Part shown: positions 1 through 58,777 of the stretch, piece by piece
How the letters are laid out: each line of letters begins with the position of its first letter
Position numbering within the stretch: position 1 is the first letter of the stretch
From: Bacteroidota bacterium
GTDB taxonomy: Bacteria; Bacteroidota; Bacteroidia; B-17B0; Aurantibacillaceae
Length of the DNA: 58,777 nucleotides
NCBI GenBank assembly: GCA_013816615.1
Contig: JACDED010000012.1
Span: 1-58,777 of the forward strand
Reading direction: 5' to 3'
Notes under the pieces: generated by a model
What the model was told of the DNA's origin: nothing
What the model saw: the letters and a program-made list of their open reading frames with translations, nothing else
The model's database searches: none
Made by a program: the position numbers and the translations under genes

Positions 1-1
1 A

Positions 2-1663
2 ATTACGTTTGGTGGAACTATTATTACAGATTCTGCCGTACTGATCTTATTAGGTATTATTACAAATGTGGTTACCGGCGAAATGAATTCTGCTTTCTGG
101 ATCCGTATTATTGTTTCGCTTGGTTTATTGTTTTTCTCAACACTTTATTTATTGCCAAAAATAAGTCGTTGGTTCTTTAGGAATATTGAAGCGCAGGCAA
201 GCTCACATTACATATATGTATTGGCTGTTGTTTTTATTTCTGGTTTCTTAAGTGAGCTCGCAGGAGTAGAACCCATTATTGGTGCATTTTTAGCGGGTTT
301 GGGTTTAAATAAAGTAATTCCGCATAATAGTATTTTAATGAACCGTATTGTATTTATCGGCAATACTTTATTCATTCCCTTCTTTTTGATCAGCGCCGGC
401 ATGTTGGTTGATCTGCATTTGTTTTTTAAAGGTGGCCAGGCATTGTTATTTGCCGGCATACTTTGTATTGTTGGGTTATTGACAAAATATTTTGCCGCTT
501 GGTTAACTGCTTTTATTTATAAATTCAGTAAGCCTGAGCGTAATATTATTTTCGGATTAAGTGTGTCGCACGCGGCGGCTACATTGGCTATTATTAAAGT
601 AGGATTTGATATTGGCTTGTTCGATCAAAACATTATTAACGCAACCATTATTTTAATTTTAATATCTTGTTTGGTGAGTTCTTTTGTGAGTGAAAAAGCT
701 GCAAGGCAAATTGCCGTGCTCGAAAAAGATGTTAATAGAAAAGCCGGCGATAAGATAGAACGGATCTTAATACCGGTTAGTAATCCTGAAAATATTCAGC
801 GATTGATAGATTTCTCGCTTCTAATTAAAGATCAAAAATCTACTGAAGCTATCTATCCTTTATCTATTGTTGAAGATGATGCAGATGCTGATGAAAAATT
901 AAATGTGGTAAGAAAAGTTATTGAAGGTGCAGTTGAGCAAATTTCAAGTGGTGATAAAAAAGTTGAGGTCTTAAAAAAAGTAGACCTGAGTATTGTTGAT
1001 GGTATTATCAGAACAGCTAAAGCATATAATATTACCGATATTTTGATCAGCTACAAAGCGCAACACGGCGCCTCTAATCTTATTTTTGGTAATATTTCAG
1101 AAAATCTTTTAAGTAAATCAAAACAATCTGTAATTATTTCAAAAATATTACAGCCCTTAAATTCGTTTAAACGAATTGTTGTTGTATTAACGCCAAACGC
1201 TGAACTGGAGAATGGTTTTGTAAGAATGTCGGCAAAATTAAATGGTATCTTAAAACAAATTGGCAGCGAATCGCACATTTACGGCTTAAGTAACACCCTA
1301 GATTATTTTAGTGCAGAGATCAACGATAAGAAAAAAGTATTCTTTAAATATAATGTTGTTGAAAATTTTGAAAATTTTGATCATTTAAGTAACCCAAAAG
1401 AAGACGACCTGTTTATTTTGGTAACTGCACGAAAACAAACGGTAAGTTACGATTTTCACGTAGATGAAATGTCGAAAAAACTTAATAAGAACCATGAGTT
1501 TACAAGCTTTGCAGTGTTTTATCCCGAGATCTCAAAAACCCTTCAGGATGGACGGATAAGCGATATAACCAGTTCATCGTTAGAACATAATATTGGCAAA
1601 GTGAAACAATTTACCGAAAAACTTACAGGCATCTTTAAAAAAGAAGACGACACTGAAACATAA
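2..1663 (+). CDS. Cation/proton antiporter, CPA2 type, with cytoplasmic USP-like tail (5' truncated)
   Basis: The reading frame is open from base 2 to the window edge, and the residues before the first Met (TDSAVLILLG) match a transmembrane helix of CPA2 Na+(K+)/H+ exchangers, so the gene begins outside the window. The visible membrane part spans about the first 230 residues with many hydrophobic helices, including a typical ELAGVEPIIGAFLAGL segment. From about residue 245 onward the protein is soluble and resembles a universal-stress-protein-like domain (IERILIPVSNPENIQRLIDF), a common C-terminal regulatory module in this family. The expected role is monovalent cation/proton exchange for pH or ion homeostasis in the inner membrane. 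The ion cannot be told from sequence. Confidence 0.85.
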   Translation: MTFGGTIITDSAVLILLGIITNVVTGEMNSAFWIRIIVSLGLLFFSTLYLLPKISRWFFRNIEAQASSHYIYVLAVVFISGFLSELAGVEPIIGAFLAGLGLNKVIPHNSILMNRIVFIGNTLFIPFFLISAGMLVDLHLFFKGGQALLFAGILCIVGLLTKYFAAWLTAFIYKFSKPERNIIFGLSVSHAAATLAIIKVGFDIGLFDQNIINATIILILISCLVSSFVSEKAARQIAVLEKDVNRKAGDKIERILIPVSNPENIQRLIDFSLLIKDQKSTEAIYPLSIVEDDADADEKLNVVRKVIEGAVEQISSGDKKVEVLKKVDLSIVDGIIRTAKAYNITDILISYKAQHGASNLIFGNISENLLSKSKQSVIISKILQPLNSFKRIVVVLTPNAELENGFVRMSAKLNGILKQIGSESHIYGLSNTLDYFSAEINDKKKVFFKYNVVENFENFDHLSNPKEDDLFILVTARKQTVSYDFHVDEMSKKLNKNHEFTSFAVFYPEISKTLQDGRISDITSSSLEHNIGKVKQFTEKLTGIFKKEDDTET

Positions 1664-1686
1664 TCGGAATTTTGTTGTTTAATTAT

Positions 1687-1694
1687 TAAATTTG
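1687..1694 (+). promoter_or_regulatory. -7 promoter box TAAATTTG
   Basis: Exact match to the Bacteroidota -7 consensus TAnnTTTG. It ends 7 nt before the TTG used as start of the next gene. No TTG is seen at the expected -33 spacing. Confidence 0.45.
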
Positions 1695-1701
1695 CATCAC
1701 C

Positions 1702-2382
1702 TTGAACTTCGATTACACATATATTACCCTTTTCGGTTACATTATCTTTGAACCGATGATCATTGTCACCAACCTTCTGATCTTTATTTTTAGTATTTTT
1801 TGTTTCAAGCAACTTACCAAATTCGATCACCCATACCCAAGGGCATGGGCGTGGTTTGTACTGCTGGTTGGGATAAGCAGCTGTTTTGGTTCAACAGCAC
1901 ACGCGGTGCATTACCAGGCTGGTGAGCTTTTTTTTGATGTGGTGTTTTACATCATGAATGCACTTAGTCTGCTCTCTATTTATTTTTGTTTTAAAGCGCC
2001 TTATCTTTTATATACACTTAATAAAACAAACCCACATAAAAAGATCACTTATTTTGTAATTGCCTGGATAACTGCATTACTTATATATACATTGGTACGA
2101 AATAATTTTCTGATCATAAAAATACATGCCGGTATTGTGTTGGTTTATTCGTTTATTGTTCACATAATTGTATATAACCGAACAAAAGAAAAAGGAAGTA
2201 AACGTGTTTTTTTAGGAATAAGTATTTCTTTTATACCAATTGTAACACACACGCTTAAATTATCTGTTCACGAGTGGTTTAATTACAAAGATCTTGCGCA
2301 TGTAATTATCCTTATTTCCCTGATCGTAATTTATACAGGGGTTAAAACAACTTCAGGAAAATTAAGTCAAAAACCTCAATAA
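1702..2382 (+). CDS. Hypothetical multi-pass membrane protein
   Basis: A 226-residue protein with about seven hydrophobic helices, probably an integral inner-membrane protein. The start is a TTG, chosen because an exact -7 box ends 7 nt upstream and an in-frame stop (1687-1689) precedes it. The alternative is the ATG at 1756 (residue 19), which would cut into the first helix. Histidines cluster in the first half (FGSTAHAVHYQAGELFFD), as in membrane proteins that bind metals or heme, but I do not recognise the family with certainty. It lies 38 bp after the antiporter gene and converges with tamB, separated by 6 bp. Confidence 0.65.
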   Translation: MNFDYTYITLFGYIIFEPMIIVTNLLIFIFSIFCFKQLTKFDHPYPRAWAWFVLLVGISSCFGSTAHAVHYQAGELFFDVVFYIMNALSLLSIYFCFKAPYLLYTLNKTNPHKKITYFVIAWITALLIYTLVRNNFLIIKIHAGIVLVYSFIVHIIVYNRTKEKGSKRVFLGISISFIPIVTHTLKLSVHEWFNYKDLAHVIILISLIVIYTGVKTTSGKLSQKPQ

Positions 2383-2388
2383 AATTAA

Positions 2389-5300
2389 TTATTGTTTGGC
2401 TGTTTCTTTTGCTTCTTCTTTTGCCTTTTCCTTCTTTTTTATTTTTTCGAGATACCTTTTAAATAATTGATTAAAGGTTTCAAACTCTTCCCTGTAAAAA
2501 AGACCAACACCTTGTGTGTATTGTCCGCCACTGGTTGCAATTTGTGTATTATCATTGCTCCTGTTAAAGCCTTTCACCCGGTAACGCCCGTCATCCGATA
2601 ATTTATATTCGATGTTTACATCCCCTATTAAACCGTTATTTTTTGCCTGGCTGCTATTATTGTTATTATTGTTCACGCCAAAATTTCCATCAACCGTTAC
2701 TTTATTATTTAAAAATTGTTTGCTTAAAGCAAGATCAACTTCCTGGTTATTTTGATTTCCTGCGCGGTAATTTACACCCACCTGCAGATCTTTTATACCC
2801 GTTAGGTTGCCGAAATAAGTATTTAAGAATTCGCTCATTCGATTACTTAATAGCTCACTACCCGTTGAAGCCGCGGCTCCACCTGCCGTTACACCACCAC
2901 CATTACTATTATAAATTTGTGGTGTAACAAAACTTCTGAATAATAAAAAAGAAAATACCTGCCTGTTCAATTCAGCTTCGTCACTTAAAATATTTGCTAT
3001 CCTTGATTTTGCCGTTGGATCCAAGCTTGGAAAATCAACCGCAAAATTTATATTGGGCGAAAATAGTTTATTTGTAATTAATAATTTGCAATCAACAGGG
3101 TAACGCCCTGTATATGTTGTATCGTTCAGTAATGGAGCAACAGAAGCACGTTGTTTATAGCTGGTTGCAATATCAATATCTGCATTTGTTGGATTGCCAC
3201 TCCATGAGATTATACTTCCTGCATCGATCTCAAATTTTTTATTAATCACATTTTCAAGCGTAAATAAATAATCACCGTTAGTGATTATATAATCTCCATA
3301 CATCTCAAATTTACCAAGCGTACTTATCTTTAAGTTAAGATCACCTTCGCCTTGTACATTTAATGCATCTCCATTAGCGTTATCTAAAATTATATTTACT
3401 GTTAAGTCAGGTGTTGCTTTAATATTCATGTCCAGGCTAAGTCCTGAAAGTGAATTTTGCACCTTTTTTTGGACGGTATCTTTTTTAACGAAATGTATAA
3501 AATCAGATTCGGCCACATCGGCCGGTCCATCTAACGGAAGAATGAATTTCGAATTTTTATTCGTTTCAGCATTTACTTCCATATATAATTTATTTAAAAA
3601 ACCATAAATACCCATGTTGCCTGTTGAGTATACTTTGCCATAAAACGTATTATTCTGATTTATGTTTGTATTTAAAACAAGCATGTTTCTAAACGTTACG
3701 TCATAATCCAATTGTATCTTTGTGAAATTAGAGTGAAAGATGTTACCATTTATTGTCCCTTGTGGCACGGCTTTTACTTTTTTGTCTTTCATTAATTGAT
3801 CGGCCATTGTTTTTTCACGCATCACCAGATCGCTAAAACGTATCTGGTCAGGCATTATCTCAATATCCCCATCCATATAATAAGTAACATTGGTGTAATC
3901 TACTTTTATCTCGTTCTTAAATAATTTAAAGGTTCCGTCTATTTTTATATTATCAGGAGTGCCATGAATTTTTCCTTCGCCTGCTATTGGTCCATTGTTT
4001 ATGGTTAAAATTCCCTCTAATAACGGGTTGAGTAATTTTAAATTTGCCGGTGATGCTTTAATATCCAGGTCAATGCTTTCTTCTTTTTTATCCAAATAAT
4101 AATAACCTCTGAAGGCAATGTTCTTCATCTTTCCTCCGTCAAAAGAAGGAAGGCCTAGTGATGTATAACCGTCGGTGAAAATTGTTTTTGCCTTGGCATC
4201 AAATGTTGTTTTTACAACCATTTCGCCAAGCGTATTATTATTAATTTTTAAATAATTAAAACTGAGGTCGCTGCTAAATGCAAAATTCTTTGGATCGTGT
4301 ACGGTAACTCTTCCATTTAACTGACCTTCTAAATTTAATTTTATGCTGCGCAAGAGTGGATTAAATTGTTGCAGTACAACACTGGAAGTATTAATTACAA
4401 GGCTATCACCGGGCCTGCTGGTTAATGCCCCTGCAATGCCAATGCTTTGTTCTTTATTGGTAAATAATAAAGGGTTGATTAAAATATTTCTACCGGTATC
4501 TATTACAGTTGGGTTGGATGTTATCATATTCCAGGTACTACTATCTGCAGATGTGATAAAAAATTTATCAAATGTTAAGGTTGCAAGGTTGTGTGCGAAA
4601 TTTACTTTTCCGGCTAATCTGCCAGCGTTTTTTGGTGATGATTTATTATCCCACTCTAAATTATATTTTGTATCCAGATCTTTTGAAACCAGGTACATAA
4701 AATAATTTTTTAGAACAAGGCTATCTGTTAAACGTATCTCACTTGCTTTTAATACAAGATTTACTTTATTGTTTTGCGAATACGATTCGATTACACTATT
4801 ATTTGATTTGATCTTACCGTAGCTTATCGAATCTGCTTTTAAGTTTACATTCAAAAGATTTTTGGACGCATCAAATTCACCACCAATTATTGTATTTGGA
4901 CTTACCGCTACATTCGCAAGAAATAGTTCTCTTACTATTCCGAATTTTTTTACCGTGAGTTGAAACTTAAATGCATCTGTATAAACGGTTCTTGTTTTGA
5001 TCTTTGGAACAAAAGTAGGATAGTAAGAATTAAGCACCTGGTTAAAGGCCAAGTCAAGATTATTAGCGTCAAATTTTCCATCTACAGTAAGGTTGAAGTA
5101 ATTAGAATTGATGGCTATATGTTTATCTGCGGTAGATTGATCCAGCCTGAGATCGAAAGTGCTGATGTTGAATTTTTTTCTTTCGTTTGTGTATTCCGTA
5201 TCATCAAAGTTAATGGTGCCCGTTAAATTATTAAGGTTATCTCCTTTTAAGTTAATTAATATTTGCGTAGAGATCTTAGCTTCCTGTTTTGTAAAGTTTA

Positions 5301-6912
5301 ATTTTTTTAGGTTTATATTATTTATAGTGGAGATAAAATCCATTTCAGGAACTTTCTCTTTGAAATTTATATTCCCATTAAAATCAAAATCAGCATTTGG
5401 ATCTTTACTCGTTAACAAGCCATTAAATACTTTTTCTTTTATGTTACCATTTAGCTTAATATTCTTGTAAGAATAATTGTTGTAATTAATATTTAGTATC
5501 TGTCCTTCAACATCGGTGTCAAGGGTTTTAAGAGAAATACCCTTTCCTTTAATTTCCGCATTTAACGATAACGAATTAAGGCCGGCAACCCCAAACAAAG
5601 TACCAATATTAAAACCATTGGTTTGCAGTCTGCCATGATAGGCAATGTCATCTGCTTTTTTGCCGATCTTAACACTTAATTGTGTTGCTAAGTTTCCAAG
5701 GCCTGTTTTAAATTTACCATAAGTTGTAAAATCAGTTATAAATCCATCAAATTTTCCTTTATAAGAAATTGTTCCCAATTTTTTTAATTCAATCGGTAAT
5801 TCCAGTTTTTTATTTTCTGAGAAGGGATAATTTGGAATTTGAATAAGATCAGTATAATTGGTTGCAAGCTCCTGCACATCAAAATGTAAATAACTGGCAT
5901 TAAAATCAGGAAGTCCTGTTATACTAAGATTACCATCAAAGCGTGTGTGTTTGCCATATTTAAGTTTAAACTCTTTTAAACTCAGATCATTCACATAACC
6001 CCTTACTTTTCCTGAAAAATAAACGGTCTCTTTTAAACCATTCAGTTCACTTGTAAAACGAGCAATATCTTCTGAGGCAAGTTGCGTGCCTTCTAACAGA
6101 TCGGCTTTTATTTTTATTTTATTGAGAAAGTCAGAATAATCATCCCACGATTGAGAATATAGATTTACATTTCCCTTAATGTAAGTATCGGGTGTTTTAA
6201 TGATCAGTTTTTTTAATAATAATTCGCTGCTGCTGATCTTTGCATCTGCAGTTAAATTTCTTAAATTAAAACCACATTGTTCTATTGTTCTGAGGTCGTT
6301 CAGTTTTACAAAGATCGTATCCTTTTCAATTTTTATATTTGAGAATTTACCACTTGTTTTTGCAAAGTGTAAATTATTAAAATTCATGTTCTGCGAAACG
6401 GTTGTATTCTTTCTTTCATCCCGGTAATCAATGTTTACACTGTCAAGATAAACATCACCCAGTTTTACCTCCCATTCTTTTTTTGGAGTAGTGTCAGTAA
6501 CACCTGAATCGAAATAATCTATTAAGAACTGAAAGTTCATAGTAGTATCTCCTTTGTACGTAATAATTTTTGCTGTTGAATTTCTTAATGTTATCTTTTT
6601 AAATTCTATTGTTTGATTTTTATAATCCAGTTTTTTAATATCTACTAAAAGATCACCAGAAAAAAGTGTATCATTTTTGTTATCACTGATAAACACACCT
6701 TCTAAATTTGCTTTGGTAAAAAACTCAAGATCAACCGATTTAATACTTACGGTGTTATTTAATTCCTTACTTAAATAATTACTTGCTTTTTGACCAAGCC
6801 ATGTTTGAAATGACGGCGACTGTATGGCAAAAAAGAGACTTACCCCTAATAAAATTATAATTAGGGCCAGCACACCAAGTGTTTTAAAAAATATTCTTAT
6901 AACTTTGCGCAA
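2389..6912 (-). CDS. tamB: TamB-family translocation/assembly module protein
   Basis: At 1507 residues this has the normal size of Bacteroidota TamB (DUF490) proteins. An N-terminal membrane anchor (residues about 8-30, LGVLALIIILLGVSLFFAIQ) is followed by a very long beta-rich, repeat-like periplasmic region and a C-terminal TamB domain from about residue 1130. The tail is lysine/glutamate rich (KKKEKAKEEAKE). Known relatives span the periplasm as a beta-taco groove and take part in outer-membrane protein assembly or phospholipid transport, working with a BamA/TamA-type barrel. No TamA gene is next to it. It is divergent from tsaD (54 bp apart), a neighbourhood often seen in this phylum. Confidence 0.9.
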   Translation of the reverse strand: MRKVIRIFFKTLGVLALIIILLGVSLFFAIQSPSFQTWLGQKASNYLSKELNNTVSIKSVDLEFFTKANLEGVFISDNKNDTLFSGDLLVDIKKLDYKNQTIEFKKITLRNSTAKIITYKGDTTMNFQFLIDYFDSGVTDTTPKKEWEVKLGDVYLDSVNIDYRDERKNTTVSQNMNFNNLHFAKTSGKFSNIKIEKDTIFVKLNDLRTIEQCGFNLRNLTADAKISSSELLLKKLIIKTPDTYIKGNVNLYSQSWDDYSDFLNKIKIKADLLEGTQLASEDIARFTSELNGLKETVYFSGKVRGYVNDLSLKEFKLKYGKHTRFDGNLSITGLPDFNASYLHFDVQELATNYTDLIQIPNYPFSENKKLELPIELKKLGTISYKGKFDGFITDFTTYGKFKTGLGNLATQLSVKIGKKADDIAYHGRLQTNGFNIGTLFGVAGLNSLSLNAEIKGKGISLKTLDTDVEGQILNINYNNYSYKNIKLNGNIKEKVFNGLLTSKDPNADFDFNGNINFKEKVPEMDFISTINNINLKKLNFTKQEAKISTQILINLKGDNLNNLTGTINFDDTEYTNERKKFNISTFDLRLDQSTADKHIAINSNYFNLTVDGKFDANNLDLAFNQVLNSYYPTFVPKIKTRTVYTDAFKFQLTVKKFGIVRELFLANVAVSPNTIIGGEFDASKNLLNVNLKADSISYGKIKSNNSVIESYSQNNKVNLVLKASEIRLTDSLVLKNYFMYLVSKDLDTKYNLEWDNKSSPKNAGRLAGKVNFAHNLATLTFDKFFITSADSSTWNMITSNPTVIDTGRNILINPLLFTNKEQSIGIAGALTSRPGDSLVINTSSVVLQQFNPLLRSIKLNLEGQLNGRVTVHDPKNFAFSSDLSFNYLKINNNTLGEMVVKTTFDAKAKTIFTDGYTSLGLPSFDGGKMKNIAFRGYYYLDKKEESIDLDIKASPANLKLLNPLLEGILTINNGPIAGEGKIHGTPDNIKIDGTFKLFKNEIKVDYTNVTYYMDGDIEIMPDQIRFSDLVMREKTMADQLMKDKKVKAVPQGTINGNIFHSNFTKIQLDYDVTFRNMLVLNTNINQNNTFYGKVYSTGNMGIYGFLNKLYMEVNAETNKNSKFILPLDGPADVAESDFIHFVKKDTVQKKVQNSLSGLSLDMNIKATPDLTVNIILDNANGDALNVQGEGDLNLKISTLGKFEMYGDYIITNGDYLFTLENVINKKFEIDAGSIISWSGNPTNADIDIATSYKQRASVAPLLNDTTYTGRYPVDCKLLITNKLFSPNINFAVDFPSLDPTAKSRIANILSDEAELNRQVFSFLLFRSFVTPQIYNSNGGGVTAGGAAASTGSELLSNRMSEFLNTYFGNLTGIKDLQVGVNYRAGNQNNQEVDLALSKQFLNNKVTVDGNFGVNNNNNNSSQAKNNGLIGDVNIEYKLSDDGRYRVKGFNRSNDNTQIATSGGQYTQGVGLFYREEFETFNQLFKRYLEKIKKKEKAKEEAKETAKQ

Positions 6913-6966
6913 GCTAAGGCTTTGCTATAAAGATAAGCCAAAATTTGTTTTTACATATCCAAAAAA

Positions 6967-7989
6967 ATGCAAAATTTAAACACTTACATATTAGCAATAG
7001 AAAGCAGTTGTGATGATACTTCCTGCGCTATTTTGCATAATAATGTTGTGTTGGCAAATGTTACAGCAAATCAAAAAATTCATGAGCAATATGGTGGTGT
7101 AGTTCCCGAATTAGCGAGCCGCGATCATCAAAAAAACATTGTTCCGGTTGTAAATGAAGCTTTAAAAGCAGCAAATATTAAAACAGGGCAATTAAGTGCT
7201 ATTGCTGTTACCATTGGCCCCGGCTTAATGGGGAGCCTTTTGGTGGGTTTATCGTTTGCAAAATCAATGGCAATGGCTTTAAATATTCCTTTAATCGAGG
7301 TAAACCACATGCAGGGCCATATTTTAGCACATTTTATTAAAGAGGAAGGGGTTGAGATGCCTCAATTTCCTTTTTTATGCTTAACGGTTAGTGGCGGACA
7401 TACTCAATTAGTGAAGGCTACAGATCATTTAAGCTTTGAGATATTAGGATCTACCATTGATGATGCGGTTGGCGAGGCATTTGATAAAGCTGCAAAAGTT
7501 ATGGGTTTGCCTTATCCCGGTGGACCATTAATTGATAAATATGCAAAAGAAGGAGATCCCAATAAATTTAAATTCTCTTCATCTAACGTTTCGGGATTTG
7601 ATTACAGTTTTAGTGGTATTAAAACTTCGTTCCTGTATTTCATTCAAAATAATTCACAAAAAGATGCTGATTTCGTAACCAAAAATTTAAATGATATTTG
7701 CGCTTCGTATCAGCAGCATTTAATAAATGTGCTTTTAAAAAATGCCAAAGCGGTTTTAAAAGAAACAGGTATTAAGCATTTGGCAATTGCAGGTGGCGTT
7801 TCTGCCAACAGCGAATTACGAAAACAAATTAAAAATTTAGAAGCTGAATTAAACATTAAAACCTTTATTCCAAAATTTGAATACTGTACAGATAATGCGG
7901 CGATGATAGGCATTGCAGGGTATTATAAGTTTTTGAAAAATGAATTCAGTGATCTGAATTCTGTTCCACAGGCAAGAATGAGTTTATAG
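6967..7989 (+). CDS. tsaD: tRNA N6-adenosine threonylcarbamoyltransferase TsaD
   Basis: Transfers the threonylcarbamoyl group from TC-AMP to A37 of ANN-decoding tRNAs (t6A synthesis), acting with TsaB and TsaE. The 340-residue length is normal. Visible signatures are the ASKHA nucleotide-binding start AIESSCDDTS (residues 10-19), the metal-binding HMQGH (H114 and H118), the SGGHTQLV segment, and a late GGVSANSELR nucleotide loop. The ATG start is unambiguous. It diverges from tamB, and its stop overlaps the end of the convergent next gene by 6 bp. No other t6A genes are in the window. Confidence 0.97.
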   Translation: MQNLNTYILAIESSCDDTSCAILHNNVVLANVTANQKIHEQYGGVVPELASRDHQKNIVPVVNEALKAANIKTGQLSAIAVTIGPGLMGSLLVGLSFAKSMAMALNIPLIEVNHMQGHILAHFIKEEGVEMPQFPFLCLTVSGGHTQLVKATDHLSFEILGSTIDDAVGEAFDKAAKVMGLPYPGGPLIDKYAKEGDPNKFKFSSSNVSGFDYSFSGIKTSFLYFIQNNSQKDADFVTKNLNDICASYQQHLINVLLKNAKAVLKETGIKHLAIAGGVSANSELRKQIKNLEAELNIKTFIPKFEYCTDNAAMIGIAGYYKFLKNEFSDLNSVPQARMSL

Positions 7990-8610
7990 TTCAATATCAG
8001 TACATTTTTTAAATTGCCAGTTAACAATAGGTAATGATCGTTTTCCGTTCTTATTCCAAAGCCCCAACTGAATACCTCTTAGGTCTTTTGAAAAATTAAA
8101 CACACCAATTTGTATTCCTTTTGTTGTAACACTGTTGTTTATAAATGCAACCTGCATTCCTTTCATTTCGTCGTTATCATTTACTAAAACTGCACATTGC
8201 AAACCGTTGCTTATCCCAACATAATTTAAACAACCAGTTGCAGATATACCGTTTACCTTATAAATAGATTCACCAACATAACCCACGCTAATGCCGTTTA
8301 CCTTGCAATTAGCAAGAGTTCCTGTAAAAGAAAGGTTTATTCCATTTATTTTTTCTGTAATGCTATCATCTCTCATCATTGGCCCTGAAATTAAAGGAAT
8401 TAATAATCCCGCACCAATTATTTCTACGCGTACGCCATTTGATTTAGTGTTTTTCGTATTCTCCATACCTGAGGCAATGCCGATTGATATGCCATTTGTA
8501 ATAGAATTTGGGTGATGAAAAGTCCAGATAGGAAAATAACTTTCTCTTTTTTGAGCTTGTAGGTTTGTAATTAAACCAAAGATGAGTAATAAATTAAATA
8601 TGTTTTTCAT
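7984..8610 (-). CDS. Exported LA_2272-type surface-repeat protein
   Basis: A 208-residue protein with a clear signal peptide (MKNIFNLLLIFGLITNLQAQ). The mature part is built from roughly 20-residue repeats of the form NGI-S-IG or KGIQIGVFN (for example VNGISVGYVG, KGMQVAFIN, KGIQIGVFNFS, RGIQLGLWN), a pattern known as the LA_2272 surface repeat that predicts a beta-solenoid at the cell surface. Its function is unknown. It is 5 bp downstream of the next membrane gene on the same strand and probably co-transcribed with it. The 3' end overlaps tsaD tail to tail. Confidence 0.75.
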   Translation of the reverse strand: MKNIFNLLLIFGLITNLQAQKRESYFPIWTFHHPNSITNGISIGIASGMENTKNTKSNGVRVEIIGAGLLIPLISGPMMRDDSITEKINGINLSFTGTLANCKVNGISVGYVGESIYKVNGISATGCLNYVGISNGLQCAVLVNDNDEMKGMQVAFINNSVTTKGIQIGVFNFSKDLRGIQLGLWNKNGKRSLPIVNWQFKKCTDIEL

Positions 8611-8615
8611 GATCT

Positions 8616-9350
8616 TTAGATTTGATAGATTAATAATAAACTTATTCCTGTAAATAAAAATATAAATGGGCTATCCCACGTGTGTGGTGATTTTGCTTCT
8701 GCCAATGTTGAAACTATGGGTACTGCTATAAAGGCAGCAATTAATTGATATGGAGTGAAACTATTATAATAAGCAGCAATTGCAAAAAAAGAAACAAAAA
8801 ACACACAAGCACTTCCTTCTAAACTTCTTGTATAAGTAGTTTTTGTAAATAAAGCTTTTACTTTGTACTTATGTTTGCCCCATCTAATACCAACAGGTTC
8901 AGCCAGCCCATCACCAATGGCATTTATTAAAATAATGATTGGAATTGCTTCTGTATGCCCTAATCTATCAAATAGTAACCATAATGGTACCGCAACAATA
9001 TATGTTACAAGGTATTGTGTAAATAACCATTTTAGTGTGTGCGGACGATCTTCTGGCCTATCAAAAGCAGCAAACATAATAGTTACTATTTTTATATTCT
9101 CACGAATAGGTTTTAAATAGATCATTAAAGTAGAAAGGCCAACTAGAGCAATTATTATTTGCGAATAAAGTGTTTCTTCAAAAGGGAAAATTGTTTTTAA
9201 AAGATAAGGAGAAAAGAAAACAAAAAAATGATTGATCTTTCTTGTATAGTTTACTTTCCAGTTAAGTTTTAATACCAATAATCCTTCTAAAAAAACGATG
9301 ACATGAATTAAAATAAATTCTGAAAATTGATTTATGAATAAGTTGCTCAT
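8616..9350 (-). CDS. Dolichol/phytol kinase-like CTP-dependent membrane kinase
   Basis: A 244-residue multi-pass membrane protein. It carries motifs in the order seen in the VTE5/SEC59/DGK1 family, relatives of phosphatidate cytidylyltransferase: RKINH near residue 37, AIGDGLAEPVGIRWGKHKYK around 144-163, the RSLEGSACVF block around 175-184, and a TLAEAKSPHTWDSPF segment near 215-229. Family members phosphorylate isoprenoid or lipid alcohols, often using CTP. The substrate here cannot be told, and phytol, dolichol/undecaprenol or diacylglycerol are all possible. The next gene on the same strand is an exported repeat protein, which does not suggest a pathway. Confidence 0.65.
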   Translation of the reverse strand: MSNLFINQFSEFILIHVIVFLEGLLVLKLNWKVNYTRKINHFFVFFSPYLLKTIFPFEETLYSQIIIALVGLSTLMIYLKPIRENIKIVTIMFAAFDRPEDRPHTLKWLFTQYLVTYIVAVPLWLLFDRLGHTEAIPIIILINAIGDGLAEPVGIRWGKHKYKVKALFTKTTYTRSLEGSACVFFVSFFAIAAYYNSFTPYQLIAAFIAVPIVSTLAEAKSPHTWDSPFIFLFTGISLLLIYQI

Positions 9351-9375
9351 AGTTTAGATTTAGTAGTTACACAAA

Positions 9376-9906
9376 TTAAAAATTTATACCTATAGAAGTT
9401 TTAAAAGCGCATGGCGGGCCAATGGCAAATTCTGTTTGATTAAAAAAATGTTCTGAGATCTTTATTCGAAAGCCATAAATAAACTGCGCACTTGGATATT
9501 TTTGCACTTTTGAATTCATCCCTTCCGATTGCCATATCGAAAAGCCTACTGCACCTCCTACAAAGCTTCTGAAGTTTTCTTTTTTTTGAGAGAGAAAGTG
9601 ATAAAAGCGTAAATGAAGATTATCCCTTGTGGTATTTTCAAAAGCGCCCGTCCATGAAGTCGGATTTTGTATATATTCATCATGTGTGTAGCCGATCCCC
9701 ATAGTAAAGTCTTCACTAAATGATTTATCTATTTGAAAATTGTATGGGATCTTTTGTTGACCTATAAGTGACCAAAACCCTAAGTGGCTTCCGCCAGATA
9801 TATAAAGCCCTGAACCTTCATTGGCTTTTATTTCTCCTGGTTTGCTTTGCTGACCAAATAATTGTACCGAGATAAGCATTAGTGTAAGGAATTTTAAGTT
9901 TTTCAT
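9376..9906 (-). CDS. Exported outer-membrane beta-barrel-like protein
   Basis: The start is the ATG at 9906, which gives 176 residues opening with a clean signal peptide (MKNLKFLTLMLISVQLFGQ). An upstream in-frame start would add 36 residues with no signal-like features. An exact -7 box (TAATTTTG) lies 23 nt upstream of 9906. The mature protein has alternating aromatic/glycine beta strands (LYISGGSHLGFWSL, FMTG-like IGYTHDEY, RFYHFL, RSFVGGAVGFSIW) and ends in NF, typical of small porin-like barrels. No specific family was recognised. Confidence 0.65.
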   Translation of the reverse strand: MKNLKFLTLMLISVQLFGQQSKPGEIKANEGSGLYISGGSHLGFWSLIGQQKIPYNFQIDKSFSEDFTMGIGYTHDEYIQNPTSWTGAFENTTRDNLHLRFYHFLSQKKENFRSFVGGAVGFSIWQSEGMNSKVQKYPSAQFIYGFRIKISEHFFNQTEFAIGPPCAFKTSIGINF

Positions 9907-9929
9907 ATGTTTTAGTTTAATTACTGAAA

Positions 9930-9937
9930 CAAAATTA
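9930..9937 (-). promoter_or_regulatory. -7 promoter box TAATTTTG
   Basis: Exact TAnnTTTG match on the minus strand, read as CAAAATTA on plus. It is 23 nt upstream of the ATG of the beta-barrel-like gene. Confidence 0.45.
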
Positions 9938-10133
9938 GGTTTAAGTATGACGGAAGAATAATTGATAAATGTTGCTATACGTGGGTTACAGACGTTTTTT
10001 GCTGATTTTTCCACACGATAGGATCTAAAAAATGGTACTTATTACTTTTTAATAGATATGAGCCTGCCTTTTGCGATTTTTACTAATTTTGGTAGCTTTA
10101 TAACTGAATTTTAACAAGATTTTAAACCGTATT

Positions 10134-11822
10134 ATGGAACAATTAATAGAATGCGTGCCCAATTTTAGTGAAGGTGTTGATATGAACATCATCAAACAGA
10201 TCACTAACGTAATTGAAAGTGTAGATGGTGTAAAATTATTAAATGTTGATCCGGGTAAAGCAACCAATAGAACGGTTGTAACTTTTGTTGGCAACCCCAA
10301 AAACGTTATAGATGCTGCTTTTCTTGCAATTAAAAAAGCAGGAGAATTAATTGATATGAGCAAGCATAAAGGCGAGCATCCACGCATGGGCGCTACAGAT
10401 GTTTGCCCGCTAATACCAATTAGCAATATTAGCATGGAAGAAACTGCTAAATATGCACAGCAATTGGCAAAAAGAGTAGGTGAGGAATTAAAGCTGCCTG
10501 TTTATTTATACGAAGAAGCACAAAAAGATAAAAAGCGTAGTAACCTCTCAGTAATTAGAAATGGAGAGTATGAAGGTTTTTTCAAGAAAATAAAATTGCC
10601 GGAGTGGAAACCGGATTTTGGTCCGGCTGAATATGATGCACAACGCGGCGCTACGGTTATTGGTGCCCGCGATTTTTTAGTGGCCTATAATATTAATTTA
10701 AATACAACATCAACCCGTCGTGCTAATTCTATTGCATTTGATGTTCGTGAAGCAGGACGAGTTGTTAGGGAAGGAAATTCGCTGACTGGAAAAATTGTTT
10801 TGAATGCAGATGGTTCTCCGAAATCAATTCCTGGAACTTTAAAATCAGTAAAAGCAATTGGCTGGTATATTGAAGAATATGCTGTTTGCCAGATCTCAAT
10901 GAACTTAACTAACATAAATGTTACACCGGTACATATTGCATTTGATGAAGTTTGTAAAAAAGCAACGGAAAGAGGAATCCGTGTTACAGGATCGGAGTTA
11001 GTGGGATTAATTCCGTTAAAAGCAATGTTGGATGCGGGAATTTATTTCTTAAAAAAACAACAACGCTCAATTGGTGTAAGTGAAAGTGAATTAATTAAGA
11101 TCGCTGTTAAATCAATGGGACTTGATGAATTAGCACCATTTAAACCGGAAGAACGTATTATTGAATATTTATTAAAAGATAAAGCAGATTCAAAATTAGT
11201 GAGCATGGATCTGGTTGCTTTTGCAGATGAAACTGCAAGTGAAAGCCCTGCACCGGGTGGAGGTTCTATTTCTGCTTATGTTGGCAGTTTAGGGATTTCT
11301 TTAGCAACCATGGTAGCTAATTTAAGCTCACATAAAAAAGGTTGGGATGAACGTTGGGAAGAATTCAGTTCTTATGCTGAAAAAGGGCAAACAATTAAGA
11401 ATGAATTATTACGTTTGGTTGATGCGGATACGGCAGCCTTCAATAAAATAATGACGGCTTTTGGTTTACCAAAATCAACCGATGAGGAAAAGAAAATAAG
11501 AACAGATGAAATTCAAAACGCTACAAAATTTGCAATTGAAGTACCGTTCAAAGTAATGCAATTAAGTTACAACAGCTTAGAAATTATAAAAGCAATGGCA
11601 GAGATCGGAAATCCAAATTCAGTAAGTGATGCCGGCGTTGGTGCTTTATGCGCACGTACTGCGGTAACGGGCGCTTTTATGAATGTAAGAATTAATGCAA
11701 GTGGTTATAACGATAAAACATTTGTGAACGATATTCTTGCAAAAGGAAAAGAGATAGAACAAAAAACAATTGCTACTGAAACTGCGATATTAAAAATTGT
11801 GGACGAGAAGATTGGATTGTAA
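10134..11822 (+). CDS. ftcD: Bifunctional glutamate formimidoyltransferase / formimidoyl-THF cyclodeaminase
   Basis: A 562-residue fusion with the two-domain organisation of animal FTCD. Residues 1 to about 325 form the formiminotransferase part, with the catalytic-type His82 in KHKGEHPRMGA. Residues about 355-560 form the cyclodeaminase part, beginning LVAFADETASESPAPGGGS. The enzyme moves the formimino group from N-formimino-glutamate, a histidine-degradation intermediate, to tetrahydrofolate and then releases ammonia to give 5,10-methenyl-THF. No hut genes are adjacent. A weak promoter is possible upstream: a TTG, about 19 nt, then TAGCTTTA. The 3' spacer to yicC carries two palindromic repeats. 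Confidence 0.95.
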   Translation: MEQLIECVPNFSEGVDMNIIKQITNVIESVDGVKLLNVDPGKATNRTVVTFVGNPKNVIDAAFLAIKKAGELIDMSKHKGEHPRMGATDVCPLIPISNISMEETAKYAQQLAKRVGEELKLPVYLYEEAQKDKKRSNLSVIRNGEYEGFFKKIKLPEWKPDFGPAEYDAQRGATVIGARDFLVAYNINLNTTSTRRANSIAFDVREAGRVVREGNSLTGKIVLNADGSPKSIPGTLKSVKAIGWYIEEYAVCQISMNLTNINVTPVHIAFDEVCKKATERGIRVTGSELVGLIPLKAMLDAGIYFLKKQQRSIGVSESELIKIAVKSMGLDELAPFKPEERIIEYLLKDKADSKLVSMDLVAFADETASESPAPGGGSISAYVGSLGISLATMVANLSSHKKGWDERWEEFSSYAEKGQTIKNELLRLVDADTAAFNKIMTAFGLPKSTDEEKKIRTDEIQNATKFAIEVPFKVMQLSYNSLEIIKAMAEIGNPNSVSDAGVGALCARTAVTGAFMNVRINASGYNDKTFVNDILAKGKEIEQKTIATETAILKIVDEKIGL

Positions 11823-11837
11823 CATCGTAGATGTTTT

Positions 11838-11908
11838 AGCCACAGATTACGCTGATTTGCACTGATATTATTAATTAAAATGATCTATGTTATCTGCAAA
11901 TCTGGGGC
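11838..11908. repeat. Palindromic intergenic repeat, AGCCAC family
   Basis: Imperfect inverted repeat. The left end AGCCACAGATT pairs with the right end AATCTGGGGCT (one mismatch), and inside it GATTTGC pairs with GCAAATC. The left arm is made of 9-10 nt words (CAGATTACG, CTGATTTGCA, CTGATATTA). It sits between the convergent ends of ftcD and yicC. Confidence 0.65.
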
Positions 11909-11940
11909 TTTGAATTTTATAATAAGTCAAGTTAGAGAAT

Positions 11941-12001
11941 TGTCATTCCGAAGAATGAGGAATCTATGTATAGCACAGATCCTTCCTTCGTCAGGATGAC
12001 A
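11941..12001. repeat. Palindromic intergenic repeat, TGTCATTCC family
   Basis: The element opens with TGTCATTCCGAAGAATGAGG and closes with CTTCGTCAGGATGACA. The ends are inverted copies apart from a one-base gap. A relative with the same TCATTCC...GAATCT opening lies at 55762-55832. It ends a few bases before the yicC stop codon. Confidence 0.6.
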
Positions 12002-12006
12002 GTTAA

Positions 12007-12876
12007 TTACAATACGTTATTGGCTTGTTCTTTAATTTTTTCCAACTCATCTTTCATTAACACCACTAATTTTTGCATGGGTGCATCATTGGCTTTAGAA
12101 CCAATTGTGTTTATTTCACGACCAATTTCCTGGCTAATAAAATTTAATTTTCTTCCGGCAGCTGCTTCTTTACAGGTCTCAATAAAATAATCCAAATGTG
12201 TTTTTAAGCGTACTTTTTCTTCATTAATATCTAGTTTTTCAACGTAATAAATTAATTCCTGTTCAAAACGATTCTCATCAATTTTTCCTTTGCCAATTAC
12301 TTCGTCAATATTATTTCTTATTCTATCTTTAATTGCATTTATACGAATAAGATCTAACGTTTTTATTTCTTCTAAACAATTACCAATTTTATTTAATCGC
12401 TCTTCAAAATCTTTTTGTAACGAAAGGCCTTCCATATCACGGAATTTATTTAGCTGAACAATGGCATCGTTCACACATTGTTTAATTTGTTTCCATTCAT
12501 TCTCGTCTGTTTCTTTGCGTTCACTTTTTAAAACATCCGGAAATTTTAATACTTGGTTCAAAGCTTCGCCAATAGGCTCATTTAACTCCATGGCCAGTTT
12601 TTTTAATTGTTCATGATACGCTTTAGCAAGATCAATATTGATCTCCACGGGTGTTTCCGCTTTTTTGGATTCAATGTAAATACTCAGGTCTATTTTTCCG
12701 CGCTCTAACTGTTTCGAAATTTCGTTACGTAATTCCAATTCATAATTTCTTAAGCCTGAAGATAGCCGTAAGCTAATGTCGGCGCCTTTGCTGTTTAAAG
12801 AGCGGATCTCTACATTAATGGTTTTATCTGCTAATTCTAAAGTGGCTTTTCCAAAGCCTGTCATTGATCTAATCAT
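12007..12876 (-). CDS. yicC: YicC/YloC family endoribonuclease
   Basis: A 289-residue protein opening with the family signature MIRSMTGFGKA and ending with the conserved C-terminal block (GRKLNFISQEIGREINTIGSKAND). The central region is a long, charged, coiled-coil-prone helix. Characterised members are endoribonucleases that cleave RNA and affect small-RNA turnover. The gene is commonly next to gmk, but here it lies 16 bp downstream of a DMT transporter gene on the same strand and converges with ftcD across a repeat-filled spacer. Confidence 0.93.
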   Translation of the reverse strand: MIRSMTGFGKATLELADKTINVEIRSLNSKGADISLRLSSGLRNYELELRNEISKQLERGKIDLSIYIESKKAETPVEINIDLAKAYHEQLKKLAMELNEPIGEALNQVLKFPDVLKSERKETDENEWKQIKQCVNDAIVQLNKFRDMEGLSLQKDFEERLNKIGNCLEEIKTLDLIRINAIKDRIRNNIDEVIGKGKIDENRFEQELIYYVEKLDINEEKVRLKTHLDYFIETCKEAAAGRKLNFISQEIGREINTIGSKANDAPMQKLVVLMKDELEKIKEQANNVL

Positions 12877-12892
12877 GTTGTAATGTTTTGTT

Positions 12893-13801
12893 TTAAGACG
12901 AAGTGATCTGAGATCTACTTTGTCCTGTTTTTTTGTTTACCAGGTACAGACCGCAAATTATTAAAATTCCCGAGAATATTTTAATAGGAGTTAATATATC
13001 TTCTCCCATAATAATAGCAAAAATTGTGGCTAAAAATGGCTGTAAGTAAATATACATGCTAACTGTATTCGCACTTAGGGATTGCAAACCGTAAATGTTT
13101 AACAGGTATGCAAAAAAAGTAGTGGCAATAACAACAAAGCAGGTTGCAAATATGGCGTGGCCTGTAAAGGCGCTCCAGTTAGTATCTAAGGTTTGATTCA
13201 AGCCAATTGGTATAATATAAACACTGCCAAATAAGAACATCCAGCGCATAACGGTTACCGTATTATATTTTTGCATTAATGGTTTTACCATTACAACAAA
13301 TATGGCCCATGAGGTAGAGTTAATAAGCGTTAACAGATCTCCGGCTTTGGTTTCGCTTCCAAAACTAAAATTGCCTTTAAATAATAGAAGTATCATAGCA
13401 CCAATAATAGCCAGCGTTAAACCACTTACTTTTAAAAAAGTGATATGTTCTTTTAAAATTATTAATGTAAAAATGAAAACTATAATAGGGTTGGATACCA
13501 TTATAATGGCAGAGTTAATAGGATGTGTTAAGCTTAAACCCCAGATAAAAAATACCTGGTTGATCACAACACCAAACAAACACAGCCAGAGCATTTTTAT
13601 CATATCGGTCTTTTCTACTTTTTGTGTTTTTACAAATAAAGAAAGAAGCCAAAAAAGTAAACAGGCACCGGTGATCCTTAAAAATACAAGTGCAAATGGC
13701 CCGATATAAGCAGGCATAAGGCCTTTTGCAATTGAATAATTTAGCGCATAAACTATCTGTGCGGCAAATAAAGCAATATGTCCTTTTACGGCGTTTGTCA
13801 A
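12893..13801 (-). CDS. DMT/EamA family transporter
   Basis: A 302-residue protein with ten hydrophobic helices in two EamA halves (first near residues 8-140, second near 155-290), the topology of drug/metabolite exporters such as RhaT and YdcZ relatives. The substrate is unknown. The start is a TTG at 13801: an exact -7 box TATATTTG ends 6 nt before it, and the next in-frame Met (residue 29) would remove the first helix. The charged C-terminus (NKKTGQSRSQ) is cytoplasmic. It probably shares a transcript with yicC, 16 bp downstream. Confidence 0.85.
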   Translation of the reverse strand: MTNAVKGHIALFAAQIVYALNYSIAKGLMPAYIGPFALVFLRITGACLLFWLLSLFVKTQKVEKTDMIKMLWLCLFGVVINQVFFIWGLSLTHPINSAIIMVSNPIIVFIFTLIILKEHITFLKVSGLTLAIIGAMILLLFKGNFSFGSETKAGDLLTLINSTSWAIFVVMVKPLMQKYNTVTVMRWMFLFGSVYIIPIGLNQTLDTNWSAFTGHAIFATCFVVIATTFFAYLLNIYGLQSLSANTVSMYIYLQPFLATIFAIIMGEDILTPIKIFSGILIICGLYLVNKKTGQSRSQITSS

Positions 13802-13807
13802 AGCTTA

Positions 13808-13815
13808 CAAATATA
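13808..13815 (-). promoter_or_regulatory. -7 promoter box TATATTTG
   Basis: Exact TAnnTTTG match on the minus strand, 6 nt before the TTG start of the DMT transporter. This position predicts an mRNA with almost no leader and supports the TTG start. Confidence 0.5.
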
Positions 13816-13873
13816 CAAGAGTTGTGCGATAATTATGAAGCCTGGCTTTTAAATAAAACTTATTTTTACAGGC

Positions 13874-14656
13874 ATGTTTGAGTACACAGATCAAATAGGG
13901 AATAAAGTTAAATTGAAAGAAAAGCCAATGCGTATTATTTCTATTGTGCCTTCGCAATCTGAATTCTTATGGGATCTTGGTTTAAAAAATGAATTGGTAG
14001 GTATTACTAAATTTTGTGTTCATCCAAACCAAATGTTTACAAGCGTTGAAAGGGTAGGTGGCACCAAAAAAATTAATATTGAAAAGATACGCAAGTTAAA
14101 ACCCGATCTTATTATTGGTAATAAAGAAGAAAATGAAAAGTCAGATATTGAAGCTTTACAAAAGGAGTTCAAGGTATGGATGAGTGACATTTATAATTTT
14201 GAAGATGCCTTTATAATGATGATGGAGTTAGGAAAGATGACGGGCAAGGAAAAAGAAGCAGAGAGAATTGTAAATAAAATAAAGAAGGACCTACCCAAAG
14301 TAAAAGATATTTTTAATGGAGAAAGAGTTGCCTACTTTATCTGGTACAAACCATATATGTTTGCCGCAAAAGATACATTCATTGATCATGTTTTAAATTA
14401 TATTGGTTTAAAAAATGCTTTAGGTAATTTAAAGCGTTATCCTGAATTAACGGATGAAGAAATAAAAAAGATAGATCTTAAACTTTGTTTTTTATCCAGT
14501 GAGCCCTTTCCTTTTAAAGTAAAACATGTTAAAGAATTAAAAGATAAATTACCCCTTGCGAAAATTACTATTGTGGATGGTGAGATCTTTAGCTGGTATG
14601 GCTCGCGCTTGCAACATTTTAAAGATTATGTACTGAATTTAAAAGAAAGCCTATAA
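13874..14656 (+). CDS. BtuF-like helical-backbone metal/cofactor-binding protein
   Basis: A 260-residue periplasmic-binding-protein-fold (PF01497 type) protein. It opens FEYTDQIGNKVKLKEKPMRIISIVPSQSEFLWDLG, the usual start of cobalamin- and siderophore-binding components of ABC importers, and continues with IRKLKPDLIIGNKEEN and a late RLQHF segment. No signal peptide is visible, as in several Bacteroidota homologues annotated as cobalamin-binding proteins. No BtuC or BtuD partner is adjacent, so the ligand is inferred only from family. A near-consensus -7 box (TATTTTTA) ends just before the ATG. It converges with the DUF983 gene. Confidence 0.8.
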   Translation: MFEYTDQIGNKVKLKEKPMRIISIVPSQSEFLWDLGLKNELVGITKFCVHPNQMFTSVERVGGTKKINIEKIRKLKPDLIIGNKEENEKSDIEALQKEFKVWMSDIYNFEDAFIMMMELGKMTGKEKEAERIVNKIKKDLPKVKDIFNGERVAYFIWYKPYMFAAKDTFIDHVLNYIGLKNALGNLKRYPELTDEEIKKIDLKLCFLSSEPFPFKVKHVKELKDKLPLAKITIVDGEIFSWYGSRLQHFKDYVLNLKESL

Positions 14657-14662
14657 TTTTTT

Positions 14663-14743
14663 TAGCCACTAATCTCACTAATTAACACGAATTGAGCAAT
14701 AAATAGGAAAACAAGTTTTGTGAAGTTGGTGTAATTAGTGGTT
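14663..14743. repeat. Palindromic intergenic repeat, AGCCAC family
   Basis: The left end AGCCACTAATCTCACTAATT is mirrored by GTAATTAGTGGTTT at the right end. The left arm again reads as 9-10 nt words (CTAATCTCA, CTAATTAACA, CGAATTGAG). The right arm overlaps the last codons and stop of the convergent DUF983 gene. Confidence 0.6.
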
Positions 14744-15133
14744 TGCATCTTTGGAAATTTTCGGATCATAACTCACAAATAAATTGATCCAGATCGCTCT
14801 CGCAATTCTAAAATTTACTGGAAACAACCCAATAATGATGCTTAGCAAAAAGATCAAATGCGGGGCAATTTCCCAACCCCAAAAATAAAACACGGTAAAA
14901 TGTACAATTACTGCAATAATGGTTGTTAGGGCGTGACTCATCATCATGGCACCGTAATAAAAACCTGCTTCTCTTACAAAATCGGCGTTGCAAACCGGGC
15001 AACGCTTTGGCATTACATCCAGTGTTTTTAATTTGTAAGGATTTTTAACAGTGAAAAGATCTCCTTTATGACATCTTGGGCATTTACAAAAAAAAATGCT
15101 GTAAAGCTTTAGGCTTTTTAAAATGGATGACAT
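14735..15133 (-). CDS. DUF983 family zinc-ribbon membrane protein
   Basis: A 132-residue protein with two CxxC pairs, CPRCHKGDLF (residues 19-28) and CPVCNADF (about 45-52). These form a likely zinc ribbon on the cytoplasmic side, followed by REAGFYYGAMMMSHALT and two hydrophobic helices, the layout of DUF983 proteins. The function is unknown. Some members lie near cytochrome oxidase genes, but not here. The final codons and stop (NH*) lie inside a palindromic repeat, so the C-terminus may have been altered by it. It is downstream of thioredoxin (20 bp gap) on the same strand. Confidence 0.85.
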   Translation of the reverse strand: MSSILKSLKLYSIFFCKCPRCHKGDLFTVKNPYKLKTLDVMPKRCPVCNADFVREAGFYYGAMMMSHALTTIIAVIVHFTVFYFWGWEIAPHLIFLLSIIIGLFPVNFRIARAIWINLFVSYDPKISKDANH

Positions 15134-15153
15134 TTGTCTTTAAGGAATATTTC

Positions 15154-15450
15154 CTAAAGATATTGATTTATTATTTGTGTTAGCTCATTAACCTGTACTA
15201 CTCCTGATTGTTTCCAAAGTACTTCTCCTTTTTTAAAAAGGATCAAAGTTGGTACACCTTGTACTTTATATGCGTTTGCCGCTTCCGGATTCTTATCTAC
15301 ATCAATTTTAATAATGGTGGCCTTATCGCCAACATTACTTTTTACAGTACTTAAAATAGAAGGCATCATTTTACAGGGCCCACACCATTCGGCAAAAAAG
15401 TCAACCAAAACCGGTTTTTCTGAATTTATTATTTCTGAAAATTTTGTCAT
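15154..15450 (-). CDS. trxA: Thioredoxin
   Basis: A 98-residue thioredoxin fold with the canonical active site WCGPC (C23 and C26) in FFAEWCGPCKMMPS, the conserved KIDVDKNPEAANAY and the cis-proline loop GVPTLILFKKGE. It is a cytoplasmic disulfide reductase fed by thioredoxin reductase, which is not in the window. The ATG at 15450 is chosen because an upstream in-frame Met at 15513 would add 21 atypical residues overlapping the previous gene. It follows a 72-residue conserved protein by 10 bp. Confidence 0.93.
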   Translation of the reverse strand: MTKFSEIINSEKPVLVDFFAEWCGPCKMMPSILSTVKSNVGDKATIIKIDVDKNPEAANAYKVQGVPTLILFKKGEVLWKQSGVVQVNELTQIINQYL

Positions 15451-15460
15451 AACATTAATT

Positions 15461-15679
15461 TTAATCAATAGATATCCATTTATTATCACGGATCGCATAA
15501 CAAAATCCGTCACTCATTTTGTGAACGGTTTTTTGTAAGGCCTCATCAAAAAAATTACCTTTTTCAATGATCCGAAGATCACCATTTTCCTTTGTAAGGT
15601 AATTCACAAGCGCATCCATGGTTGGAGCGATCTCGTGCAACCACATATAATCACCTTCTTTTACAAATGCTGAGCTCAT
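15461..15679 (-). CDS. Small conserved-looking hypothetical protein upstream of thioredoxin
   Basis: A 72-residue soluble protein (MSSAFVKEGDYMWLHEIAPTM at its start) with no signal peptide or membrane helix and no cysteine pair beyond a single Cys. It sits 10 bp upstream of trxA on the same strand, so the two are probably one transcript. I do not recognise a named family. A near-consensus -7 box (TAACTTTA) lies about 30 nt upstream. It is treated as a real gene because of codon use, gene spacing and an ATG start that fits the spacer. Confidence 0.6.
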   Translation of the reverse strand: MSSAFVKEGDYMWLHEIAPTMDALVNYLTKENGDLRIIEKGNFFDEALQKTVHKMSDGFCYAIRDNKWISID

Positions 15680-15791
15680 TTTATGCGTTTTAATTTCTAT
15701 ATAAAGTTAATCACAAAAACAGTTTTTTGTTTTATTACTAACGTTATATACTGTTAAACATGCAAATTGTGTACCTGCGTAATCTGAGTAA

Positions 15792-15896
15792 TGTCACTTC
15801 GGGTAGAAAATTTGTCTCTATTTAATTTTCTTATCGAGAACGCTTCTCGATACAATTTTTGCAAGAGGCAAGGGAAAATTTACACAAACTGACAAT
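15792..15896. repeat. Nested palindromic repeat, TGTCACTTCG family
   Basis: The outer ends TGTCACTTCGGGTAGAAAAT and AAATTTACACAAACTGACA are imperfect inverted copies. Inside is a perfect hairpin, TATCGAGAA with TTCTCGATA and a 3-nt loop. A relative lies at 48505-48616. It occupies most of the 275-bp spacer between fumC and the small gene upstream of trxA, and no gene is seen there. Confidence 0.6.
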
Positions 15897-15905
15897 CTAA
15901 AATAA

Positions 15906-15935
15906 AAAAGCCTTCCGTTTTAAGGGAAGGCTTTT
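15906..15935 (-). terminator. Rho-independent terminator of fumC
   Basis: An 11-bp perfect stem (AAAAGCCTTCC with GGAAGGCTTTT, loop of 8) ends 19 bp beyond the fumC stop codon, with a T-run on the minus strand. Confidence 0.85.
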
Positions 15936-15954
15936 ATAAAAAAATCAATTTTAA

Positions 15955-17376
15955 CTATTTCATGCTTCCAACCATATCTTCGGGTTTCACCCATTGATCA
16001 AATTGTTCGTTTGTAACATAGCCTAATTCAATAGCGGCTTCGCGTAAGGTTTTGTTTCCTTTGTGCGCCGTCTTAGCAATTTTAGCGGCTTTTTCATAGC
16101 CAATATGTGTGTTTAATGCAGTAACCAGCATTAACGAATTTTCTAAATGTTGTTTAATTATTGGCAAATTTGGTTCAATGCCCGCAGCGCATTTATCATT
16201 AAAGCTTACACAAGCATCACCAATTAATCTGGCACTCTGTAAAACGTTAGCTGCAATTAAAGGTTTAAAAACATTTAATTCAAAATGGCCATTCATACCA
16301 CCAATTGAAACAGCAACATCGTTACCAATTACCTGTGCGCAAACCATAGTCATTGCTTCGGGCTGTGTAGGATTAACTTTACCAGGCATAATTGAGCTTC
16401 CTGGTTCGTTATCTGGAATAATTAATTCACCAATACCACAACGTGGCCCTGATGATAACATGCGCACATCGTTAGCAATTTTCATTAAAGAAACCGCAGT
16501 ACGTTTTAAAGCACCACTTAATTCAACCATTGCATCGTGTGCAGCAAGGGCTTCAAATTTATTTGGAGCAGTTACAAAAGGTAATTTAGTTAACTCTGCA
16601 ATTTTTTTAGCAACCAGTACATCATACCCTTTTGGTGTATTAAGTCCTGTGCCAACAGCAGTGCCGCCCAATGCGAGTTCTTTAACAGCTTCTAACGCAT
16701 TTTTTAAAGTACGAATGCTCATTGCAATTTGTTGTACATAACCACTAAATTCCTGTCCTAAAGTTAAAGGCGTTGCATCCATAAAATGCGTACGACCTGT
16801 TTTTGTAATAGAAGCAAAGTCTTTAGATTTTTTTTCTAAAGTAGCTTTTAATTTTTCCAAACCGGGAATGGTAATTTCTACCACCTGCTTGTAAGCCGCA
16901 ATATGCATAGCGGTTGGGTAGGTATCGTTACTTGATTGAGATTTGTTTACATCATCATTTGGGTGTAACACTTTGGGCTCATCTTCCAGTTTTCCTCCAT
17001 TCATAACATGCGCACGATAAGCAATTACTTCATTGGCATTCATATTACTTTGCGTACCCGAACCTGTTTGCCATATTACTAAAGGAAACTGATCGTCTAG
17101 TTTTCCGGCAATAATTTCGTCGCAGGCTTTTGCAATAAGATCGCATTTTTCTTTGCTCAAAACCCCAAGCTCATTATTAGCCATAGCGGCTGCCTTTTTT
17201 AAATAACCAAAAGCATAAATAATTTCTTTAGGCATGCTGGCCTCAGGCCCTATTTTAAAGTTGTTGCGGCTGCGTTCTGTTTGCGCGCCCCAATATACAT
17301 GTGCAGGCACTTTAACCTCGCCCATTGTGTCTTTTTCTATCCTGTAATCCATAGTTGGTGTTTTTGTAGATTCCAT
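15955..17376 (-). CDS. fumC: Class II fumarate hydratase
   Basis: Interconverts fumarate and malate in the TCA cycle, in the cytoplasm and without an iron-sulfur cluster. The 473 residues match class II fumarases. Signatures include [12 protein letters not shown] (about residues 105-116), the [20 protein letters not shown] block near 195-214, and the superfamily signature [11 protein letters not shown] (about 327-337). The ATG at 17376 is used. MDYRIEKD eight residues later is an alternative start. A strong terminator follows, and an exact -7 box lies about 50 nt upstream. Confidence 0.97.
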
Positions 17377-17425
17377 TTAAATAATTGTTTTGAAGCTATA
17401 AATGTAAGATTTATGGAGTGTATTA

Positions 17426-17433
17426 CAAATATA
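17426..17433 (-). promoter_or_regulatory. -7 promoter box TATATTTG upstream of fumC
   Basis: Exact TAnnTTTG match on the minus strand about 50 nt before the fumC ATG. No TTG is found at the -33 position. Confidence 0.4.
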
Positions 17434-17498
17434 TTAATGATGTTTTACACTGGCTTATAAATAAGCTGTGATTGGAAATACTAAAACTTTTGAACGAT

Positions 17499-18378
17499 TT
17501 AGGTAACAACTACTTTTACAGTGTGATTTATTCCCTCAATCGTTAAAGTGCATAAGTATACACCGGATTGCAACTTTGTTTCTGGTACTATTTTAAATTG
17601 CGTGTTTTGTGCATCCTGAATAAAAAACGAATCTTTTTTAATAAGTTTACCAGTTTGATCAGTAAATGTTAATTGAACTTCGTGGTTGTTTTCTACACCG
17701 CTAATATCAATTGTAAATTCACCATCATTAGGATTTGGATAGATTATAAATTTAATATTTTCAGCCTTTAAATAACTTATAGATATTATTTGGCTATATG
17801 TAAAGCTTTTAGCAAAGTCAAAATGTTTAAGTCTATAATAGCTAGTGTTAGGCAATGGACTAAAATCATTTAATAAGTAGTTAATTGGCTTTAGACTTGT
17901 TCCATTTTCAGCAATTGATTTAATTTTGGCAAGCGTTGTAAAATTAATTGCATCGCTGCTTCGTTCAATATTAAAATAATCAGAATTTTTTTCTGTGGCT
18001 GTTGTCCATGACAACTCAATAAAACCGTTGTTTTGAGTAGCCTTAAAGTTTAATAATTCTATTGGTAAAGTAGTACTACAGCCAGGTAAAGTTGGGGGTA
18101 AACAAGATGGTCCGGTTAGAGGGCCTGACCCCGCATTCCAAACTGTATTATCACAAATTGAGATCAGGTTTGAATTTCCGCCTCCTGTGCCAGGTTGAAT
18201 AGAGGCTCCGGCATGAATATATAATTGTGAATTACAAGGCAACTCTAATTTATTTCCTGTAACAAATTTCAATGTGCCGTATATTGAAAGTGTTACAGCT
18301 GTTGTACAGCCAGGATAGCTTAATTGCGTTGTAATTGTTACTGTAAGGCCTGTCGGAATAACTACTTATTTATTTGCA
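17499..18378 (-). pseudogene. N-terminally truncated T9SS type A sorting-domain protein
   Basis: The open frame runs from just after a TAA at about 18366 to the stop at 17499. It has no ATG near its beginning and no signal peptide. The first readable residues (VVIPTGLTVTITTQLSYPGC) look like the middle of a secreted protein, where related surface proteins have a domain preceded by an export signal. Downstream it has a LSWTTATEKNSDYFNIERSSD fibronectin-like segment and a C-terminal T9SS sorting domain (IYPNPNDGEFTIDI through SGVYLCTLTIEG). A T9SS cargo without a Sec signal could not be exported, so a 5' deletion is the simplest reading. A TTG at 18272 could start a 257-residue cytosolic remnant. 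Confidence 0.6.
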
Positions 18379-18398
18379 AATCTACGTCTTTTCACGTA
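18377..18398 (-). promoter_or_regulatory. Promoter-like -7 box TAGATTTG overlapped by a TACGT-N6-ACGTA palindrome
   Basis: On the minus strand an exact -7 box (plus 18377-18384) shares its TA with the end of a perfect inverted repeat, TACGT and ACGTA separated by 6 nt (18383-18398). The repeated word GCAAATAAATA lies on both sides, 30 bp apart. This is a plausible operator over a promoter reading into the truncated T9SS gene. The palindrome begins just after the stop codon of the upstream glucosaminidase gene. Confidence 0.4.
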
Positions 18399-18399
18399 T

Positions 18400-19329
18400 T
18401 TATTTGCCAACAATCTTATCTTGATTTCTATCTGGCTTATCTATGATCATTTCAAGGCTTTGAATTAGTACATCCTTTGGATCAAGCCATAAAAGATCAT
18501 TTTTAGAAAGATCCTTCGCACTGAAGCCGGCAGTGTTTAATCTGCTTTTAGTTATCTCGGCTTGTCTGGCGCAAAAAAGTGTACCACCTTTTAAAATTCC
18601 GGTGTTTTGAATCCCGTTTTTATCAATGATCATATCTAAACTCTGAATTAAAAAATCCCTTTCATCATTCCATAAAATATCATTAACACAAAGTTCTTCA
18701 GCAGTAAAAACGCCATTAACCATTTTGCTCGGAATAATATCATATTTTTTTGTTGATGGTAAAGCCATCTTCTTTAAATTATCAACTGCATCATATTCGT
18801 AAAGCCTGTATTCTTCAATTATTTTTATCAGCACTTCCGGATAGTAAGCATAAGTTGCATAGCCGTATGCTTTTAGGCCGTGACACCAGCCCTTGTAATC
18901 GGTAACTTTTAATTTAAACAAGCCGTTATATCTATCTCTGTTGATTAAAAAATGACTATGATCTGTGTAAGACTCTGCAACTGTGTTGTATTTCCTAAAA
19001 CATTCATCGTAATCGTCATCACTTTTACGAATTGTATCGCCACCCCACTGTGCATGGCATTTTATGCCAAAATGATTATTTGATCTCTTGGCCAAATTAC
19101 TGTTACCGCACCCGCTTTCAAAAATGGCTTGCGCAAGCGTAACACTGGCAGGGATCTTATACTCTATCATTTGATTAACAGCCTCACCCGAAAAAGTATT
19201 GATATAGGAAAAAGCAAGTGCCTGTGGGGGTTGAGCGCCTGTTCTTAAGGCCAAGATCACAAAAAAAACGACAATATTTACCGCAGAACATTTAATTGTA
19301 ACCGCTATTGAAAAATTGCCTTTTATCAT
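18400..19329 (-). CDS. Glucosaminidase-domain exported peptidoglycan hydrolase
   Basis: A 309-residue protein with an N-terminal hydrophobic export segment (VVFFVILALRTGA). Its FlgJ/LytD-type glucosaminidase domain (about residues 50-165) has the typical ASVTLAQAIFESGCGNSNLA with the likely catalytic Glu, NNHFGIKC and FRKYNTVAESYTDHSHFL. It should cleave N-acetylglucosaminyl bonds of peptidoglycan in the periplasm. The C-terminus has two copies of a roughly 61-residue unit (NDILWNDERDFLIQSLDMII from 216, NDLLWLDPKDVLIQSLEMII from 277) rather than normal LysM repeats. An exact -7 box ends 9 nt before the ATG. Confidence 0.85.
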   Translation of the reverse strand: MIKGNFSIAVTIKCSAVNIVVFFVILALRTGAQPPQALAFSYINTFSGEAVNQMIEYKIPASVTLAQAIFESGCGNSNLAKRSNNHFGIKCHAQWGGDTIRKSDDDYDECFRKYNTVAESYTDHSHFLINRDRYNGLFKLKVTDYKGWCHGLKAYGYATYAYYPEVLIKIIEEYRLYEYDAVDNLKKMALPSTKKYDIIPSKMVNGVFTAEELCVNDILWNDERDFLIQSLDMIIDKNGIQNTGILKGGTLFCARQAEITKSRLNTAGFSAKDLSKNDLLWLDPKDVLIQSLEMIIDKPDRNQDKIVGK

Positions 19330-19338
19330 CTATATTTA

Positions 19339-19346
19339 CAAATATA
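19339..19346 (-). promoter_or_regulatory. -7 promoter box TATATTTG
   Basis: Exact TAnnTTTG match on the minus strand ending 9 nt before the glucosaminidase ATG. This predicts a very short 5' leader. Confidence 0.5.
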
Positions 19347-19407
19347 GAGTGGCACGTAGCCCCTTTTTTATTGGAAAAATTTTAATATTAACAAAGCACT
19401 TTTAACA

Positions 19408-21510
19408 ATGTACAGGTTTATTATTACAGCTTCTTTACTGAGTACGTTCATTATGCCAATGAGCGGCCAAAAAAAATACAACTATCCGGCAACTGAAGTG
19501 GGTTTTCAGGTGGACGACTATTTTGGTAACAGGATCCCCGATCCATACCGTTGGTTGGAAGATGATCGTTCTGATAAAACAGGGCAATGGGTAAAAGAAG
19601 AAAATGCTGTTACGGAAGAGTATTTAAAAAAAATACATTTCAGGGATAAAATAAAAGACCGTTTAACTGATCTATGGAATTTTAATAAACAAAGCGCCCC
19701 GTTTAAAAAAGGTAAATCGTTTTTTTGTTATAAGAATGATGGACTTCAAAACCAAAATGTTCTTTACATTCAAAAATCAATTGAAGATAAAGGCGAGATC
19801 TTATTAGATCCAAACACTTTATCCACTGACGGAACAGTTTCTTTAAGCGGTATTTCTATTTCCAAAAATGGAAAAACCCTTGCGTATGGTATTTCAAAAG
19901 CAGGTAGCGATTGGGTAGAAATTCATTTTAAAGATATTACAACAAAGAAAGACCTTCCCGATGTTATTAAGTGGGTTAAATTTAGCGGCATGAGTTGGAA
20001 AGGCAATGGTATTTACTATAGCCGTTACGCTGAACCAACTGGAAGTGCTTTGTCTCAAAAAAATCAATTTCATAAAGTATATTTCCATCAATTGGCAACA
20101 AAGCAAAGCCAGGATATTTTGGTTTTGGAAGATAAAACAAAACCCGAGTATAATTTTAGTGCAAGCGTTAGCGATGATGAAAATTATTTAACAATGTATA
20201 TCAGTCAAAGTACCAGCGGAAATAAATTATTAATAAAAGATCTTACCGATCCAAAAGCAAAATTTGTAACCGTTGTAAATAATTTTGATTCTGAAACAAG
20301 TATTATCGATAATATTGGCAAAACGTTCTATATGCGTACCAATGCCAGTGCGCCTAAATATAGAGTAGTTTCTTTTGACATAAATTCTCCGTTGCCCGAA
20401 AAATGGAAAACAATAATTCCTGAATCGGCGAATTTATTAGAAGGTGTTTATTTATGTAACAGTAAAATCCTTGCATCTTATTTACAAAACGCCTGTTCAA
20501 AACTGAGCAGTTATAGTTTGGCCGGAAAATTAGATAAAGAAATTGAGTTGCCCGGCATTTGTAAATTAAGCGCTTTTAATAGCGATAGAATTTACAATTT
20601 TGCAACCTATAGCATTGCGCAATATACAGGGCCTGAGCAAAGTTATTATTTGGATGCAGAAACATGGCAAAGTAAATTGATCTTTAAACCTGAATGTAAA
20701 TTTGAATCTGATAGATATATTACCGAACAGGTTTTCTTTCAATCAAAAGATGGCGCAAGGATATCCATGTTCATTACACATAAAAGGGATATTGATAAAA
20801 ATGAAAAAACACCGTGTTTTGTTTATGGTTACGGTGGATTTAATATTTCACTTTCGCCTGAATTCAGAATAGACCGTGCTGTTTTTTTAGAAGCAGGAGG
20901 AATTTACTGTGTGCCTAACTTACGTGGTGGGGGTGAGTATGGCGAAGAATGGCACAAAGCAGGAACCGTATGCAAAAAACAAAATGTATTTGATGATTTT
21001 ATTGGCGCCTGTGATTATTTAGTAAAAAACAAATATACATCATACGGTAAAATTGCAATTCATGGCAGAAGCAATGGCGGTTTATTAATTGGTGCGGTTA
21101 TGACACAGCGTCCGGATATTTGTAAAGTAGCACTGCCAACTGTTGGCGTTTTAGATATGTTGCGCTTTCATTTATTTACAATTGGCAGAGCATGGACCGT
21201 TGATTATGGCTGTAGTGAGAACAAAGAAGAATTTAAATGCCTGCTAAAATATTCGCCTTTGCATAATGTAAAACAGGTTAAATATCCCGCAACAATGATT
21301 TTAACCGGAGATCATGATGATAGGGTAGTGCCGGCACACTCATTTAAATTTGCAGCAGCACTTCAAAAGAATAATGTAAGCGAAAATCCAATGTTAATTC
21401 GTATTGATGTTAATGCAGGGCATGGTGCGGGAAAACCAACAGCTAAACAAATTGATGAGTTTGGAGATATGTGGAGCTTTGTATTTTATAATTTAGATAT
21501 GTACCAATAA
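19408..21510 (+). CDS. Prolyl oligopeptidase family serine peptidase (S9A)
   Basis: A 700-residue protein with a signal peptide (FIITASLLSTFIMPMSGQ). An N-terminal S9 motif DPYRWLEDDRSDKTGQWVKEEN is followed by a seven-bladed propeller (about residues 80-420) and the alpha/beta-hydrolase domain. The triad is visible: Ser555 in HGRSNGG, Asp in TGDHDDRV (about 635-642) and His672 in NAGHGAG. It cleaves after proline in short peptides. A signal peptide suggests a periplasmic or exported enzyme. It is followed after 14 bp by an exported carboxypeptidase, so the two may serve peptide scavenging together. Confidence 0.95.
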   Translation: MYRFIITASLLSTFIMPMSGQKKYNYPATEVGFQVDDYFGNRIPDPYRWLEDDRSDKTGQWVKEENAVTEEYLKKIHFRDKIKDRLTDLWNFNKQSAPFKKGKSFFCYKNDGLQNQNVLYIQKSIEDKGEILLDPNTLSTDGTVSLSGISISKNGKTLAYGISKAGSDWVEIHFKDITTKKDLPDVIKWVKFSGMSWKGNGIYYSRYAEPTGSALSQKNQFHKVYFHQLATKQSQDILVLEDKTKPEYNFSASVSDDENYLTMYISQSTSGNKLLIKDLTDPKAKFVTVVNNFDSETSIIDNIGKTFYMRTNASAPKYRVVSFDINSPLPEKWKTIIPESANLLEGVYLCNSKILASYLQNACSKLSSYSLAGKLDKEIELPGICKLSAFNSDRIYNFATYSIAQYTGPEQSYYLDAETWQSKLIFKPECKFESDRYITEQVFFQSKDGARISMFITHKRDIDKNEKTPCFVYGYGGFNISLSPEFRIDRAVFLEAGGIYCVPNLRGGGEYGEEWHKAGTVCKKQNVFDDFIGACDYLVKNKYTSYGKIAIHGRSNGGLLIGAVMTQRPDICKVALPTVGVLDMLRFHLFTIGRAWTVDYGCSENKEEFKCLLKYSPLHNVKQVKYPATMILTGDHDDRVVPAHSFKFAAALQKNNVSENPMLIRIDVNAGHGAGKPTAKQIDEFGDMWSFVFYNLDMYQ

Positions 21511-21524
21511 CAAAAATAAATAAT

Positions 21525-23882
21525 ATGAGAAAAATTATTTTAGCCGTAATTGTATTTTTTAGTGTAACAGTTCTTAACGCACAAATATCAAAGTATCATA
21601 AGGTATTAATGCAGGGTGATGAGAGTCTTGCAAAAACTTTATTGCAATTAGGAATTACGATCGATCATAGCGATGTGCAGGATGGCGGTATTGCGGCAGA
21701 GATAAGTGATTCCGAATTACAAACATTAAAAGCAAATGGTATAAAACATAAAATACTTATTTACGATGTTGCAAAATTTTATGAGGCACGTAATAAGGTA
21801 GATGTTGCGGGGAAATCTTCTGCCATGCCACCGGCAGTTTGTAATGCACCTAATATTGCCAAGCCAACTTATTTTCATTTAGGTAGCATGGGTGGTTATT
21901 TTACATGGAATGAAATGAAAGTGATATTGGATAGTATGGCTTTATTGTATCCGAATTTAATTACTGTTAAACAGCCTTTAAGTCCTCAAAGTCATGAAGG
22001 CCGTGATATTTATTGGGTAAGAATAAGCGATAATCCAAATGTAGATGAAGCGGAGCCGGAAGTTTTTTATAACGCGTTGCACCATGCCAGGGAGGCAGCG
22101 AGCTTATCGCAATTGATCTTTTATATGTGGTACTTATTAGAGAATTATGCTACAAACCCAGATATACAGGCAACTATAGATAACACAGAATTATATTTTG
22201 TGCCATGTGTAAATCCTGACGGTTATGTTTATAATCAAACTACAAATCCAAATGGTGGCGGTATGTGGCGTAAGAACCGCAGAAACAATGGTTCTAACTT
22301 TGGGGTGGATCTTAACAGGAACTACGGCTACAACTGGGGATTTGATAATACCGGCTCTTCGCCAACAAACAGCAGTGATACCTACCGTGGGCCAAGTGCG
22401 TTCAGCGAGCCTGAAACACAAGCTGTAAGAAATTTTTGTAACGCGCATCAATTCGCTACCGCATTAAATGCGCATACCTATGGTAATTTATTAATTTATC
22501 CATGGGGATATTTGCCAAGCATTTACACACCGGATAGTGCAACATATGTTAACTGGAGTGTTTTGTTAACTGAAGATAGCAGGTTTTTATATGGTACAGG
22601 AGATCAAACTGTAAATTACGTTACTAACGGAGATAGTGATGACTGGATGTATGGTGAGCAAACTTCAAAACCAAAAATTTTAGCAATGACGCCTGAAGCG
22701 GGGGCTGCTAACGATGGTTTTTGGCCGGCCTCATCGCGTATTTTAGATGTTTGTAAAACTACTTTCACGCAAAATTATAATCTTGCAAAGATCGTTGGTA
22801 AATATGCGATTGCCAGAGATGCGCAGGATAAATTTTTAGGTGGTAACGGATTTATTAATTATAAACTACAACGTTTAGGATTGCCATCAGGTACATTTAC
22901 TGTTTCTATTGTTCCTGTTGGTGGTGATATTTCGTCGGTAGGTGCACCAAAAGTATATTCAACTTTAACACAAAACCAAACTATACAAGATTCAATTTCT
23001 TTTGTTTTAAATACAGGATTAACGCCGGGGCAAACTATAAAATATGCAATTGGGGTAAACAATGGTGCGTTTACAAGATTAGATACAATAACAAAAATAT
23101 ATGGTACACCCATAACTTTGGTTTATGATAATGGAAGTTCTACTGCTACTAATTATACTACTTCGGGTACATGGGGTTTAAGCACTACTAAATTTGTGTC
23201 GCCGCCAAATAGTATTACCGATAGCCCTGCCGGAAATTATACCGGTAATCAAACAAAATCAATTACTTTAAAAAATCCAATGAATTTATCAAATGCAGTG
23301 TATGCGCATTTACAATATTATACACGTTTTGAGTTGGAAAAAGATGGTGATAAAACTCAAATTTTAATTACTACAAATAATGGCGCAACATGGACACCTT
23401 TATGTGGGCGTTATGAAACGTCACCCGCATCGTTTGGCGGAACGATACCTATTTATGATGGTTTCCAGGATGCGTTTGTAAAAGAAGGTATTGATCTTTC
23501 ATTATATCTTGGACAGTCAATTAAATTAAGATTTTTATTCAATACAGATTTTAGTGTCAATAAAGATGGATTTTATTTTGATGATCTTTGGATCCGTGTT
23601 ATTTCATCAGGGCCGGTTGGTATAGTTAAAAATGTTTTAATAGGAGATAATATAGTTCTGAGCCCAAACCCATCAAATGGTAATTTTAATTTAATTAATC
23701 CTGATGGGGTCGCAATAGATGTTGCTGTTTTTAATTCATTAGGCCAATTAGTTTATAAGCAACAAAATAATACAGCATTGAACTCTAATATTAATATAGA
23801 GAACCAGGCAGCAGGTATTTATTTTGTAAAATTAAAAACGGGTGCGGAAGAAGTAGTTAAGAAAATTGTAGTAGAAAAATAA
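21525..23882 (+). CDS. T9SS-sorted M14 zinc carboxypeptidase
   Basis: A 785-residue protein: signal peptide (IILAVIVFFSVTVLNAQ), short propeptide-like region, M14 peptidase domain (about residues 115-430), beta-sandwich region and a C-terminal T9SS type A sorting domain (LSPNPSNGNFNLIN to the end). The zinc site is intact: HARE with His187 and Glu190, and His317 in NAHTYGNLLIYPWGY. Glu391 in MTPEAG fits the catalytic glutamate, with VDLNRNYGYNWG for substrate carboxylate binding. It should trim C-terminal residues of peptides at the cell surface or outside. It lies 14 bp after the prolyl oligopeptidase gene, a probable operon. Confidence 0.95.
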   Translation: MRKIILAVIVFFSVTVLNAQISKYHKVLMQGDESLAKTLLQLGITIDHSDVQDGGIAAEISDSELQTLKANGIKHKILIYDVAKFYEARNKVDVAGKSSAMPPAVCNAPNIAKPTYFHLGSMGGYFTWNEMKVILDSMALLYPNLITVKQPLSPQSHEGRDIYWVRISDNPNVDEAEPEVFYNALHHAREAASLSQLIFYMWYLLENYATNPDIQATIDNTELYFVPCVNPDGYVYNQTTNPNGGGMWRKNRRNNGSNFGVDLNRNYGYNWGFDNTGSSPTNSSDTYRGPSAFSEPETQAVRNFCNAHQFATALNAHTYGNLLIYPWGYLPSIYTPDSATYVNWSVLLTEDSRFLYGTGDQTVNYVTNGDSDDWMYGEQTSKPKILAMTPEAGAANDGFWPASSRILDVCKTTFTQNYNLAKIVGKYAIARDAQDKFLGGNGFINYKLQRLGLPSGTFTVSIVPVGGDISSVGAPKVYSTLTQNQTIQDSISFVLNTGLTPGQTIKYAIGVNNGAFTRLDTITKIYGTPITLVYDNGSSTATNYTTSGTWGLSTTKFVSPPNSITDSPAGNYTGNQTKSITLKNPMNLSNAVYAHLQYYTRFELEKDGDKTQILITTNNGATWTPLCGRYETSPASFGGTIPIYDGFQDAFVKEGIDLSLYLGQSIKLRFLFNTDFSVNKDGFYFDDLWIRVISSGPVGIVKNVLIGDNIVLSPNPSNGNFNLINPDGVAIDVAVFNSLGQLVYKQQNNTALNSNINIENQAAGIYFVKLKTGAEEVVKKIVVEK

Positions 23883-23883
23883 T

Positions 23884-24054
23884 TTGAAAGCCAAGATCAA
23901 AATTGAATATATTAAAAAGACCTTTCACGATCTTTTTTCTGTAGGTATTTACCTTATGCTAGGCGAAAAAATTCTAGCTGCTAAAAAAGAAAATTTGGTT
24001 AACGAAACAATTGATATCACTAACCAAAAGACGGAATTTATTATGTTAAGATAA
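23884..24054 (+). pseudogene. Possible remnant of a T9SS sorting domain
   Basis: A 56-codon open frame with only a TTG at its beginning starts 2 nt after the carboxypeptidase stop. Its second half reads VGIYLMLGEKILAAKKEN followed by LVNETIDITNQKTEFIMLR. This resembles the pattern V-x-(I/V)Y-N-x-LGEK-(V/I) then N-x-TIDI-(S/T) of type A sorting domains, but it lacks the final GIY/V and the lysine-rich end. It may be a decayed end of a former neighbour or of a duplicated C-terminus. It could also be chance. Confidence 0.35.
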
Positions 24055-24089
24055 TTTCAGGAAATCCTTTTTTCTAAATAAAATTTTAT

Positions 24090-24125
24090 AAGGTGTTGAG
24101 CGATCTGTTCAACACCTTTTTTTAT
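24090..24125 (+). terminator. Rho-independent terminator after the peptidase operon
   Basis: Stem AGGTGTTGA with TCAACACCT (loop 9), followed by seven T on the plus strand. It closes the prolyl oligopeptidase/carboxypeptidase transcript just before the promoter of the next gene. Confidence 0.85.
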
Positions 24126-24155
24126 TGATACAACTAAAAAACATTTGTATTTTTG
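24125..24155 (+). promoter_or_regulatory. Promoter: TTG, 20 nt, TATTTTTG
   Basis: TTG at 24125-24127, a 20-nt spacer and an exact -7 box TATTTTTG at 24148-24155, matching the Bacteroidota primary-sigma consensus. The box ends 5 nt before the ATG at 24161, so the mRNA should begin at or next to the start codon. Confidence 0.65.
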
Positions 24156-24160
24156 CGATT

Positions 24161-24937
24161 ATGACCGAATACATAATTATATGTTTAGCTGCCTTTGTTG
24201 CTTCAGGCCTTACTTTTTTTTCAGGTTTTGGTTTAGGTACAATTTTAGTACCTGTGTTTGGTTTGTTTTTTCCAATAGAGCTTGCTATTGCTTTAACAGG
24301 TATCGTTCATTTTTTAAATAGTGTTTTTAAGTTATTTTTAGTTGGCCGCAATGCAGATAAAAATGTTCTTATCCGTTTTGGGATTCCTGCTGTTATAGCG
24401 GCATTTGCCGGTGCCTGGTTGTTGTTGCATATTCCTGATTCAAAACCATTGTTTACATATCAATTGGGCGAAAAAATAATTGAAGTGTTCCCCGTTAAAT
24501 TTCTTATTGCCTTGTTGTTGATCTTTTTTGCAATTTTAGATATAGTTCCATTCTTTAATAAATTTGAATTTGGTAAAGAAAAATTACCACTTGGAGGAAT
24601 ACTGAGCGGTTTTTTTGGAGGTCTTTCCGGTAACCAGGGAGCCTTGAGAAGCGCCTTTTTAATAAAAGCAGGATTAACAAAAGAAGGTTTTATTGGTACA
24701 GCTGTTGTTATTTCCTGTTTTGTTGATCTAACACGCATCTCAGTTTATGCAACAAAATTTGTAAAGGCAGATCTTACCGATAATATTACCTTAATTATAA
24801 TTGCAACATTATCTGCAATTACCGGTGCTATATTAGGAAATAAATTACTTAAAAAAGTGACACTCAAATTTATTCAGCTTCTTGTAGCAATTATGTTATT
24901 TGTAATTGCAATAGCAATGGGCTCAGGATTGATCTGA
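24161..24937 (+). CDS. TSUP family (TauE/SafE) membrane permease
   Basis: A 258-residue protein with about eight hydrophobic helices and the two-half TSUP pattern (first half opens AAFVASGLTFFSGFGLGTIL, second half has GGILSGFFGGLSGNQGALRS). Family members export or import sulfite, sulfonates or similar small anions. The substrate here is unknown and no sulfur gene is adjacent. The start is the ATG at 24161: the promoter -7 box ends 5 nt before it, which excludes the upstream TTG at 24125 that belongs to the -33 element. It converges with the next gene, 5 bp away. Confidence 0.85.
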   Translation: MTEYIIICLAAFVASGLTFFSGFGLGTILVPVFGLFFPIELAIALTGIVHFLNSVFKLFLVGRNADKNVLIRFGIPAVIAAFAGAWLLLHIPDSKPLFTYQLGEKIIEVFPVKFLIALLLIFFAILDIVPFFNKFEFGKEKLPLGGILSGFFGGLSGNQGALRSAFLIKAGLTKEGFIGTAVVISCFVDLTRISVYATKFVKADLTDNITLIIIATLSAITGAILGNKLLKKVTLKFIQLLVAIMLFVIAIAMGSGLI

Positions 24938-24942
24938 TCTTT

Positions 24943-26664
24943 TTATTGAACGATTACTTTTTTAGTAAGTTTTTTACTATTAGTTTCAATACTTACCAAA
25001 TATAATCCCTTTGTAAAATGGCTCATATCAACTACGTAATTGTTATTAATTGTTTTACTGTTTTCGTATACTACTCTTCCTGAATTATCCCGTATTACAA
25101 TTGCTTTTATATTTTTTGGGTCTGTATTAAAAGTAATTGTTATTTTTTCGCTTGTAGGATTTGGATACACATCAAACAAAGAATTTTCTTTAAAAGCTTC
25201 GGGAATTTTAGTGGTAATTACACTTGCACCTAAATTAATATTATCAATGTAAATAACGTTACCGTAATTTCCCCTGTTTTGAAATGCGATCATTACTTCG
25301 GGTTGTCCAATGTATGTACTTAAATTAACTGTATCTGTTCTCCATTGTGTTGCTGTTGGAATAAAAAAACCTGTGTTGTCAGGTGCAGTTGCTAGTACGG
25401 TATTGCTTTTTACATAAACGATATTATAGGATTGGCCACAATTGGTAGAAATTCCAACTGCAAGCGAATCAAAATTTACATTATCGTAACGGGCATACGC
25501 AACATCAAAATATAATTTAGGATTTAATACACCAACTAAATTATAGTTTTGTGTAATAAATGCATCGCGTCTTCCTAACTCTGCAAAATTATAATTATCA
25601 AAAAAGGCACTTTCATTGCTGGTGCTGTAACCACCTACTGTATTGCTTTTTTGCCATACAACCTGGTTTTGTGTATCATCAAATAAAGTCCAGTTGGTTG
25701 GAGGAAAAGTTCCGGTAAATGTTTCTGTAACCGGAAGTATTAAAGAACCTGTTACATTAATATATGCTGTTTGCGTTAATGAACTTGTACCATTTGCGTT
25801 TGTTACAACTAATGAAACAGGATAAAATCCGGGCGCTGCATAAGTAACTGAAGGATGCATAGCGTTTGATGTTGAAGGTGTACCTCCTGTAAACGTCCAT
25901 TGCCATGCTGTTGGATTACCATAACTAAGATCAGAAAAATTTACCGTTGTGTTTTGGCAGATCACCTGTTTGTTAACTGTAAAATTTGGTGCAGGTACCA
26001 TTGATGTATTAATTGGTAATTCCCAAATGCCACGGCCATAATATCCAACACGTAATGCAGAGGCTGCATTGCCTGAATTGTAAAACATTAATTCCTGTAT
26101 GTCGGCAATGGTAGGTAAATTATAAGTAATGTTTTGCCATGCGGCCATTGATGAATTTCTATAATATATTTTTTTTGCAGTACTGGCATAAACGCTTTCA
26201 TCATTACTAAATTCATCATGATAGATACCAATAATATTTAATCCACCTGTAATACCAGTATTATAATTTGTAAAGGTTTGCCCTTTATTTGTTGAACGGT
26301 AGATCGTATTTCCACAAGCAACAATAACAACGTTACTGTTGGTTTTAATGGTTGTAATTGCCGATGCAAAACCGGTTGCACCGGGGGCGGCAAAAGTTGT
26401 AAAAGTTGGGCTGCCTGCAAAAACATTATCGCAACGATACAAAGTATTGTTTGATGTAAAGGCGTAAATTACCGAAGAATCTGCCCAAGAAGAATGCAGT
26501 GCTACAACTGTGTTTGTGGTTGTTCCTATTTGTGTCCACACCGGTGTCGCAGTTGCAATAGTGTTACACAAATAAAAATTTTGAAACGCGCAAAATGCTT
26601 TGCCTGGAATTTTTTTATTGAATTCTAAATTAATATTGTTGCTTGCTGTAAATGGTAAATCTAT
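24943..26664 (-). CDS. C-terminal part of a frameshifted T9SS propeller/PKD protein
   Basis: Continuation, in another frame, of the protein that starts at 28000. From about 26664 the sense frame is DLPFTASNNINLEF and runs to the stop at 24943. It contains further BNR-like propeller blades (TNKGQTFTNYNTG), a PKD domain (FTVNKQVICQNTTVNFSDLS to VTNANGTSSL), a beta-sandwich (LPVTETFTGTFPPTNWTLF) and a T9SS type A sorting domain (VYPNPTSEKITITF to the final KKVIVQ). Separate expression is unlikely because no signal peptide is present. See the N-terminal part for the junction. Confidence 0.75.
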   Translation of the reverse strand: MDLPFTASNNINLEFNKKIPGKAFCAFQNFYLCNTIATATPVWTQIGTTTNTVVALHSSWADSSVIYAFTSNNTLYRCDNVFAGSPTFTTFAAPGATGFASAITTIKTNSNVVIVACGNTIYRSTNKGQTFTNYNTGITGGLNIIGIYHDEFSNDESVYASTAKKIYYRNSSMAAWQNITYNLPTIADIQELMFYNSGNAASALRVGYYGRGIWELPINTSMVPAPNFTVNKQVICQNTTVNFSDLSYGNPTAWQWTFTGGTPSTSNAMHPSVTYAAPGFYPVSLVVTNANGTSSLTQTAYINVTGSLILPVTETFTGTFPPTNWTLFDDTQNQVVWQKSNTVGGYSTSNESAFFDNYNFAELGRRDAFITQNYNLVGVLNPKLYFDVAYARYDNVNFDSLAVGISTNCGQSYNIVYVKSNTVLATAPDNTGFFIPTATQWRTDTVNLSTYIGQPEVMIAFQNRGNYGNVIYIDNINLGASVITTKIPEAFKENSLFDVYPNPTSEKITITFNTDPKNIKAIVIRDNSGRVVYENSKTINNNYVVDMSHFTKGLYLVSIETNSKKLTKKVIVQ

Positions 26665-28000
26665 AACTTGTTTCAGATCCGCTAACAGGTCTTCGGTTTC
26701 CATTCTCATAATAATAAACGGTATTAGCACTGTTATACGAAAATAACATTTTACTTCCCCAATCACCACCACGATTGGTGAACCACGTGGTTGAATTTAA
26801 AAACAATTCGCCATTATCCTGCGTACCAATACTTACTATGTTACGTTGTAATTTGCTTTGAGCGGCATGATAGATCTCCGTTGCTTCCAAACCATTAGAA
26901 CGCTGCTCCCAATTTATACCACCATTACGACTTAAGAAAACGCCACCATCATTTACATCAAACAACATGTTTGTGTATTGAGGATGTTGTTGTATACCAT
27001 GCATATCTGTATGACATTTATTATACCAGTCTGTTAGCTTTGTCCATGCAATGCCACCGTTAGTGCTTTTCCATACGCAATGTGCGGCAATGTACACTAC
27101 GTTAGCATTGTTTTGATCTGCTGTCATACCAAAATTATAATCACCCTGGCCGGGTGTTACAGCATCATAACCAACAAGGCTCTGCGTTGAATTATTATAA
27201 ACTGTTGTAAAGCTGGTGCCAAAATTGGTTGATCTTAAAGTAAGCCCTTCGTTAGCGATCATAGAAATATAAACAACGCTTGCATTTGCTTTGCTTACTG
27301 CCAAACGCATACCCTGACCATTGCTTGATGGTACAAAAACACCATTTGTTATTTGTTGCCACGTTGTTCCAAAATCAACCGAACGCCAAAATTGCGAAGA
27401 AGTAACAGCATAAACTGTATCAGCACTATTTGGTTTTAATACCATGGCTTTAAAATCGCCACCTGTTTTTACTACACTCCAGCTAGCACCTGCATTGGTT
27501 GTTTTATAAATTCCATTTTCGGTAGCTGCTAAAATATTTTGATTATTAACGGGGCTCATTATTAATTCAACTACCAGGCGGTTGCCCATACCTGTATTTG
27601 ATAAGGCCCATGTTGTACCACCGTTCGTGCTTTTCCAAACACCGTAATCTGTATTATAGTAATTAGGATCGCCACTGCCTAAATATAAATTATTATTATT
27701 TGTATGATCGATACAGATAGAAGCGCAACCCATTTTTGGAAAATAATCGGTGCCAACATTTTGCCAGGTAGCACCAGTATCATTACTGCGCCACAAACCA
27801 CCTGATGCTGAGGTAACATACATTCGGTTCACACTTAAAGGATCAAATTTTATTTGTGTAGCACGGCCTATGCCGTTTATTTGTCCGCTGGTGTTTATGG
27901 GAAAATTTATTGGACCGGATGAAGACCAGGATGTAGCAGGTTGCGCAAAAACATTACCACAAATAAAAAAAACTAAAAATAATTTATATAATGCTTTCAT
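26630..28000 (-). CDS. N-terminal part of a frameshifted T9SS propeller/PKD protein
   Basis: Starts at the ATG at 28000 (MKALYKLFLVFFICGNVFAQ, a signal peptide), whose A is also the last base of the upstream gene's TAA, giving TAATG coupling. It contains sortilin/VPS10-like propeller repeats (GGLWRSNDTGATWQNVG, GVWKSTNGGTTW, GIYKTTNAGASW, HCVWKSTNGGIAW). The frame closes at 26630 after a meaningless tail. The sense switches by +1 near 26664, after GSETSY, into the frame ending at 24943. Joined, the two parts give about 1020 residues, a normal length for such surface proteins. One extra base explains it, from either true inactivation or a sequencing error. Confidence 0.8.
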   Translation of the reverse strand: MKALYKLFLVFFICGNVFAQPATSWSSSGPINFPINTSGQINGIGRATQIKFDPLSVNRMYVTSASGGLWRSNDTGATWQNVGTDYFPKMGCASICIDHTNNNNLYLGSGDPNYYNTDYGVWKSTNGGTTWALSNTGMGNRLVVELIMSPVNNQNILAATENGIYKTTNAGASWSVVKTGGDFKAMVLKPNSADTVYAVTSSQFWRSVDFGTTWQQITNGVFVPSSNGQGMRLAVSKANASVVYISMIANEGLTLRSTNFGTSFTTVYNNSTQSLVGYDAVTPGQGDYNFGMTADQNNANVVYIAAHCVWKSTNGGIAWTKLTDWYNKCHTDMHGIQQHPQYTNMLFDVNDGGVFLSRNGGINWEQRSNGLEATEIYHAAQSKLQRNIVSIGTQDNGELFLNSTTWFTNRGGDWGSKMLFSYNSANTVYYYENGNRRPVSGSETSYRFTIYSKQQY

Positions 28001-28410
28001 TATTTCTGTTCCCACATTTTTAATTGTTCTTCTTTAGAAAGTATATGACCATCAGCTTGCACATAAGGCTTAACCTGTAGTTTCCAATGCTCGAATTTTT
28101 TGCATTCGAGGCCGTATTTTTTGTACATTTCTTTTTCACGGCGTTTCTCTCTCATTTCTCTTCTGCTTTCCATCTTCTCTTCTTTGCTCGCTTCGCCTTT
28201 TGTTTGACCAATTAATTCATCTTCTTCCAAAGGTTTTTTTTTATTCTTCCAAAAGGTTTCGTAAGCGTTAATGGCTTCAAAATAATTTACGTTCGGGTCT
28301 TTGATCATATCTATCCAGACAGGGTTTTTTTTGTAATTTTTTGAATTATTTTTTTGCGCGGCGATAAAACCAATGCAAAAAAACAAACAAAGTGTAAGAA
28401 GATATCTCAT
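28000..28410 (-). CDS. Small exported partner protein of the T9SS propeller gene
   Basis: A 136-residue protein with a signal peptide (MRYLLTLCLFFCIGFIAAQ), a DPNVNYFEAINAYETFWKNK segment, a strongly basic/acidic helix (KMESRREMREKRREKEMYKK) and an ending KPYVQADGHILSKEEQLKMW. Similar modules are, from memory, found in Bacteroidota fused to or next to large VPS10/PKD surface proteins. It lies directly upstream of such a gene with stop and start overlapping (TAATG), so the two are translated together. The role is unknown; a periplasmic or surface partner or chaperone is inference. Confidence 0.7.
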   Translation of the reverse strand: MRYLLTLCLFFCIGFIAAQKNNSKNYKKNPVWIDMIKDPNVNYFEAINAYETFWKNKKKPLEEDELIGQTKGEASKEEKMESRREMREKRREKEMYKKYGLECKKFEHWKLQVKPYVQADGHILSKEEQLKMWEQK

Positions 28411-28763
28411 GTTTAAATCGATTTAAGTAATGCATATAAAATTATGGATATACTTTTAATAAGGCTAATTCTAAATTTTTTTAGGAAGATAAATGACGAA
28501 CTAACGTTGTTGCGAGGCACAAGGTAATTTCACGCGTTGTATATCTATTGTTTGAGATTGCTTCGCTATCACTCGCAAAGACGGAAGCTGGTAGATGTAT
28601 GATATTACTTTATGACTTTTCTCCCCGCAAGCCTGTTCACACGGTTTTTTTAAATATCTCAACGTTTTATCTCTTCTAGAATTTCGGGCGGAGTCGAGAA
28701 ACGTGTAACAATAAGTTAAGCGTATCGACTCTTCTCAACGTTACAGCATTTGCCTCCCGGCTA
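28411..28763. repeat. 353-bp spacer with degenerate palindromic repeats, no gene seen
   Basis: 28504-28584 is an imperfect inverted repeat (GTTGTTGCGAGGCACAAGG on the left, GCTATCACTCGCAAAGACG on the right) enclosing GAGATTGCTTCGC. 28680-28757 has a second weaker one around GGCGGAGTCGAGAAACGT and ATCGACTCTTCTCAACG. No coding frame of note and no clear terminator were seen. Confidence 0.5.
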
Positions 28764-31448
28764 TTATTCTTTCTGCAGTCGTAGCATTTCACGGTAAAGC
28801 TGTGCGAAATTTTTATGGTCAGCGCAGGTTTTACACCAGGTTTGCCTTATCTCTTCATGATCAAAGATCTGCATACTGATATTACATGGGCCGGTAAATA
28901 AATTACAATATTCGTCTTTTGTCAAAATGTTTGGAGCTGTTTTCATCAGCTTATAAACTCTACTACGCTGACGATACATATCGCGCAGGTAAGCCATTTT
29001 TATGTATAGAGAAAATACTTCATGATTTGGTTCTTTTCTTATAGCAAATGGCGCAAGAATACGATAAGCATAATCATCATGGTTATAAAAAATAAAATAC
29101 TTTGCGATCTTATATGCAGTGGAATCTGTATTTTTTTTGCCTTTGTAATAATAATAGATATTGTTCATTGCCCGTAGCTGGGAATTATCATCAGGATCAA
29201 CAGAAAAGAACCAATTAGCAGCCTTAAAATTAAAATTCATTTTTAAAATATCAAGTGTGTCTTTTGGTATCACCGAATTATTTAAACGGCCCAATAAACC
29301 GAATATTTTTTTAGGTTGTGCTTTTTCCGTTTCGTTATCATACCATGATAAACTATCCCAATGGTTTACAAGTATTGTTAAAAAATTGTAGCGCTGTGTT
29401 TGGCTTGCTTTTGCCGTTATGGCAACTGTTTTAAGAGCTTCATATAATTCGCGTTCATAAATATCTTTAGAATTAATTGTATCCGTTTCGCGCTTAAAAA
29501 TAACATAATTAAGATAAACCCTTGAGTACATAGGTTCGTTAGGTGGTATTAACTCTGTAAGCTTCGAATATGGCAACTTACCTTTTATTGCCTGCTTATA
29601 CATTAGTGTTTGAATACTGTGTAATTTTATTGCATCATAACCATTTAATTTGCCCAAATGCGCTTTTTGTATGAGCTCTTCATAACGTTTAAGTGCAAAT
29701 TGAAGTTTGAGTGAATCTGTAACTTTCGACATTAGCCACAACTTTACATTTGCTTTTCGTTCTTCATTTAATATAGATTCAAGGTCTTTTGCAGTTTCTT
29801 GTTTTTGCAACTCTTTTTTTATTTCTTCTTTACTTAATTTAGTAAGGTATTTATATTTTGTTTTTGAAATATTCTTATTAAAATGATCCCAATCTTCTTT
29901 TGCCTGTATATCTTTTATTAAGGTATCTACACGTGTAGAGTCGAGTACTTTTCTTATGGAAAGGGCACGTTTAAAAGTGAGTTTATTATTGATCTCAGCA
30001 TCACCTTCTACTGAAGCGGTAGCATTAATATCTAATTTTACGATAGAATAATTTTCTAATTTAATTGTATCTAATAAAGGTTTTATCTCATTGTAATTGT
30101 AATCTGATTTTCCTTGTTTAAAATAAATACTAAACGAGTAATGCACCGTATCTTCAGGGTATTGGTATTCTACATTACTTAATTCAGGCAAAAGAGGAGT
30201 GGGGTGAATATCATTAAAATATTCGCCGCAATAGTCTGTGAAATTTAAGATCTGGCAAACCCTTCTCTTTTTTAGAAACATAATATTGCACTCATAATAG
30301 TCTTTTGGATACAAAGGAAGCTTTCCTATAATATTATCAGATGGAGTACCGGGAAATCTCTTAAACATTGAGGCTACAGCATCACCATATTTTCTGAACT
30401 TAAATGTAAAATATACTTTAAAGATTTTACGCCATTTTTTTATTTTCCATACACGTTTTATCTTTCGGTATATTTTTCTAAGCTTCCATTTGTAAACTGG
30501 TTTTTGAATTGTACCATTTGCAATACATTCTCCGTTACGACGACTTGGTTTTAAAAAGAAATTTTTATTGCTGCATACATAATCATCATATTTTATAATT
30601 TCCAAAGCAAAGCCATCTCTTCTTCTTTTTGTTAGACGTTTAAATAACGTGCCATCTTTTGTATAGCAATGTACATTCATAGATGAGTCTACATAAAAGA
30701 ATAAATTATTTTTTTGACTTGGTATACCGTCACATTCTTTACAGCGTCTGAATTTTTTACGTCGCTTTAAACGCCAGCGGTGCGGACCTTTATGCGGCAA
30801 TCTTGAAACCTGTTTCAATTCTTTTAATTCATATTCAATTTCATTTTCATCTTCGTATGGAAAAAGATTAGTATTTTCTATAAAAACGAATTTGCTTTTT
30901 ACTTCTGCAAATTTTTGTGTGCCATAAATGCGTTTTGTTTTTTTATCATAAGAAATAGTTACGCCTGTTATTTGATATTCTTTTTTAATAATGTTACGAT
31001 AATGCCCTCTTGATTTTACCCAGTTTTTAACCATTCGGCTGGCAAATTCCCCATAAGTAAAAAACTCACTCAATTCGGGATGTTTGATATTTAATTTTTT
31101 GTAAGCCGTTATAAATGCAACATTTTCTCCTGTAAAATAATTCACAGCTCCAAAGGCTTCGGCACGTTTTTGTGGATTCTTAAATTTTTTTGAAGCTTCA
31201 AAGTGACTTAAGTTTCTGGTTTTTGCCATATTATTAGAGTGATGGCTGGATGCAACATAAAGAATGCTATCATTTACTAGCTCAAGTAATCCTTTGCTAT
31301 GCCTTACACTATCAACTTTTTGCTTAATAAGATGCTCGAGATATTGAGCGTTTATGTTTTCGGGATCGATCTCTTCTTCCGGCGATTGTGAGAATGCAAG
31401 AGCGGGCAGAAATGCTAAAATGAAAAAGAAGACAGATCTTACAATCAT
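28764..31448 (-). CDS. Exported CAP-domain protein with OmpA-like middle region
   Basis: With the ATG at 31448 the 894-residue protein begins with a signal peptide (MIVRSVFFFILAFLPALAFS). The alternative start, nine residues earlier, adds a charged stretch. Residues about 40-185 form a CAP/SCP domain: SSHHSNNMAKTRNLSHFEAS, GENVAF, and WVKSRGHYRNIIKKEYQITGV. A basic, aromatic region follows with a CRKC-like pair (FRRCKECDG). Then comes a segment resembling an OmpA-like fold (SFSIYFKQGKSDYNYNEIKP, DINATASVEGDAEINNKLT), and a helical C-terminus with TPR-like character. Substrate and role are unknown; anchoring to peptidoglycan is inference. Confidence 0.7.
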   Translation of the reverse strand: MIVRSVFFFILAFLPALAFSQSPEEEIDPENINAQYLEHLIKQKVDSVRHSKGLLELVNDSILYVASSHHSNNMAKTRNLSHFEASKKFKNPQKRAEAFGAVNYFTGENVAFITAYKKLNIKHPELSEFFTYGEFASRMVKNWVKSRGHYRNIIKKEYQITGVTISYDKKTKRIYGTQKFAEVKSKFVFIENTNLFPYEDENEIEYELKELKQVSRLPHKGPHRWRLKRRKKFRRCKECDGIPSQKNNLFFYVDSSMNVHCYTKDGTLFKRLTKRRRDGFALEIIKYDDYVCSNKNFFLKPSRRNGECIANGTIQKPVYKWKLRKIYRKIKRVWKIKKWRKIFKVYFTFKFRKYGDAVASMFKRFPGTPSDNIIGKLPLYPKDYYECNIMFLKKRRVCQILNFTDYCGEYFNDIHPTPLLPELSNVEYQYPEDTVHYSFSIYFKQGKSDYNYNEIKPLLDTIKLENYSIVKLDINATASVEGDAEINNKLTFKRALSIRKVLDSTRVDTLIKDIQAKEDWDHFNKNISKTKYKYLTKLSKEEIKKELQKQETAKDLESILNEERKANVKLWLMSKVTDSLKLQFALKRYEELIQKAHLGKLNGYDAIKLHSIQTLMYKQAIKGKLPYSKLTELIPPNEPMYSRVYLNYVIFKRETDTINSKDIYERELYEALKTVAITAKASQTQRYNFLTILVNHWDSLSWYDNETEKAQPKKIFGLLGRLNNSVIPKDTLDILKMNFNFKAANWFFSVDPDDNSQLRAMNNIYYYYKGKKNTDSTAYKIAKYFIFYNHDDYAYRILAPFAIRKEPNHEVFSLYIKMAYLRDMYRQRSRVYKLMKTAPNILTKDEYCNLFTGPCNISMQIFDHEEIRQTWCKTCADHKNFAQLYREMLRLQKE

Positions 31449-31536
31449 TTGTTTGGCGAAACTAAAAGTATACACAACTTAAGTTCAACTAAAATACAAA
31501 ATACATTGCTTCGTATTTAGAATATTTTTAGGAAAC

Positions 31537-33525
31537 CTATTTTATAACTTCTCTACCTAAAAGCAGATTGATCCTGATTTTTAAAATTTCAAGCCGTTTT
31601 ATTTCTTCAAGAATTTCGATCGATTCGTCGTACGAACATGTTTTTAAAGATTCACGGATCGAATTAATATAAGCATTCAGCTTTCTACTTTTAAAACTAA
31701 ATAATGTTTTTTCGGCATCTTTTTTTGCAAGATCAATTTCTTTTGGAACAATAACGCCAAAGTTGATCCACTTAGGACTTACCTCATGTTTATCTATTAC
31801 ATAATTTACAGCAAAGCTGCTTATTAATGGATCGGGAGATTGTAAAAAATGTTTAACATCCGGCAGGCGAAGATCCTTTAATTGTTCAATATACTCATCC
31901 AGTACCGTCTTATATAAAGGATTTTCGTAAGCAATTTCATCACGCCATAACTCAAAAATAATAAATTCACCGAGCGTAATTTCCAATTCGTGTTCAACGT
32001 TCACTTCATCTTCAGCCTGTGTGGTAATTAAAAGATTACCGTATTTGATCATTAATACTAACAAACGTTCTTCTTCAGCATCAAAATTAAAAAGCTCTTT
32101 TTCAGGTTTTGTATCCAGAAATAATTCTTCTTCTACATTTTCCGGAGTTAATTGCTGTGTTTCGTTTGCGGTAGTATTAGAGGCTTTTGTAGCGGTCTTT
32201 CTCCGGATCTTATTTACTTCCATTTGAAGAATAGATTCTTCAATTTCCATAATATTAGCACACTCTTTAATATAAATGCTGCGAATAATATTATCTGGAA
32301 TAATGGAAATACTATCTACAAGATCTTTTATAACACCTGCACGTTTTATAGGATCGTTCTTGCTTTCTTCACTTAATTTTTTTGCTTTGAACTTTAAAAA
32401 ATCTTCTGTATTATTTTCTAAATAATCTTTAAACTCCTGTATGGTAACTTTTCTGCTGAACGAATCCGGATCATCATTGTCAGGAAACATCAATAGTTTT
32501 ACATTCATTCCTTCTTCTAAAAGCAGAGGAATGGCGCGGTTACTGGCCTTTTGCCCGGCTTCATCACCATCGTATAAAACAACAATGTTTTTTGTAAAAC
32601 GGTGAATGGATTTTATTTGTTCAACGGTTAGCGATGTGCCGCTTGATGCAACAACATTTTCAATTCCTGCCTGGTGCATGGCAATAACATCCATATAACC
32701 TTCAACCAAAAAACATTTATCGGCATTTTGAATGGCTTTTTTTCCCATCCATAAACCATATAAAATTTTACTCTTGTTATAAATATCTGTTTCGGGACTG
32801 TTAATATATTTGGCTGTTTTTTTATCATTGCTTAATGTTCTGCCACCAAAAGCAACAACGCGGCCTCCATCATCATGTATTGGGAACATAACCCGGCCCG
32901 CATAACGGTCAAAAAGATCGGCCTGTGTAATTTCTGTACCTTCAACATGCCTGTTGCTCACAATACTCATTCCGGTTTTAGCAAGATACTTTGGCTGGTA
33001 ACTATTCTTTACAGCGGTAACTGTAAATGCATTTCTTTCTTCGAGACTATAACCTAACTGAAATTTTGCAATGATATCATCGCGCAGATCACGCTCTTTA
33101 AAATAACTTAATCCAATAGATCTGCCTTCATCGGTATCAAACATTGTTTCAGTAAAATAACGCTGCGCATATTGCATAACAATAAGCATACTTTCGCGCT
33201 CGGTTTGTTGCTCGCGTTCTTCGGGAGTTATTTCTCGCTCAACAATTTCTATACTATATTTTTTGGCAAGCCAGCGTAAAGCATCGGGGTAGGAGAGCTG
33301 TAAATGCTCCATAATAAAATTTACCGAGTTACCCGATTTGCCGCAACCAAAACATTTGTAAATGCCTTTAACAGGCGATACTGTAAATGATGGCGATTTT
33401 TCCCCATGAAAAGGACAGAGGCCCAATAGATTAGCACCGCGCTTTTTTAAAGTGATAAATTCACCTAAAACTTCCTCAACATGCGCGGCATCAATTATTT
33501 TTTCAACAGTGTTCTTAGGTATCAC
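31537..33525 (-). CDS. dnaG: DNA primase DnaG
   Basis: Synthesises RNA primers for replication with DnaB helicase. The CHC2 zinc-binding domain is intact: C37, H40, C58 and C61 in LCPFHGEKSPSFTVSP and GIYKCFGCGKSGN. The catalytic core contains the Toprim motifs (FLVEGYMDVIAMHQAG, VVLYDGDEAGQKAS). The C-terminal part of about 200 residues is the helicase-interacting region. The start is a GTG at 33525, as no ATG lies upstream in frame, and a near-consensus -7 box (TATATTTA) is about 30 nt upstream. It is divergent from the hydrolase gene, and the usual rpoD/rpsU neighbours are absent. Confidence 0.96.
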   Translation of the reverse strand: MIPKNTVEKIIDAAHVEEVLGEFITLKKRGANLLGLCPFHGEKSPSFTVSPVKGIYKCFGCGKSGNSVNFIMEHLQLSYPDALRWLAKKYSIEIVEREITPEEREQQTERESMLIVMQYAQRYFTETMFDTDEGRSIGLSYFKERDLRDDIIAKFQLGYSLEERNAFTVTAVKNSYQPKYLAKTGMSIVSNRHVEGTEITQADLFDRYAGRVMFPIHDDGGRVVAFGGRTLSNDKKTAKYINSPETDIYNKSKILYGLWMGKKAIQNADKCFLVEGYMDVIAMHQAGIENVVASSGTSLTVEQIKSIHRFTKNIVVLYDGDEAGQKASNRAIPLLLEEGMNVKLLMFPDNDDPDSFSRKVTIQEFKDYLENNTEDFLKFKAKKLSEESKNDPIKRAGVIKDLVDSISIIPDNIIRSIYIKECANIMEIEESILQMEVNKIRRKTATKASNTTANETQQLTPENVEEELFLDTKPEKELFNFDAEEERLLVLMIKYGNLLITTQAEDEVNVEHELEITLGEFIIFELWRDEIAYENPLYKTVLDEYIEQLKDLRLPDVKHFLQSPDPLISSFAVNYVIDKHEVSPKWINFGVIVPKEIDLAKKDAEKTLFSFKSRKLNAYINSIRESLKTCSYDESIEILEEIKRLEILKIRINLLLGREVIK

Positions 33526-33566
33526 TTTTATGGTAAATTTGGACTAATAAATATACGGCAAATTAA

Positions 33567-34910
33567 ATGATAAAATTACGCTATTCTTTACAAATTTTCG
33601 CTCTGCTATTGATAAGCGCGACCTATATGGCTCAGGATGAAGCCAAAGAAGTTAACCCTTATAAAAAGCTCTCAAAATCGTTTTTTGGAGCTGTAAAAAG
33701 GGATATCCCTAACCGTAATGAGAAGTTCTTTGATACTTCCTTTTATGCAAAAATCAGCTCTGCCCAAACCGACAGAACTTTAAATAATTTTAGAAGCGCA
33801 CACGGAGTAATTGTTGCTATTGAAAAAACTGAAGTGGATACACAAGGTTGTAAAATGGTTACCTGCACATCTATAAAAACCGGCGACGGTAAATTTTTAT
33901 GGTATTTATATTTTGACCAGGCGCAATATATTCAGAAACTGACAATTGATACTTTTAGTACACAGTGGTTTCATAAACCAAAGTCAATAGTAAATAACAA
34001 TTTTACACGCAAGGAAATTTCTTTTGAAAGCAATCCATTTATAAAATTGCCCGGAAGCTTATATGTGCCAAACGATCAAAAAAAATTATCACCGGCTGTT
34101 GTGTTGGTTCATGGCAGCGGCCCACACGACAGGAACATGAGTGTTGCGCGCAATAAAATATTTTTAGATATAGCTTTGGAGCTCGTGCAAAAAGGAATTA
34201 CCGTTTTAATTTATGATAAAAGAACTTATGTGTATCAATACCATGATCCTTTTCCAATGGACAGTATGGATTATCAAACAGAAACTATTGATGATGCTGT
34301 TGCCGCTTTAAATTTTTTAAAGCAACAAAAAGGAATTGACACCAATCGCATTTATATTGCGGGCCACAGCCAGGGGGCTTTATGCGCGCCATTGATGGCG
34401 AAAAAGTGTAAAGTAAAAGGATTGATATTATTAGCAGCACCGGCAAGGAGATTATTGGATCTGATACCTGAGCAAATAGATTACATAGCAAGTTTAAGAA
34501 CCAAAAAAAACGAAACTGCAGATGCGCAGGATGTTGCTATGAAATGGCAGGTAAACAATGCATTGAAACCTGATCTTGCCTTGTGGAGTAGAACAGCCCT
34601 GCCTTTTGGTGCAAGACCAAAGTATTGGTTATTTGACAGAAATTACAAAGTATTGGATGTTGCAAAAACTTTAAGTTTACCAATTTTATTGATACAGGGT
34701 GGAAGAGATTTTAATGTTACAAAAAAAGATTATGATCTTTGGCTGGAAGCAATGAAAGGAAAGGCGAATTTTAAAACTGTTTATTTTGAAGAATTGGATC
34801 ACCTATTTTTTGAAGGACAAGGTAAAGCAAAGCCTGAGGATGTTACCAAATTAAATTACGTTTCAGAAAAAGTAACCAATAAAATGGCGGAGTTTATAAA
34901 CGGGAAATAA
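33567..34910 (+). CDS. Exported alpha/beta hydrolase with N-terminal DUF3887-like domain
   Basis: A 447-residue protein with a signal peptide (LQIFALLLISATYMAQ). Residues about 35-135 look like the small alpha+beta domain often found before such hydrolases, and about 150-447 are an alpha/beta hydrolase. The oxyanion region VLVHGSGPHDRNM (179-191) is typical of this subfamily. The triad is Ser268 in GHSQG, Asp in QGGRDFNV and His in LDHLFFEG. An exported esterase or peptidase-like enzyme is inferred, with unknown substrate. It converges with murQ across a long palindromic repeat. Confidence 0.85.
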   Translation: MIKLRYSLQIFALLLISATYMAQDEAKEVNPYKKLSKSFFGAVKRDIPNRNEKFFDTSFYAKISSAQTDRTLNNFRSAHGVIVAIEKTEVDTQGCKMVTCTSIKTGDGKFLWYLYFDQAQYIQKLTIDTFSTQWFHKPKSIVNNNFTRKEISFESNPFIKLPGSLYVPNDQKKLSPAVVLVHGSGPHDRNMSVARNKIFLDIALELVQKGITVLIYDKRTYVYQYHDPFPMDSMDYQTETIDDAVAALNFLKQQKGIDTNRIYIAGHSQGALCAPLMAKKCKVKGLILLAAPARRLLDLIPEQIDYIASLRTKKNETADAQDVAMKWQVNNALKPDLALWSRTALPFGARPKYWLFDRNYKVLDVAKTLSLPILLIQGGRDFNVTKKDYDLWLEAMKGKANFKTVYFEELDHLFFEGQGKAKPEDVTKLNYVSEKVTNKMAEFINGK

Positions 34911-34957
34911 ATCGTCATTGCTTATGGCTATTGTATGAGATAAGAACGTTTTTTAAA

Positions 34958-35105
34958 TAAGCCACGAATTACACAAATTTCGCAAAACATTTTTTTGATT
35001 ATACATGATGTAGAATTAGTGAAATTGAATATTTTGCAAGTTTGCTTGCAAAATTCACTAATTCGAGGCGCGAAGGTTAGTGTTATTTGTGAAATTAGTG
35101 GCTTA
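34958..35105. repeat. Long nested palindromic repeat, AGCCAC family
   Basis: The outer ends TAAGCCACGAATTACACAA and its inverted partner TTTGTGAAATTAGTGGCTTA pair over about 20 bp with few mismatches. The interior has a perfect 9-bp hairpin TTTTGCAAG/CTTGCAAAA, flanked by GAATTAGTGAA and TTCACTAATTC. It fills the convergent spacer between the hydrolase gene and murQ, and no gene is seen there. Confidence 0.7.
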
Positions 35106-35155
35106 AACTTTCCTTATTAAAAAAACTTACAATTCAAGTTATAAGATGACGCACA

Positions 35156-35962
35156 TTATTTTTTATAAGCTTCTGTAGCTTTTCTTACACTACCATGTTT
35201 TAAAAGTAAGGCTTTAGCTTCTTCGTAGTTTTCGAGTCCGGTATTTTTCATAAGCATTTTTGCGCCACGATCAACCAGTTTATTATTGCTGAGTTGCATA
35301 TCAACCATTTTATTTCCTTTTACGCGACCTAATTTTATCATTACAGAAGTAGAGATCATATTCAAAACCAATTTCTGTGCAGTACCACTTTTCATACGTG
35401 TAGAACCGGTTACAAATTCAGGTCCAACAACAACCTCAATTGGTAGTTTTGATACAGCGGCTATTTCACTTCCTGCGTTACAGCTAATGCAACCTGTTAA
35501 AATATTTTCGGTATTACATTTTTTTAATGCGCCAATAACATAAGGTGTAGAGCCTGATGCGGCAATACCAACTACAACATCTTTATTGGTTATGTTATGT
35601 TGTTTAAGATCTTGCCAGCCTTGTTGCAGATCATCTTCGGCAAACTCTACCGCTTTTCTTATTGCTTCATCGCCACCTGCAATTAAGCCTATTACAATGC
35701 CCTGTGCAATGCCGTAGGTTGGCGGACATTCGCTTGCGTCAACAATTCCCAGCCTGCCGCTTGTGCCGGCGCCAATATAAAATAAACGCCCGCCGTCAGA
35801 TAATCTGTTGATGATACCATTTACTAATTTCTCAATTTGTGGTATTACTTTTTCAACAGCAAGCGGTACTGTTTTATCTTCTTTATTAATATTTGTAAGA
35901 AGTTCGTTAACGCTCATTTGTTCTAAATGGTCGTAAAAAGAATCGGCTTCTGTTGTTTTCAT
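35156..35962 (-). CDS. murQ: N-acetylmuramic acid 6-phosphate etherase
   Basis: Cleaves the lactyl ether of MurNAc-6-phosphate to GlcNAc-6-phosphate in peptidoglycan recycling. The 268-residue SIS-fold protein shows FYIGAGTSGRLGIVDASECPPTYG near residues 60-83, a second SIS loop (VVGIAASGSTPYVIGAL) and FVTGSTRMKSGTAQKLVLNM. Active-site glutamates are expected in the ASECPPT region and the FAEDD segment. No anhMurNAc kinase or permease gene lies next to it. Its upstream side is protected by the terminator of the large T9SS gene. Confidence 0.95.
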   Translation of the reverse strand: MKTTEADSFYDHLEQMSVNELLTNINKEDKTVPLAVEKVIPQIEKLVNGIINRLSDGGRLFYIGAGTSGRLGIVDASECPPTYGIAQGIVIGLIAGGDEAIRKAVEFAEDDLQQGWQDLKQHNITNKDVVVGIAASGSTPYVIGALKKCNTENILTGCISCNAGSEIAAVSKLPIEVVVGPEFVTGSTRMKSGTAQKLVLNMISTSVMIKLGRVKGNKMVDMQLSNNKLVDRGAKMLMKNTGLENYEEAKALLLKHGSVRKATEAYKK

Positions 35963-36000
35963 TTTAATGAATTAATATTTAAAGTTAAGTCCAAAAAAAA

Positions 36001-36023
36001 AAGCTGCTTGTAGTAAGCAGCTT
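36001..36023. terminator. Rho-independent terminator after the large T9SS gene
   Basis: Perfect 9-bp stem AAGCTGCTT with AAGCAGCTT, loop of 5. Ten A precede it on plus, so a T-run follows on the minus strand; six T follow on plus. It acts for the gene ending at 36044 and can act in both directions. Confidence 0.8.
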
Positions 36024-36043
36024 TTTTTATTAAAAGATCAATG

Positions 36044-39000
36044 TTATTTAGTTACGATTAATTTAGCAACACGTTTAGTACCAGAAGTACCGTTGATATT
36101 TACGATGTACATTCCGCTTGCCAACTCAGTGGTTTCGAAAACATAAGTAAGATCACCAGAAGTTAATTTACCTAAATTTTCATTTTTAACCACACGGCCA
36201 TTAATATCCATAATGTTAATAGTAGCAGATTCTCCATCAGCAGCTGTAAACAATATATTTACATTTCCGTTTGTTGGATTTGGGTATATGCTCATATTAT
36301 TTTCAAGTTTAACAGCAGGTAATTCATCAACACCAACAAAGTAATTAACCTGATAATCCTTATTCATCCAAACGCCACGTCCGTTAGTTGCAGCATAAAT
36401 AACACCGCCATTATAACAATCCCATGATCTCATTACCTGTTGTTTGATATCAAATACTTGTAACGGTGGTAATTGATTATTATTAGCATCTACCCAGGTA
36501 GGTGTTGCAGCAGTAATATCATTTGTAGTGTATACACCAAAATCAGTTCCTAGAAAAACTTTTTTATTATCAGATTTTTCCATTAAAGAACAGTATATTT
36601 TTGTTGTTGGTAAACCTGTACCGGTTTTAGAAACAAGTGCTACGTTAGTAAAATTACATTTTCTAACATCCGCCACAGTACTATACAAAATTTTGGTGCC
36701 TGCAGGATCATCAAAAGTAACGGCAATAGCTTTGTCATCATTGGTAACACTAATACCTGTAATTATTTTAGTATATGGTCCACCTAACAATGCTGTTCTG
36801 TATGGGCTACGCGGATTATTCTTAGTTCCATCTGGAGCAAATGACGTAGCAACAGTTCCGGTATTAAATACAAATACATTCGTATGTAATTTACCTGAAT
36901 AAGATTTCGCAGTTGAATCCATTAAAGCATCTAGATACGATACACGGTATAAGAATTTATTACCGCTTAAAGGATCGTTTGTTGCATAATATAATTCTGT
37001 ACCGTTTTTGCTCCACTCTAAAGCAGTAACAGTACCACTAACAGCCACAGTATTTGAAGGGCCTGCTAATTTGTTACCCGCAGCATCTGTAGTTAAACAT
37101 TTATCAGCACTCACATTGATCATGCTTAAAGGATTATTTAAGCTTAAAGGAGCATTGGAAACGTATACATTAGCTCCATAACCCATTGCCATCCTTGCAG
37201 AAGTACCCATTTCAATTTTAACAGGCTTGTTATTTGGAGGAACAGCAGCTAGAAAGTAACCTAAATTATTTGTAACCGTTATCACTGTAATAGCACCTGT
37301 AGTGTATGTATCATTACCCGTTAATGTATTAGAACTTAAACCGGTGATTGAATATGTAGATGTTGGATTAGTTGGAGTAGCCACAATTGTAAATATGGGA
37401 CTCAATTGTGTAACTGAACCCGGTTCTAAACTATAAGTAGAAGGTGCCACACTAAATGTTGTGGTTACAGTATTAGAACTATTGGTTGCAGTTACTGTGT
37501 AAATAGTGGAAGTTGTGGCCGTTGGTGCAACAGTAAAAGTTGAAACAGTTTGGGTAATACTTCCGGGAGTTAGAACAAAAGTAGCATTTGGAGTTGAGGG
37601 CGCAGTGAGTGTATGCGTCACAGGTTTCCCTGTTACAGTGTATGTTCCAAATGTAAACGTGCCTGTTGAAGTAATTGTGTAATTGGTTGTGGTAATTGGC
37701 CTGACTGTAAACGTTGGGTTAGAAGTTTGAGTAAAATTACCGGGTGTTAATACAAATGTTGGGTTTACTATGGCCGATGCATTTGCCGCAGCAAGCGTAT
37801 AAGCAGGTTGCGAATTACCATATGCCCAGCTCACTGGACTAGTTAGAACCGAAGTATAAGTTGATGTTTTTGTTGAAATCCTGTCGTCCACAACTTTAAC
37901 GGAATCTCCTATTTTATATTTATAAAAAACCGTACAGAAAACACGATAATAAGCGGCGGCATCTGGCACACATGATACACTTACAGTTGTTTTGTTAGCA
38001 AATGGCGGTGCTGTGAATGTTACGCTAATATTATCTAAATAGGTATTCGAATTAACTATAACAGAAGCGCTGGCAACAGGGCCAAGGCTTTGTGTAATAG
38101 TGGGAGAAAGGGTTCCTGAAGCAGGAACATTGTAAGAATTTGCTAATTTGATATTAATATCTTTTTTATCTCCAGGAGCGTTAAATGAAATTGTTTTAGT
38201 TGAACATGTAATTGGCAACTCTACAACCCCTGTTCTAAAAACGATACTATCAATTGAAGCAAATTTATTTGGTCTTGCTGCAGAAAAACTAAATGTAGAT
38301 TGTGAAGTTAATGTAGCAACACCAACCATTGAGGCAGAAAAACGTAAAGTATCATTATAAAATACAGCAGAATCAGGGTTAGCTGTTGTTTGACCATAAG
38401 TTTCCCAAAGTTTAAAAGGAGTACCCGTTACATTATACGTAGTATTATCGTATGGTAAAATGGTCTGTAATTTTGAGTTCACTAATAAATCAACTTGCAC
38501 CGGATCTGATGATCTAACATCTGTTGTTCTGAATAATTTGCCTGAACCTTGTGTAAAATAAGCCGCATTTGGAAGTATTTTAGAGAATTCTGATTGATAA
38601 ACATCTCCGCTGCTGTAAACATTTTCTTGCGTTACGTTTGGAAAATTACCACTAAAATAATTTAAACCGTTACCACCTGTACCTCCAATAAAACCAGAGT
38701 AAGGAATTACTTGTGTTCCTGGAGATGACGTAGCTGAACCTGCCGCTAAAGGGAAACGCTCAATACTAACAGAGTTAAACTGACCTGTAATTAAACCTTT
38801 ATAAAATGGTTGAAAGCTTGTTAATCCAAACTGACCATTTAAAACATCAGTTGATCTATAGATACCAGCATCTGTTATAAAAAAGAATTTAGAAATTGAA
38901 CTTCCGGATTTAATAAATTGAATATCGTGAATATTTCTTGCTAAAAAGAATTGTGAATTAGGAATAAATGTAACGCCTTTTTTAGTCCATGTTCCAACCG

Positions 39001-40075
39001 GGTTTGAATTAGGACCGCCAGTTCTTTTCCAGTAATAAAATTGGTAACTTCCAATATATAATTGATCAGAATCAAAAGGGTCGACAGTTATAACATGCGC
39101 ATAATCACCGGAAGCAGCAGTACCACCAACAATAACCGGACCAAAAGTTTCACCATTCATTAAAGGATCTAATTGAGGAGAGCCTTGTAAGATCAAACCC
39201 CACGATGCACCTGCATCATAAGATACAAATAAACCTTTTAAGTTTGGAGAAGCCGGGCCAGCTGTTCCTGCAAATTTGCTTGCACAAGAAGCATAAATTA
39301 CACTATTATTTGTTGGAGAAATAGCTAATTCAATACGGCCAAAAATATCATTTTGTAATAAAGATGAGTTTAAGTTTGATAATTGAGTAAAACTTGATAA
39401 TGTATTATCCGTTGATTTATAAACTTTAGAAGCTTCAGCAGCAGCAGATCCGATAGAAGTTTCGTTTCCTTGCGAAAAATATAAAATACCTGAATTATCG
39501 AATTTAACGTCTTGACCACTAACTAAAGTTGTTGTAGGAACTGCTACGACAAAACTTGAAGGATTTGTAACATCACCTGTCATAACCCCTAAACTAGTTG
39601 CAAGCGCCATTTTATTTGCATTTGAAGGGCTACAGGCAATACGGTTAATAACCGTACCAACAACAGTGCTTGAAGCAACTAAAGTTAAACTTGCGCCGTT
39701 AATTACATATAAACCTGTACCAGGTTGTGCTTTTAATTTTTGACCCGGTCTTAAAAAACCTTCGCCGGTTGCAACGTATATTTTACCATCGGCAGCCTGG
39801 GCCATATAACTCACATTTAGTTGGTTATTTGCTAAAACTAAAGCACTCCAGTTAACTCCGCCATCATTGGTAAAGAAAACACCGCTTGAAGCACTTCCTA
39901 CGTACATCGTATTTCCCGAAGGGTCGTTCTTGTCAACAACCATGTTTCTTGCCCGTCCAGCGTTATAAATAGGGCCCGCCTGTGACCAGCTTTGAGCCTC
40001 AGCAACACCTGTTAATCCTATCAAAGCAACAATTGCAGCAGCTTTAACTAATTTTTGAGAGAGATATTTTATCAT
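36044..40075 (-). CDS. Large T9SS-sorted beta-propeller surface protein
   Basis: A 1343-residue protein from the ATG at 40075; the longer start lacks signal features. Signal peptide (AAAIVALIGLTGVAEAQ), then BNR/sortilin-like propeller repeats (SGVFFTNDGGVNWSAL, GLFVSYDAGASWGLIL). Three Ig-like/serine-threonine-rich repeats lie at about residues 770-900, each opening with a FVLTPGS-TQ or YSLEPGSVTQ motif. A second propeller-like part (KVFLGTDFGVYTTND) precedes the T9SS type A sorting domain (SIYPNPTNGNVNILF to the end). It is expected at the cell surface or released. Function is unknown; adhesion or matrix binding is inference. Confidence 0.88.
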   Translation of the reverse strand: MIKYLSQKLVKAAAIVALIGLTGVAEAQSWSQAGPIYNAGRARNMVVDKNDPSGNTMYVGSASSGVFFTNDGGVNWSALVLANNQLNVSYMAQAADGKIYVATGEGFLRPGQKLKAQPGTGLYVINGASLTLVASSTVVGTVINRIACSPSNANKMALATSLGVMTGDVTNPSSFVVAVPTTTLVSGQDVKFDNSGILYFSQGNETSIGSAAAEASKVYKSTDNTLSSFTQLSNLNSSLLQNDIFGRIELAISPTNNSVIYASCASKFAGTAGPASPNLKGLFVSYDAGASWGLILQGSPQLDPLMNGETFGPVIVGGTAASGDYAHVITVDPFDSDQLYIGSYQFYYWKRTGGPNSNPVGTWTKKGVTFIPNSQFFLARNIHDIQFIKSGSSISKFFFITDAGIYRSTDVLNGQFGLTSFQPFYKGLITGQFNSVSIERFPLAAGSATSSPGTQVIPYSGFIGGTGGNGLNYFSGNFPNVTQENVYSSGDVYQSEFSKILPNAAYFTQGSGKLFRTTDVRSSDPVQVDLLVNSKLQTILPYDNTTYNVTGTPFKLWETYGQTTANPDSAVFYNDTLRFSASMVGVATLTSQSTFSFSAARPNKFASIDSIVFRTGVVELPITCSTKTISFNAPGDKKDINIKLANSYNVPASGTLSPTITQSLGPVASASVIVNSNTYLDNISVTFTAPPFANKTTVSVSCVPDAAAYYRVFCTVFYKYKIGDSVKVVDDRISTKTSTYTSVLTSPVSWAYGNSQPAYTLAAANASAIVNPTFVLTPGNFTQTSNPTFTVRPITTTNYTITSTGTFTFGTYTVTGKPVTHTLTAPSTPNATFVLTPGSITQTVSTFTVAPTATTSTIYTVTATNSSNTVTTTFSVAPSTYSLEPGSVTQLSPIFTIVATPTNPTSTYSITGLSSNTLTGNDTYTTGAITVITVTNNLGYFLAAVPPNNKPVKIEMGTSARMAMGYGANVYVSNAPLSLNNPLSMINVSADKCLTTDAAGNKLAGPSNTVAVSGTVTALEWSKNGTELYYATNDPLSGNKFLYRVSYLDALMDSTAKSYSGKLHTNVFVFNTGTVATSFAPDGTKNNPRSPYRTALLGGPYTKIITGISVTNDDKAIAVTFDDPAGTKILYSTVADVRKCNFTNVALVSKTGTGLPTTKIYCSLMEKSDNKKVFLGTDFGVYTTNDITAATPTWVDANNNQLPPLQVFDIKQQVMRSWDCYNGGVIYAATNGRGVWMNKDYQVNYFVGVDELPAVKLENNMSIYPNPTNGNVNILFTAADGESATINIMDINGRVVKNENLGKLTSGDLTYVFETTELASGMYIVNINGTSGTKRVAKLIVTK

Positions 40076-40111
40076 ACCAAAATGGTTTTTATTACTATTA
40101 ATAAATTTTAA

Positions 40112-40141
40112 CAAAAATGTTTATTTTTTATCATAAATCAA
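40112..40141 (-). promoter_or_regulatory. Promoter for the large T9SS gene: TTG, 19 nt, CATTTTTG
   Basis: On the minus strand a TTG (plus 40139-40141), a 19-nt spacer and CATTTTTG (plus 40112-40119), one base from TAnnTTTG. It lies 36 nt upstream of the ATG at 40075. Confidence 0.45.
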
Positions 40142-40227
40142 AACAAAGTTCATTACTTTTTTTAAATAAACATACACTTTCTTTAAAAGTGGTAGCTTTT
40201 ATCTATTTTCTGGTTGAAATTCATGAA

Positions 40228-40260
40228 AAAGCCCGCAGAAGATGTCCTTATGCGGGCTTT
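40228..40260 (-). terminator. Rho-independent terminator of ndk
   Basis: Perfect 10-bp stem AAAGCCCGCA with TGCGGGCTTT and a 13-nt loop, followed by a T-run on the minus strand. It is 18 bp beyond the ndk stop. Confidence 0.85.
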
Positions 40261-40277
40261 AAAATTTAACCTTTTGT

Positions 40278-40697
40278 TTAATATCTCTCTAAATGAGAGA
40301 AGAAAAAGTTTGATTCAATTTCAGCGTTCTCATCACTATCACTACCGTGTACAGCGTTTGCAGCAATTGATTTCGCGAACATTTTACGAATAGTTCCTTC
40401 ATCAGCTTTGGTAGGGTCAGTTGCCCCGATCAGCTTACGATAGTCAGCAACCGCATTATCTTTAACTAAAACTGCTGCAACAATAGGGCCAGCGCTCATA
40501 TACTCAGTTAATTCGCCATAAAACGGGCGCTCTTTATGCACAGCATAAAAATTACCAGCTTGTTCTTTTGTTAAACGCATGTATTTCATTGCCAGGATCC
40601 TGAATCCCGCTTTGTTTATCATTGCTAAAATCGGACCGATGTTGTTGGCTTCAACCGCATCAGGCTTAATCATTGTAAAGGTTATATTACCTGCCAT
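40278..40697 (-). CDS. ndk: Nucleoside diphosphate kinase
   Basis: Balances nucleoside triphosphate pools by transferring the gamma phosphate through a phosphohistidine. The 139-residue protein has the family signature NAVHGSDS with active-site His117 and the N-terminal [11 protein letters not shown]. It is a cytoplasmic monocistronic gene. A full promoter (TTG, 19 nt, TATCTTTG) lies about 20 nt upstream and a strong terminator follows. Confidence 0.97.
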
Positions 40698-40716
40698 CTT
40701 TTTAAATTTAAGGCTG

Positions 40717-40746
40717 CAAAGATACTAATTCGCGTATTTTAAACAA
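40717..40746 (-). promoter_or_regulatory. ndk promoter: TTG, 19 nt, TATCTTTG
   Basis: On the minus strand the TTG is plus 40744-40746 and the exact -7 box is plus 40717-40724, with a 19-nt spacer. This is the best two-part promoter match in this half of the window. Confidence 0.7.
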
Positions 40747-40837
40747 GTATTATATCATCAATTTCAACTTATTTCACTTTTTTATTTAAAGCAGGAGTAT
40801 TAATTTAGCGATATATAAAACATTTATAACCTCACTA

Positions 40838-41665
40838 ATGAAAAAAATAGTTGCTTTTATTTTAGCTGTATCTTCTCTACTGGCAATAGCGCAGGCTCCA
40901 ACAACCTGTTCCGTTGATCCGGCCTTTGTGGCCATGAATAAGGCAGGTATCTGGCCTGATAGCGCTACAAATTTTATGCAAGGAACTGTTGGTTTGCCAT
41001 ACGGACAAAATATTACCGTACGTGTGCCTAAAGATACTGTGCAAAACTCAATCACCATTTGTTTTAACAGGGTAGAATTAAGCACTCCTGCAACCTATAC
41101 AAATTTTTCATTGCCTCCGGGATTAAATTTTTTAGCAGGCCCAACAGTTACAGCAGCTGCGGGCGTATTTAAATATCCGGGTGATGCCAGCAGTTGTTCA
41201 GTAATTTCAGGCACTCCAACTATAGCAGGAACTTATACACTTCAATTTAAAGTACAGCCTTTTTTAACACCCGCTTTTCCTTCGTGTCCAACGCCTCCAA
41301 ATTATACAGGTGGTTCATCGTCTATTTCTCCTGCAAGTACTTTAAGTTATTATATTATTAAGATCAATCCTGCAGTTGGTATTAAAGAAGAAGTTAATTC
41401 AAAGTCTTTAAACGTATCTAATATGCCAAACCCTTTTACAAATAAAACAACTATTAAATTTAATGTGAAAGATGAAACTACTGCAAGGATCAGCGTGTAT
41501 AATTTATTAGGAGATAAAATATTTGATGAAAAGATAAAAACAACATACGGCGATAACAGTTACGAGCTTGACGCATCTAACTGGAGCAATGGTATGTATC
41601 TTTACACAATTCAATACAAAAATTTTTCTGAAACAAAAAGAATGGTGCTTACCGCAAACCGTTAA
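40838..41665 (+). CDS. T9SS-sorted secreted protein upstream of rnz
   Basis: A 275-residue protein with a signal peptide (IVAFILAVSSLLAIAQ). It has a cysteine-containing beta-sandwich resembling a bacterial Ig or putative carbohydrate-binding region (ITICFNRVELSTPATYTNFS, YKYPGDASSC-like SVISGTPTIAGTYTLQF). The C-terminal T9SS type A sorting domain runs from about residue 190 (SNMPNPFTNKTTIKFNV to GMYLYTIQYKN). The stop codon overlaps the rnz start (TAATG), so the two are likely co-translated, an unexpected pairing of an exported protein with an RNase. Function is unknown. Confidence 0.85.
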   Translation: MKKIVAFILAVSSLLAIAQAPTTCSVDPAFVAMNKAGIWPDSATNFMQGTVGLPYGQNITVRVPKDTVQNSITICFNRVELSTPATYTNFSLPPGLNFLAGPTVTAAAGVFKYPGDASSCSVISGTPTIAGTYTLQFKVQPFLTPAFPSCPTPPNYTGGSSSISPASTLSYYIIKINPAVGIKEEVNSKSLNVSNMPNPFTNKTTIKFNVKDETTARISVYNLLGDKIFDEKIKTTYGDNSYELDASNWSNGMYLYTIQYKNFSETKRMVLTANR

Positions 41666-42585
41666 TGAGTAGTCAAACCTTTGAATTATTAATATTAGGT
41701 TCTTCGTCTGCAAGCCCCACTTCTGAAAGAAATCCAAGCGCTCAGTTATTAAACATAGCTGAGCGTTATTTTTTAATTGATTGTGGCGAGGCTACACAAA
41801 TTCAGTTAAGAAAATTTAAAGCAAAGTTCCAGGCTATAGATCATATTTTTATTACACATTTACATGGTGATCATTTTTTTGGCTTGCCGGGATTATTAAG
41901 TAGTATGCATCTTTTGGGGCGCAAACAGGAAATCACAGTTTATTGTCCCGCAGAATTAAAAGAGGTAATGGATCTTATGAATAAAGTGTCGGATACACAC
42001 TTTAATTTTACAGTTAAATGGGTATTTACCAATAACGATAAATTAAATTTAATTTTTGAAGATGATAAAGTAGAGGTCTATTCTTTCCCTTTAAAGCATC
42101 GCATTTATTGTACAGGATTTTTATTTAAAGAAAAGCCTCTGCCACGCAAAATTGATAAATTTAAACTCGATAAGCACAACCTTTCAACAGCCGATATTCC
42201 CAAATTAAAGAATGGTAATGATGTTATAAATAAAGATGGTGTTTTAATAAAAAACAGCGAGGTAACTATTGCCGCAAGAGAGGCAAAAAGTTATGCGTAT
42301 TGTAGCGACACAATTTATTATCCTGAAATAATTGAGTCCATAAAGGGAGTTGATATGTTATACCATGAAAGCACTTTTTTAAATGATAAAAAGGATAGGG
42401 CGGAGAAGACCTATCATTCTACTGCCGAACAGGCGGCTCAAATTGCAAAAGCGGCAAACGTTAAGCAATTGTTATTGGGCCATTTCTCAGCCAGGTACGG
42501 CGATCTGGAGCAGTTTATAGCCGAGGCATCGCCAATTTTTGAGAATTGTTTGTTAGCAACGGATGGTAAAAGGATCACGATTTAA
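41665..42585 (+). CDS. rnz: Ribonuclease Z
   Basis: The 3' tRNA-processing endonuclease, removing tRNA 3' trailers in the cytoplasm. The 306-residue metallo-beta-lactamase-fold protein has the zinc motif THLHGDHFFGL with H65, H67, D69 and H70. A PSSTPTxxR-like start is replaced by SSSASPTSERN, and the later histidines lie in FPLKHRIYCTGF and LLLGHFSARY. The start codon overlaps the stop of the T9SS gene upstream. The following response-regulator gene has its own -7 box in the 44-bp gap. Confidence 0.95.
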   Translation: MSSQTFELLILGSSSASPTSERNPSAQLLNIAERYFLIDCGEATQIQLRKFKAKFQAIDHIFITHLHGDHFFGLPGLLSSMHLLGRKQEITVYCPAELKEVMDLMNKVSDTHFNFTVKWVFTNNDKLNLIFEDDKVEVYSFPLKHRIYCTGFLFKEKPLPRKIDKFKLDKHNLSTADIPKLKNGNDVINKDGVLIKNSEVTIAAREAKSYAYCSDTIYYPEIIESIKGVDMLYHESTFLNDKKDRAEKTYHSTAEQAAQIAKAANVKQLLLGHFSARYGDLEQFIAEASPIFENCLLATDGKRITI

Positions 42586-42608
42586 CAAATTTTTTTCAAA
42601 TTTCTGCG

Positions 42609-42616
42609 TATATTTG
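42609..42616 (+). promoter_or_regulatory. -7 promoter box TATATTTG
   Basis: Exact TAnnTTTG match 13 nt before the response-regulator ATG, so it can be transcribed separately from rnz. Confidence 0.45.
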
Positions 42617-42629
42617 TTCTGTTAAAATT

Positions 42630-43304
42630 ATGATCAAAGTATTAATAGCTGACAAAAATTTTTTATCAAGAGTTGGATTAGAACTTTTGGTGGGAGAGTT
42701 AAAAGGTTTTGAATTGGTGCCAACAGTTTGTGGCGACAAGCATGACCTTATCAGTCAATTACAACTTTCGAAGCCACATTTATTAATTGCAGATTTTACA
42801 TCGTTAGGAATTGAGGCGGAAGAATTAAAAGGCATTGTAAAAAAATTCCCAAAGATCAAATTTTTAGTAATAACAGAAATGTTATCTAAAAATAACCTTA
42901 CAAAAGTAATGGAAAGTGGTATTACCAGCTATTTATTAAAAGATTGCGATAAGACTGAAATTTTAGAAGCAGTTAATTCAACTATTAAAGGTGAGAAATT
43001 TATTTGCGGAAAAATTGTTTCATTCTTAACTGCTGTAAAAGAAATTAAAAGTACCAATTCATTTATTAAATCTTTAGGTTGTGATGGTATGTCAGTTACC
43101 GATCGTGAAATTGATATCATTCGCGGTATTGCCGAAGGTTTATCCAATAAATTAATTGCTGATAAATTAAAATTAAGTACGCATACAGTAAATACGCACC
43201 GCAAGAATATCATGAGCAAATTAGGTGTAAATAATACAGCAGGTGTTGTAATGTTTGCAGTTAAAAATCAATTGCTCGAAACGAACTTTAGTCTGTTCGA
43301 ATAA
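42630..43304 (+). CDS. Orphan LuxR/NarL-family response regulator
   Basis: A 224-residue protein with an N-terminal receiver domain (about 1-120) and a C-terminal LuxR-type helix-turn-helix (about 150-215, LSNKLIADKLKLSTHTVNTHRKNIMSKLGV). The phospho-acceptor-like Asp55 (LLIADFTSLG), Thr82 and Lys104 are present. The usual pair of acidic residues at the first strand is reduced to one (IADKN, D8 then K9), which may weaken metal binding. No histidine kinase is adjacent, so its partner and regulon are unknown. The following spacer holds the GC-rich repeat. Confidence 0.88.
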   Translation: MIKVLIADKNFLSRVGLELLVGELKGFELVPTVCGDKHDLISQLQLSKPHLLIADFTSLGIEAEELKGIVKKFPKIKFLVITEMLSKNNLTKVMESGITSYLLKDCDKTEILEAVNSTIKGEKFICGKIVSFLTAVKEIKSTNSFIKSLGCDGMSVTDREIDIIRGIAEGLSNKLIADKLKLSTHTVNTHRKNIMSKLGVNNTAGVVMFAVKNQLLETNFSLFE

Positions 43305-43403
43305 TACCCAGGCACTTTAGCTACAGAATTTACAATTTTCCTGAATTTTTTTCTATTTCAAATTCCAATTTGCACAATAAGTGTATAGTGTAATTAATTT
43401 TTT

Positions 43404-43500
43404 GGGCGCCCCCTTCGGGCCGGGCTGCTACGGGCTCGGCTAGCGCCTCGGTTTTTTGCCTTAACAGGCAAAAGAACTAAACCCTTCACATCCCTGTCGC
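43404..43500 (+). repeat. GC-rich structured dispersed repeat, copy A
   Basis: A 97-bp GC-rich island in AT-rich DNA. It opens with GGGCGCC, contains CGGGCTGCTACGGGCTCGGC, then a perfect 8-bp hairpin TTTTGCCT/AGGCAAAA (43454-43473), and ends CTAAACCCTTCACATCCCTG. Copy B at 55646-55747 on the minus strand has the same ends and core but a different hairpin. It lies in the convergent spacer between the response regulator and gldG, where no gene is seen. Confidence 0.75.
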
Positions 43501-43514
43501 AAACCAGGTTAAAC

Positions 43515-45236
43515 TTACTTTGCGAATTTACGTTTCCGTAAAAAGAATTGGATCAATCCAAACAGGATCAATAGCATTACCGGCATCAATACATTTATCA
43601 TTTGCCATTTACCACGTTGTGTAGTTATTTTCTTTTTATCCAATAAACGTAAAGTAACTTCGCGCGACCGCAATTGTAACATGCCTTCATCATCCAATAA
43701 ATAATTTACACAGTTCAATAAAAATGTTTTGTTGGCATACTGTTGGTTCGTAGCTCTATCATAGCCAAGCGGTACAGACTTGTTAGAGGTTCTGATAAAA
43801 TCATTTCTTGCCACATCACCATCAGCAACAACTATCATTTTTGTTTTCTTGCCTTTAGACAGGTATTTATGTTTTGCATTAAAGGCAGAGTCCGTTAAAA
43901 ATATACTTGGCAAACGATTCTCAGCAAAACTGGTAAATTCTCCTTCCAGTAAAACAGCAACAGGCACATACGAATTCATGAATTGAGATTCTTTTGGCGG
44001 GATCTGAACGCTCGAATAATAAATTCGTGCAGGCGAAGGAGTGATTTTTGTGTAACGCGATGTGTTTAATAGAACAGTTTTTGTAATTCCTCTTGCTGTA
44101 ATTGTATCTATTGAACTTACGTAATCAAATTTTATGAGATCAAGATTTTTTACAATAGGGTGATTGCCGTCCGGTAAAACCAATGGAGCGAATGGCCATG
44201 GAAATAATTTAAAATTTGGTTGCCCGTTCTTAAAGCCAATGTTTAAAGGTATTGCCGAGCATTGAAAATCCTGTAATAAAACTGTGTTCAAACGCACACC
44301 GTATTTAAATAACATATTATCTAAATTTAATGGGCGGGGCAATCCTAAAGTAAAGCCTTTTTGTATTAAAGTATCACGGTTAATACCAACGGGATCAACC
44401 AACCATAAAACTTTACCACCCCGCATAATATACTGATCAATAATAAACTGATCGGCCACTGTAAATGCGCTGTCAGGGCCTGCAATAATAACAGCAGCGC
44501 TTTGATCCAATGCATCCAGCTTTCCTAAAATAGGTGTACGGTTTACATCATAATATTCTGAAAGTGCCCGGGCAAATTCTACAATATGTAAAGTATCTAA
44601 TTCGTAATGCCCGTTAATAAAAGTTACTTCTTGTTTTTTATCGCGTTGTAATTTGCGAATAGTGTTTGTTAAGCTGTACTCTAATTCTTTTACACTGTTA
44701 TTTACCGAAACTTCGTAATCTGTATTATCCTGGCGGTTAAAGATCTTCCAAACGGCTTGGCGACCTTTATGGCTAACAATAGCGCCAGGCCAAATTCGCG
44801 ACTCCGACATCTTATCGTTATTTTTTTCGTAAACCTGCTCCGGCACTAAACCTTTTTCATACAATTGTTTTTCGAGGTTCATTTTCTCGTCATTGCTAAG
44901 CCCTTCGCCCGGTACAATAAATTCGTATTGAATTTGATTTCCTGAATAAGCCCTGAACTCATCTAAAATTTCTTTTGCTTCGTTCCTTAAACGTGTAAAG
45001 CTGGGATTAAAATCACCATCAAAATAAACTTTAAATAAAACTTCATCATCTAAATTTTGTAATAAGGTTTTTGTTGATTCAGCAAGTGTATAACGTTTTT
45101 CAGAAGTTAGATCGAAACGTTTAAAATAAAAGGAACCAATAAAATTAATAAGCACAACAATACCAAGCAAAATACACAGCGACATAATATCACGGCGTTT
45201 ATTTCTTTGGAGTTTTATTTTTTTCTCTGTTACCAT
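43515..45236 (-). CDS. gldG: Gliding-motility ABC transporter substrate-binding subunit GldG
   Basis: A 573-residue protein with one N-terminal membrane helix (LCILLGIVVLINFIGSFYF), a large exported domain typical of GldG (YTLAESTKTLLQNLDDEVLFKVYFDGDFNPSF; DRPLN-like LGLPRPLNLDNMLFKYG) and a C-terminal anchor helix (MINVLMPVMLLILFGLIQFFL). With GldF and the ATPase GldA it forms an ABC-type complex linked to gliding in Flavobacteria. It overlaps gldF by 7 bp. No gldA is in the window, which is usual. Confidence 0.93.
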   Translation of the reverse strand: MVTEKKIKLQRNKRRDIMSLCILLGIVVLINFIGSFYFKRFDLTSEKRYTLAESTKTLLQNLDDEVLFKVYFDGDFNPSFTRLRNEAKEILDEFRAYSGNQIQYEFIVPGEGLSNDEKMNLEKQLYEKGLVPEQVYEKNNDKMSESRIWPGAIVSHKGRQAVWKIFNRQDNTDYEVSVNNSVKELEYSLTNTIRKLQRDKKQEVTFINGHYELDTLHIVEFARALSEYYDVNRTPILGKLDALDQSAAVIIAGPDSAFTVADQFIIDQYIMRGGKVLWLVDPVGINRDTLIQKGFTLGLPRPLNLDNMLFKYGVRLNTVLLQDFQCSAIPLNIGFKNGQPNFKLFPWPFAPLVLPDGNHPIVKNLDLIKFDYVSSIDTITARGITKTVLLNTSRYTKITPSPARIYYSSVQIPPKESQFMNSYVPVAVLLEGEFTSFAENRLPSIFLTDSAFNAKHKYLSKGKKTKMIVVADGDVARNDFIRTSNKSVPLGYDRATNQQYANKTFLLNCVNYLLDDEGMLQLRSREVTLRLLDKKKITTQRGKWQMINVLMPVMLLILFGLIQFFLRKRKFAK

Positions 45237-45970
45237 TTTCTACTTTCTAAAACAAGTTTGGTTAACAAATTAAAAAGTGCAATTACACTTATAAAATATA
45301 GGGTATCGCGTGTATCTATCACACCGCGGCTCATGCTTACGTAATGATCATTTAATCCGAGTCCTTTAAAGAATGCATCGTACTTGCCAAACAATCCACT
45401 TTGCGCAATAAATTCAAAACCTATGTAACAGAAAAAACAAAGCAATAAAGCAATGATGAAAGCAATAACCTGGTTCTCAGCAATGGCAGAAGCAAAAATG
45501 CCAATTGAAACAAAGCCCGCGCCTAAAAATAATAAACCAATATAAGAACCCCACATACCACCGGTATCAATATTTCCTTTGGGTGCACCTAAAATATGTA
45601 CACTATAATAATAGATCAATGTTGGTAATAATGAAACCATTACCAAAGTAAAGCCCGCTAAATATTTTGCAAGTACTAATTGAAGATCAGTAAGTGGACG
45701 GGTTAATAATAATTCAATAGTACCCGTTTTTTTCTCTTCAGAAAAAGAACGCATGGTAATAGCGGGAATTAAAAATAAATATACCCAGGGCGCTATAAAA
45801 AATAAAGGATCGATGTTTGCAAAGCCATTATCTAAAATATTTGAGCCACCACTTTCAGATGGGATCACCCACATAAAAATACCCACCAGCGAAATAAAAA
45901 CGCCAATAGCAATGTAGCCTATTAAGGAACTTAAAAAACTACGTATCTCTTTTAAATAAAGCGTTAACAT
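45230..45970 (-). CDS. gldF: Gliding-motility ABC transporter permease GldF
   Basis: A 246-residue six-helix membrane permease of the ABC-2 type (LYLKEIRSFLSSLIGYIAIGVF; AITMRSFSEEKKTGTIELLLTRPLTDLQLVLAKYLAG). The start is the ATG at 45970: a full promoter (TTG, 20 nt, TATTTTTG) ends 6 nt before it, so the TTG at 45979 inside the promoter is excluded. It partners with GldG, whose gene overlaps its end by 7 bp, and with the ATPase GldA encoded elsewhere. Confidence 0.93.
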   Translation of the reverse strand: MLTLYLKEIRSFLSSLIGYIAIGVFISLVGIFMWVIPSESGGSNILDNGFANIDPLFFIAPWVYLFLIPAITMRSFSEEKKTGTIELLLTRPLTDLQLVLAKYLAGFTLVMVSLLPTLIYYYSVHILGAPKGNIDTGGMWGSYIGLLFLGAGFVSIGIFASAIAENQVIAFIIALLLCFFCYIGFEFIAQSGLFGKYDAFFKGLGLNDHYVSMSRGVIDTRDTLYFISVIALFNLLTKLVLESRKW

Positions 45971-45976
45971 AAATGG

Positions 45977-46007
45977 CAAAAATACATATAATAAATTCTT
46001 TATTCAA
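45977..46007 (-). promoter_or_regulatory. gldF promoter: TTG, 20 nt, TATTTTTG
   Basis: On the minus strand the TTG is plus 46005-46007 and the exact -7 box is plus 45977-45984. The -33 element lies inside the last codons of the upstream serine hydrolase gene, so gldFG is a separate transcription unit despite close spacing. Confidence 0.65.
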
Positions 46008-47163
46008 CCTCTTCCAGGGTATCTCCTGTTTGGGCGTTATCCAGTATCTGGTAAACCCTGTATGTTTGATATGCTGAACGGTTCAATTGATTGCTTAAAA
46101 TAATTACTGTTAATTTATCATTTAAACGGCGGTGAAACGATGAGCGGTAGCCGTGCCACCAGCCATTATGATACACTTCTTTTTTCAAAGAATCATTCAT
46201 GTCTTTTATTCGCCAGCCATAACCGTAATTGCTTAATTTTTTTTCTTTACTATAAGCAGTGTAAGCCAGATCCTGTGTCTCTGCTTTAATTATTTTATTT
46301 TGGTACATGGCTTCGCTAAACAAATAAAGATCGTATGGGGTTGAGTAAATACTTTTATCACCCAACACATAATCGCTGGCATCAAGATCAATTGGCTTCC
46401 ATTTATTATCGTAAGGCCTGGTAACATTTTTGCCGTTCAGGTCAATATCTTTGATCGTAGCGGTGTTCTTCATTCCCAAAGGCTTAAATAATTCTTCACG
46501 AACAAACTCAGAATATGACTTTTTTGAAATTTTTTCGATCAACAAGGCAAGTAATGCATAATTGGTATTGCAATAATTAAAACGGGTGTTTGGTTTTAGG
46601 TAAGGCTTAGGGTTTTTAGTGATGTAATAGGTATACATTTCATCATTGTTCATTTTATAATTTGGCTGATAGATCTCGCTATTCAAAACATAAATGTAAT
46701 TTGCCAATCCCGAGCGGTGATTTAATAATTGGTTAACGGTTACATTCTGGTAAGGAAAATCAGGAAAATAAAAAGCAAATGGTTTGTTAAGATCGATCAA
46801 TTCTCTTTCGTGTAACATTAACACCGCCGTAGCCGTAATTACTTTTGAGACCGAAGCCAGCTGAAACATAGAAGAATCGGTTAAAACATCATTTGTGCTT
46901 TTATTTAAAAGACCAAGCGATCTTTGATATAATACTTTTCCGGCGCGGGCTACCAAAACACTACCGTTAAAAGTTCCCATCTGGTTCATTTGTTTAAACA
47001 AAGTATCAAGACGGTAAGCAACGCGCTTTTCCTCTTTATTTAAATTAGATATAAGCTCTTCTGTTGTTTCTTTTAAAACGGTTTTGCTTTTATCCGCCGT
47101 GCTTGAATTGCCGCAGCTTAAAAACATAACAAGTAATAGTGTAAGTGTGAAGATCCTATTCAT
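46000..47163 (-). CDS. Class C beta-lactamase-related serine hydrolase, lipoprotein
   Basis: A 387-residue protein with a lipobox (LLLVMFLSC, C17). Catalytic motifs of the class C beta-lactamase/DD-peptidase fold are S104-V-S-K107 in LASVSKVITA and Y197-C-N199 in FNYCNTNYALL. In the third position HNG is seen (VYHNGWWHGYRSS) in place of KTG, common in esterase-like or D-aminopeptidase members. It is likely periplasmic and acts on D-amino-acid peptides or esters. Its start overlaps the mtgA stop (TAATG), suggesting a cell-wall role with that enzyme. Confidence 0.85.
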   Translation of the reverse strand: MNRIFTLTLLLVMFLSCGNSSTADKSKTVLKETTEELISNLNKEEKRVAYRLDTLFKQMNQMGTFNGSVLVARAGKVLYQRSLGLLNKSTNDVLTDSSMFQLASVSKVITATAVLMLHERELIDLNKPFAFYFPDFPYQNVTVNQLLNHRSGLANYIYVLNSEIYQPNYKMNNDEMYTYYITKNPKPYLKPNTRFNYCNTNYALLALLIEKISKKSYSEFVREELFKPLGMKNTATIKDIDLNGKNVTRPYDNKWKPIDLDASDYVLGDKSIYSTPYDLYLFSEAMYQNKIIKAETQDLAYTAYSKEKKLSNYGYGWRIKDMNDSLKKEVYHNGWWHGYRSSFHRRLNDKLTVIILSNQLNRSAYQTYRVYQILDNAQTGDTLEEVE

Positions 47164-47918
47164 TATTTTTTCTTTTTAGAAGATTTTGTTGTTGTTTTCT
47201 CCTCTTTCTCGTCCTCATCATTGTACTTATCGTAATCTAACTCATTTCCCCAAAAACTCATTTGTTGTTTGATCCAGGCTTTTCGTTTTAAAATGTATGA
47301 GCTCGGTGGATTGGCAACATATTTTACAGGGTTTGGTAAAATAGCAGCAATAGCCGCGCACTCATCTTTGTTTAATTTTATGGCCGGTTTTTTAAACCAA
47401 TGTTGTGCTGCGGCTTCTGCACCATAAACGCCATTGCCCATTTCAATACTGTTGAGGTAAACTTCCATAATGCGTTCTTTACTCCAAAAGGTTTCTATCA
47501 ATAAAGTAAAATAAGCTTCAAAAGCTTTACGTATATAACTACGGCCGGGCCATAAGAATACATTTTTTGCTGTTTGTTGTGAAATAGTGCTACCCCCGCG
47601 ACCTTTTTTGCCATCTTCATTAGCTTTCATGGCCTTTTCAATAGCGCCCCAGTCAAAGCCATAATGTTTTAAATAATTTTGATCCTCACTGCAAACTACA
47701 GCCAATTGTAATTTTGGCGGAATTTCTTCCAGGCTTACCCAATCGTGTTTTAATGTCATGCTTTTTCCGTCTCCCTTCTGTTGAACGCAGCGTATCAGCA
47801 TTAGCGGCGTTAAAGGTACGGGTACCCAGCGAAAAAGTATCGCGCTTCCTACAGATAATATTATAAAAAAAGCAAAAACTTTTAAAACTATCTTAAATAT
47901 TTTGGTTAACAAAATCAT
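47163..47918 (-). CDS. mtgA: Monofunctional biosynthetic peptidoglycan transglycosylase
   Basis: Polymerises lipid II into glycan strands at the inner membrane, without a transpeptidase domain. The 251-residue GT51 protein has one N-terminal helix (VLKVFAFFIILSVGSAILF) and the motifs AVVCSEDQNYLKHYGFDW (catalytic Glu), GGSTISQQTAKNVFLWPGRS and RIMEVYLNSIEMGNGVYGAE. The C-terminus is very lysine/glutamate rich (DEKEEKTTTKSSKKKK). The ATG at 47918 is chosen because an exact -7 box TAGATTTG ends 11 nt before it, whereas the upstream TTG at 47978 precedes that box. It overlaps the next gene by one base. Confidence 0.94.
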   Translation of the reverse strand: MILLTKIFKIVLKVFAFFIILSVGSAILFRWVPVPLTPLMLIRCVQQKGDGKSMTLKHDWVSLEEIPPKLQLAVVCSEDQNYLKHYGFDWGAIEKAMKANEDGKKGRGGSTISQQTAKNVFLWPGRSYIRKAFEAYFTLLIETFWSKERIMEVYLNSIEMGNGVYGAEAAAQHWFKKPAIKLNKDECAAIAAILPNPVKYVANPPSSYILKRKAWIKQQMSFWGNELDYDKYNDEDEKEEKTTTKSSKKKK

Positions 47919-47929
47919 AATCAATCTTA

Positions 47930-47937
47930 CAAATCTA
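47930..47937 (-). promoter_or_regulatory. -7 promoter box TAGATTTG upstream of mtgA
   Basis: Exact TAnnTTTG match on the minus strand, 11 nt before the chosen mtgA ATG. Confidence 0.5.
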
Positions 47938-48001
47938 TTCGTATTTTTAAACCTTAAACGCCTTAGTTTGTAAATCAATTAACTATCGATTCTTAATTAC
48001 T

Positions 48002-48493
48002 ATGAACAAAAAATGGATCAGTACAATAATTGCCATAATTGGTGTTTTTATTGCCCTATATTTTTATAATAAATACAATAATGCCCCAAGTATGGATTTT
48101 AGTAAGCTTAAGCTCTATAATCTTGACGAAGAGCGGGTTAGTTTTGAGTCATTTAAGGGTAAAAAGCTGGTAATTAGCTTTAGTGCCTCTTGGTGCCCAA
48201 ATTGTTTGGATGAGATGCGCGAGATGAACGATATTAAAGATGTGAAATTAAGCGATGTGGAGGTGGTGATCATAAGTGATGAACCTATGGAAAAGATAAT
48301 GGCCTGGAAAGAGCGCCTGGATTACCCCTTTACCTTTTTAAAATTAGAACAGAATTTTAATGATATTGGTATTTTTTCAATTCCAACATCGTATATCGTT
48401 AATACAAAACTGGAAGTGAAAAAAGAAGAGGTGGGTTATATTGATTGGAAAGATGAATCAACGGCCGAACACTTAAAAAAATTAATGGAGTAG
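48002..48493 (+). CDS. TlpA/thioredoxin-like membrane-anchored protein
   Basis: A 163-residue protein with an N-terminal uncleaved-looking anchor (ISTIIAIIGVFIALYFY) and a thioredoxin-like domain with the active pair C65-P-N-C68 in SASWCPNCLDEM. This is a TlpA/ResA-type oxidoreductase facing the periplasm, likely reducing disulfides in cytochrome or cell-envelope proteins. The cis-Pro loop is FSIPTSYIVN. It is divergent from mtgA and followed by a palindromic repeat before uvrA. No cytochrome-maturation genes are nearby. Confidence 0.85.
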   Translation: MNKKWISTIIAIIGVFIALYFYNKYNNAPSMDFSKLKLYNLDEERVSFESFKGKKLVISFSASWCPNCLDEMREMNDIKDVKLSDVEVVIISDEPMEKIMAWKERLDYPFTFLKLEQNFNDIGIFSIPTSYIVNTKLEVKKEEVGYIDWKDESTAEHLKKLME

Positions 48494-48504
48494 AAGGATT
48501 TTTG

Positions 48505-48616
48505 CTGTCACTTCGAGTAAATTTTTGTTTGCCTCTTTACAAAAATTGTATCGAGAAGTATGAATGAGATCATGTCTCGATACACTTCGCTAATGCTTCG
48601 TTACTCGACATGACAG
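48505..48616. repeat. Nested palindromic repeat, TGTCACTTCG family
   Basis: The outer ends CTGTCACTTCGAGTAA and TTACTCGACATGACAG are inverted copies (two mismatches). Inside, ATTGTATCGAGA faces TCTCGATACA. It is related to the element at 15792-15896 and lies between the TlpA-like gene and uvrA, both plus strand. Confidence 0.65.
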
Positions 48617-48655
48617 ATATTTAAAACTAAATAATTTTAAAAATATTACACATCA

Positions 48656-51478
48656 ATGAGTACTAAAGACGTTACCAAATTAAGTTCAAAAGAGTTTATT
48701 ATAATTAAAGGCGCTCGTCAACACAATTTAAAAAATGTAGATGTTGCTTTGCCAAGAAATAAAATGATCGTGATTACCGGACTTTCAGGTTCAGGTAAAT
48801 CGTCATTAGCATTTGACACCTTGTATGCAGAAGGTCAGCGACGTTATGTAGAAAGTCTTTCAGCTTACGCGCGACAATTTTTAGGCCGTTTAGAAAAACC
48901 GCAGGTAGATTATATAAAAGGTATTTCGCCGGCCATAGCTATTGAACAAAAAGTTATTTCGCGTAATCCAAGAAGTACGGTTGGAACCATTACCGAGATC
49001 TACGATTATTTTAAATTACTATTTTCCCGCGTTGGCAAAACGTTTTCACCAATAAGTGGTAAGCAGGTAAAGCGCCAAAGTGTAACAGATGTTGTAAACT
49101 TTATTTCTGAATTAAAAGAGGGTTCAAAAATTTTAGTGCTTTCAAAAGTTTCTGAGGCCAAGGATCGTCCGTTTCAAAAACAATTAGATCTTTTATCACA
49201 ACAGGGTTTTTCGCGCGCAGTTGTAAATGGCAAGACACAAAAAATAAGCGAGATTGATTTTAAAACCGTAAAAAAAACTTCTGAGGTTTTTTTATTGATA
49301 GATCGTTTGGTCTCTAATCCAACAGATGAAGATTTTTTAAGTCGCGCTGCAGATAGCATTCAGACTGCTTTTTTTGAAGGTGCCGGTGAATGTTTGTTGT
49401 GGGTTGAAAAAGGTGAAGGCGAATACAACAAACATACATTCAGTAATTTATTTGAGCTGGATGGAATGACCTTTGAAGAACCGAATGTAAATTTTTTCAC
49501 GTTTAATAATCCAATTGGTGCCTGTAAAACCTGCGAAGGCTTTGGAAGCATTATTGGTATCGATCCTGATCTTGTTATTCCAAACAAAAGCCTTTCGGTT
49601 TTTCAAAACGCAATTGTGTGTTGGAATGGTGAAGTGATGAGCTCGTATAAAAAAGAATTATTAAAACACGCGCACAAATTTAATTTCCCGGTTCATAAAC
49701 CCATTGCAGAGCTTTCTAAAAAAGATTATCAATTATTGTGGGAAGGCAATGAACACTTTGATGGTTTAAACGCATTCTTTAAAATGCTTGAGCGCGAAAC
49801 TTACAAAATTCAGTATCGAGTAATGTTAGCGCGTTACCGTGGTAAAACGGTTTGCCCCGATTGCCAGGGAACGCGTTTGCGCAAAGATGCCAATTATGTA
49901 AAAGTGGGCGGAAAGAATATCACTGAATTAGTTTTGTCACCGGTTGATCAATTGCAACCTTTTTTTAATAATTTAAAATTAGACGATCACGATACAAAAG
50001 TGGCGAAGCGATTACTAATAGAGATCACAAACCGTTTACAATATTTAATGGATGTTGGTCTCGCTTATTTAACGTTGAATCGCGTTGCCAATACATTAAG
50101 CGGTGGCGAAAGTCAGCGTATTAATTTAGCAACCCAATTAGGAAGTACACTTGTTGGCAGTTTATATATTTTAGATGAGCCAAGTATTGGTTTGCATCCG
50201 CGCGATACAGAACGTTTGATAAAAGTATTACGTTCATTGCAACAACAAGGTAACACGGTAATTATTGTTGAGCATGACGAAGAAATTATGCGCATGGCGG
50301 ATGAGCTCATTGATATTGGTCCGGAAGCCGGAACACATGGCGGTCATTTGGTTTTCCAGGGAACACATAAAGATCTTTTAAAAAATAAAGCAGGTTATAC
50401 TTCAAAATATTTAAACAATGTTTTAAGAATTGAAGTCCCGAAATCGCGCCGCAAGTGGAAAGAGTTTATTGAGATCAGGAACCTAAATGAAAATAATTTA
50501 AAAAATGTTTCGGTTAAATTTCCGTTGGGAGTTTTAACCTGTGTAACTGGTGTGAGTGGTTCGGGTAAATCTACACTTGTAAGAAGAGGATTAATCCCTA
50601 ACCTGCAAAAATATTTAGATGGTTATTTTGAAAGCGTAAATGCAGATCATGTAATTGGTGGCAGCTTAAAACAAATTAAACAATTAGAATTTGTAGATCA
50701 GAATCCTATTGGTAAATCGTCTCGTTCTAATCCTGTTACGTATGTAAAAGCATTTGATGAGGTAAGAAATTTATTTGCAGACCAGGGACTTTCAAAAGCA
50801 AGAAATTATAAGCCCGGCTTTTTTAGTTTTAACGTTGAAGGTGGTCGATGTGAAGTTTGCCAGGGCGAAGGGCAAATAACGGTGGAGATGCAGTTTATGG
50901 CCGACATACAATTGCAGTGTGAGAATTGTAAAGGCAAACGTTACAAAGCAGAAACGTTGGAAGTTTTATATCGTGGCAAATCTATTTCAGATATTTTAGA
51001 CCTGACGGTGGAAGATGCCGTTGAATTTTTCTCGCAGGATAAAGAAAACAAAACCTGTTTAAGGATCTTAGAAAAGCTACAGGCATTACAAGCAGTTGGT
51101 TTAGGTTATGTAGCACTCGGACAAAGCAGCAGTACTTTAAGCGGCGGAGAAGCACAGCGTATTAAGCTGGCAAGTTTTTTAATTGCCATTAATAATACAT
51201 CACCCACTTTATTTGTGTTTGATGAACCAACAACCGGTTTACATTTTCACGATGTTTCTAAATTATTAAAATCGTTTGATGCTTTATTGGCAAAAGGACA
51301 TTCAATAGTTGTAATTGAACATAATATAGATGTTATAAAATGCGCTGACTGGATCATTGATGTTGGCCCTGAAGGCGGAGAGCACGGTGGCACAATTGTT
51401 TTTGAAGGAACACCAGAAGATCTTGCTAAAAATAAAAAAGGGTATACAGGGAAGTATGTTGCTGAGAAGTTGAGGTAA
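48656..51478 (+). CDS. uvrA: Excinuclease ABC subunit A
   Basis: The damage-sensing ATPase of nucleotide excision repair, working as a dimer with UvrB. The 940 residues match UvrA. There are two ABC modules with Walker A motifs TGLSGSGKSS (about 41-50) and TGVSGSGKSTLVRR. Signature loops are LSGGESQRINLA and LSGGEAQRIKLA, with Walker B LYILDEPSIGLHPRD and LFVFDEPTTGLHFHD. CxxC zinc pairs occur in ACKTCEGFG, VCPDCQGTR, CEVCQGEGQ and CENCKGKRY. It ends 13 bp before the convergent HNH gene, with no terminator visible. Confidence 0.98.
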   Translation: MSTKDVTKLSSKEFIIIKGARQHNLKNVDVALPRNKMIVITGLSGSGKSSLAFDTLYAEGQRRYVESLSAYARQFLGRLEKPQVDYIKGISPAIAIEQKVISRNPRSTVGTITEIYDYFKLLFSRVGKTFSPISGKQVKRQSVTDVVNFISELKEGSKILVLSKVSEAKDRPFQKQLDLLSQQGFSRAVVNGKTQKISEIDFKTVKKTSEVFLLIDRLVSNPTDEDFLSRAADSIQTAFFEGAGECLLWVEKGEGEYNKHTFSNLFELDGMTFEEPNVNFFTFNNPIGACKTCEGFGSIIGIDPDLVIPNKSLSVFQNAIVCWNGEVMSSYKKELLKHAHKFNFPVHKPIAELSKKDYQLLWEGNEHFDGLNAFFKMLERETYKIQYRVMLARYRGKTVCPDCQGTRLRKDANYVKVGGKNITELVLSPVDQLQPFFNNLKLDDHDTKVAKRLLIEITNRLQYLMDVGLAYLTLNRVANTLSGGESQRINLATQLGSTLVGSLYILDEPSIGLHPRDTERLIKVLRSLQQQGNTVIIVEHDEEIMRMADELIDIGPEAGTHGGHLVFQGTHKDLLKNKAGYTSKYLNNVLRIEVPKSRRKWKEFIEIRNLNENNLKNVSVKFPLGVLTCVTGVSGSGKSTLVRRGLIPNLQKYLDGYFESVNADHVIGGSLKQIKQLEFVDQNPIGKSSRSNPVTYVKAFDEVRNLFADQGLSKARNYKPGFFSFNVEGGRCEVCQGEGQITVEMQFMADIQLQCENCKGKRYKAETLEVLYRGKSISDILDLTVEDAVEFFSQDKENKTCLRILEKLQALQAVGLGYVALGQSSSTLSGGEAQRIKLASFLIAINNTSPTLFVFDEPTTGLHFHDVSKLLKSFDALLAKGHSIVVIEHNIDVIKCADWIIDVGPEGGEHGGTIVFEGTPEDLAKNKKGYTGKYVAEKLR

Positions 51479-51491
51479 CTGTAAAGTATAT

Positions 51492-52535
51492 TTAGCTATC
51501 CGAGTTGCTTTTGTTAAAAAACTCCTTCCAAAATACGTGCGATGCGACGCTTTGAGGTTTGGTGTTTAAGTATCTTTCATCTTTTTGAGATATATTCTCT
51601 ATTGTTACTGAATGTGTGATCGAACTATCGCCTTGACCCAAAATTTCTCTTATATTTTTATAAATATCTTCTCCATCAATAATATGTCCTGGTAATGCAA
51701 TACCGCATCTGCGAATTTTATTTTTCGTTTTTAAGTCAAATACTACTAGAAAACATCTGAGATTTTTTGGTTCTCTCACAATATTTATTCCAAGAAATTC
51801 GTCTTCAAAATCATATTTGATCCAGTATGGAGTGGATAATATAATTTCATCAGGATTTAATATTTGCTTTCTAACTAAACTTAAACCAGGATTGTTTACT
51901 AGAATAAAGCCATAACCTAAAGCATTAAAAGCTAAAAAGTAAGCAATTCTGAGTAATGCAATTTCTGCTCTACGCTCATCTGCTAAGTTTTTTATTGCAA
52001 AACTCATTTTAGTTCCGTTAATCACTTCTTCGATATTATCCTGTGTTATAGGTGTTTTGTGAGTCGTAATTAGATCTCCTAGAAATTTACCGGCTTGTTT
52101 TGGATTTGAATTTTGTGGGCGTACATCAATAACAACTGACCCATCATTCTGATATTTAAAAGTTCCGGTTATTTCATTTTCACCTATTTTAAATTTAGTT
52201 TTTGCTTTTGATCCGGGAATCATTTGTTCAAAATCTAATTCCATTAATCTATTTAATAAATGACTATCTAATTTGTACCCAGCCTCTGAATTACACTTTC
52301 TGCAAGTAAGAATTAGTGGCTTTCCTCCCAAAGATGCAGGTGGCAAATCTTCTAGAGTTAGACTGTTTCCCATTTTCTCATTTAACTTTTCGACAGGAAA
52401 TATTTTGAGGCAGAGTGGACAGATATAATCGTCTTTAAACTCATAATTTACAAAATTAACCTCTTCCTTTAACCATCTTAGATTTTGAGAAAACACATTA
52501 AATATTTTCAATCGTCTTTGGCTTTGTTTGCTCAT
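51492..52535 (-). CDS. HNH-like endonuclease-domain protein
   Basis: A 347-residue protein from the ATG at 52535. A longer TTG start at 52598 is less likely. Near the N-terminus it has CPLCLKIFPVEKLNEKMG then LTLEDLPPASLGGKPLILTC and RKCNSEAGYKLDSHLLNR. This is the CxxC...E(H/D)xPP...CxxCN layout of HNH-type nucleases in which the first His is replaced by Asp here (LED rather than LEH). The rest is beta-rich with no recognised domain. Activity is uncertain because of that change. It is divergent from a small membrane protein and may belong to an accessory cluster. Confidence 0.6.
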   Translation of the reverse strand: MSKQSQRRLKIFNVFSQNLRWLKEEVNFVNYEFKDDYICPLCLKIFPVEKLNEKMGNSLTLEDLPPASLGGKPLILTCRKCNSEAGYKLDSHLLNRLMELDFEQMIPGSKAKTKFKIGENEITGTFKYQNDGSVVIDVRPQNSNPKQAGKFLGDLITTHKTPITQDNIEEVINGTKMSFAIKNLADERRAEIALLRIAYFLAFNALGYGFILVNNPGLSLVRKQILNPDEIILSTPYWIKYDFEDEFLGINIVREPKNLRCFLVVFDLKTKNKIRRCGIALPGHIIDGEDIYKNIREILGQGDSSITHSVTIENISQKDERYLNTKPQSVASHVFWKEFFNKSNSDS

Positions 52536-52671
52536 TTTAGGTTTGATAAATATTATTGAAATTAAATAATTTAGTTGATTTCTCAACTTTTTAAACAAAA
52601 ATCATTTGCATAAGAGTAAATGAAAAATTTATAGAAAATTACTATCTTTAATAAGAAAGTTTATTTATATA

Positions 52672-53349
52672 ATGGGAAATTTACCAGAAACATCCAGTGA
52701 AAACAAAGTAGGAAATTCTGAAGACAATGGAGCACCTATGTGGACGCAAGTATTAGGTGTATGTATTGCGATAATATCAATTATTTATTGTGTGAATGCT
52801 AGAACTTGGAATGATATTTTCAAATATGCATCGTACATTTCCATCGGTTTATTGGTGGTTTTTTTTCTAATAATAATAATAATTAATGTTTTTAACAGCG
52901 GAATCACAAAAAAAGGTTTTAAGGATTTTGCTTTTGTTTTGCCTCTTATTATTTTACTACTTGTTATTGCGGGAATATCGAATTACTCGATTTTTGTAGG
53001 AATAAAAGATATTTTTCTCTGGATCAAATCACCATCTATTTCAAAGACCAGTGCGATAATTTTAACTTCACTATTTACTCTTGCATTAGGTTCAGGATTA
53101 TTCTATTTCCGGCTGCGCATGCGAGCAATTTATGGATTGACAGAAGCTGCAATAGGAATAGTGGTAGCAGGAAACAGAGCTTTAACGCAAATGGATCAAT
53201 TTGCATCTTCCGATTTCTACTTGGCAATTTTAACAGCATCAGTATATTTAATTGTGCGAGGATTTGATAATATTCATCAGGGTTTGACTAAAGATCCAAT
53301 CGATCAATATGGAACAAAACTGTTTGCGTTTTTTAAGAAGCGAATTTAA
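52672..53349 (+). CDS. Hypothetical membrane protein with four or so helices
   Basis: A 225-residue protein: a short polar N-terminus (ETSSENKVGNSEDNG), two pairs of hydrophobic helices (VLGVCIAIISIIYC, ISIGLLVVFFLIIIIINVF, FAFVLPLIILLLVIAG, SAIILTSLFTLALGSGLFYF) and a cytoplasmic C-terminal tail (IHQGLTKDPIDQYGTKLFAFF). No family was recognised. It is divergent from the HNH gene with about 137 bp between starts. Its last 41 bp overlap an alternative longer start of the next gene, but the preferred ATG there is 17 bp after its stop. Confidence 0.65.
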   Translation: MGNLPETSSENKVGNSEDNGAPMWTQVLGVCIAIISIIYCVNARTWNDIFKYASYISIGLLVVFFLIIIIINVFNSGITKKGFKDFAFVLPLIILLLVIAGISNYSIFVGIKDIFLWIKSPSISKTSAIILTSLFTLALGSGLFYFRLRMRAIYGLTEAAIGIVVAGNRALTQMDQFASSDFYLAILTASVYLIVRGFDNIHQGLTKDPIDQYGTKLFAFFKKRI

Positions 53350-53365
53350 ATATAAAATAAGCAAT

Positions 53366-53722
53366 ATGAGATTAAAGATTACAGCAATTATTTTATTTCC
53401 TGTCTTTATCGCTGTTTCATGCTCTCACGAAGCAAAAGATGATAGTGAGGAACAAGAGAATGAAGAAACGGAAACAACAGACGACTGTAAATTCAAGAAT
53501 GATACTTACTCTGCAACTGTAAAGTATCATAATCCTGCAACCAACTATTCTGCAACGTACAACTTAGATGTTGAAGTAAAAGACTGCGAAGTGGTTCAAA
53601 TTAATTTTCCGAATGATGGTTATTTGGATGATGATCATATATCTAGTGCTCCCCTTGATGAAAATGGTTTAGCTAATGTATATGGGGAAGAGGGTAAAAC
53701 TTATGATATTGAAATTAACTAA
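53366..53722 (+). CDS. Small lipoprotein, conserved-looking secreted family
   Basis: Starts at the ATG at 53366 (MRLKITAIILFPVFIAVSC), a lipoprotein signal with Cys19. The alternative upstream start overlaps the previous gene. The 118-residue protein has a very acidic linker (EEQENEETETTDDC) and then a compact domain (YSATVKYHNPATNYSATYNL, DVEVKDCEVVQINFPNDGYL, DDDHI, GKTYDIEIN). I recall close relatives of this domain in many Bacteroidota as proteins of unknown function. It is in the same direction as, and 17 bp after, the membrane protein, possibly one transcript. Confidence 0.7.
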   Translation: MRLKITAIILFPVFIAVSCSHEAKDDSEEQENEETETTDDCKFKNDTYSATVKYHNPATNYSATYNLDVEVKDCEVVQINFPNDGYLDDDHISSAPLDENGLANVYGEEGKTYDIEIN

Positions 53723-53840
53723 TATTTGTTTGTGCTTAACTCAATAATCTATTTATGCGGATCTGCAGTCCTTGCATATATAAAAATCAGAAAACGTATA
53801 TTTTATAAATATTACAGAAGAAAAAATTAAATAGTAGGAT

Positions 53841-54128
53841 TTGAAAGAAAATAATAGATCTGCAATTATCATTTGTTCGCTTTTTATTTCGGCATTTATA
53901 TTTCGAGAACTAGGAGCATATTTTAGATTTTCCGAATCGTTGCATTTCCTTTTTATAATTTTTGACCTTCTATTCTTGATCTTATATTATGGTTCAATAG
54001 TTTGGTCAGTAATAAATGTAGTCCTCATAATTTCGAAATTCAATTTTAAGAATTGGAAAGAAATATTTATTTGGAGCCTGATAAGTTTTTTACCAACAAT
54101 ATGTTTTGTGCTAAAAGTTCTTCATTAA
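53841..54128 (+). CDS. Small hypothetical membrane protein
   Basis: A 95-residue protein with three hydrophobic helices (AIIICSLFISAFIF, LHFLFIIFDLLFLILYYGSIV, WSVINVVLIIS and a final WSLISFLPTICFVL). The only starts are TTG at 53841 or later non-ATG codons, so the start is uncertain. No family was recognised. It follows a small lipoprotein gene by about 118 bp and ends 5 bp before a perfect 20-bp inverted repeat. Confidence 0.45.
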   Translation: MKENNRSAIIICSLFISAFIFRELGAYFRFSESLHFLFIIFDLLFLILYYGSIVWSVINVVLIISKFNFKNWKEIFIWSLISFLPTICFVLKVLH

Positions 54129-54133
54129 AATTT

Positions 54134-54190
54134 TTCAACCCCTGCCAGGGTTATCCGGAAATTTCCCAATTAACCCTGGCAGGGGTTGAA
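54134..54190. repeat. Perfect 20-bp inverted repeat
   Basis: The left arm 54134-54153 (TTCAACCCCTGCCAGGG plus TTA) is the exact reverse complement of 54171-54190, with a 17-nt loop. It lies between convergent genes and has no T-run of its own. The next hairpin (54196-54227) supplies a terminator. Confidence 0.8.
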
Positions 54191-54195
54191 ACAAA

Positions 54196-54227
54196 AAAAC
54201 TCCCAATCAATTACGATTGGGAGTTTT
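54196..54227. terminator. Bidirectional rho-independent terminator
   Basis: Perfect 13-bp stem AAAACTCCCAATC with GATTGGGAGTTTT, loop of 6, T-rich on both strands. It separates the convergent small membrane protein gene and the acidic protein gene. Confidence 0.85.
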
Positions 54228-54266
54228 GTTTTTATGTAACTATTTTACGTAGAACTAATTCTACAT

Positions 54267-54821
54267 TTATTCTTTTTCGGTTGTTTTTTCTTCAGGATCG
54301 GATTGTTCATCTTCATCGCTTTCGCTCTCATCCTTTTCTTTTGTTTCGGTTTTGGCGGCTGAGGCTTTTGAAGATTCTTCCCTTTGTTCTGAACTTCCCG
54401 AATCATCTTTCTTTTCTTTGATCTTAAAGCCTTTTGGAATTTCTGAATTTTCCTCTTTTGATCCGGTTTCTTCTGTTGTAGAAGGATCATTATTATTATC
54501 TTCTTCTTCTTCTCCTTCTTTCGTTTTCTCTTTTTCTTCTTCAGATCCCTTTACCGTGTTCTGTTGTTTGGTTTTTAAGGCAGAATTTTTGTCTTCGTTT
54601 TGTTTTACTGTTTCCTGCTTGCTGCTTTCCGTTTTCCCGGTCTCATCCGTCTCTTTCTTAAGAATGGTGGTCAACATCAGAGATCCATTATCAGCATCTA
54701 TGTGTTGGTGGGTTTCATGCACTTGCCAGCCCATTTTTAAATAAACGTTTAATTCTGTCTCGGCAGCCGCGCGGTGTGTTACATCATGGATATTATTCAC
54801 CAATATTTTTATCTCTGTCAT
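54267..54821 (-). CDS. DUF4177-like domain protein with long acidic disordered tail
   Basis: A 184-residue protein. Residues 1-60 form a compact domain (MTEIKILVNNIHDVTHRAAA, ELNVYLKMGWQVHETHQHID) that resembles small DUF4177-type folds. Residues about 61-184 are low complexity, dominated by Glu, Lys, Ser, Thr and Asp (KGSEEEKEKTKEGEEEEDNN), with almost no hydrophobic residues, so disordered. No signal peptide. The biased composition explains long open frames on the opposite strand, which I reject. Function is unknown. Confidence 0.6.
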   Translation of the reverse strand: MTEIKILVNNIHDVTHRAAAETELNVYLKMGWQVHETHQHIDADNGSLMLTTILKKETDETGKTESSKQETVKQNEDKNSALKTKQQNTVKGSEEEKEKTKEGEEEEDNNNDPSTTEETGSKEENSEIPKGFKIKEKKDDSGSSEQREESSKASAAKTETKEKDESESDEDEQSDPEEKTTEKE

Positions 54822-55069
54822 AGTATTTAGTTATAATAAGCTAAATGTATGCCTGCAATCTGCGATGTTCATCTTTGAGATGTTATTTTCTTTTACCTTT
54901 CGACTTCTTCAAGCCAAACCCCACATGCTCGCTCAAAAGTCTACAAGACTTTTGCCCTGCTCAGGGTGGCGTAGATTTGTTCAGTTTTATGGTACATCTT
55001 TTGCGAAAGGATATATGGTCTTTATCTTAAGACTATTATTTAATTATTAATCACTTAAAAAACAATATT
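54822..55069. other. 248-bp divergent spacer, no gene seen
   Basis: Contains the hairpin AAAAGTCT/AGACTTTT (54935-54953) and next to it GCCCTGCTCAGGGT, a pattern like the other intergenic repeats. Short frames on plus have no plausible start or composition. No exact promoter box for the SRPBCC gene was found. Confidence 0.4.
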
Positions 55070-55564
55070 ATGGAAACGACGAATGATAAAGTTACAGACA
55101 CAGCACAAAATACAATTTCAATTGAAAGAACATTCGATCTGCCTATCAATACCATTTGGAAAGCATGGTCAGAAGCGGAAAGCTTTAAAAAATGGTGGGG
55201 ACCAAAAGAATATACCTGCCCGGATTGTACTATTGATTTTAAAGTAGGTGGTAAGTATATAGCTAATATGCGATCTAAAGATGGAAAAGAGAATTGGTCA
55301 ACAGGATCGTACAAGGAAATTGTACCGCAAATGAGGATAGTTTACGCAGACAGCTTTTGTGACAGCAAAGGAAATATTGTTCCGGGCTCAGAATATGGAA
55401 TGCCTGAAATGCCAATGCAATCATTAGTAACTGTAGAACTGGACGAAGTTGATGGTAAAACAAATATGACATTACATCACAAAGGTATTCCTGAGAAATA
55501 TGCTGACGATTGTACCAAAGGGTGGAATTCATGCTTTGATAAAATGGAAAGCAATCTTAAATAA
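55070..55564 (+). CDS. SRPBCC/AHSA1-like domain protein
   Basis: A 164-residue START-like fold: SIERTFDLPINTIWKAWSEAE then FKKWWGPKEYTCPDCTIDFK, VGGKYIANMRSKDG, and the final helix near YADDCTKGWNSCFDKMESNL. This is the activator-of-Hsp90-ATPase-1-like branch (PF08327), common as single-domain ligand-binding or toxin-like proteins in Bacteroidota, with unknown ligand. Cysteines are more frequent than usual (C48, C51 in CPDC). A strong terminator follows within 25 bp. It is transcribed alone. Confidence 0.85.
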   Translation: METTNDKVTDTAQNTISIERTFDLPINTIWKAWSEAESFKKWWGPKEYTCPDCTIDFKVGGKYIANMRSKDGKENWSTGSYKEIVPQMRIVYADSFCDSKGNIVPGSEYGMPEMPMQSLVTVELDEVDGKTNMTLHHKGIPEKYADDCTKGWNSCFDKMESNLK

Positions 55565-55588
55565 CTGACCTAATAATTGTTATTTATA

Positions 55589-55614
55589 AAAAGGGCGCCA
55601 ACGGCGCCCTTTTT
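55589..55614 (+). terminator. Rho-independent terminator
   Basis: GC-rich perfect stem AAGGGCGCC with GGCGCCCTT, loop AAC, followed by a T-run. It is 25 bp after the SRPBCC gene stop. Confidence 0.88.
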
Positions 55615-55645
55615 TATTATTGTTAGAAGGTCGAAGATCTTATGT

Positions 55646-55747
55646 GTCAGGGATGTGAAAGGTTTAGCCACCGCAGCCACGCCTGCCTCTTGCGTGGCGA
55701 GGAGGCCGAAGCGATAGCGGAGCCTGTAGCAGCCCGTTAAGGCGCCC
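55646..55747 (-). repeat. GC-rich structured dispersed repeat, copy B
   Basis: On the minus strand it opens GGGCGCC, continues CGGGCTGCTACAGGCTCCGC, has a hairpin GCCACGC/GCGTGGC (plus 55676-55698, 9-nt loop) and ends CTAAACCTTTCACATCCCTG. The ends and core match copy A (43404-43500), but the hairpin sequence is unrelated while pairing is kept. It lies between convergent genes. Confidence 0.75.
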
Positions 55748-55761
55748 GAAAAATAAAACGT

Positions 55762-55832
55762 CATTCCGGACTTGATCCGGAATCTCAGTACTAAAAGAAC
55801 TGAGATGCTGAATCAAGTTCAGCATGACTACG
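55762..55832. repeat. Palindromic intergenic repeat, TGTCATTCC-related
   Basis: Opens GTCATTCCGGACTTGATCC and closes GAATCAAGTTCAGCATGAC, an imperfect inverted repeat of about 30-bp arms. The interior GAATCTCAGT and ACTGAGATGCT also pair. It is related at its ends to 11941-12001. Confidence 0.6.
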
Positions 55833-55848
55833 ACATTTTTGATTAACA

Positions 55849-55880
55849 AAAAAAATCCCGATAAAATTTTTATCGGGATT
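55849..55880 (-). terminator. Rho-independent terminator of the coiled-coil lipoprotein gene
   Basis: Stem AATCCCGATAAAA with the inverse TTTTATCGGGATT, followed by a T-run on the minus strand. It is about 65 bp beyond the stop at 55945. Confidence 0.85.
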
Positions 55881-55944
55881 CTACTTTATGGAAGTATTAT
55901 TTTTCACTGTGAAGAGGGAAGTAAAAAATAATGTTTTAAATTTC

Positions 55945-56805
55945 TTAATTGCTTACCACTAAATATTTTGATTCGCTCCAGAATTTTTCAGGATTGATGA
56001 TCAAAATACAATTAACCATTTTATCTGTTTTATCTAATTTATAAGAATCACTTGGGTGTGGTGTGATCATTTTAAAATCTTTACTGTTAATAGGAATAGT
56101 AGTTGTTTGAGTATAATCGATCTGTGTAAATTTAGATTTATCAAGATCACGGTTCAATTGCGATGTTTTTCCAAGTCCTAATACACCACCTTTGCGCTCA
56201 ATTAATTTAGCTTTACGTAATTCTTTAGAATCACCAACACGGTAATAAGCGGTATGTAAAGCACTAGTTCTTTCATTAATGATCTGCGTTTTAGAAACAC
56301 CTTGTGAGCTTAATGTATCAACCGAAGTTTTTAACTGGGCAACCTGTGCATCCAATTCTGTTAAACGTTGATTTAAAGATGCTAACTCAGAATCTTTTTG
56401 AGCTAACTGGTTAATTAAAGTAGCAATTGTTTTTTCCAATTGCGCGTTCTTATTATTAGAGCGTTTTAATTTTTTACTCAGGTCTGCTAATTTTTTACGG
56501 TTAGCATCCATCAGGTCATTAATAGCTTCGATCTCGCGGTTGATACGTACTTTTTGGTTCAGTTTCATATCTCCGTCAGAGTGCATTAAGATCACATTTT
56601 GATGAACGCTTACTGAATCTAAATTTCTTTCAACTTCATCAAAGGCTGCGATAAAATCGTTAACCGACGTTTCTTTATCATTTATCAGGGCAACTAATGA
56701 ATCCTGAACTTCTCTTGCCCTTTTTTGTTCTGCTGTTTCGCCTTCAGGTGAACAGGCTGTTACAGATAGTAGTGCTGTTGCGGCGATTAAAATGTAATTT
56801 TTCAT
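55945..56805 (-). CDS. Coiled-coil lipoprotein
   Basis: Starts at the ATG at 56805 (MKNYILIAATALLSVTAC), a lipoprotein signal with Cys18. The longer start adds 20 charged residues. The 286-residue protein has a long heptad-rich coiled coil (about residues 65-185, MDANRKKLADLSKKLKRSNN, LAQKDSELASLNQRLTELDA), then a small beta-rich domain (VLGLGKTSQLNRDLDKSKFT, TTTIPINSKDF). It resembles Bacteroidota lipoproteins of unknown function anchored in the outer or inner membrane, possibly acting as a spacer. An exact -7 box lies about 58 nt upstream. Confidence 0.75.
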   Translation of the reverse strand: MKNYILIAATALLSVTACSPEGETAEQKRAREVQDSLVALINDKETSVNDFIAAFDEVERNLDSVSVHQNVILMHSDGDMKLNQKVRINREIEAINDLMDANRKKLADLSKKLKRSNNKNAQLEKTIATLINQLAQKDSELASLNQRLTELDAQVAQLKTSVDTLSSQGVSKTQIINERTSALHTAYYRVGDSKELRKAKLIERKGGVLGLGKTSQLNRDLDKSKFTQIDYTQTTTIPINSKDFKMITPHPSDSYKLDKTDKMVNCILIINPEKFWSESKYLVVSN

Positions 56806-56862
56806 AGTTTCTGGTTTTATTTTAAAGCTTTTGGCTTTATGGTTATTAATAATTTTCTTCAA

Positions 56863-56870
56863 CAAAATTA
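56863..56870 (-). promoter_or_regulatory. -7 promoter box TAATTTTG
   Basis: Exact TAnnTTTG match on the minus strand about 58 nt before the ATG at 56805. No TTG is seen at -33. Confidence 0.4.
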
Positions 56871-56999
56871 GGCCGGCGTTATGCGTAAATTGCCTCTTTT
56901 CGGTAAGACAGGATTTTAAATAGCTAAAACCGGAAAAAAAAAGGTTGCGCTATTCTTCTTTAATAGATCTTTAAGTAAATTAGAGCAGGCGTAATTTAA

Positions 57000-57031
57000 A
57001 ATTCCCCCTTGGAGAAGGGGGTAGGGGGATT
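57000..57031. repeat. Short palindrome CCCCCTT family
   Basis: AATTCCCCCTT faces AAGGGGG and GGGGGATT with a 4-nt loop, in the divergent spacer upstream of the 57057 gene. This is another short intergenic hairpin. Confidence 0.45.
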
Positions 57032-57056
57032 GAGTGTATTTTTTAATCTTTGTAAT

Positions 57057-57773
57057 ATGAAACTATATCAGCAACTTATAATATTTAGCCTTCCGGTAAT
57101 GCTTTTTTATAGTTGTGGTGTTGTTAGAAATTCACCCAAATACCAATTGGCAAACGGCTATTATAAAAGCAAAACTTTTTCATCTAAAAATGAAAAAGTG
57201 TATGTGGATAATGAGATCGATACGATCTATGTTTATAATTATAATAAAGCAGTAAAAGCGGTCGACACTTCTTTAGCTAAAAGAATTGTCTTTCCAAAAA
57301 AAATAGCAAACAGCATTAATAATTCAAAATCTTTCAGGCAGGCCAGCTTTGATGTTGATTTTGTTACCATGCCATTTAAATACCGGCCAACGCAACGGGG
57401 CTTTCCGCAACAATTTAATACACAATTGAACGGCGCTGTTTATTTAGGATTTAGAAATGATGTGTACCAAATAAAGTATAAACAAAATCCGTTAAAAAAG
57501 TACGATAGGCAAACTACACATTATGGTTTTTCGTTTGGCCTATTTACAGGTATTGGTGGCTCGGCAATAAACCCCTGGGTTACAAATAATGTGGTGGGTT
57601 ATGAATACGATGGTGTTGTTTGGGCAAAAGGTGTTGGAGCATTTATTGGTATTAATAATTTTAATATTGGTTTAGCACTTGGTTTTGATGATCTGCTGGA
57701 TGAGAATAAAGATTTTTGGATCTACCAGCAAAAGCCCTGGTTAGGTTTGGCCTTTGGATTAAATTTAAATTAA
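57057..57773 (+). CDS. Lipoprotein with beta-rich C-terminal domain
   Basis: Starts at the ATG at 57057 (MKLYQQLIIFSLPVMLFYSC), a lipoprotein signal with Cys20. The longer start has no signal. A near-consensus -7 box (TTAATCTTTG) ends 4 nt before it. The 238-residue protein has a polar linker (KSKTFSSKNEKVYVDNEIDT), then a glycine/aromatic-rich half (THYGFSFGLFTGIGGSAINP, AFIGINNFNIGLALGFDD) like an outer-membrane-associated barrel or sandwich. Unknown function. The next gene starts 2 bp after its stop. Confidence 0.7.
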   Translation: MKLYQQLIIFSLPVMLFYSCGVVRNSPKYQLANGYYKSKTFSSKNEKVYVDNEIDTIYVYNYNKAVKAVDTSLAKRIVFPKKIANSINNSKSFRQASFDVDFVTMPFKYRPTQRGFPQQFNTQLNGAVYLGFRNDVYQIKYKQNPLKKYDRQTTHYGFSFGLFTGIGGSAINPWVTNNVVGYEYDGVVWAKGVGAFIGINNFNIGLALGFDDLLDENKDFWIYQQKPWLGLAFGLNLN

Positions 57774-57775
57774 AA

Positions 57776-58504
57776 ATGGATTTACCAAAAGCAATTTTTT
57801 GTTGGAGCGGCGGAAAAGATTCTGCTTATTGTTTACATAAAGTTTTATCAGAAAAATTATTTGACGTTAAATATTTGTTGACGACTGTTAACGATGAATT
57901 TAAGCGTGTATCAATGCATGGCACACGTGAAGAATTGTTGGATCTGCAAACGGCCTCCGTAGGTATTCCTTCGTTAAAAGTAAGGGTAAAGGAAGGGACC
58001 AATAATGAATACGAAAAACAAATGGAAGCTGTGTTGCTAAAAGCAAAAGCAGAAGGTATTGAGCATGTTATTTTTGGGGATATATTTTTAGAAGACCTAC
58101 GCGTTTACCGTGAAGCAAATTTGGCTAAAGTAAATATGAAAGCTGTTTTTCCATTATGGAAAAAGGATACGACAGAAATCATAAACCATTTTATTGCTTT
58201 AAAATTTAAAACAGTTCTTTGTTGTGTTAACGATGGTTATTTGAATGAAGAATGGTTGGGGAGAGAAATAGATGAAAATTTTCTTAAAGAGCTGCCGGAC
58301 AATGTTGATGCTTGTGGAGAGAATGGTGAGTACCATACTTTTTGTTATGCCGGACCGATATTTAAAAAAGAAATAAATATTTCAATAGGAGAAAAAATTT
58401 ATAAACCTTTGGAGATAAAATTAAACGACGATTGTAAAACAGATACAAAAGTTGTTACGAAAGGTTTTTGGTTTTGTGATCTCGTACCAATTTTAACCAC
58501 ATAG
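57776..58504 (+). CDS. Dph6-like ATP pyrophosphatase (PP-loop, diphthine-ammonia ligase family)
   Basis: A 242-residue protein from the ATG at 57776, 2 bp after the preceding lipoprotein gene. The longer start at 57716 overlaps that gene. The N-type PP-loop is WSGGKDSAYC (residues 10-19), and the C-terminal family motif is CGENGEYHTFCYAGPIF. Relatives amidate diphthine in archaea and eukaryotes. Bacteria lack diphthamide, so this protein should ligate or activate a different, unknown substrate using ATP. It is co-transcribed with an exported lipoprotein, which does not explain it. Confidence 0.9.
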   Translation: MDLPKAIFCWSGGKDSAYCLHKVLSEKLFDVKYLLTTVNDEFKRVSMHGTREELLDLQTASVGIPSLKVRVKEGTNNEYEKQMEAVLLKAKAEGIEHVIFGDIFLEDLRVYREANLAKVNMKAVFPLWKKDTTEIINHFIALKFKTVLCCVNDGYLNEEWLGREIDENFLKELPDNVDACGENGEYHTFCYAGPIFKKEINISIGEKIYKPLEIKLNDDCKTDTKVVTKGFWFCDLVPILTT

Positions 58505-58617
58505 ACACATAGAAGAAAGTAAAAAAATAGTAGGCGATAGAATTGAAGCTTAGCTTCAATTCTACTATGTGAATCTTTTTTATTGACCTATCAAAACTAT
58601 GTGTCTATATGTTTAAA
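58492..58617. repeat. Nested palindromic repeat, ACCACATAG family
   Basis: The outer ends TTTTAACCACATAGACACAT and ATGTGTCTATATGTTTAAA pair over about 20 bp. Inside is a perfect 11-bp hairpin AGAATTGAAGC/GCTTCAATTCT with loop TTA. The left end overlaps the last codons of the Dph6-like gene. Word period 8 (ATAGACAC, ATAGAAGA). Confidence 0.65.
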
Positions 58618-58640
58618 TTTTTCGGAAAACGGAAACAAAA

Positions 58641-58667
58641 AAAGGGAAACAAAATTTGTTTCCCTTT
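58641..58667 (-). terminator. Rho-independent terminator of the gene at the right edge
   Basis: A 13-bp perfect palindrome AAAGGGAAACAAA/TTTGTTTCCCTTT with a run of A before it on plus, so a T-run on minus. It is 21 bp beyond the stop of the minus-strand gene at 58688. Confidence 0.8.
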
Positions 58668-58687
58668 CATCTCTCAAAAAAAGAGTT

Positions 58688-58777
58688 TTAATGTACTTTC
58701 TTTTTACCGAACTTAATGTTTCCTAAAGCATCTAAGATCTTTTTAAATACTTCAAAATACAAAGTAATGATCAATAC
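58688..58777 (-). CDS. 3' end of a gene running in from the right edge
   Basis: The last 29 codons are visible: VLIITLYFEVFKKILDALGN then IKFGKKKVH and the stop. A hydrophobic start with a basic tail suggests a membrane protein C-terminus. The YFEVFKKILDALG pattern vaguely recalls BI-1/YccA permease ends, but this is not enough to name it. The terminator 21 bp downstream supports a true gene end. Confidence 0.65.
   Translation of the reverse strand, partial: VLIITLYFEVFKKILDALGNIKFGKKKVH

Follow-up and report, generated by a model that had tools for sequence, protein, structure and literature searches.

Two GC-rich repeat copies, A and B, in the 58,777-nt stretch of Bacteroidota DNA analysed here (the window) belong to a dispersed repeat family, an unnamed sister of Flavo-1 (Rfam RF01705), in which both stand as solitary copies. 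Our findings support a model, which we consider probable, where these copies, as a sister type of Flavo-1, are parts of non-autonomous mobile repeats resembling REPs and REPINs. The module (type L) is a closed, branched fold of about 91 nt rather than one hairpin. High copy number, intergenic sites, inverted pairing (partly with Flavo-1-type partners) and lineage-specific presence characterize the family; whole pairs recur at unrelated sites, and the fold is conserved by compensatory change. From these features we infer that an enzyme acting on the folded strand moves the modules.

The two window copies (table 1) have GGGCGCC, CGGGCTGCTAC-GGCTC and CTAAACC-TTCACATCCCTG in common, as a first-pass annotation of this DNA had claimed, and their inner stems, TTTTGCC(T)/(A)GGCAAAA in copy A and GCCACGC/GCGTGGC in copy B, are unrelated in sequence with pairing intact in both. 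Also as described there, the copies are GC-rich in AT-rich DNA (GC 0.62 and 0.64, whereas 4-kb blocks of the window have 0.325-0.365), and the open reading frames (ORFs) flanking A, like those flanking B, converge. For copy B the minus strand and the limit at 55747 held, whereas the model match runs past the other proposed limit, 55646, to 55644. The case for pairing rests on comparing copies, since single-sequence folds of A and B, computed for both strands, were no better than shuffles (z -0.25 to -0.96). At the 5' edge, the small hairpin GCC-TTAAC-GGC proposed earlier can be drawn but competes with a long-range stem, GCGNN/NNCGC, which has better support: in L005 and L048 the second N of GCGNN is altered and the long-range partner is altered to match. 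This stem has one mismatch in copy A and two in copy B. Both copies look old, because their closing stem is damaged and neither has a partner.

Table 1. Coordinates of the window copies, of their structural parts, and of Y1 genes close to modules or Flavo-1.
Feature	Location	Strand	Remarks
Copy A, solitary branched module (type L)	43404..43500	+	5'-GGGCGCC...GTCGC-3'; R1 89.5 bits, partly by construction since the model includes copy A
P1 closing stem, 5' arm GCGCC (copy A)	43406..43410	+	pairs with 43496-43500, one mismatch
P1 closing stem, 3' arm GTCGC (copy A)	43496..43500	+	
Optional 5' hairpin CCC-TTC-GGG (copy A)	43411..43419	+	
P2 5' arm GGG (copy A)	43422..43424	+	partner CCC 43492-43494
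P3 5' arm GGG (copy A)	43432..43434	+	partner CCC 43482-43484; AGG/CCT in other copies
P5 hypervariable hairpin TTTTTTGCC-TTAACA-GGCAAAAGAA (copy A)	43452..43476	+	G43474 unpaired
Copy B, solitary branched module (type L)	55644..55747	-	R1 73 bits, model includes copy B
Variable stem, first arm GCCACGC (copy B)	55692..55698	-	pairs with 55676-55682
Variable stem, second arm GCGTGGC (copy B)	55676..55682	-	
Y1 gene ≤2 kb from module or Flavo-1	G000:C127		
Y1 gene ≤2 kb from module or Flavo-1	G018:C30		0.3 kb, 56 bits
Y1 gene ≤2 kb from module or Flavo-1	G010:C272		1.9 kb, 95 bits
Y1 gene ≤2 kb from module or Flavo-1	G013:C144		1.6 kb, fragment

The genome that holds the window (hereafter the own genome; 4.68 Mb, 246 contigs) contains 15 exact occurrences of GGGCTGCTAC, one of them (L003) a coding coincidence, and 59 of CATCCCTNGCGCA when up to one mismatch is allowed; the reversed pattern occurs once. 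A covariance model (R1), built from 24 copies of this genome, returned 71 matches in it at E ≤ 1e-3, in line with the earlier expectation of an element with many copies. In a survey of 41 genomes under stricter filters (the own genome, 24 other members of the genus and 16 from other families), the 14 genus members with matches held 71 (own), 37, 28, 14, 11, 8, 5, 4, 2, 2, 2, 2, 1 and 1 modules; the other genus genomes thus divide into 13 of 24 with 1-37 modules and 11 of 24 with none, and modules were absent from all 16 genomes of other families. One exact pattern, searched over genome contigs, was present in 52 stretches. The labels of their source MAGs are mostly Bacteroidia, Bacteroidetes or Sphingobacteriaceae; the rest are Spirochaetia or Spirochaetes (3), Ignavibacteriae (1), Deltaproteobacteria (1) or simply "bacterium" (2), and MAG labels can err.

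Parsed copies share a closing stem P1 (GCGNN/NNCGC), an optional 5' hairpin, P2 (GGG/CCC), P3 (RGG/CCY), a small P4 hairpin, and P5, a long hypervariable hairpin with an unpaired G near CTAAACC; most parsed copies of the own genome carry a TTAAC linker in place of the optional hairpin. Four of the 28 parsed rows (L006-, L009+, L011- and L051-), being odd types or having a broken end, were left out of the alignment (A2). Pairing reaches 95.5% of cells in the 24 own copies, against 81.2% when shuffled and 41-63% with partners slid, and both sides change at 12 of 23 pairs. The 69 distinct modules from other genomes, which were absent from model building but whose alignment is fitted to the model and among which related sequences count separately, form 96.6% of model pairs (83.4% shuffled, 43-68% slid); changes on both sides are seen at 14 of 23 pairs, in 178 cells against 40 after shuffling. 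The compensatory change first claimed for A and B, pairing kept while stem sequence alters, is therefore borne out in other copies, from the own as well as outside genomes. For instance, L039, with a hairpin of the copy B type, reads GCTACGC/GCGTAGC, a compensated pair.

Alignment-free tests support the predicted closing stem GCGNN/NNCGC and the inner RGG/CCY helix. In 52 outside matches scored without the model, P3 combined GGG with C 27 times, AGG with T 14 times, AGG with C twice and GGG with T never, the other 9 differing (Fisher p 1.5e-9, kinship ignored). For P1, likewise model-free, the predicted GCG plus complement lies upstream in 41 of 52 (permuted mean 18.5, maximum 28), and in 13 of the 22 whose ends are other than GG. 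The P5 arms of 44 loci show a mean uninterrupted pairing of 6.3 out of 10, against 3.4 with arms shuffled (maximum 4.2), a test biased toward the observed value since the observed anchor was the best of several. P2 is nearly invariant, and covariation therefore supports it only weakly. The earlier view of an element selected for structure, not for sequence, holds for the hairpins, which are free, but not for the frame, where GGGCG, GGGCT, CTAAACC and ATCCCT are strongly conserved. Mismatches at paired positions comprise 35 A.C and 8 G.T in the own genome, against 14 and 20 in other genomes, 10 of these G.T falling at one possibly misaligned pair; the suggestion from the own-genome counts that the complementary (Flavo-1) strand folds was dropped because the bias did not replicate.

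As to genomic placement, assessed with crude ORF calling, 62 of 71 modules overlap no ORF of at least 80 aa by more than 45 nt, and the remaining 9 overlap ORFs of 81-119 aa, treated as spurious. Where both neighbours are known (n = 61, pair partners counted singly), 24 spacers are convergent, 31 codirectional and 6 divergent. On the same ORF calls, an inverted partner signature lies within 100 nt on the 3' side in 41 of 71 modules, whereas 1 of 71 has it on the 5' side. The REP-like behaviour suspected in the first-pass annotation is thus recognizable: intergenic location, rarity in divergent spacers and frequent inverted pairs. Whole pairs also recur at sites with unrelated flanks, agreeing at 95% over 192 bp (L029/L033), 89% over 203 bp (L009/L051) and 85% over 191 bp (L265/L267). 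A gldG match is present in 29 relatives. Of these, 15 keep the convergent neighbours of copy A, gldG and a LuxR-type regulator (contig ends cut 2 more), and the orthologous spacer lacks the module in all 15; copy B's neighbour gene is poorly conserved among relatives. Among relatives no exact empty site was found, because they are too divergent. A transposon with cargo was considered for four module pairs lying 1-3 kb apart (L191, L192, L194 and L196) and rejected, as these enclose ordinary-looking ORFs; no autonomous relative was seen.

At the ends of three contigs of the own genome (C141, C32 and C62), the paired units L007, L024 and L277 are broken at an identical partner-module site, with GCGNNAG giving way to GTACTGTGATAAAAAGC... 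no more than about 126 bp from the contig end. The 3 matches of this sequence found in the genome all show this arrangement. It looks like an insertion sequence targeting the module, much as some insertion sequences target REPs; its body was not found.

The first-pass annotation had no name for the element, and its catalogued relative is Flavo-1: in L010, a composite, the L module is paired with an inverted Flavo-1 match at 67.4 bits, above the Rfam gathering score of 42 bits. The window copies are called a sister module, not Flavo-1, because they do not match Rfam; the Flavo-1 model gave no match in the window, nor in 43380-43540 up to E 10. A match to a domain of group II introns (Rfam, 14.5 bits, E 1.3) was discarded as noise. 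Flavo-1 has 25 matches in the own genome; among the matches listed, 7 of 23 lie 7-25 nt from an L module, inverted, and 16 of 23 have no L module within 400 nt. The two types share the frame GCGNN-A-GGG-AT ... CCCG-(hairpin)-NNCGCCC, a variable inner hairpin and the host group, whereas an additional P3 helix and the CTAAACC motif set the L module apart. An AGGGAT-frame motif, which Flavobacterium-type copies escape, picked 43 modules from 76 Flavo-1 loci, and an exact 5-bp closing stem is present in 33 of these 43 (shuffled mean 12.3, maximum 18), or in 29 of 35 once stretches from G018 are set aside (shuffled mean 9.7, maximum 16). Its 5' arms read GCGTG, GCGTT, GCGCC, CCGTT, GCGCA and GCATG, flanks that the 76-nt Rfam model shows as unpaired. 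Five of 10 Flavo-1 copies inspected by eye have neither the AGGGAT frame nor the closing stem, and their genomes look like Flavobacterium. To a family listed since 2010 as RNA of unknown function, our analysis adds a closing stem, which extends the Flavo-1 fold, and the unnamed sister module. No paper found in literature searches for the element calls Flavo-1 mobile. In G018, with 41 Flavo-1 matches, 22 of 26 fetched copies have a common left end, GGATCAATCGGAATTG, outside the module; some of the dispersal can therefore be hitch-hiking on a MITE-like unit. A right end, TTTTCCGCTTGACCC, roughly the inverted complement of GGATCAATCGGAATTG, is within reach in 7 copies and otherwise variable. This unit (L317-L356) exists in many near-identical copies and carries a Flavo-1 module.

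Overall, we suggest that the modules would spread singly, as inverted pairs, or carried within other MITE-like units. One strand would fold when single-stranded, the closing stem and the P2/P3 frame would be recognized by a trans-acting enzyme, and the hairpins could drift freely provided that pairing holds; by analogy, an HUH-type single-strand transposase would be the natural candidate. More tentatively, Flavo-1 and the L module may be two forms of a single branched recognition unit belonging to a non-autonomous mobile element, with a machinery that reads a multi-helix fold closed end to end and need not be a RAYT. Like REPs, REPINs and BIMEs, the modules are non-coding, present in many copies, intergenic, few in divergent spacers and found as inverted pairs. 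Unlike REPs, they are about 91 nt long and branched, and their association with RAYT genes is weak here. REPs themselves are 20-65-nt hairpins that have a GT[AG]G foot (PMC6006769, PMC3733652). By eye, such a foot of a short hairpin is absent from the aligned copies, whose complementary strand has an inner but variable GTAG. The modules resemble MITEs in being short, non-autonomous and multi-copy, and in recurring as a unit with unrelated flanks. The G018 unit is MITE-like with its ends GGATCAATCGGAA / TTCCGCTTGACCC and a Flavo-1 module inside; the paired units differ from MITEs, as their ends are structured modules, not simple inverted repeats. If the model is true, Flavo-1, an orphan Rfam family, would be part of a mobile DNA repeat and not a regulatory RNA, which would account for its being reported sense and antisense alike. 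The model also raises the question of the enzyme by which a branched repeat would be moved in Bacteroidia.

Could a RAYT (TnpA-REP subclass 2.6) have the modules as its cognate REPs? We regard this as unlikely, although host group and structure fit the description of Bacteroidetes subclass 2.6 genes flanked by "atypical secondary structures" with copies elsewhere (PMC6006769). The search covered the own genome, the 41-genome survey and 198 genomes of the class. One RAYT of the own genome is intact (NF047646, 109 bits, cut-off 80), and 0.48 kb downstream of it lies an L module. Yet in scanned flanks (≤1.5 kb a side) this is the only one of 66 distinct Y1 loci with an L module, and Flavo-1 is found at 1 of 52 (L357, 37.4 bits, below the Rfam cut-off). 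Among listed places of the 41 genomes, 4 Y1 genes of 96 rows are located no more than 2 kb from a module or Flavo-1, against about 1.06 expected (Poisson P 0.02, with a threshold picked afterwards and repeats that may cluster), but within 1.5 kb only 2 are seen against 0.83 expected (P 0.2). Presence patterns are similarly divided. Across the 198 genomes, 36 have Flavo-1 and a RAYT, 27 Flavo-1 alone, 46 a RAYT alone and 89 neither (Fisher p 0.003), but co-occurrence is not significant at ≥5 or ≥10 Flavo-1 copies (p 0.28 and 0.20). Moreover, G017, G009 and G013 have 37, 28 and 14 modules without a RAYT over the cut-off, G033 has 27 Flavo-1 matches and zero RAYT matches, and G019 has a RAYT and neither module type. 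In L357 (1350-2140), a different repeated hairpin, TTCGACATTNNNAATGTCGAA and TGAACGGCCAAC, stands by eye on either side of the RAYT gene, is unrelated to Flavo-1 and is presumably that RAYT's own REP. The RAYT or Y1 gene that the first-pass annotation proposed to look for is present, and the evidence linking it to the modules is weak and mixed, with a weak excess in proximity that flank scans missed and presence patterns that track it poorly. A RAYT is a possible mobiliser of the modules; no mobilising gene tied to the element was found in the own genome, the 41-genome survey or the 198 class genomes.

Some further observations concern the RAYT loci themselves. A second RAYT copy of the own genome (C209:53014-53415) has three in-frame stops. 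The sequence TTTTTGGACG before the intact RAYT was considered as the left end of an element and rejected, being the 3' coding end of an ORF (translation ...MKIYFWT) that by eye is IS1-like. L364 has two copies of a long repeated hairpin (1402-1534 and 2103-2237) on the same side of its RAYT gene; their sub-threshold score against an unrelated miRNA model points to a long inverted repeat.

Alternatively, Flavo-1 and the L module could be functional structured RNAs (3' UTR or small RNAs), duplicated and kept for their RNA function. Covariation in a branched fold would suit such RNAs, Rfam classes Flavo-1 as an sRNA gene, and a table in the 2010 Weinberg study scores it "y n n", that is, probably RNA and probably not cis-regulatory (PMC2864571). 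In Flavobacterium psychrophilum, some Flavo-1 matches are reported to coincide with 5' transcribed regions, but matches lie sense or antisense to transcribed regions indistinctly, and many fall outside them (PMC9723704). A copy number ranging from 0 to 71 inside one genus, the missing module at the orthologous spacer of relatives, inverted pairs, varied gene context, and the lack of a replicated G.U excess all argue against retention for an RNA function, which we consider improbable.

That the stems were kept by mutation (hairpin template switching or quasi-palindrome correction) together with gene conversion, with structure unselected, seems very doubtful. Quasi-palindrome correction acts on local palindromes; the most variable hairpin is one, and identical hairpin sequences occur in several copies. 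In copy A, however, about 85 nt separate the two arms of P1 and about 48 nt those of P3, and both stems covary too; covariation is also seen across genomes. A role as bidirectional transcription terminators or 3'-end stabilisers, suggested by sites at gene 3' ends and in convergent spacers, is hardly credible, as no T run follows the fold in the copies inspected, a T tract instead stands before GGGCG (T 83-90% at -3 to -1, n = 70), and copy B adjoins a separate terminator-like hairpin.

That hairpin, AGGGCGCC-GTT-GGCGCCCT followed by a T run (55588-55616, minus strand), lies between copy B and an AHSA1-like gene, and its stem resembles the module end. On the other side, a palindromic repeat (GATTCCGGATCAAGTCCGGAATGACG) directly adjoins copy B at 55755-55840 of the window; a GTCAT...ATGAC repeat adjoining L010 differs from it. 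The ORF at 55945-56865 (minus strand) matches the NCBIfam Cbp1 collagen-binding adhesin family at 223.5 bits (cut-off 90).
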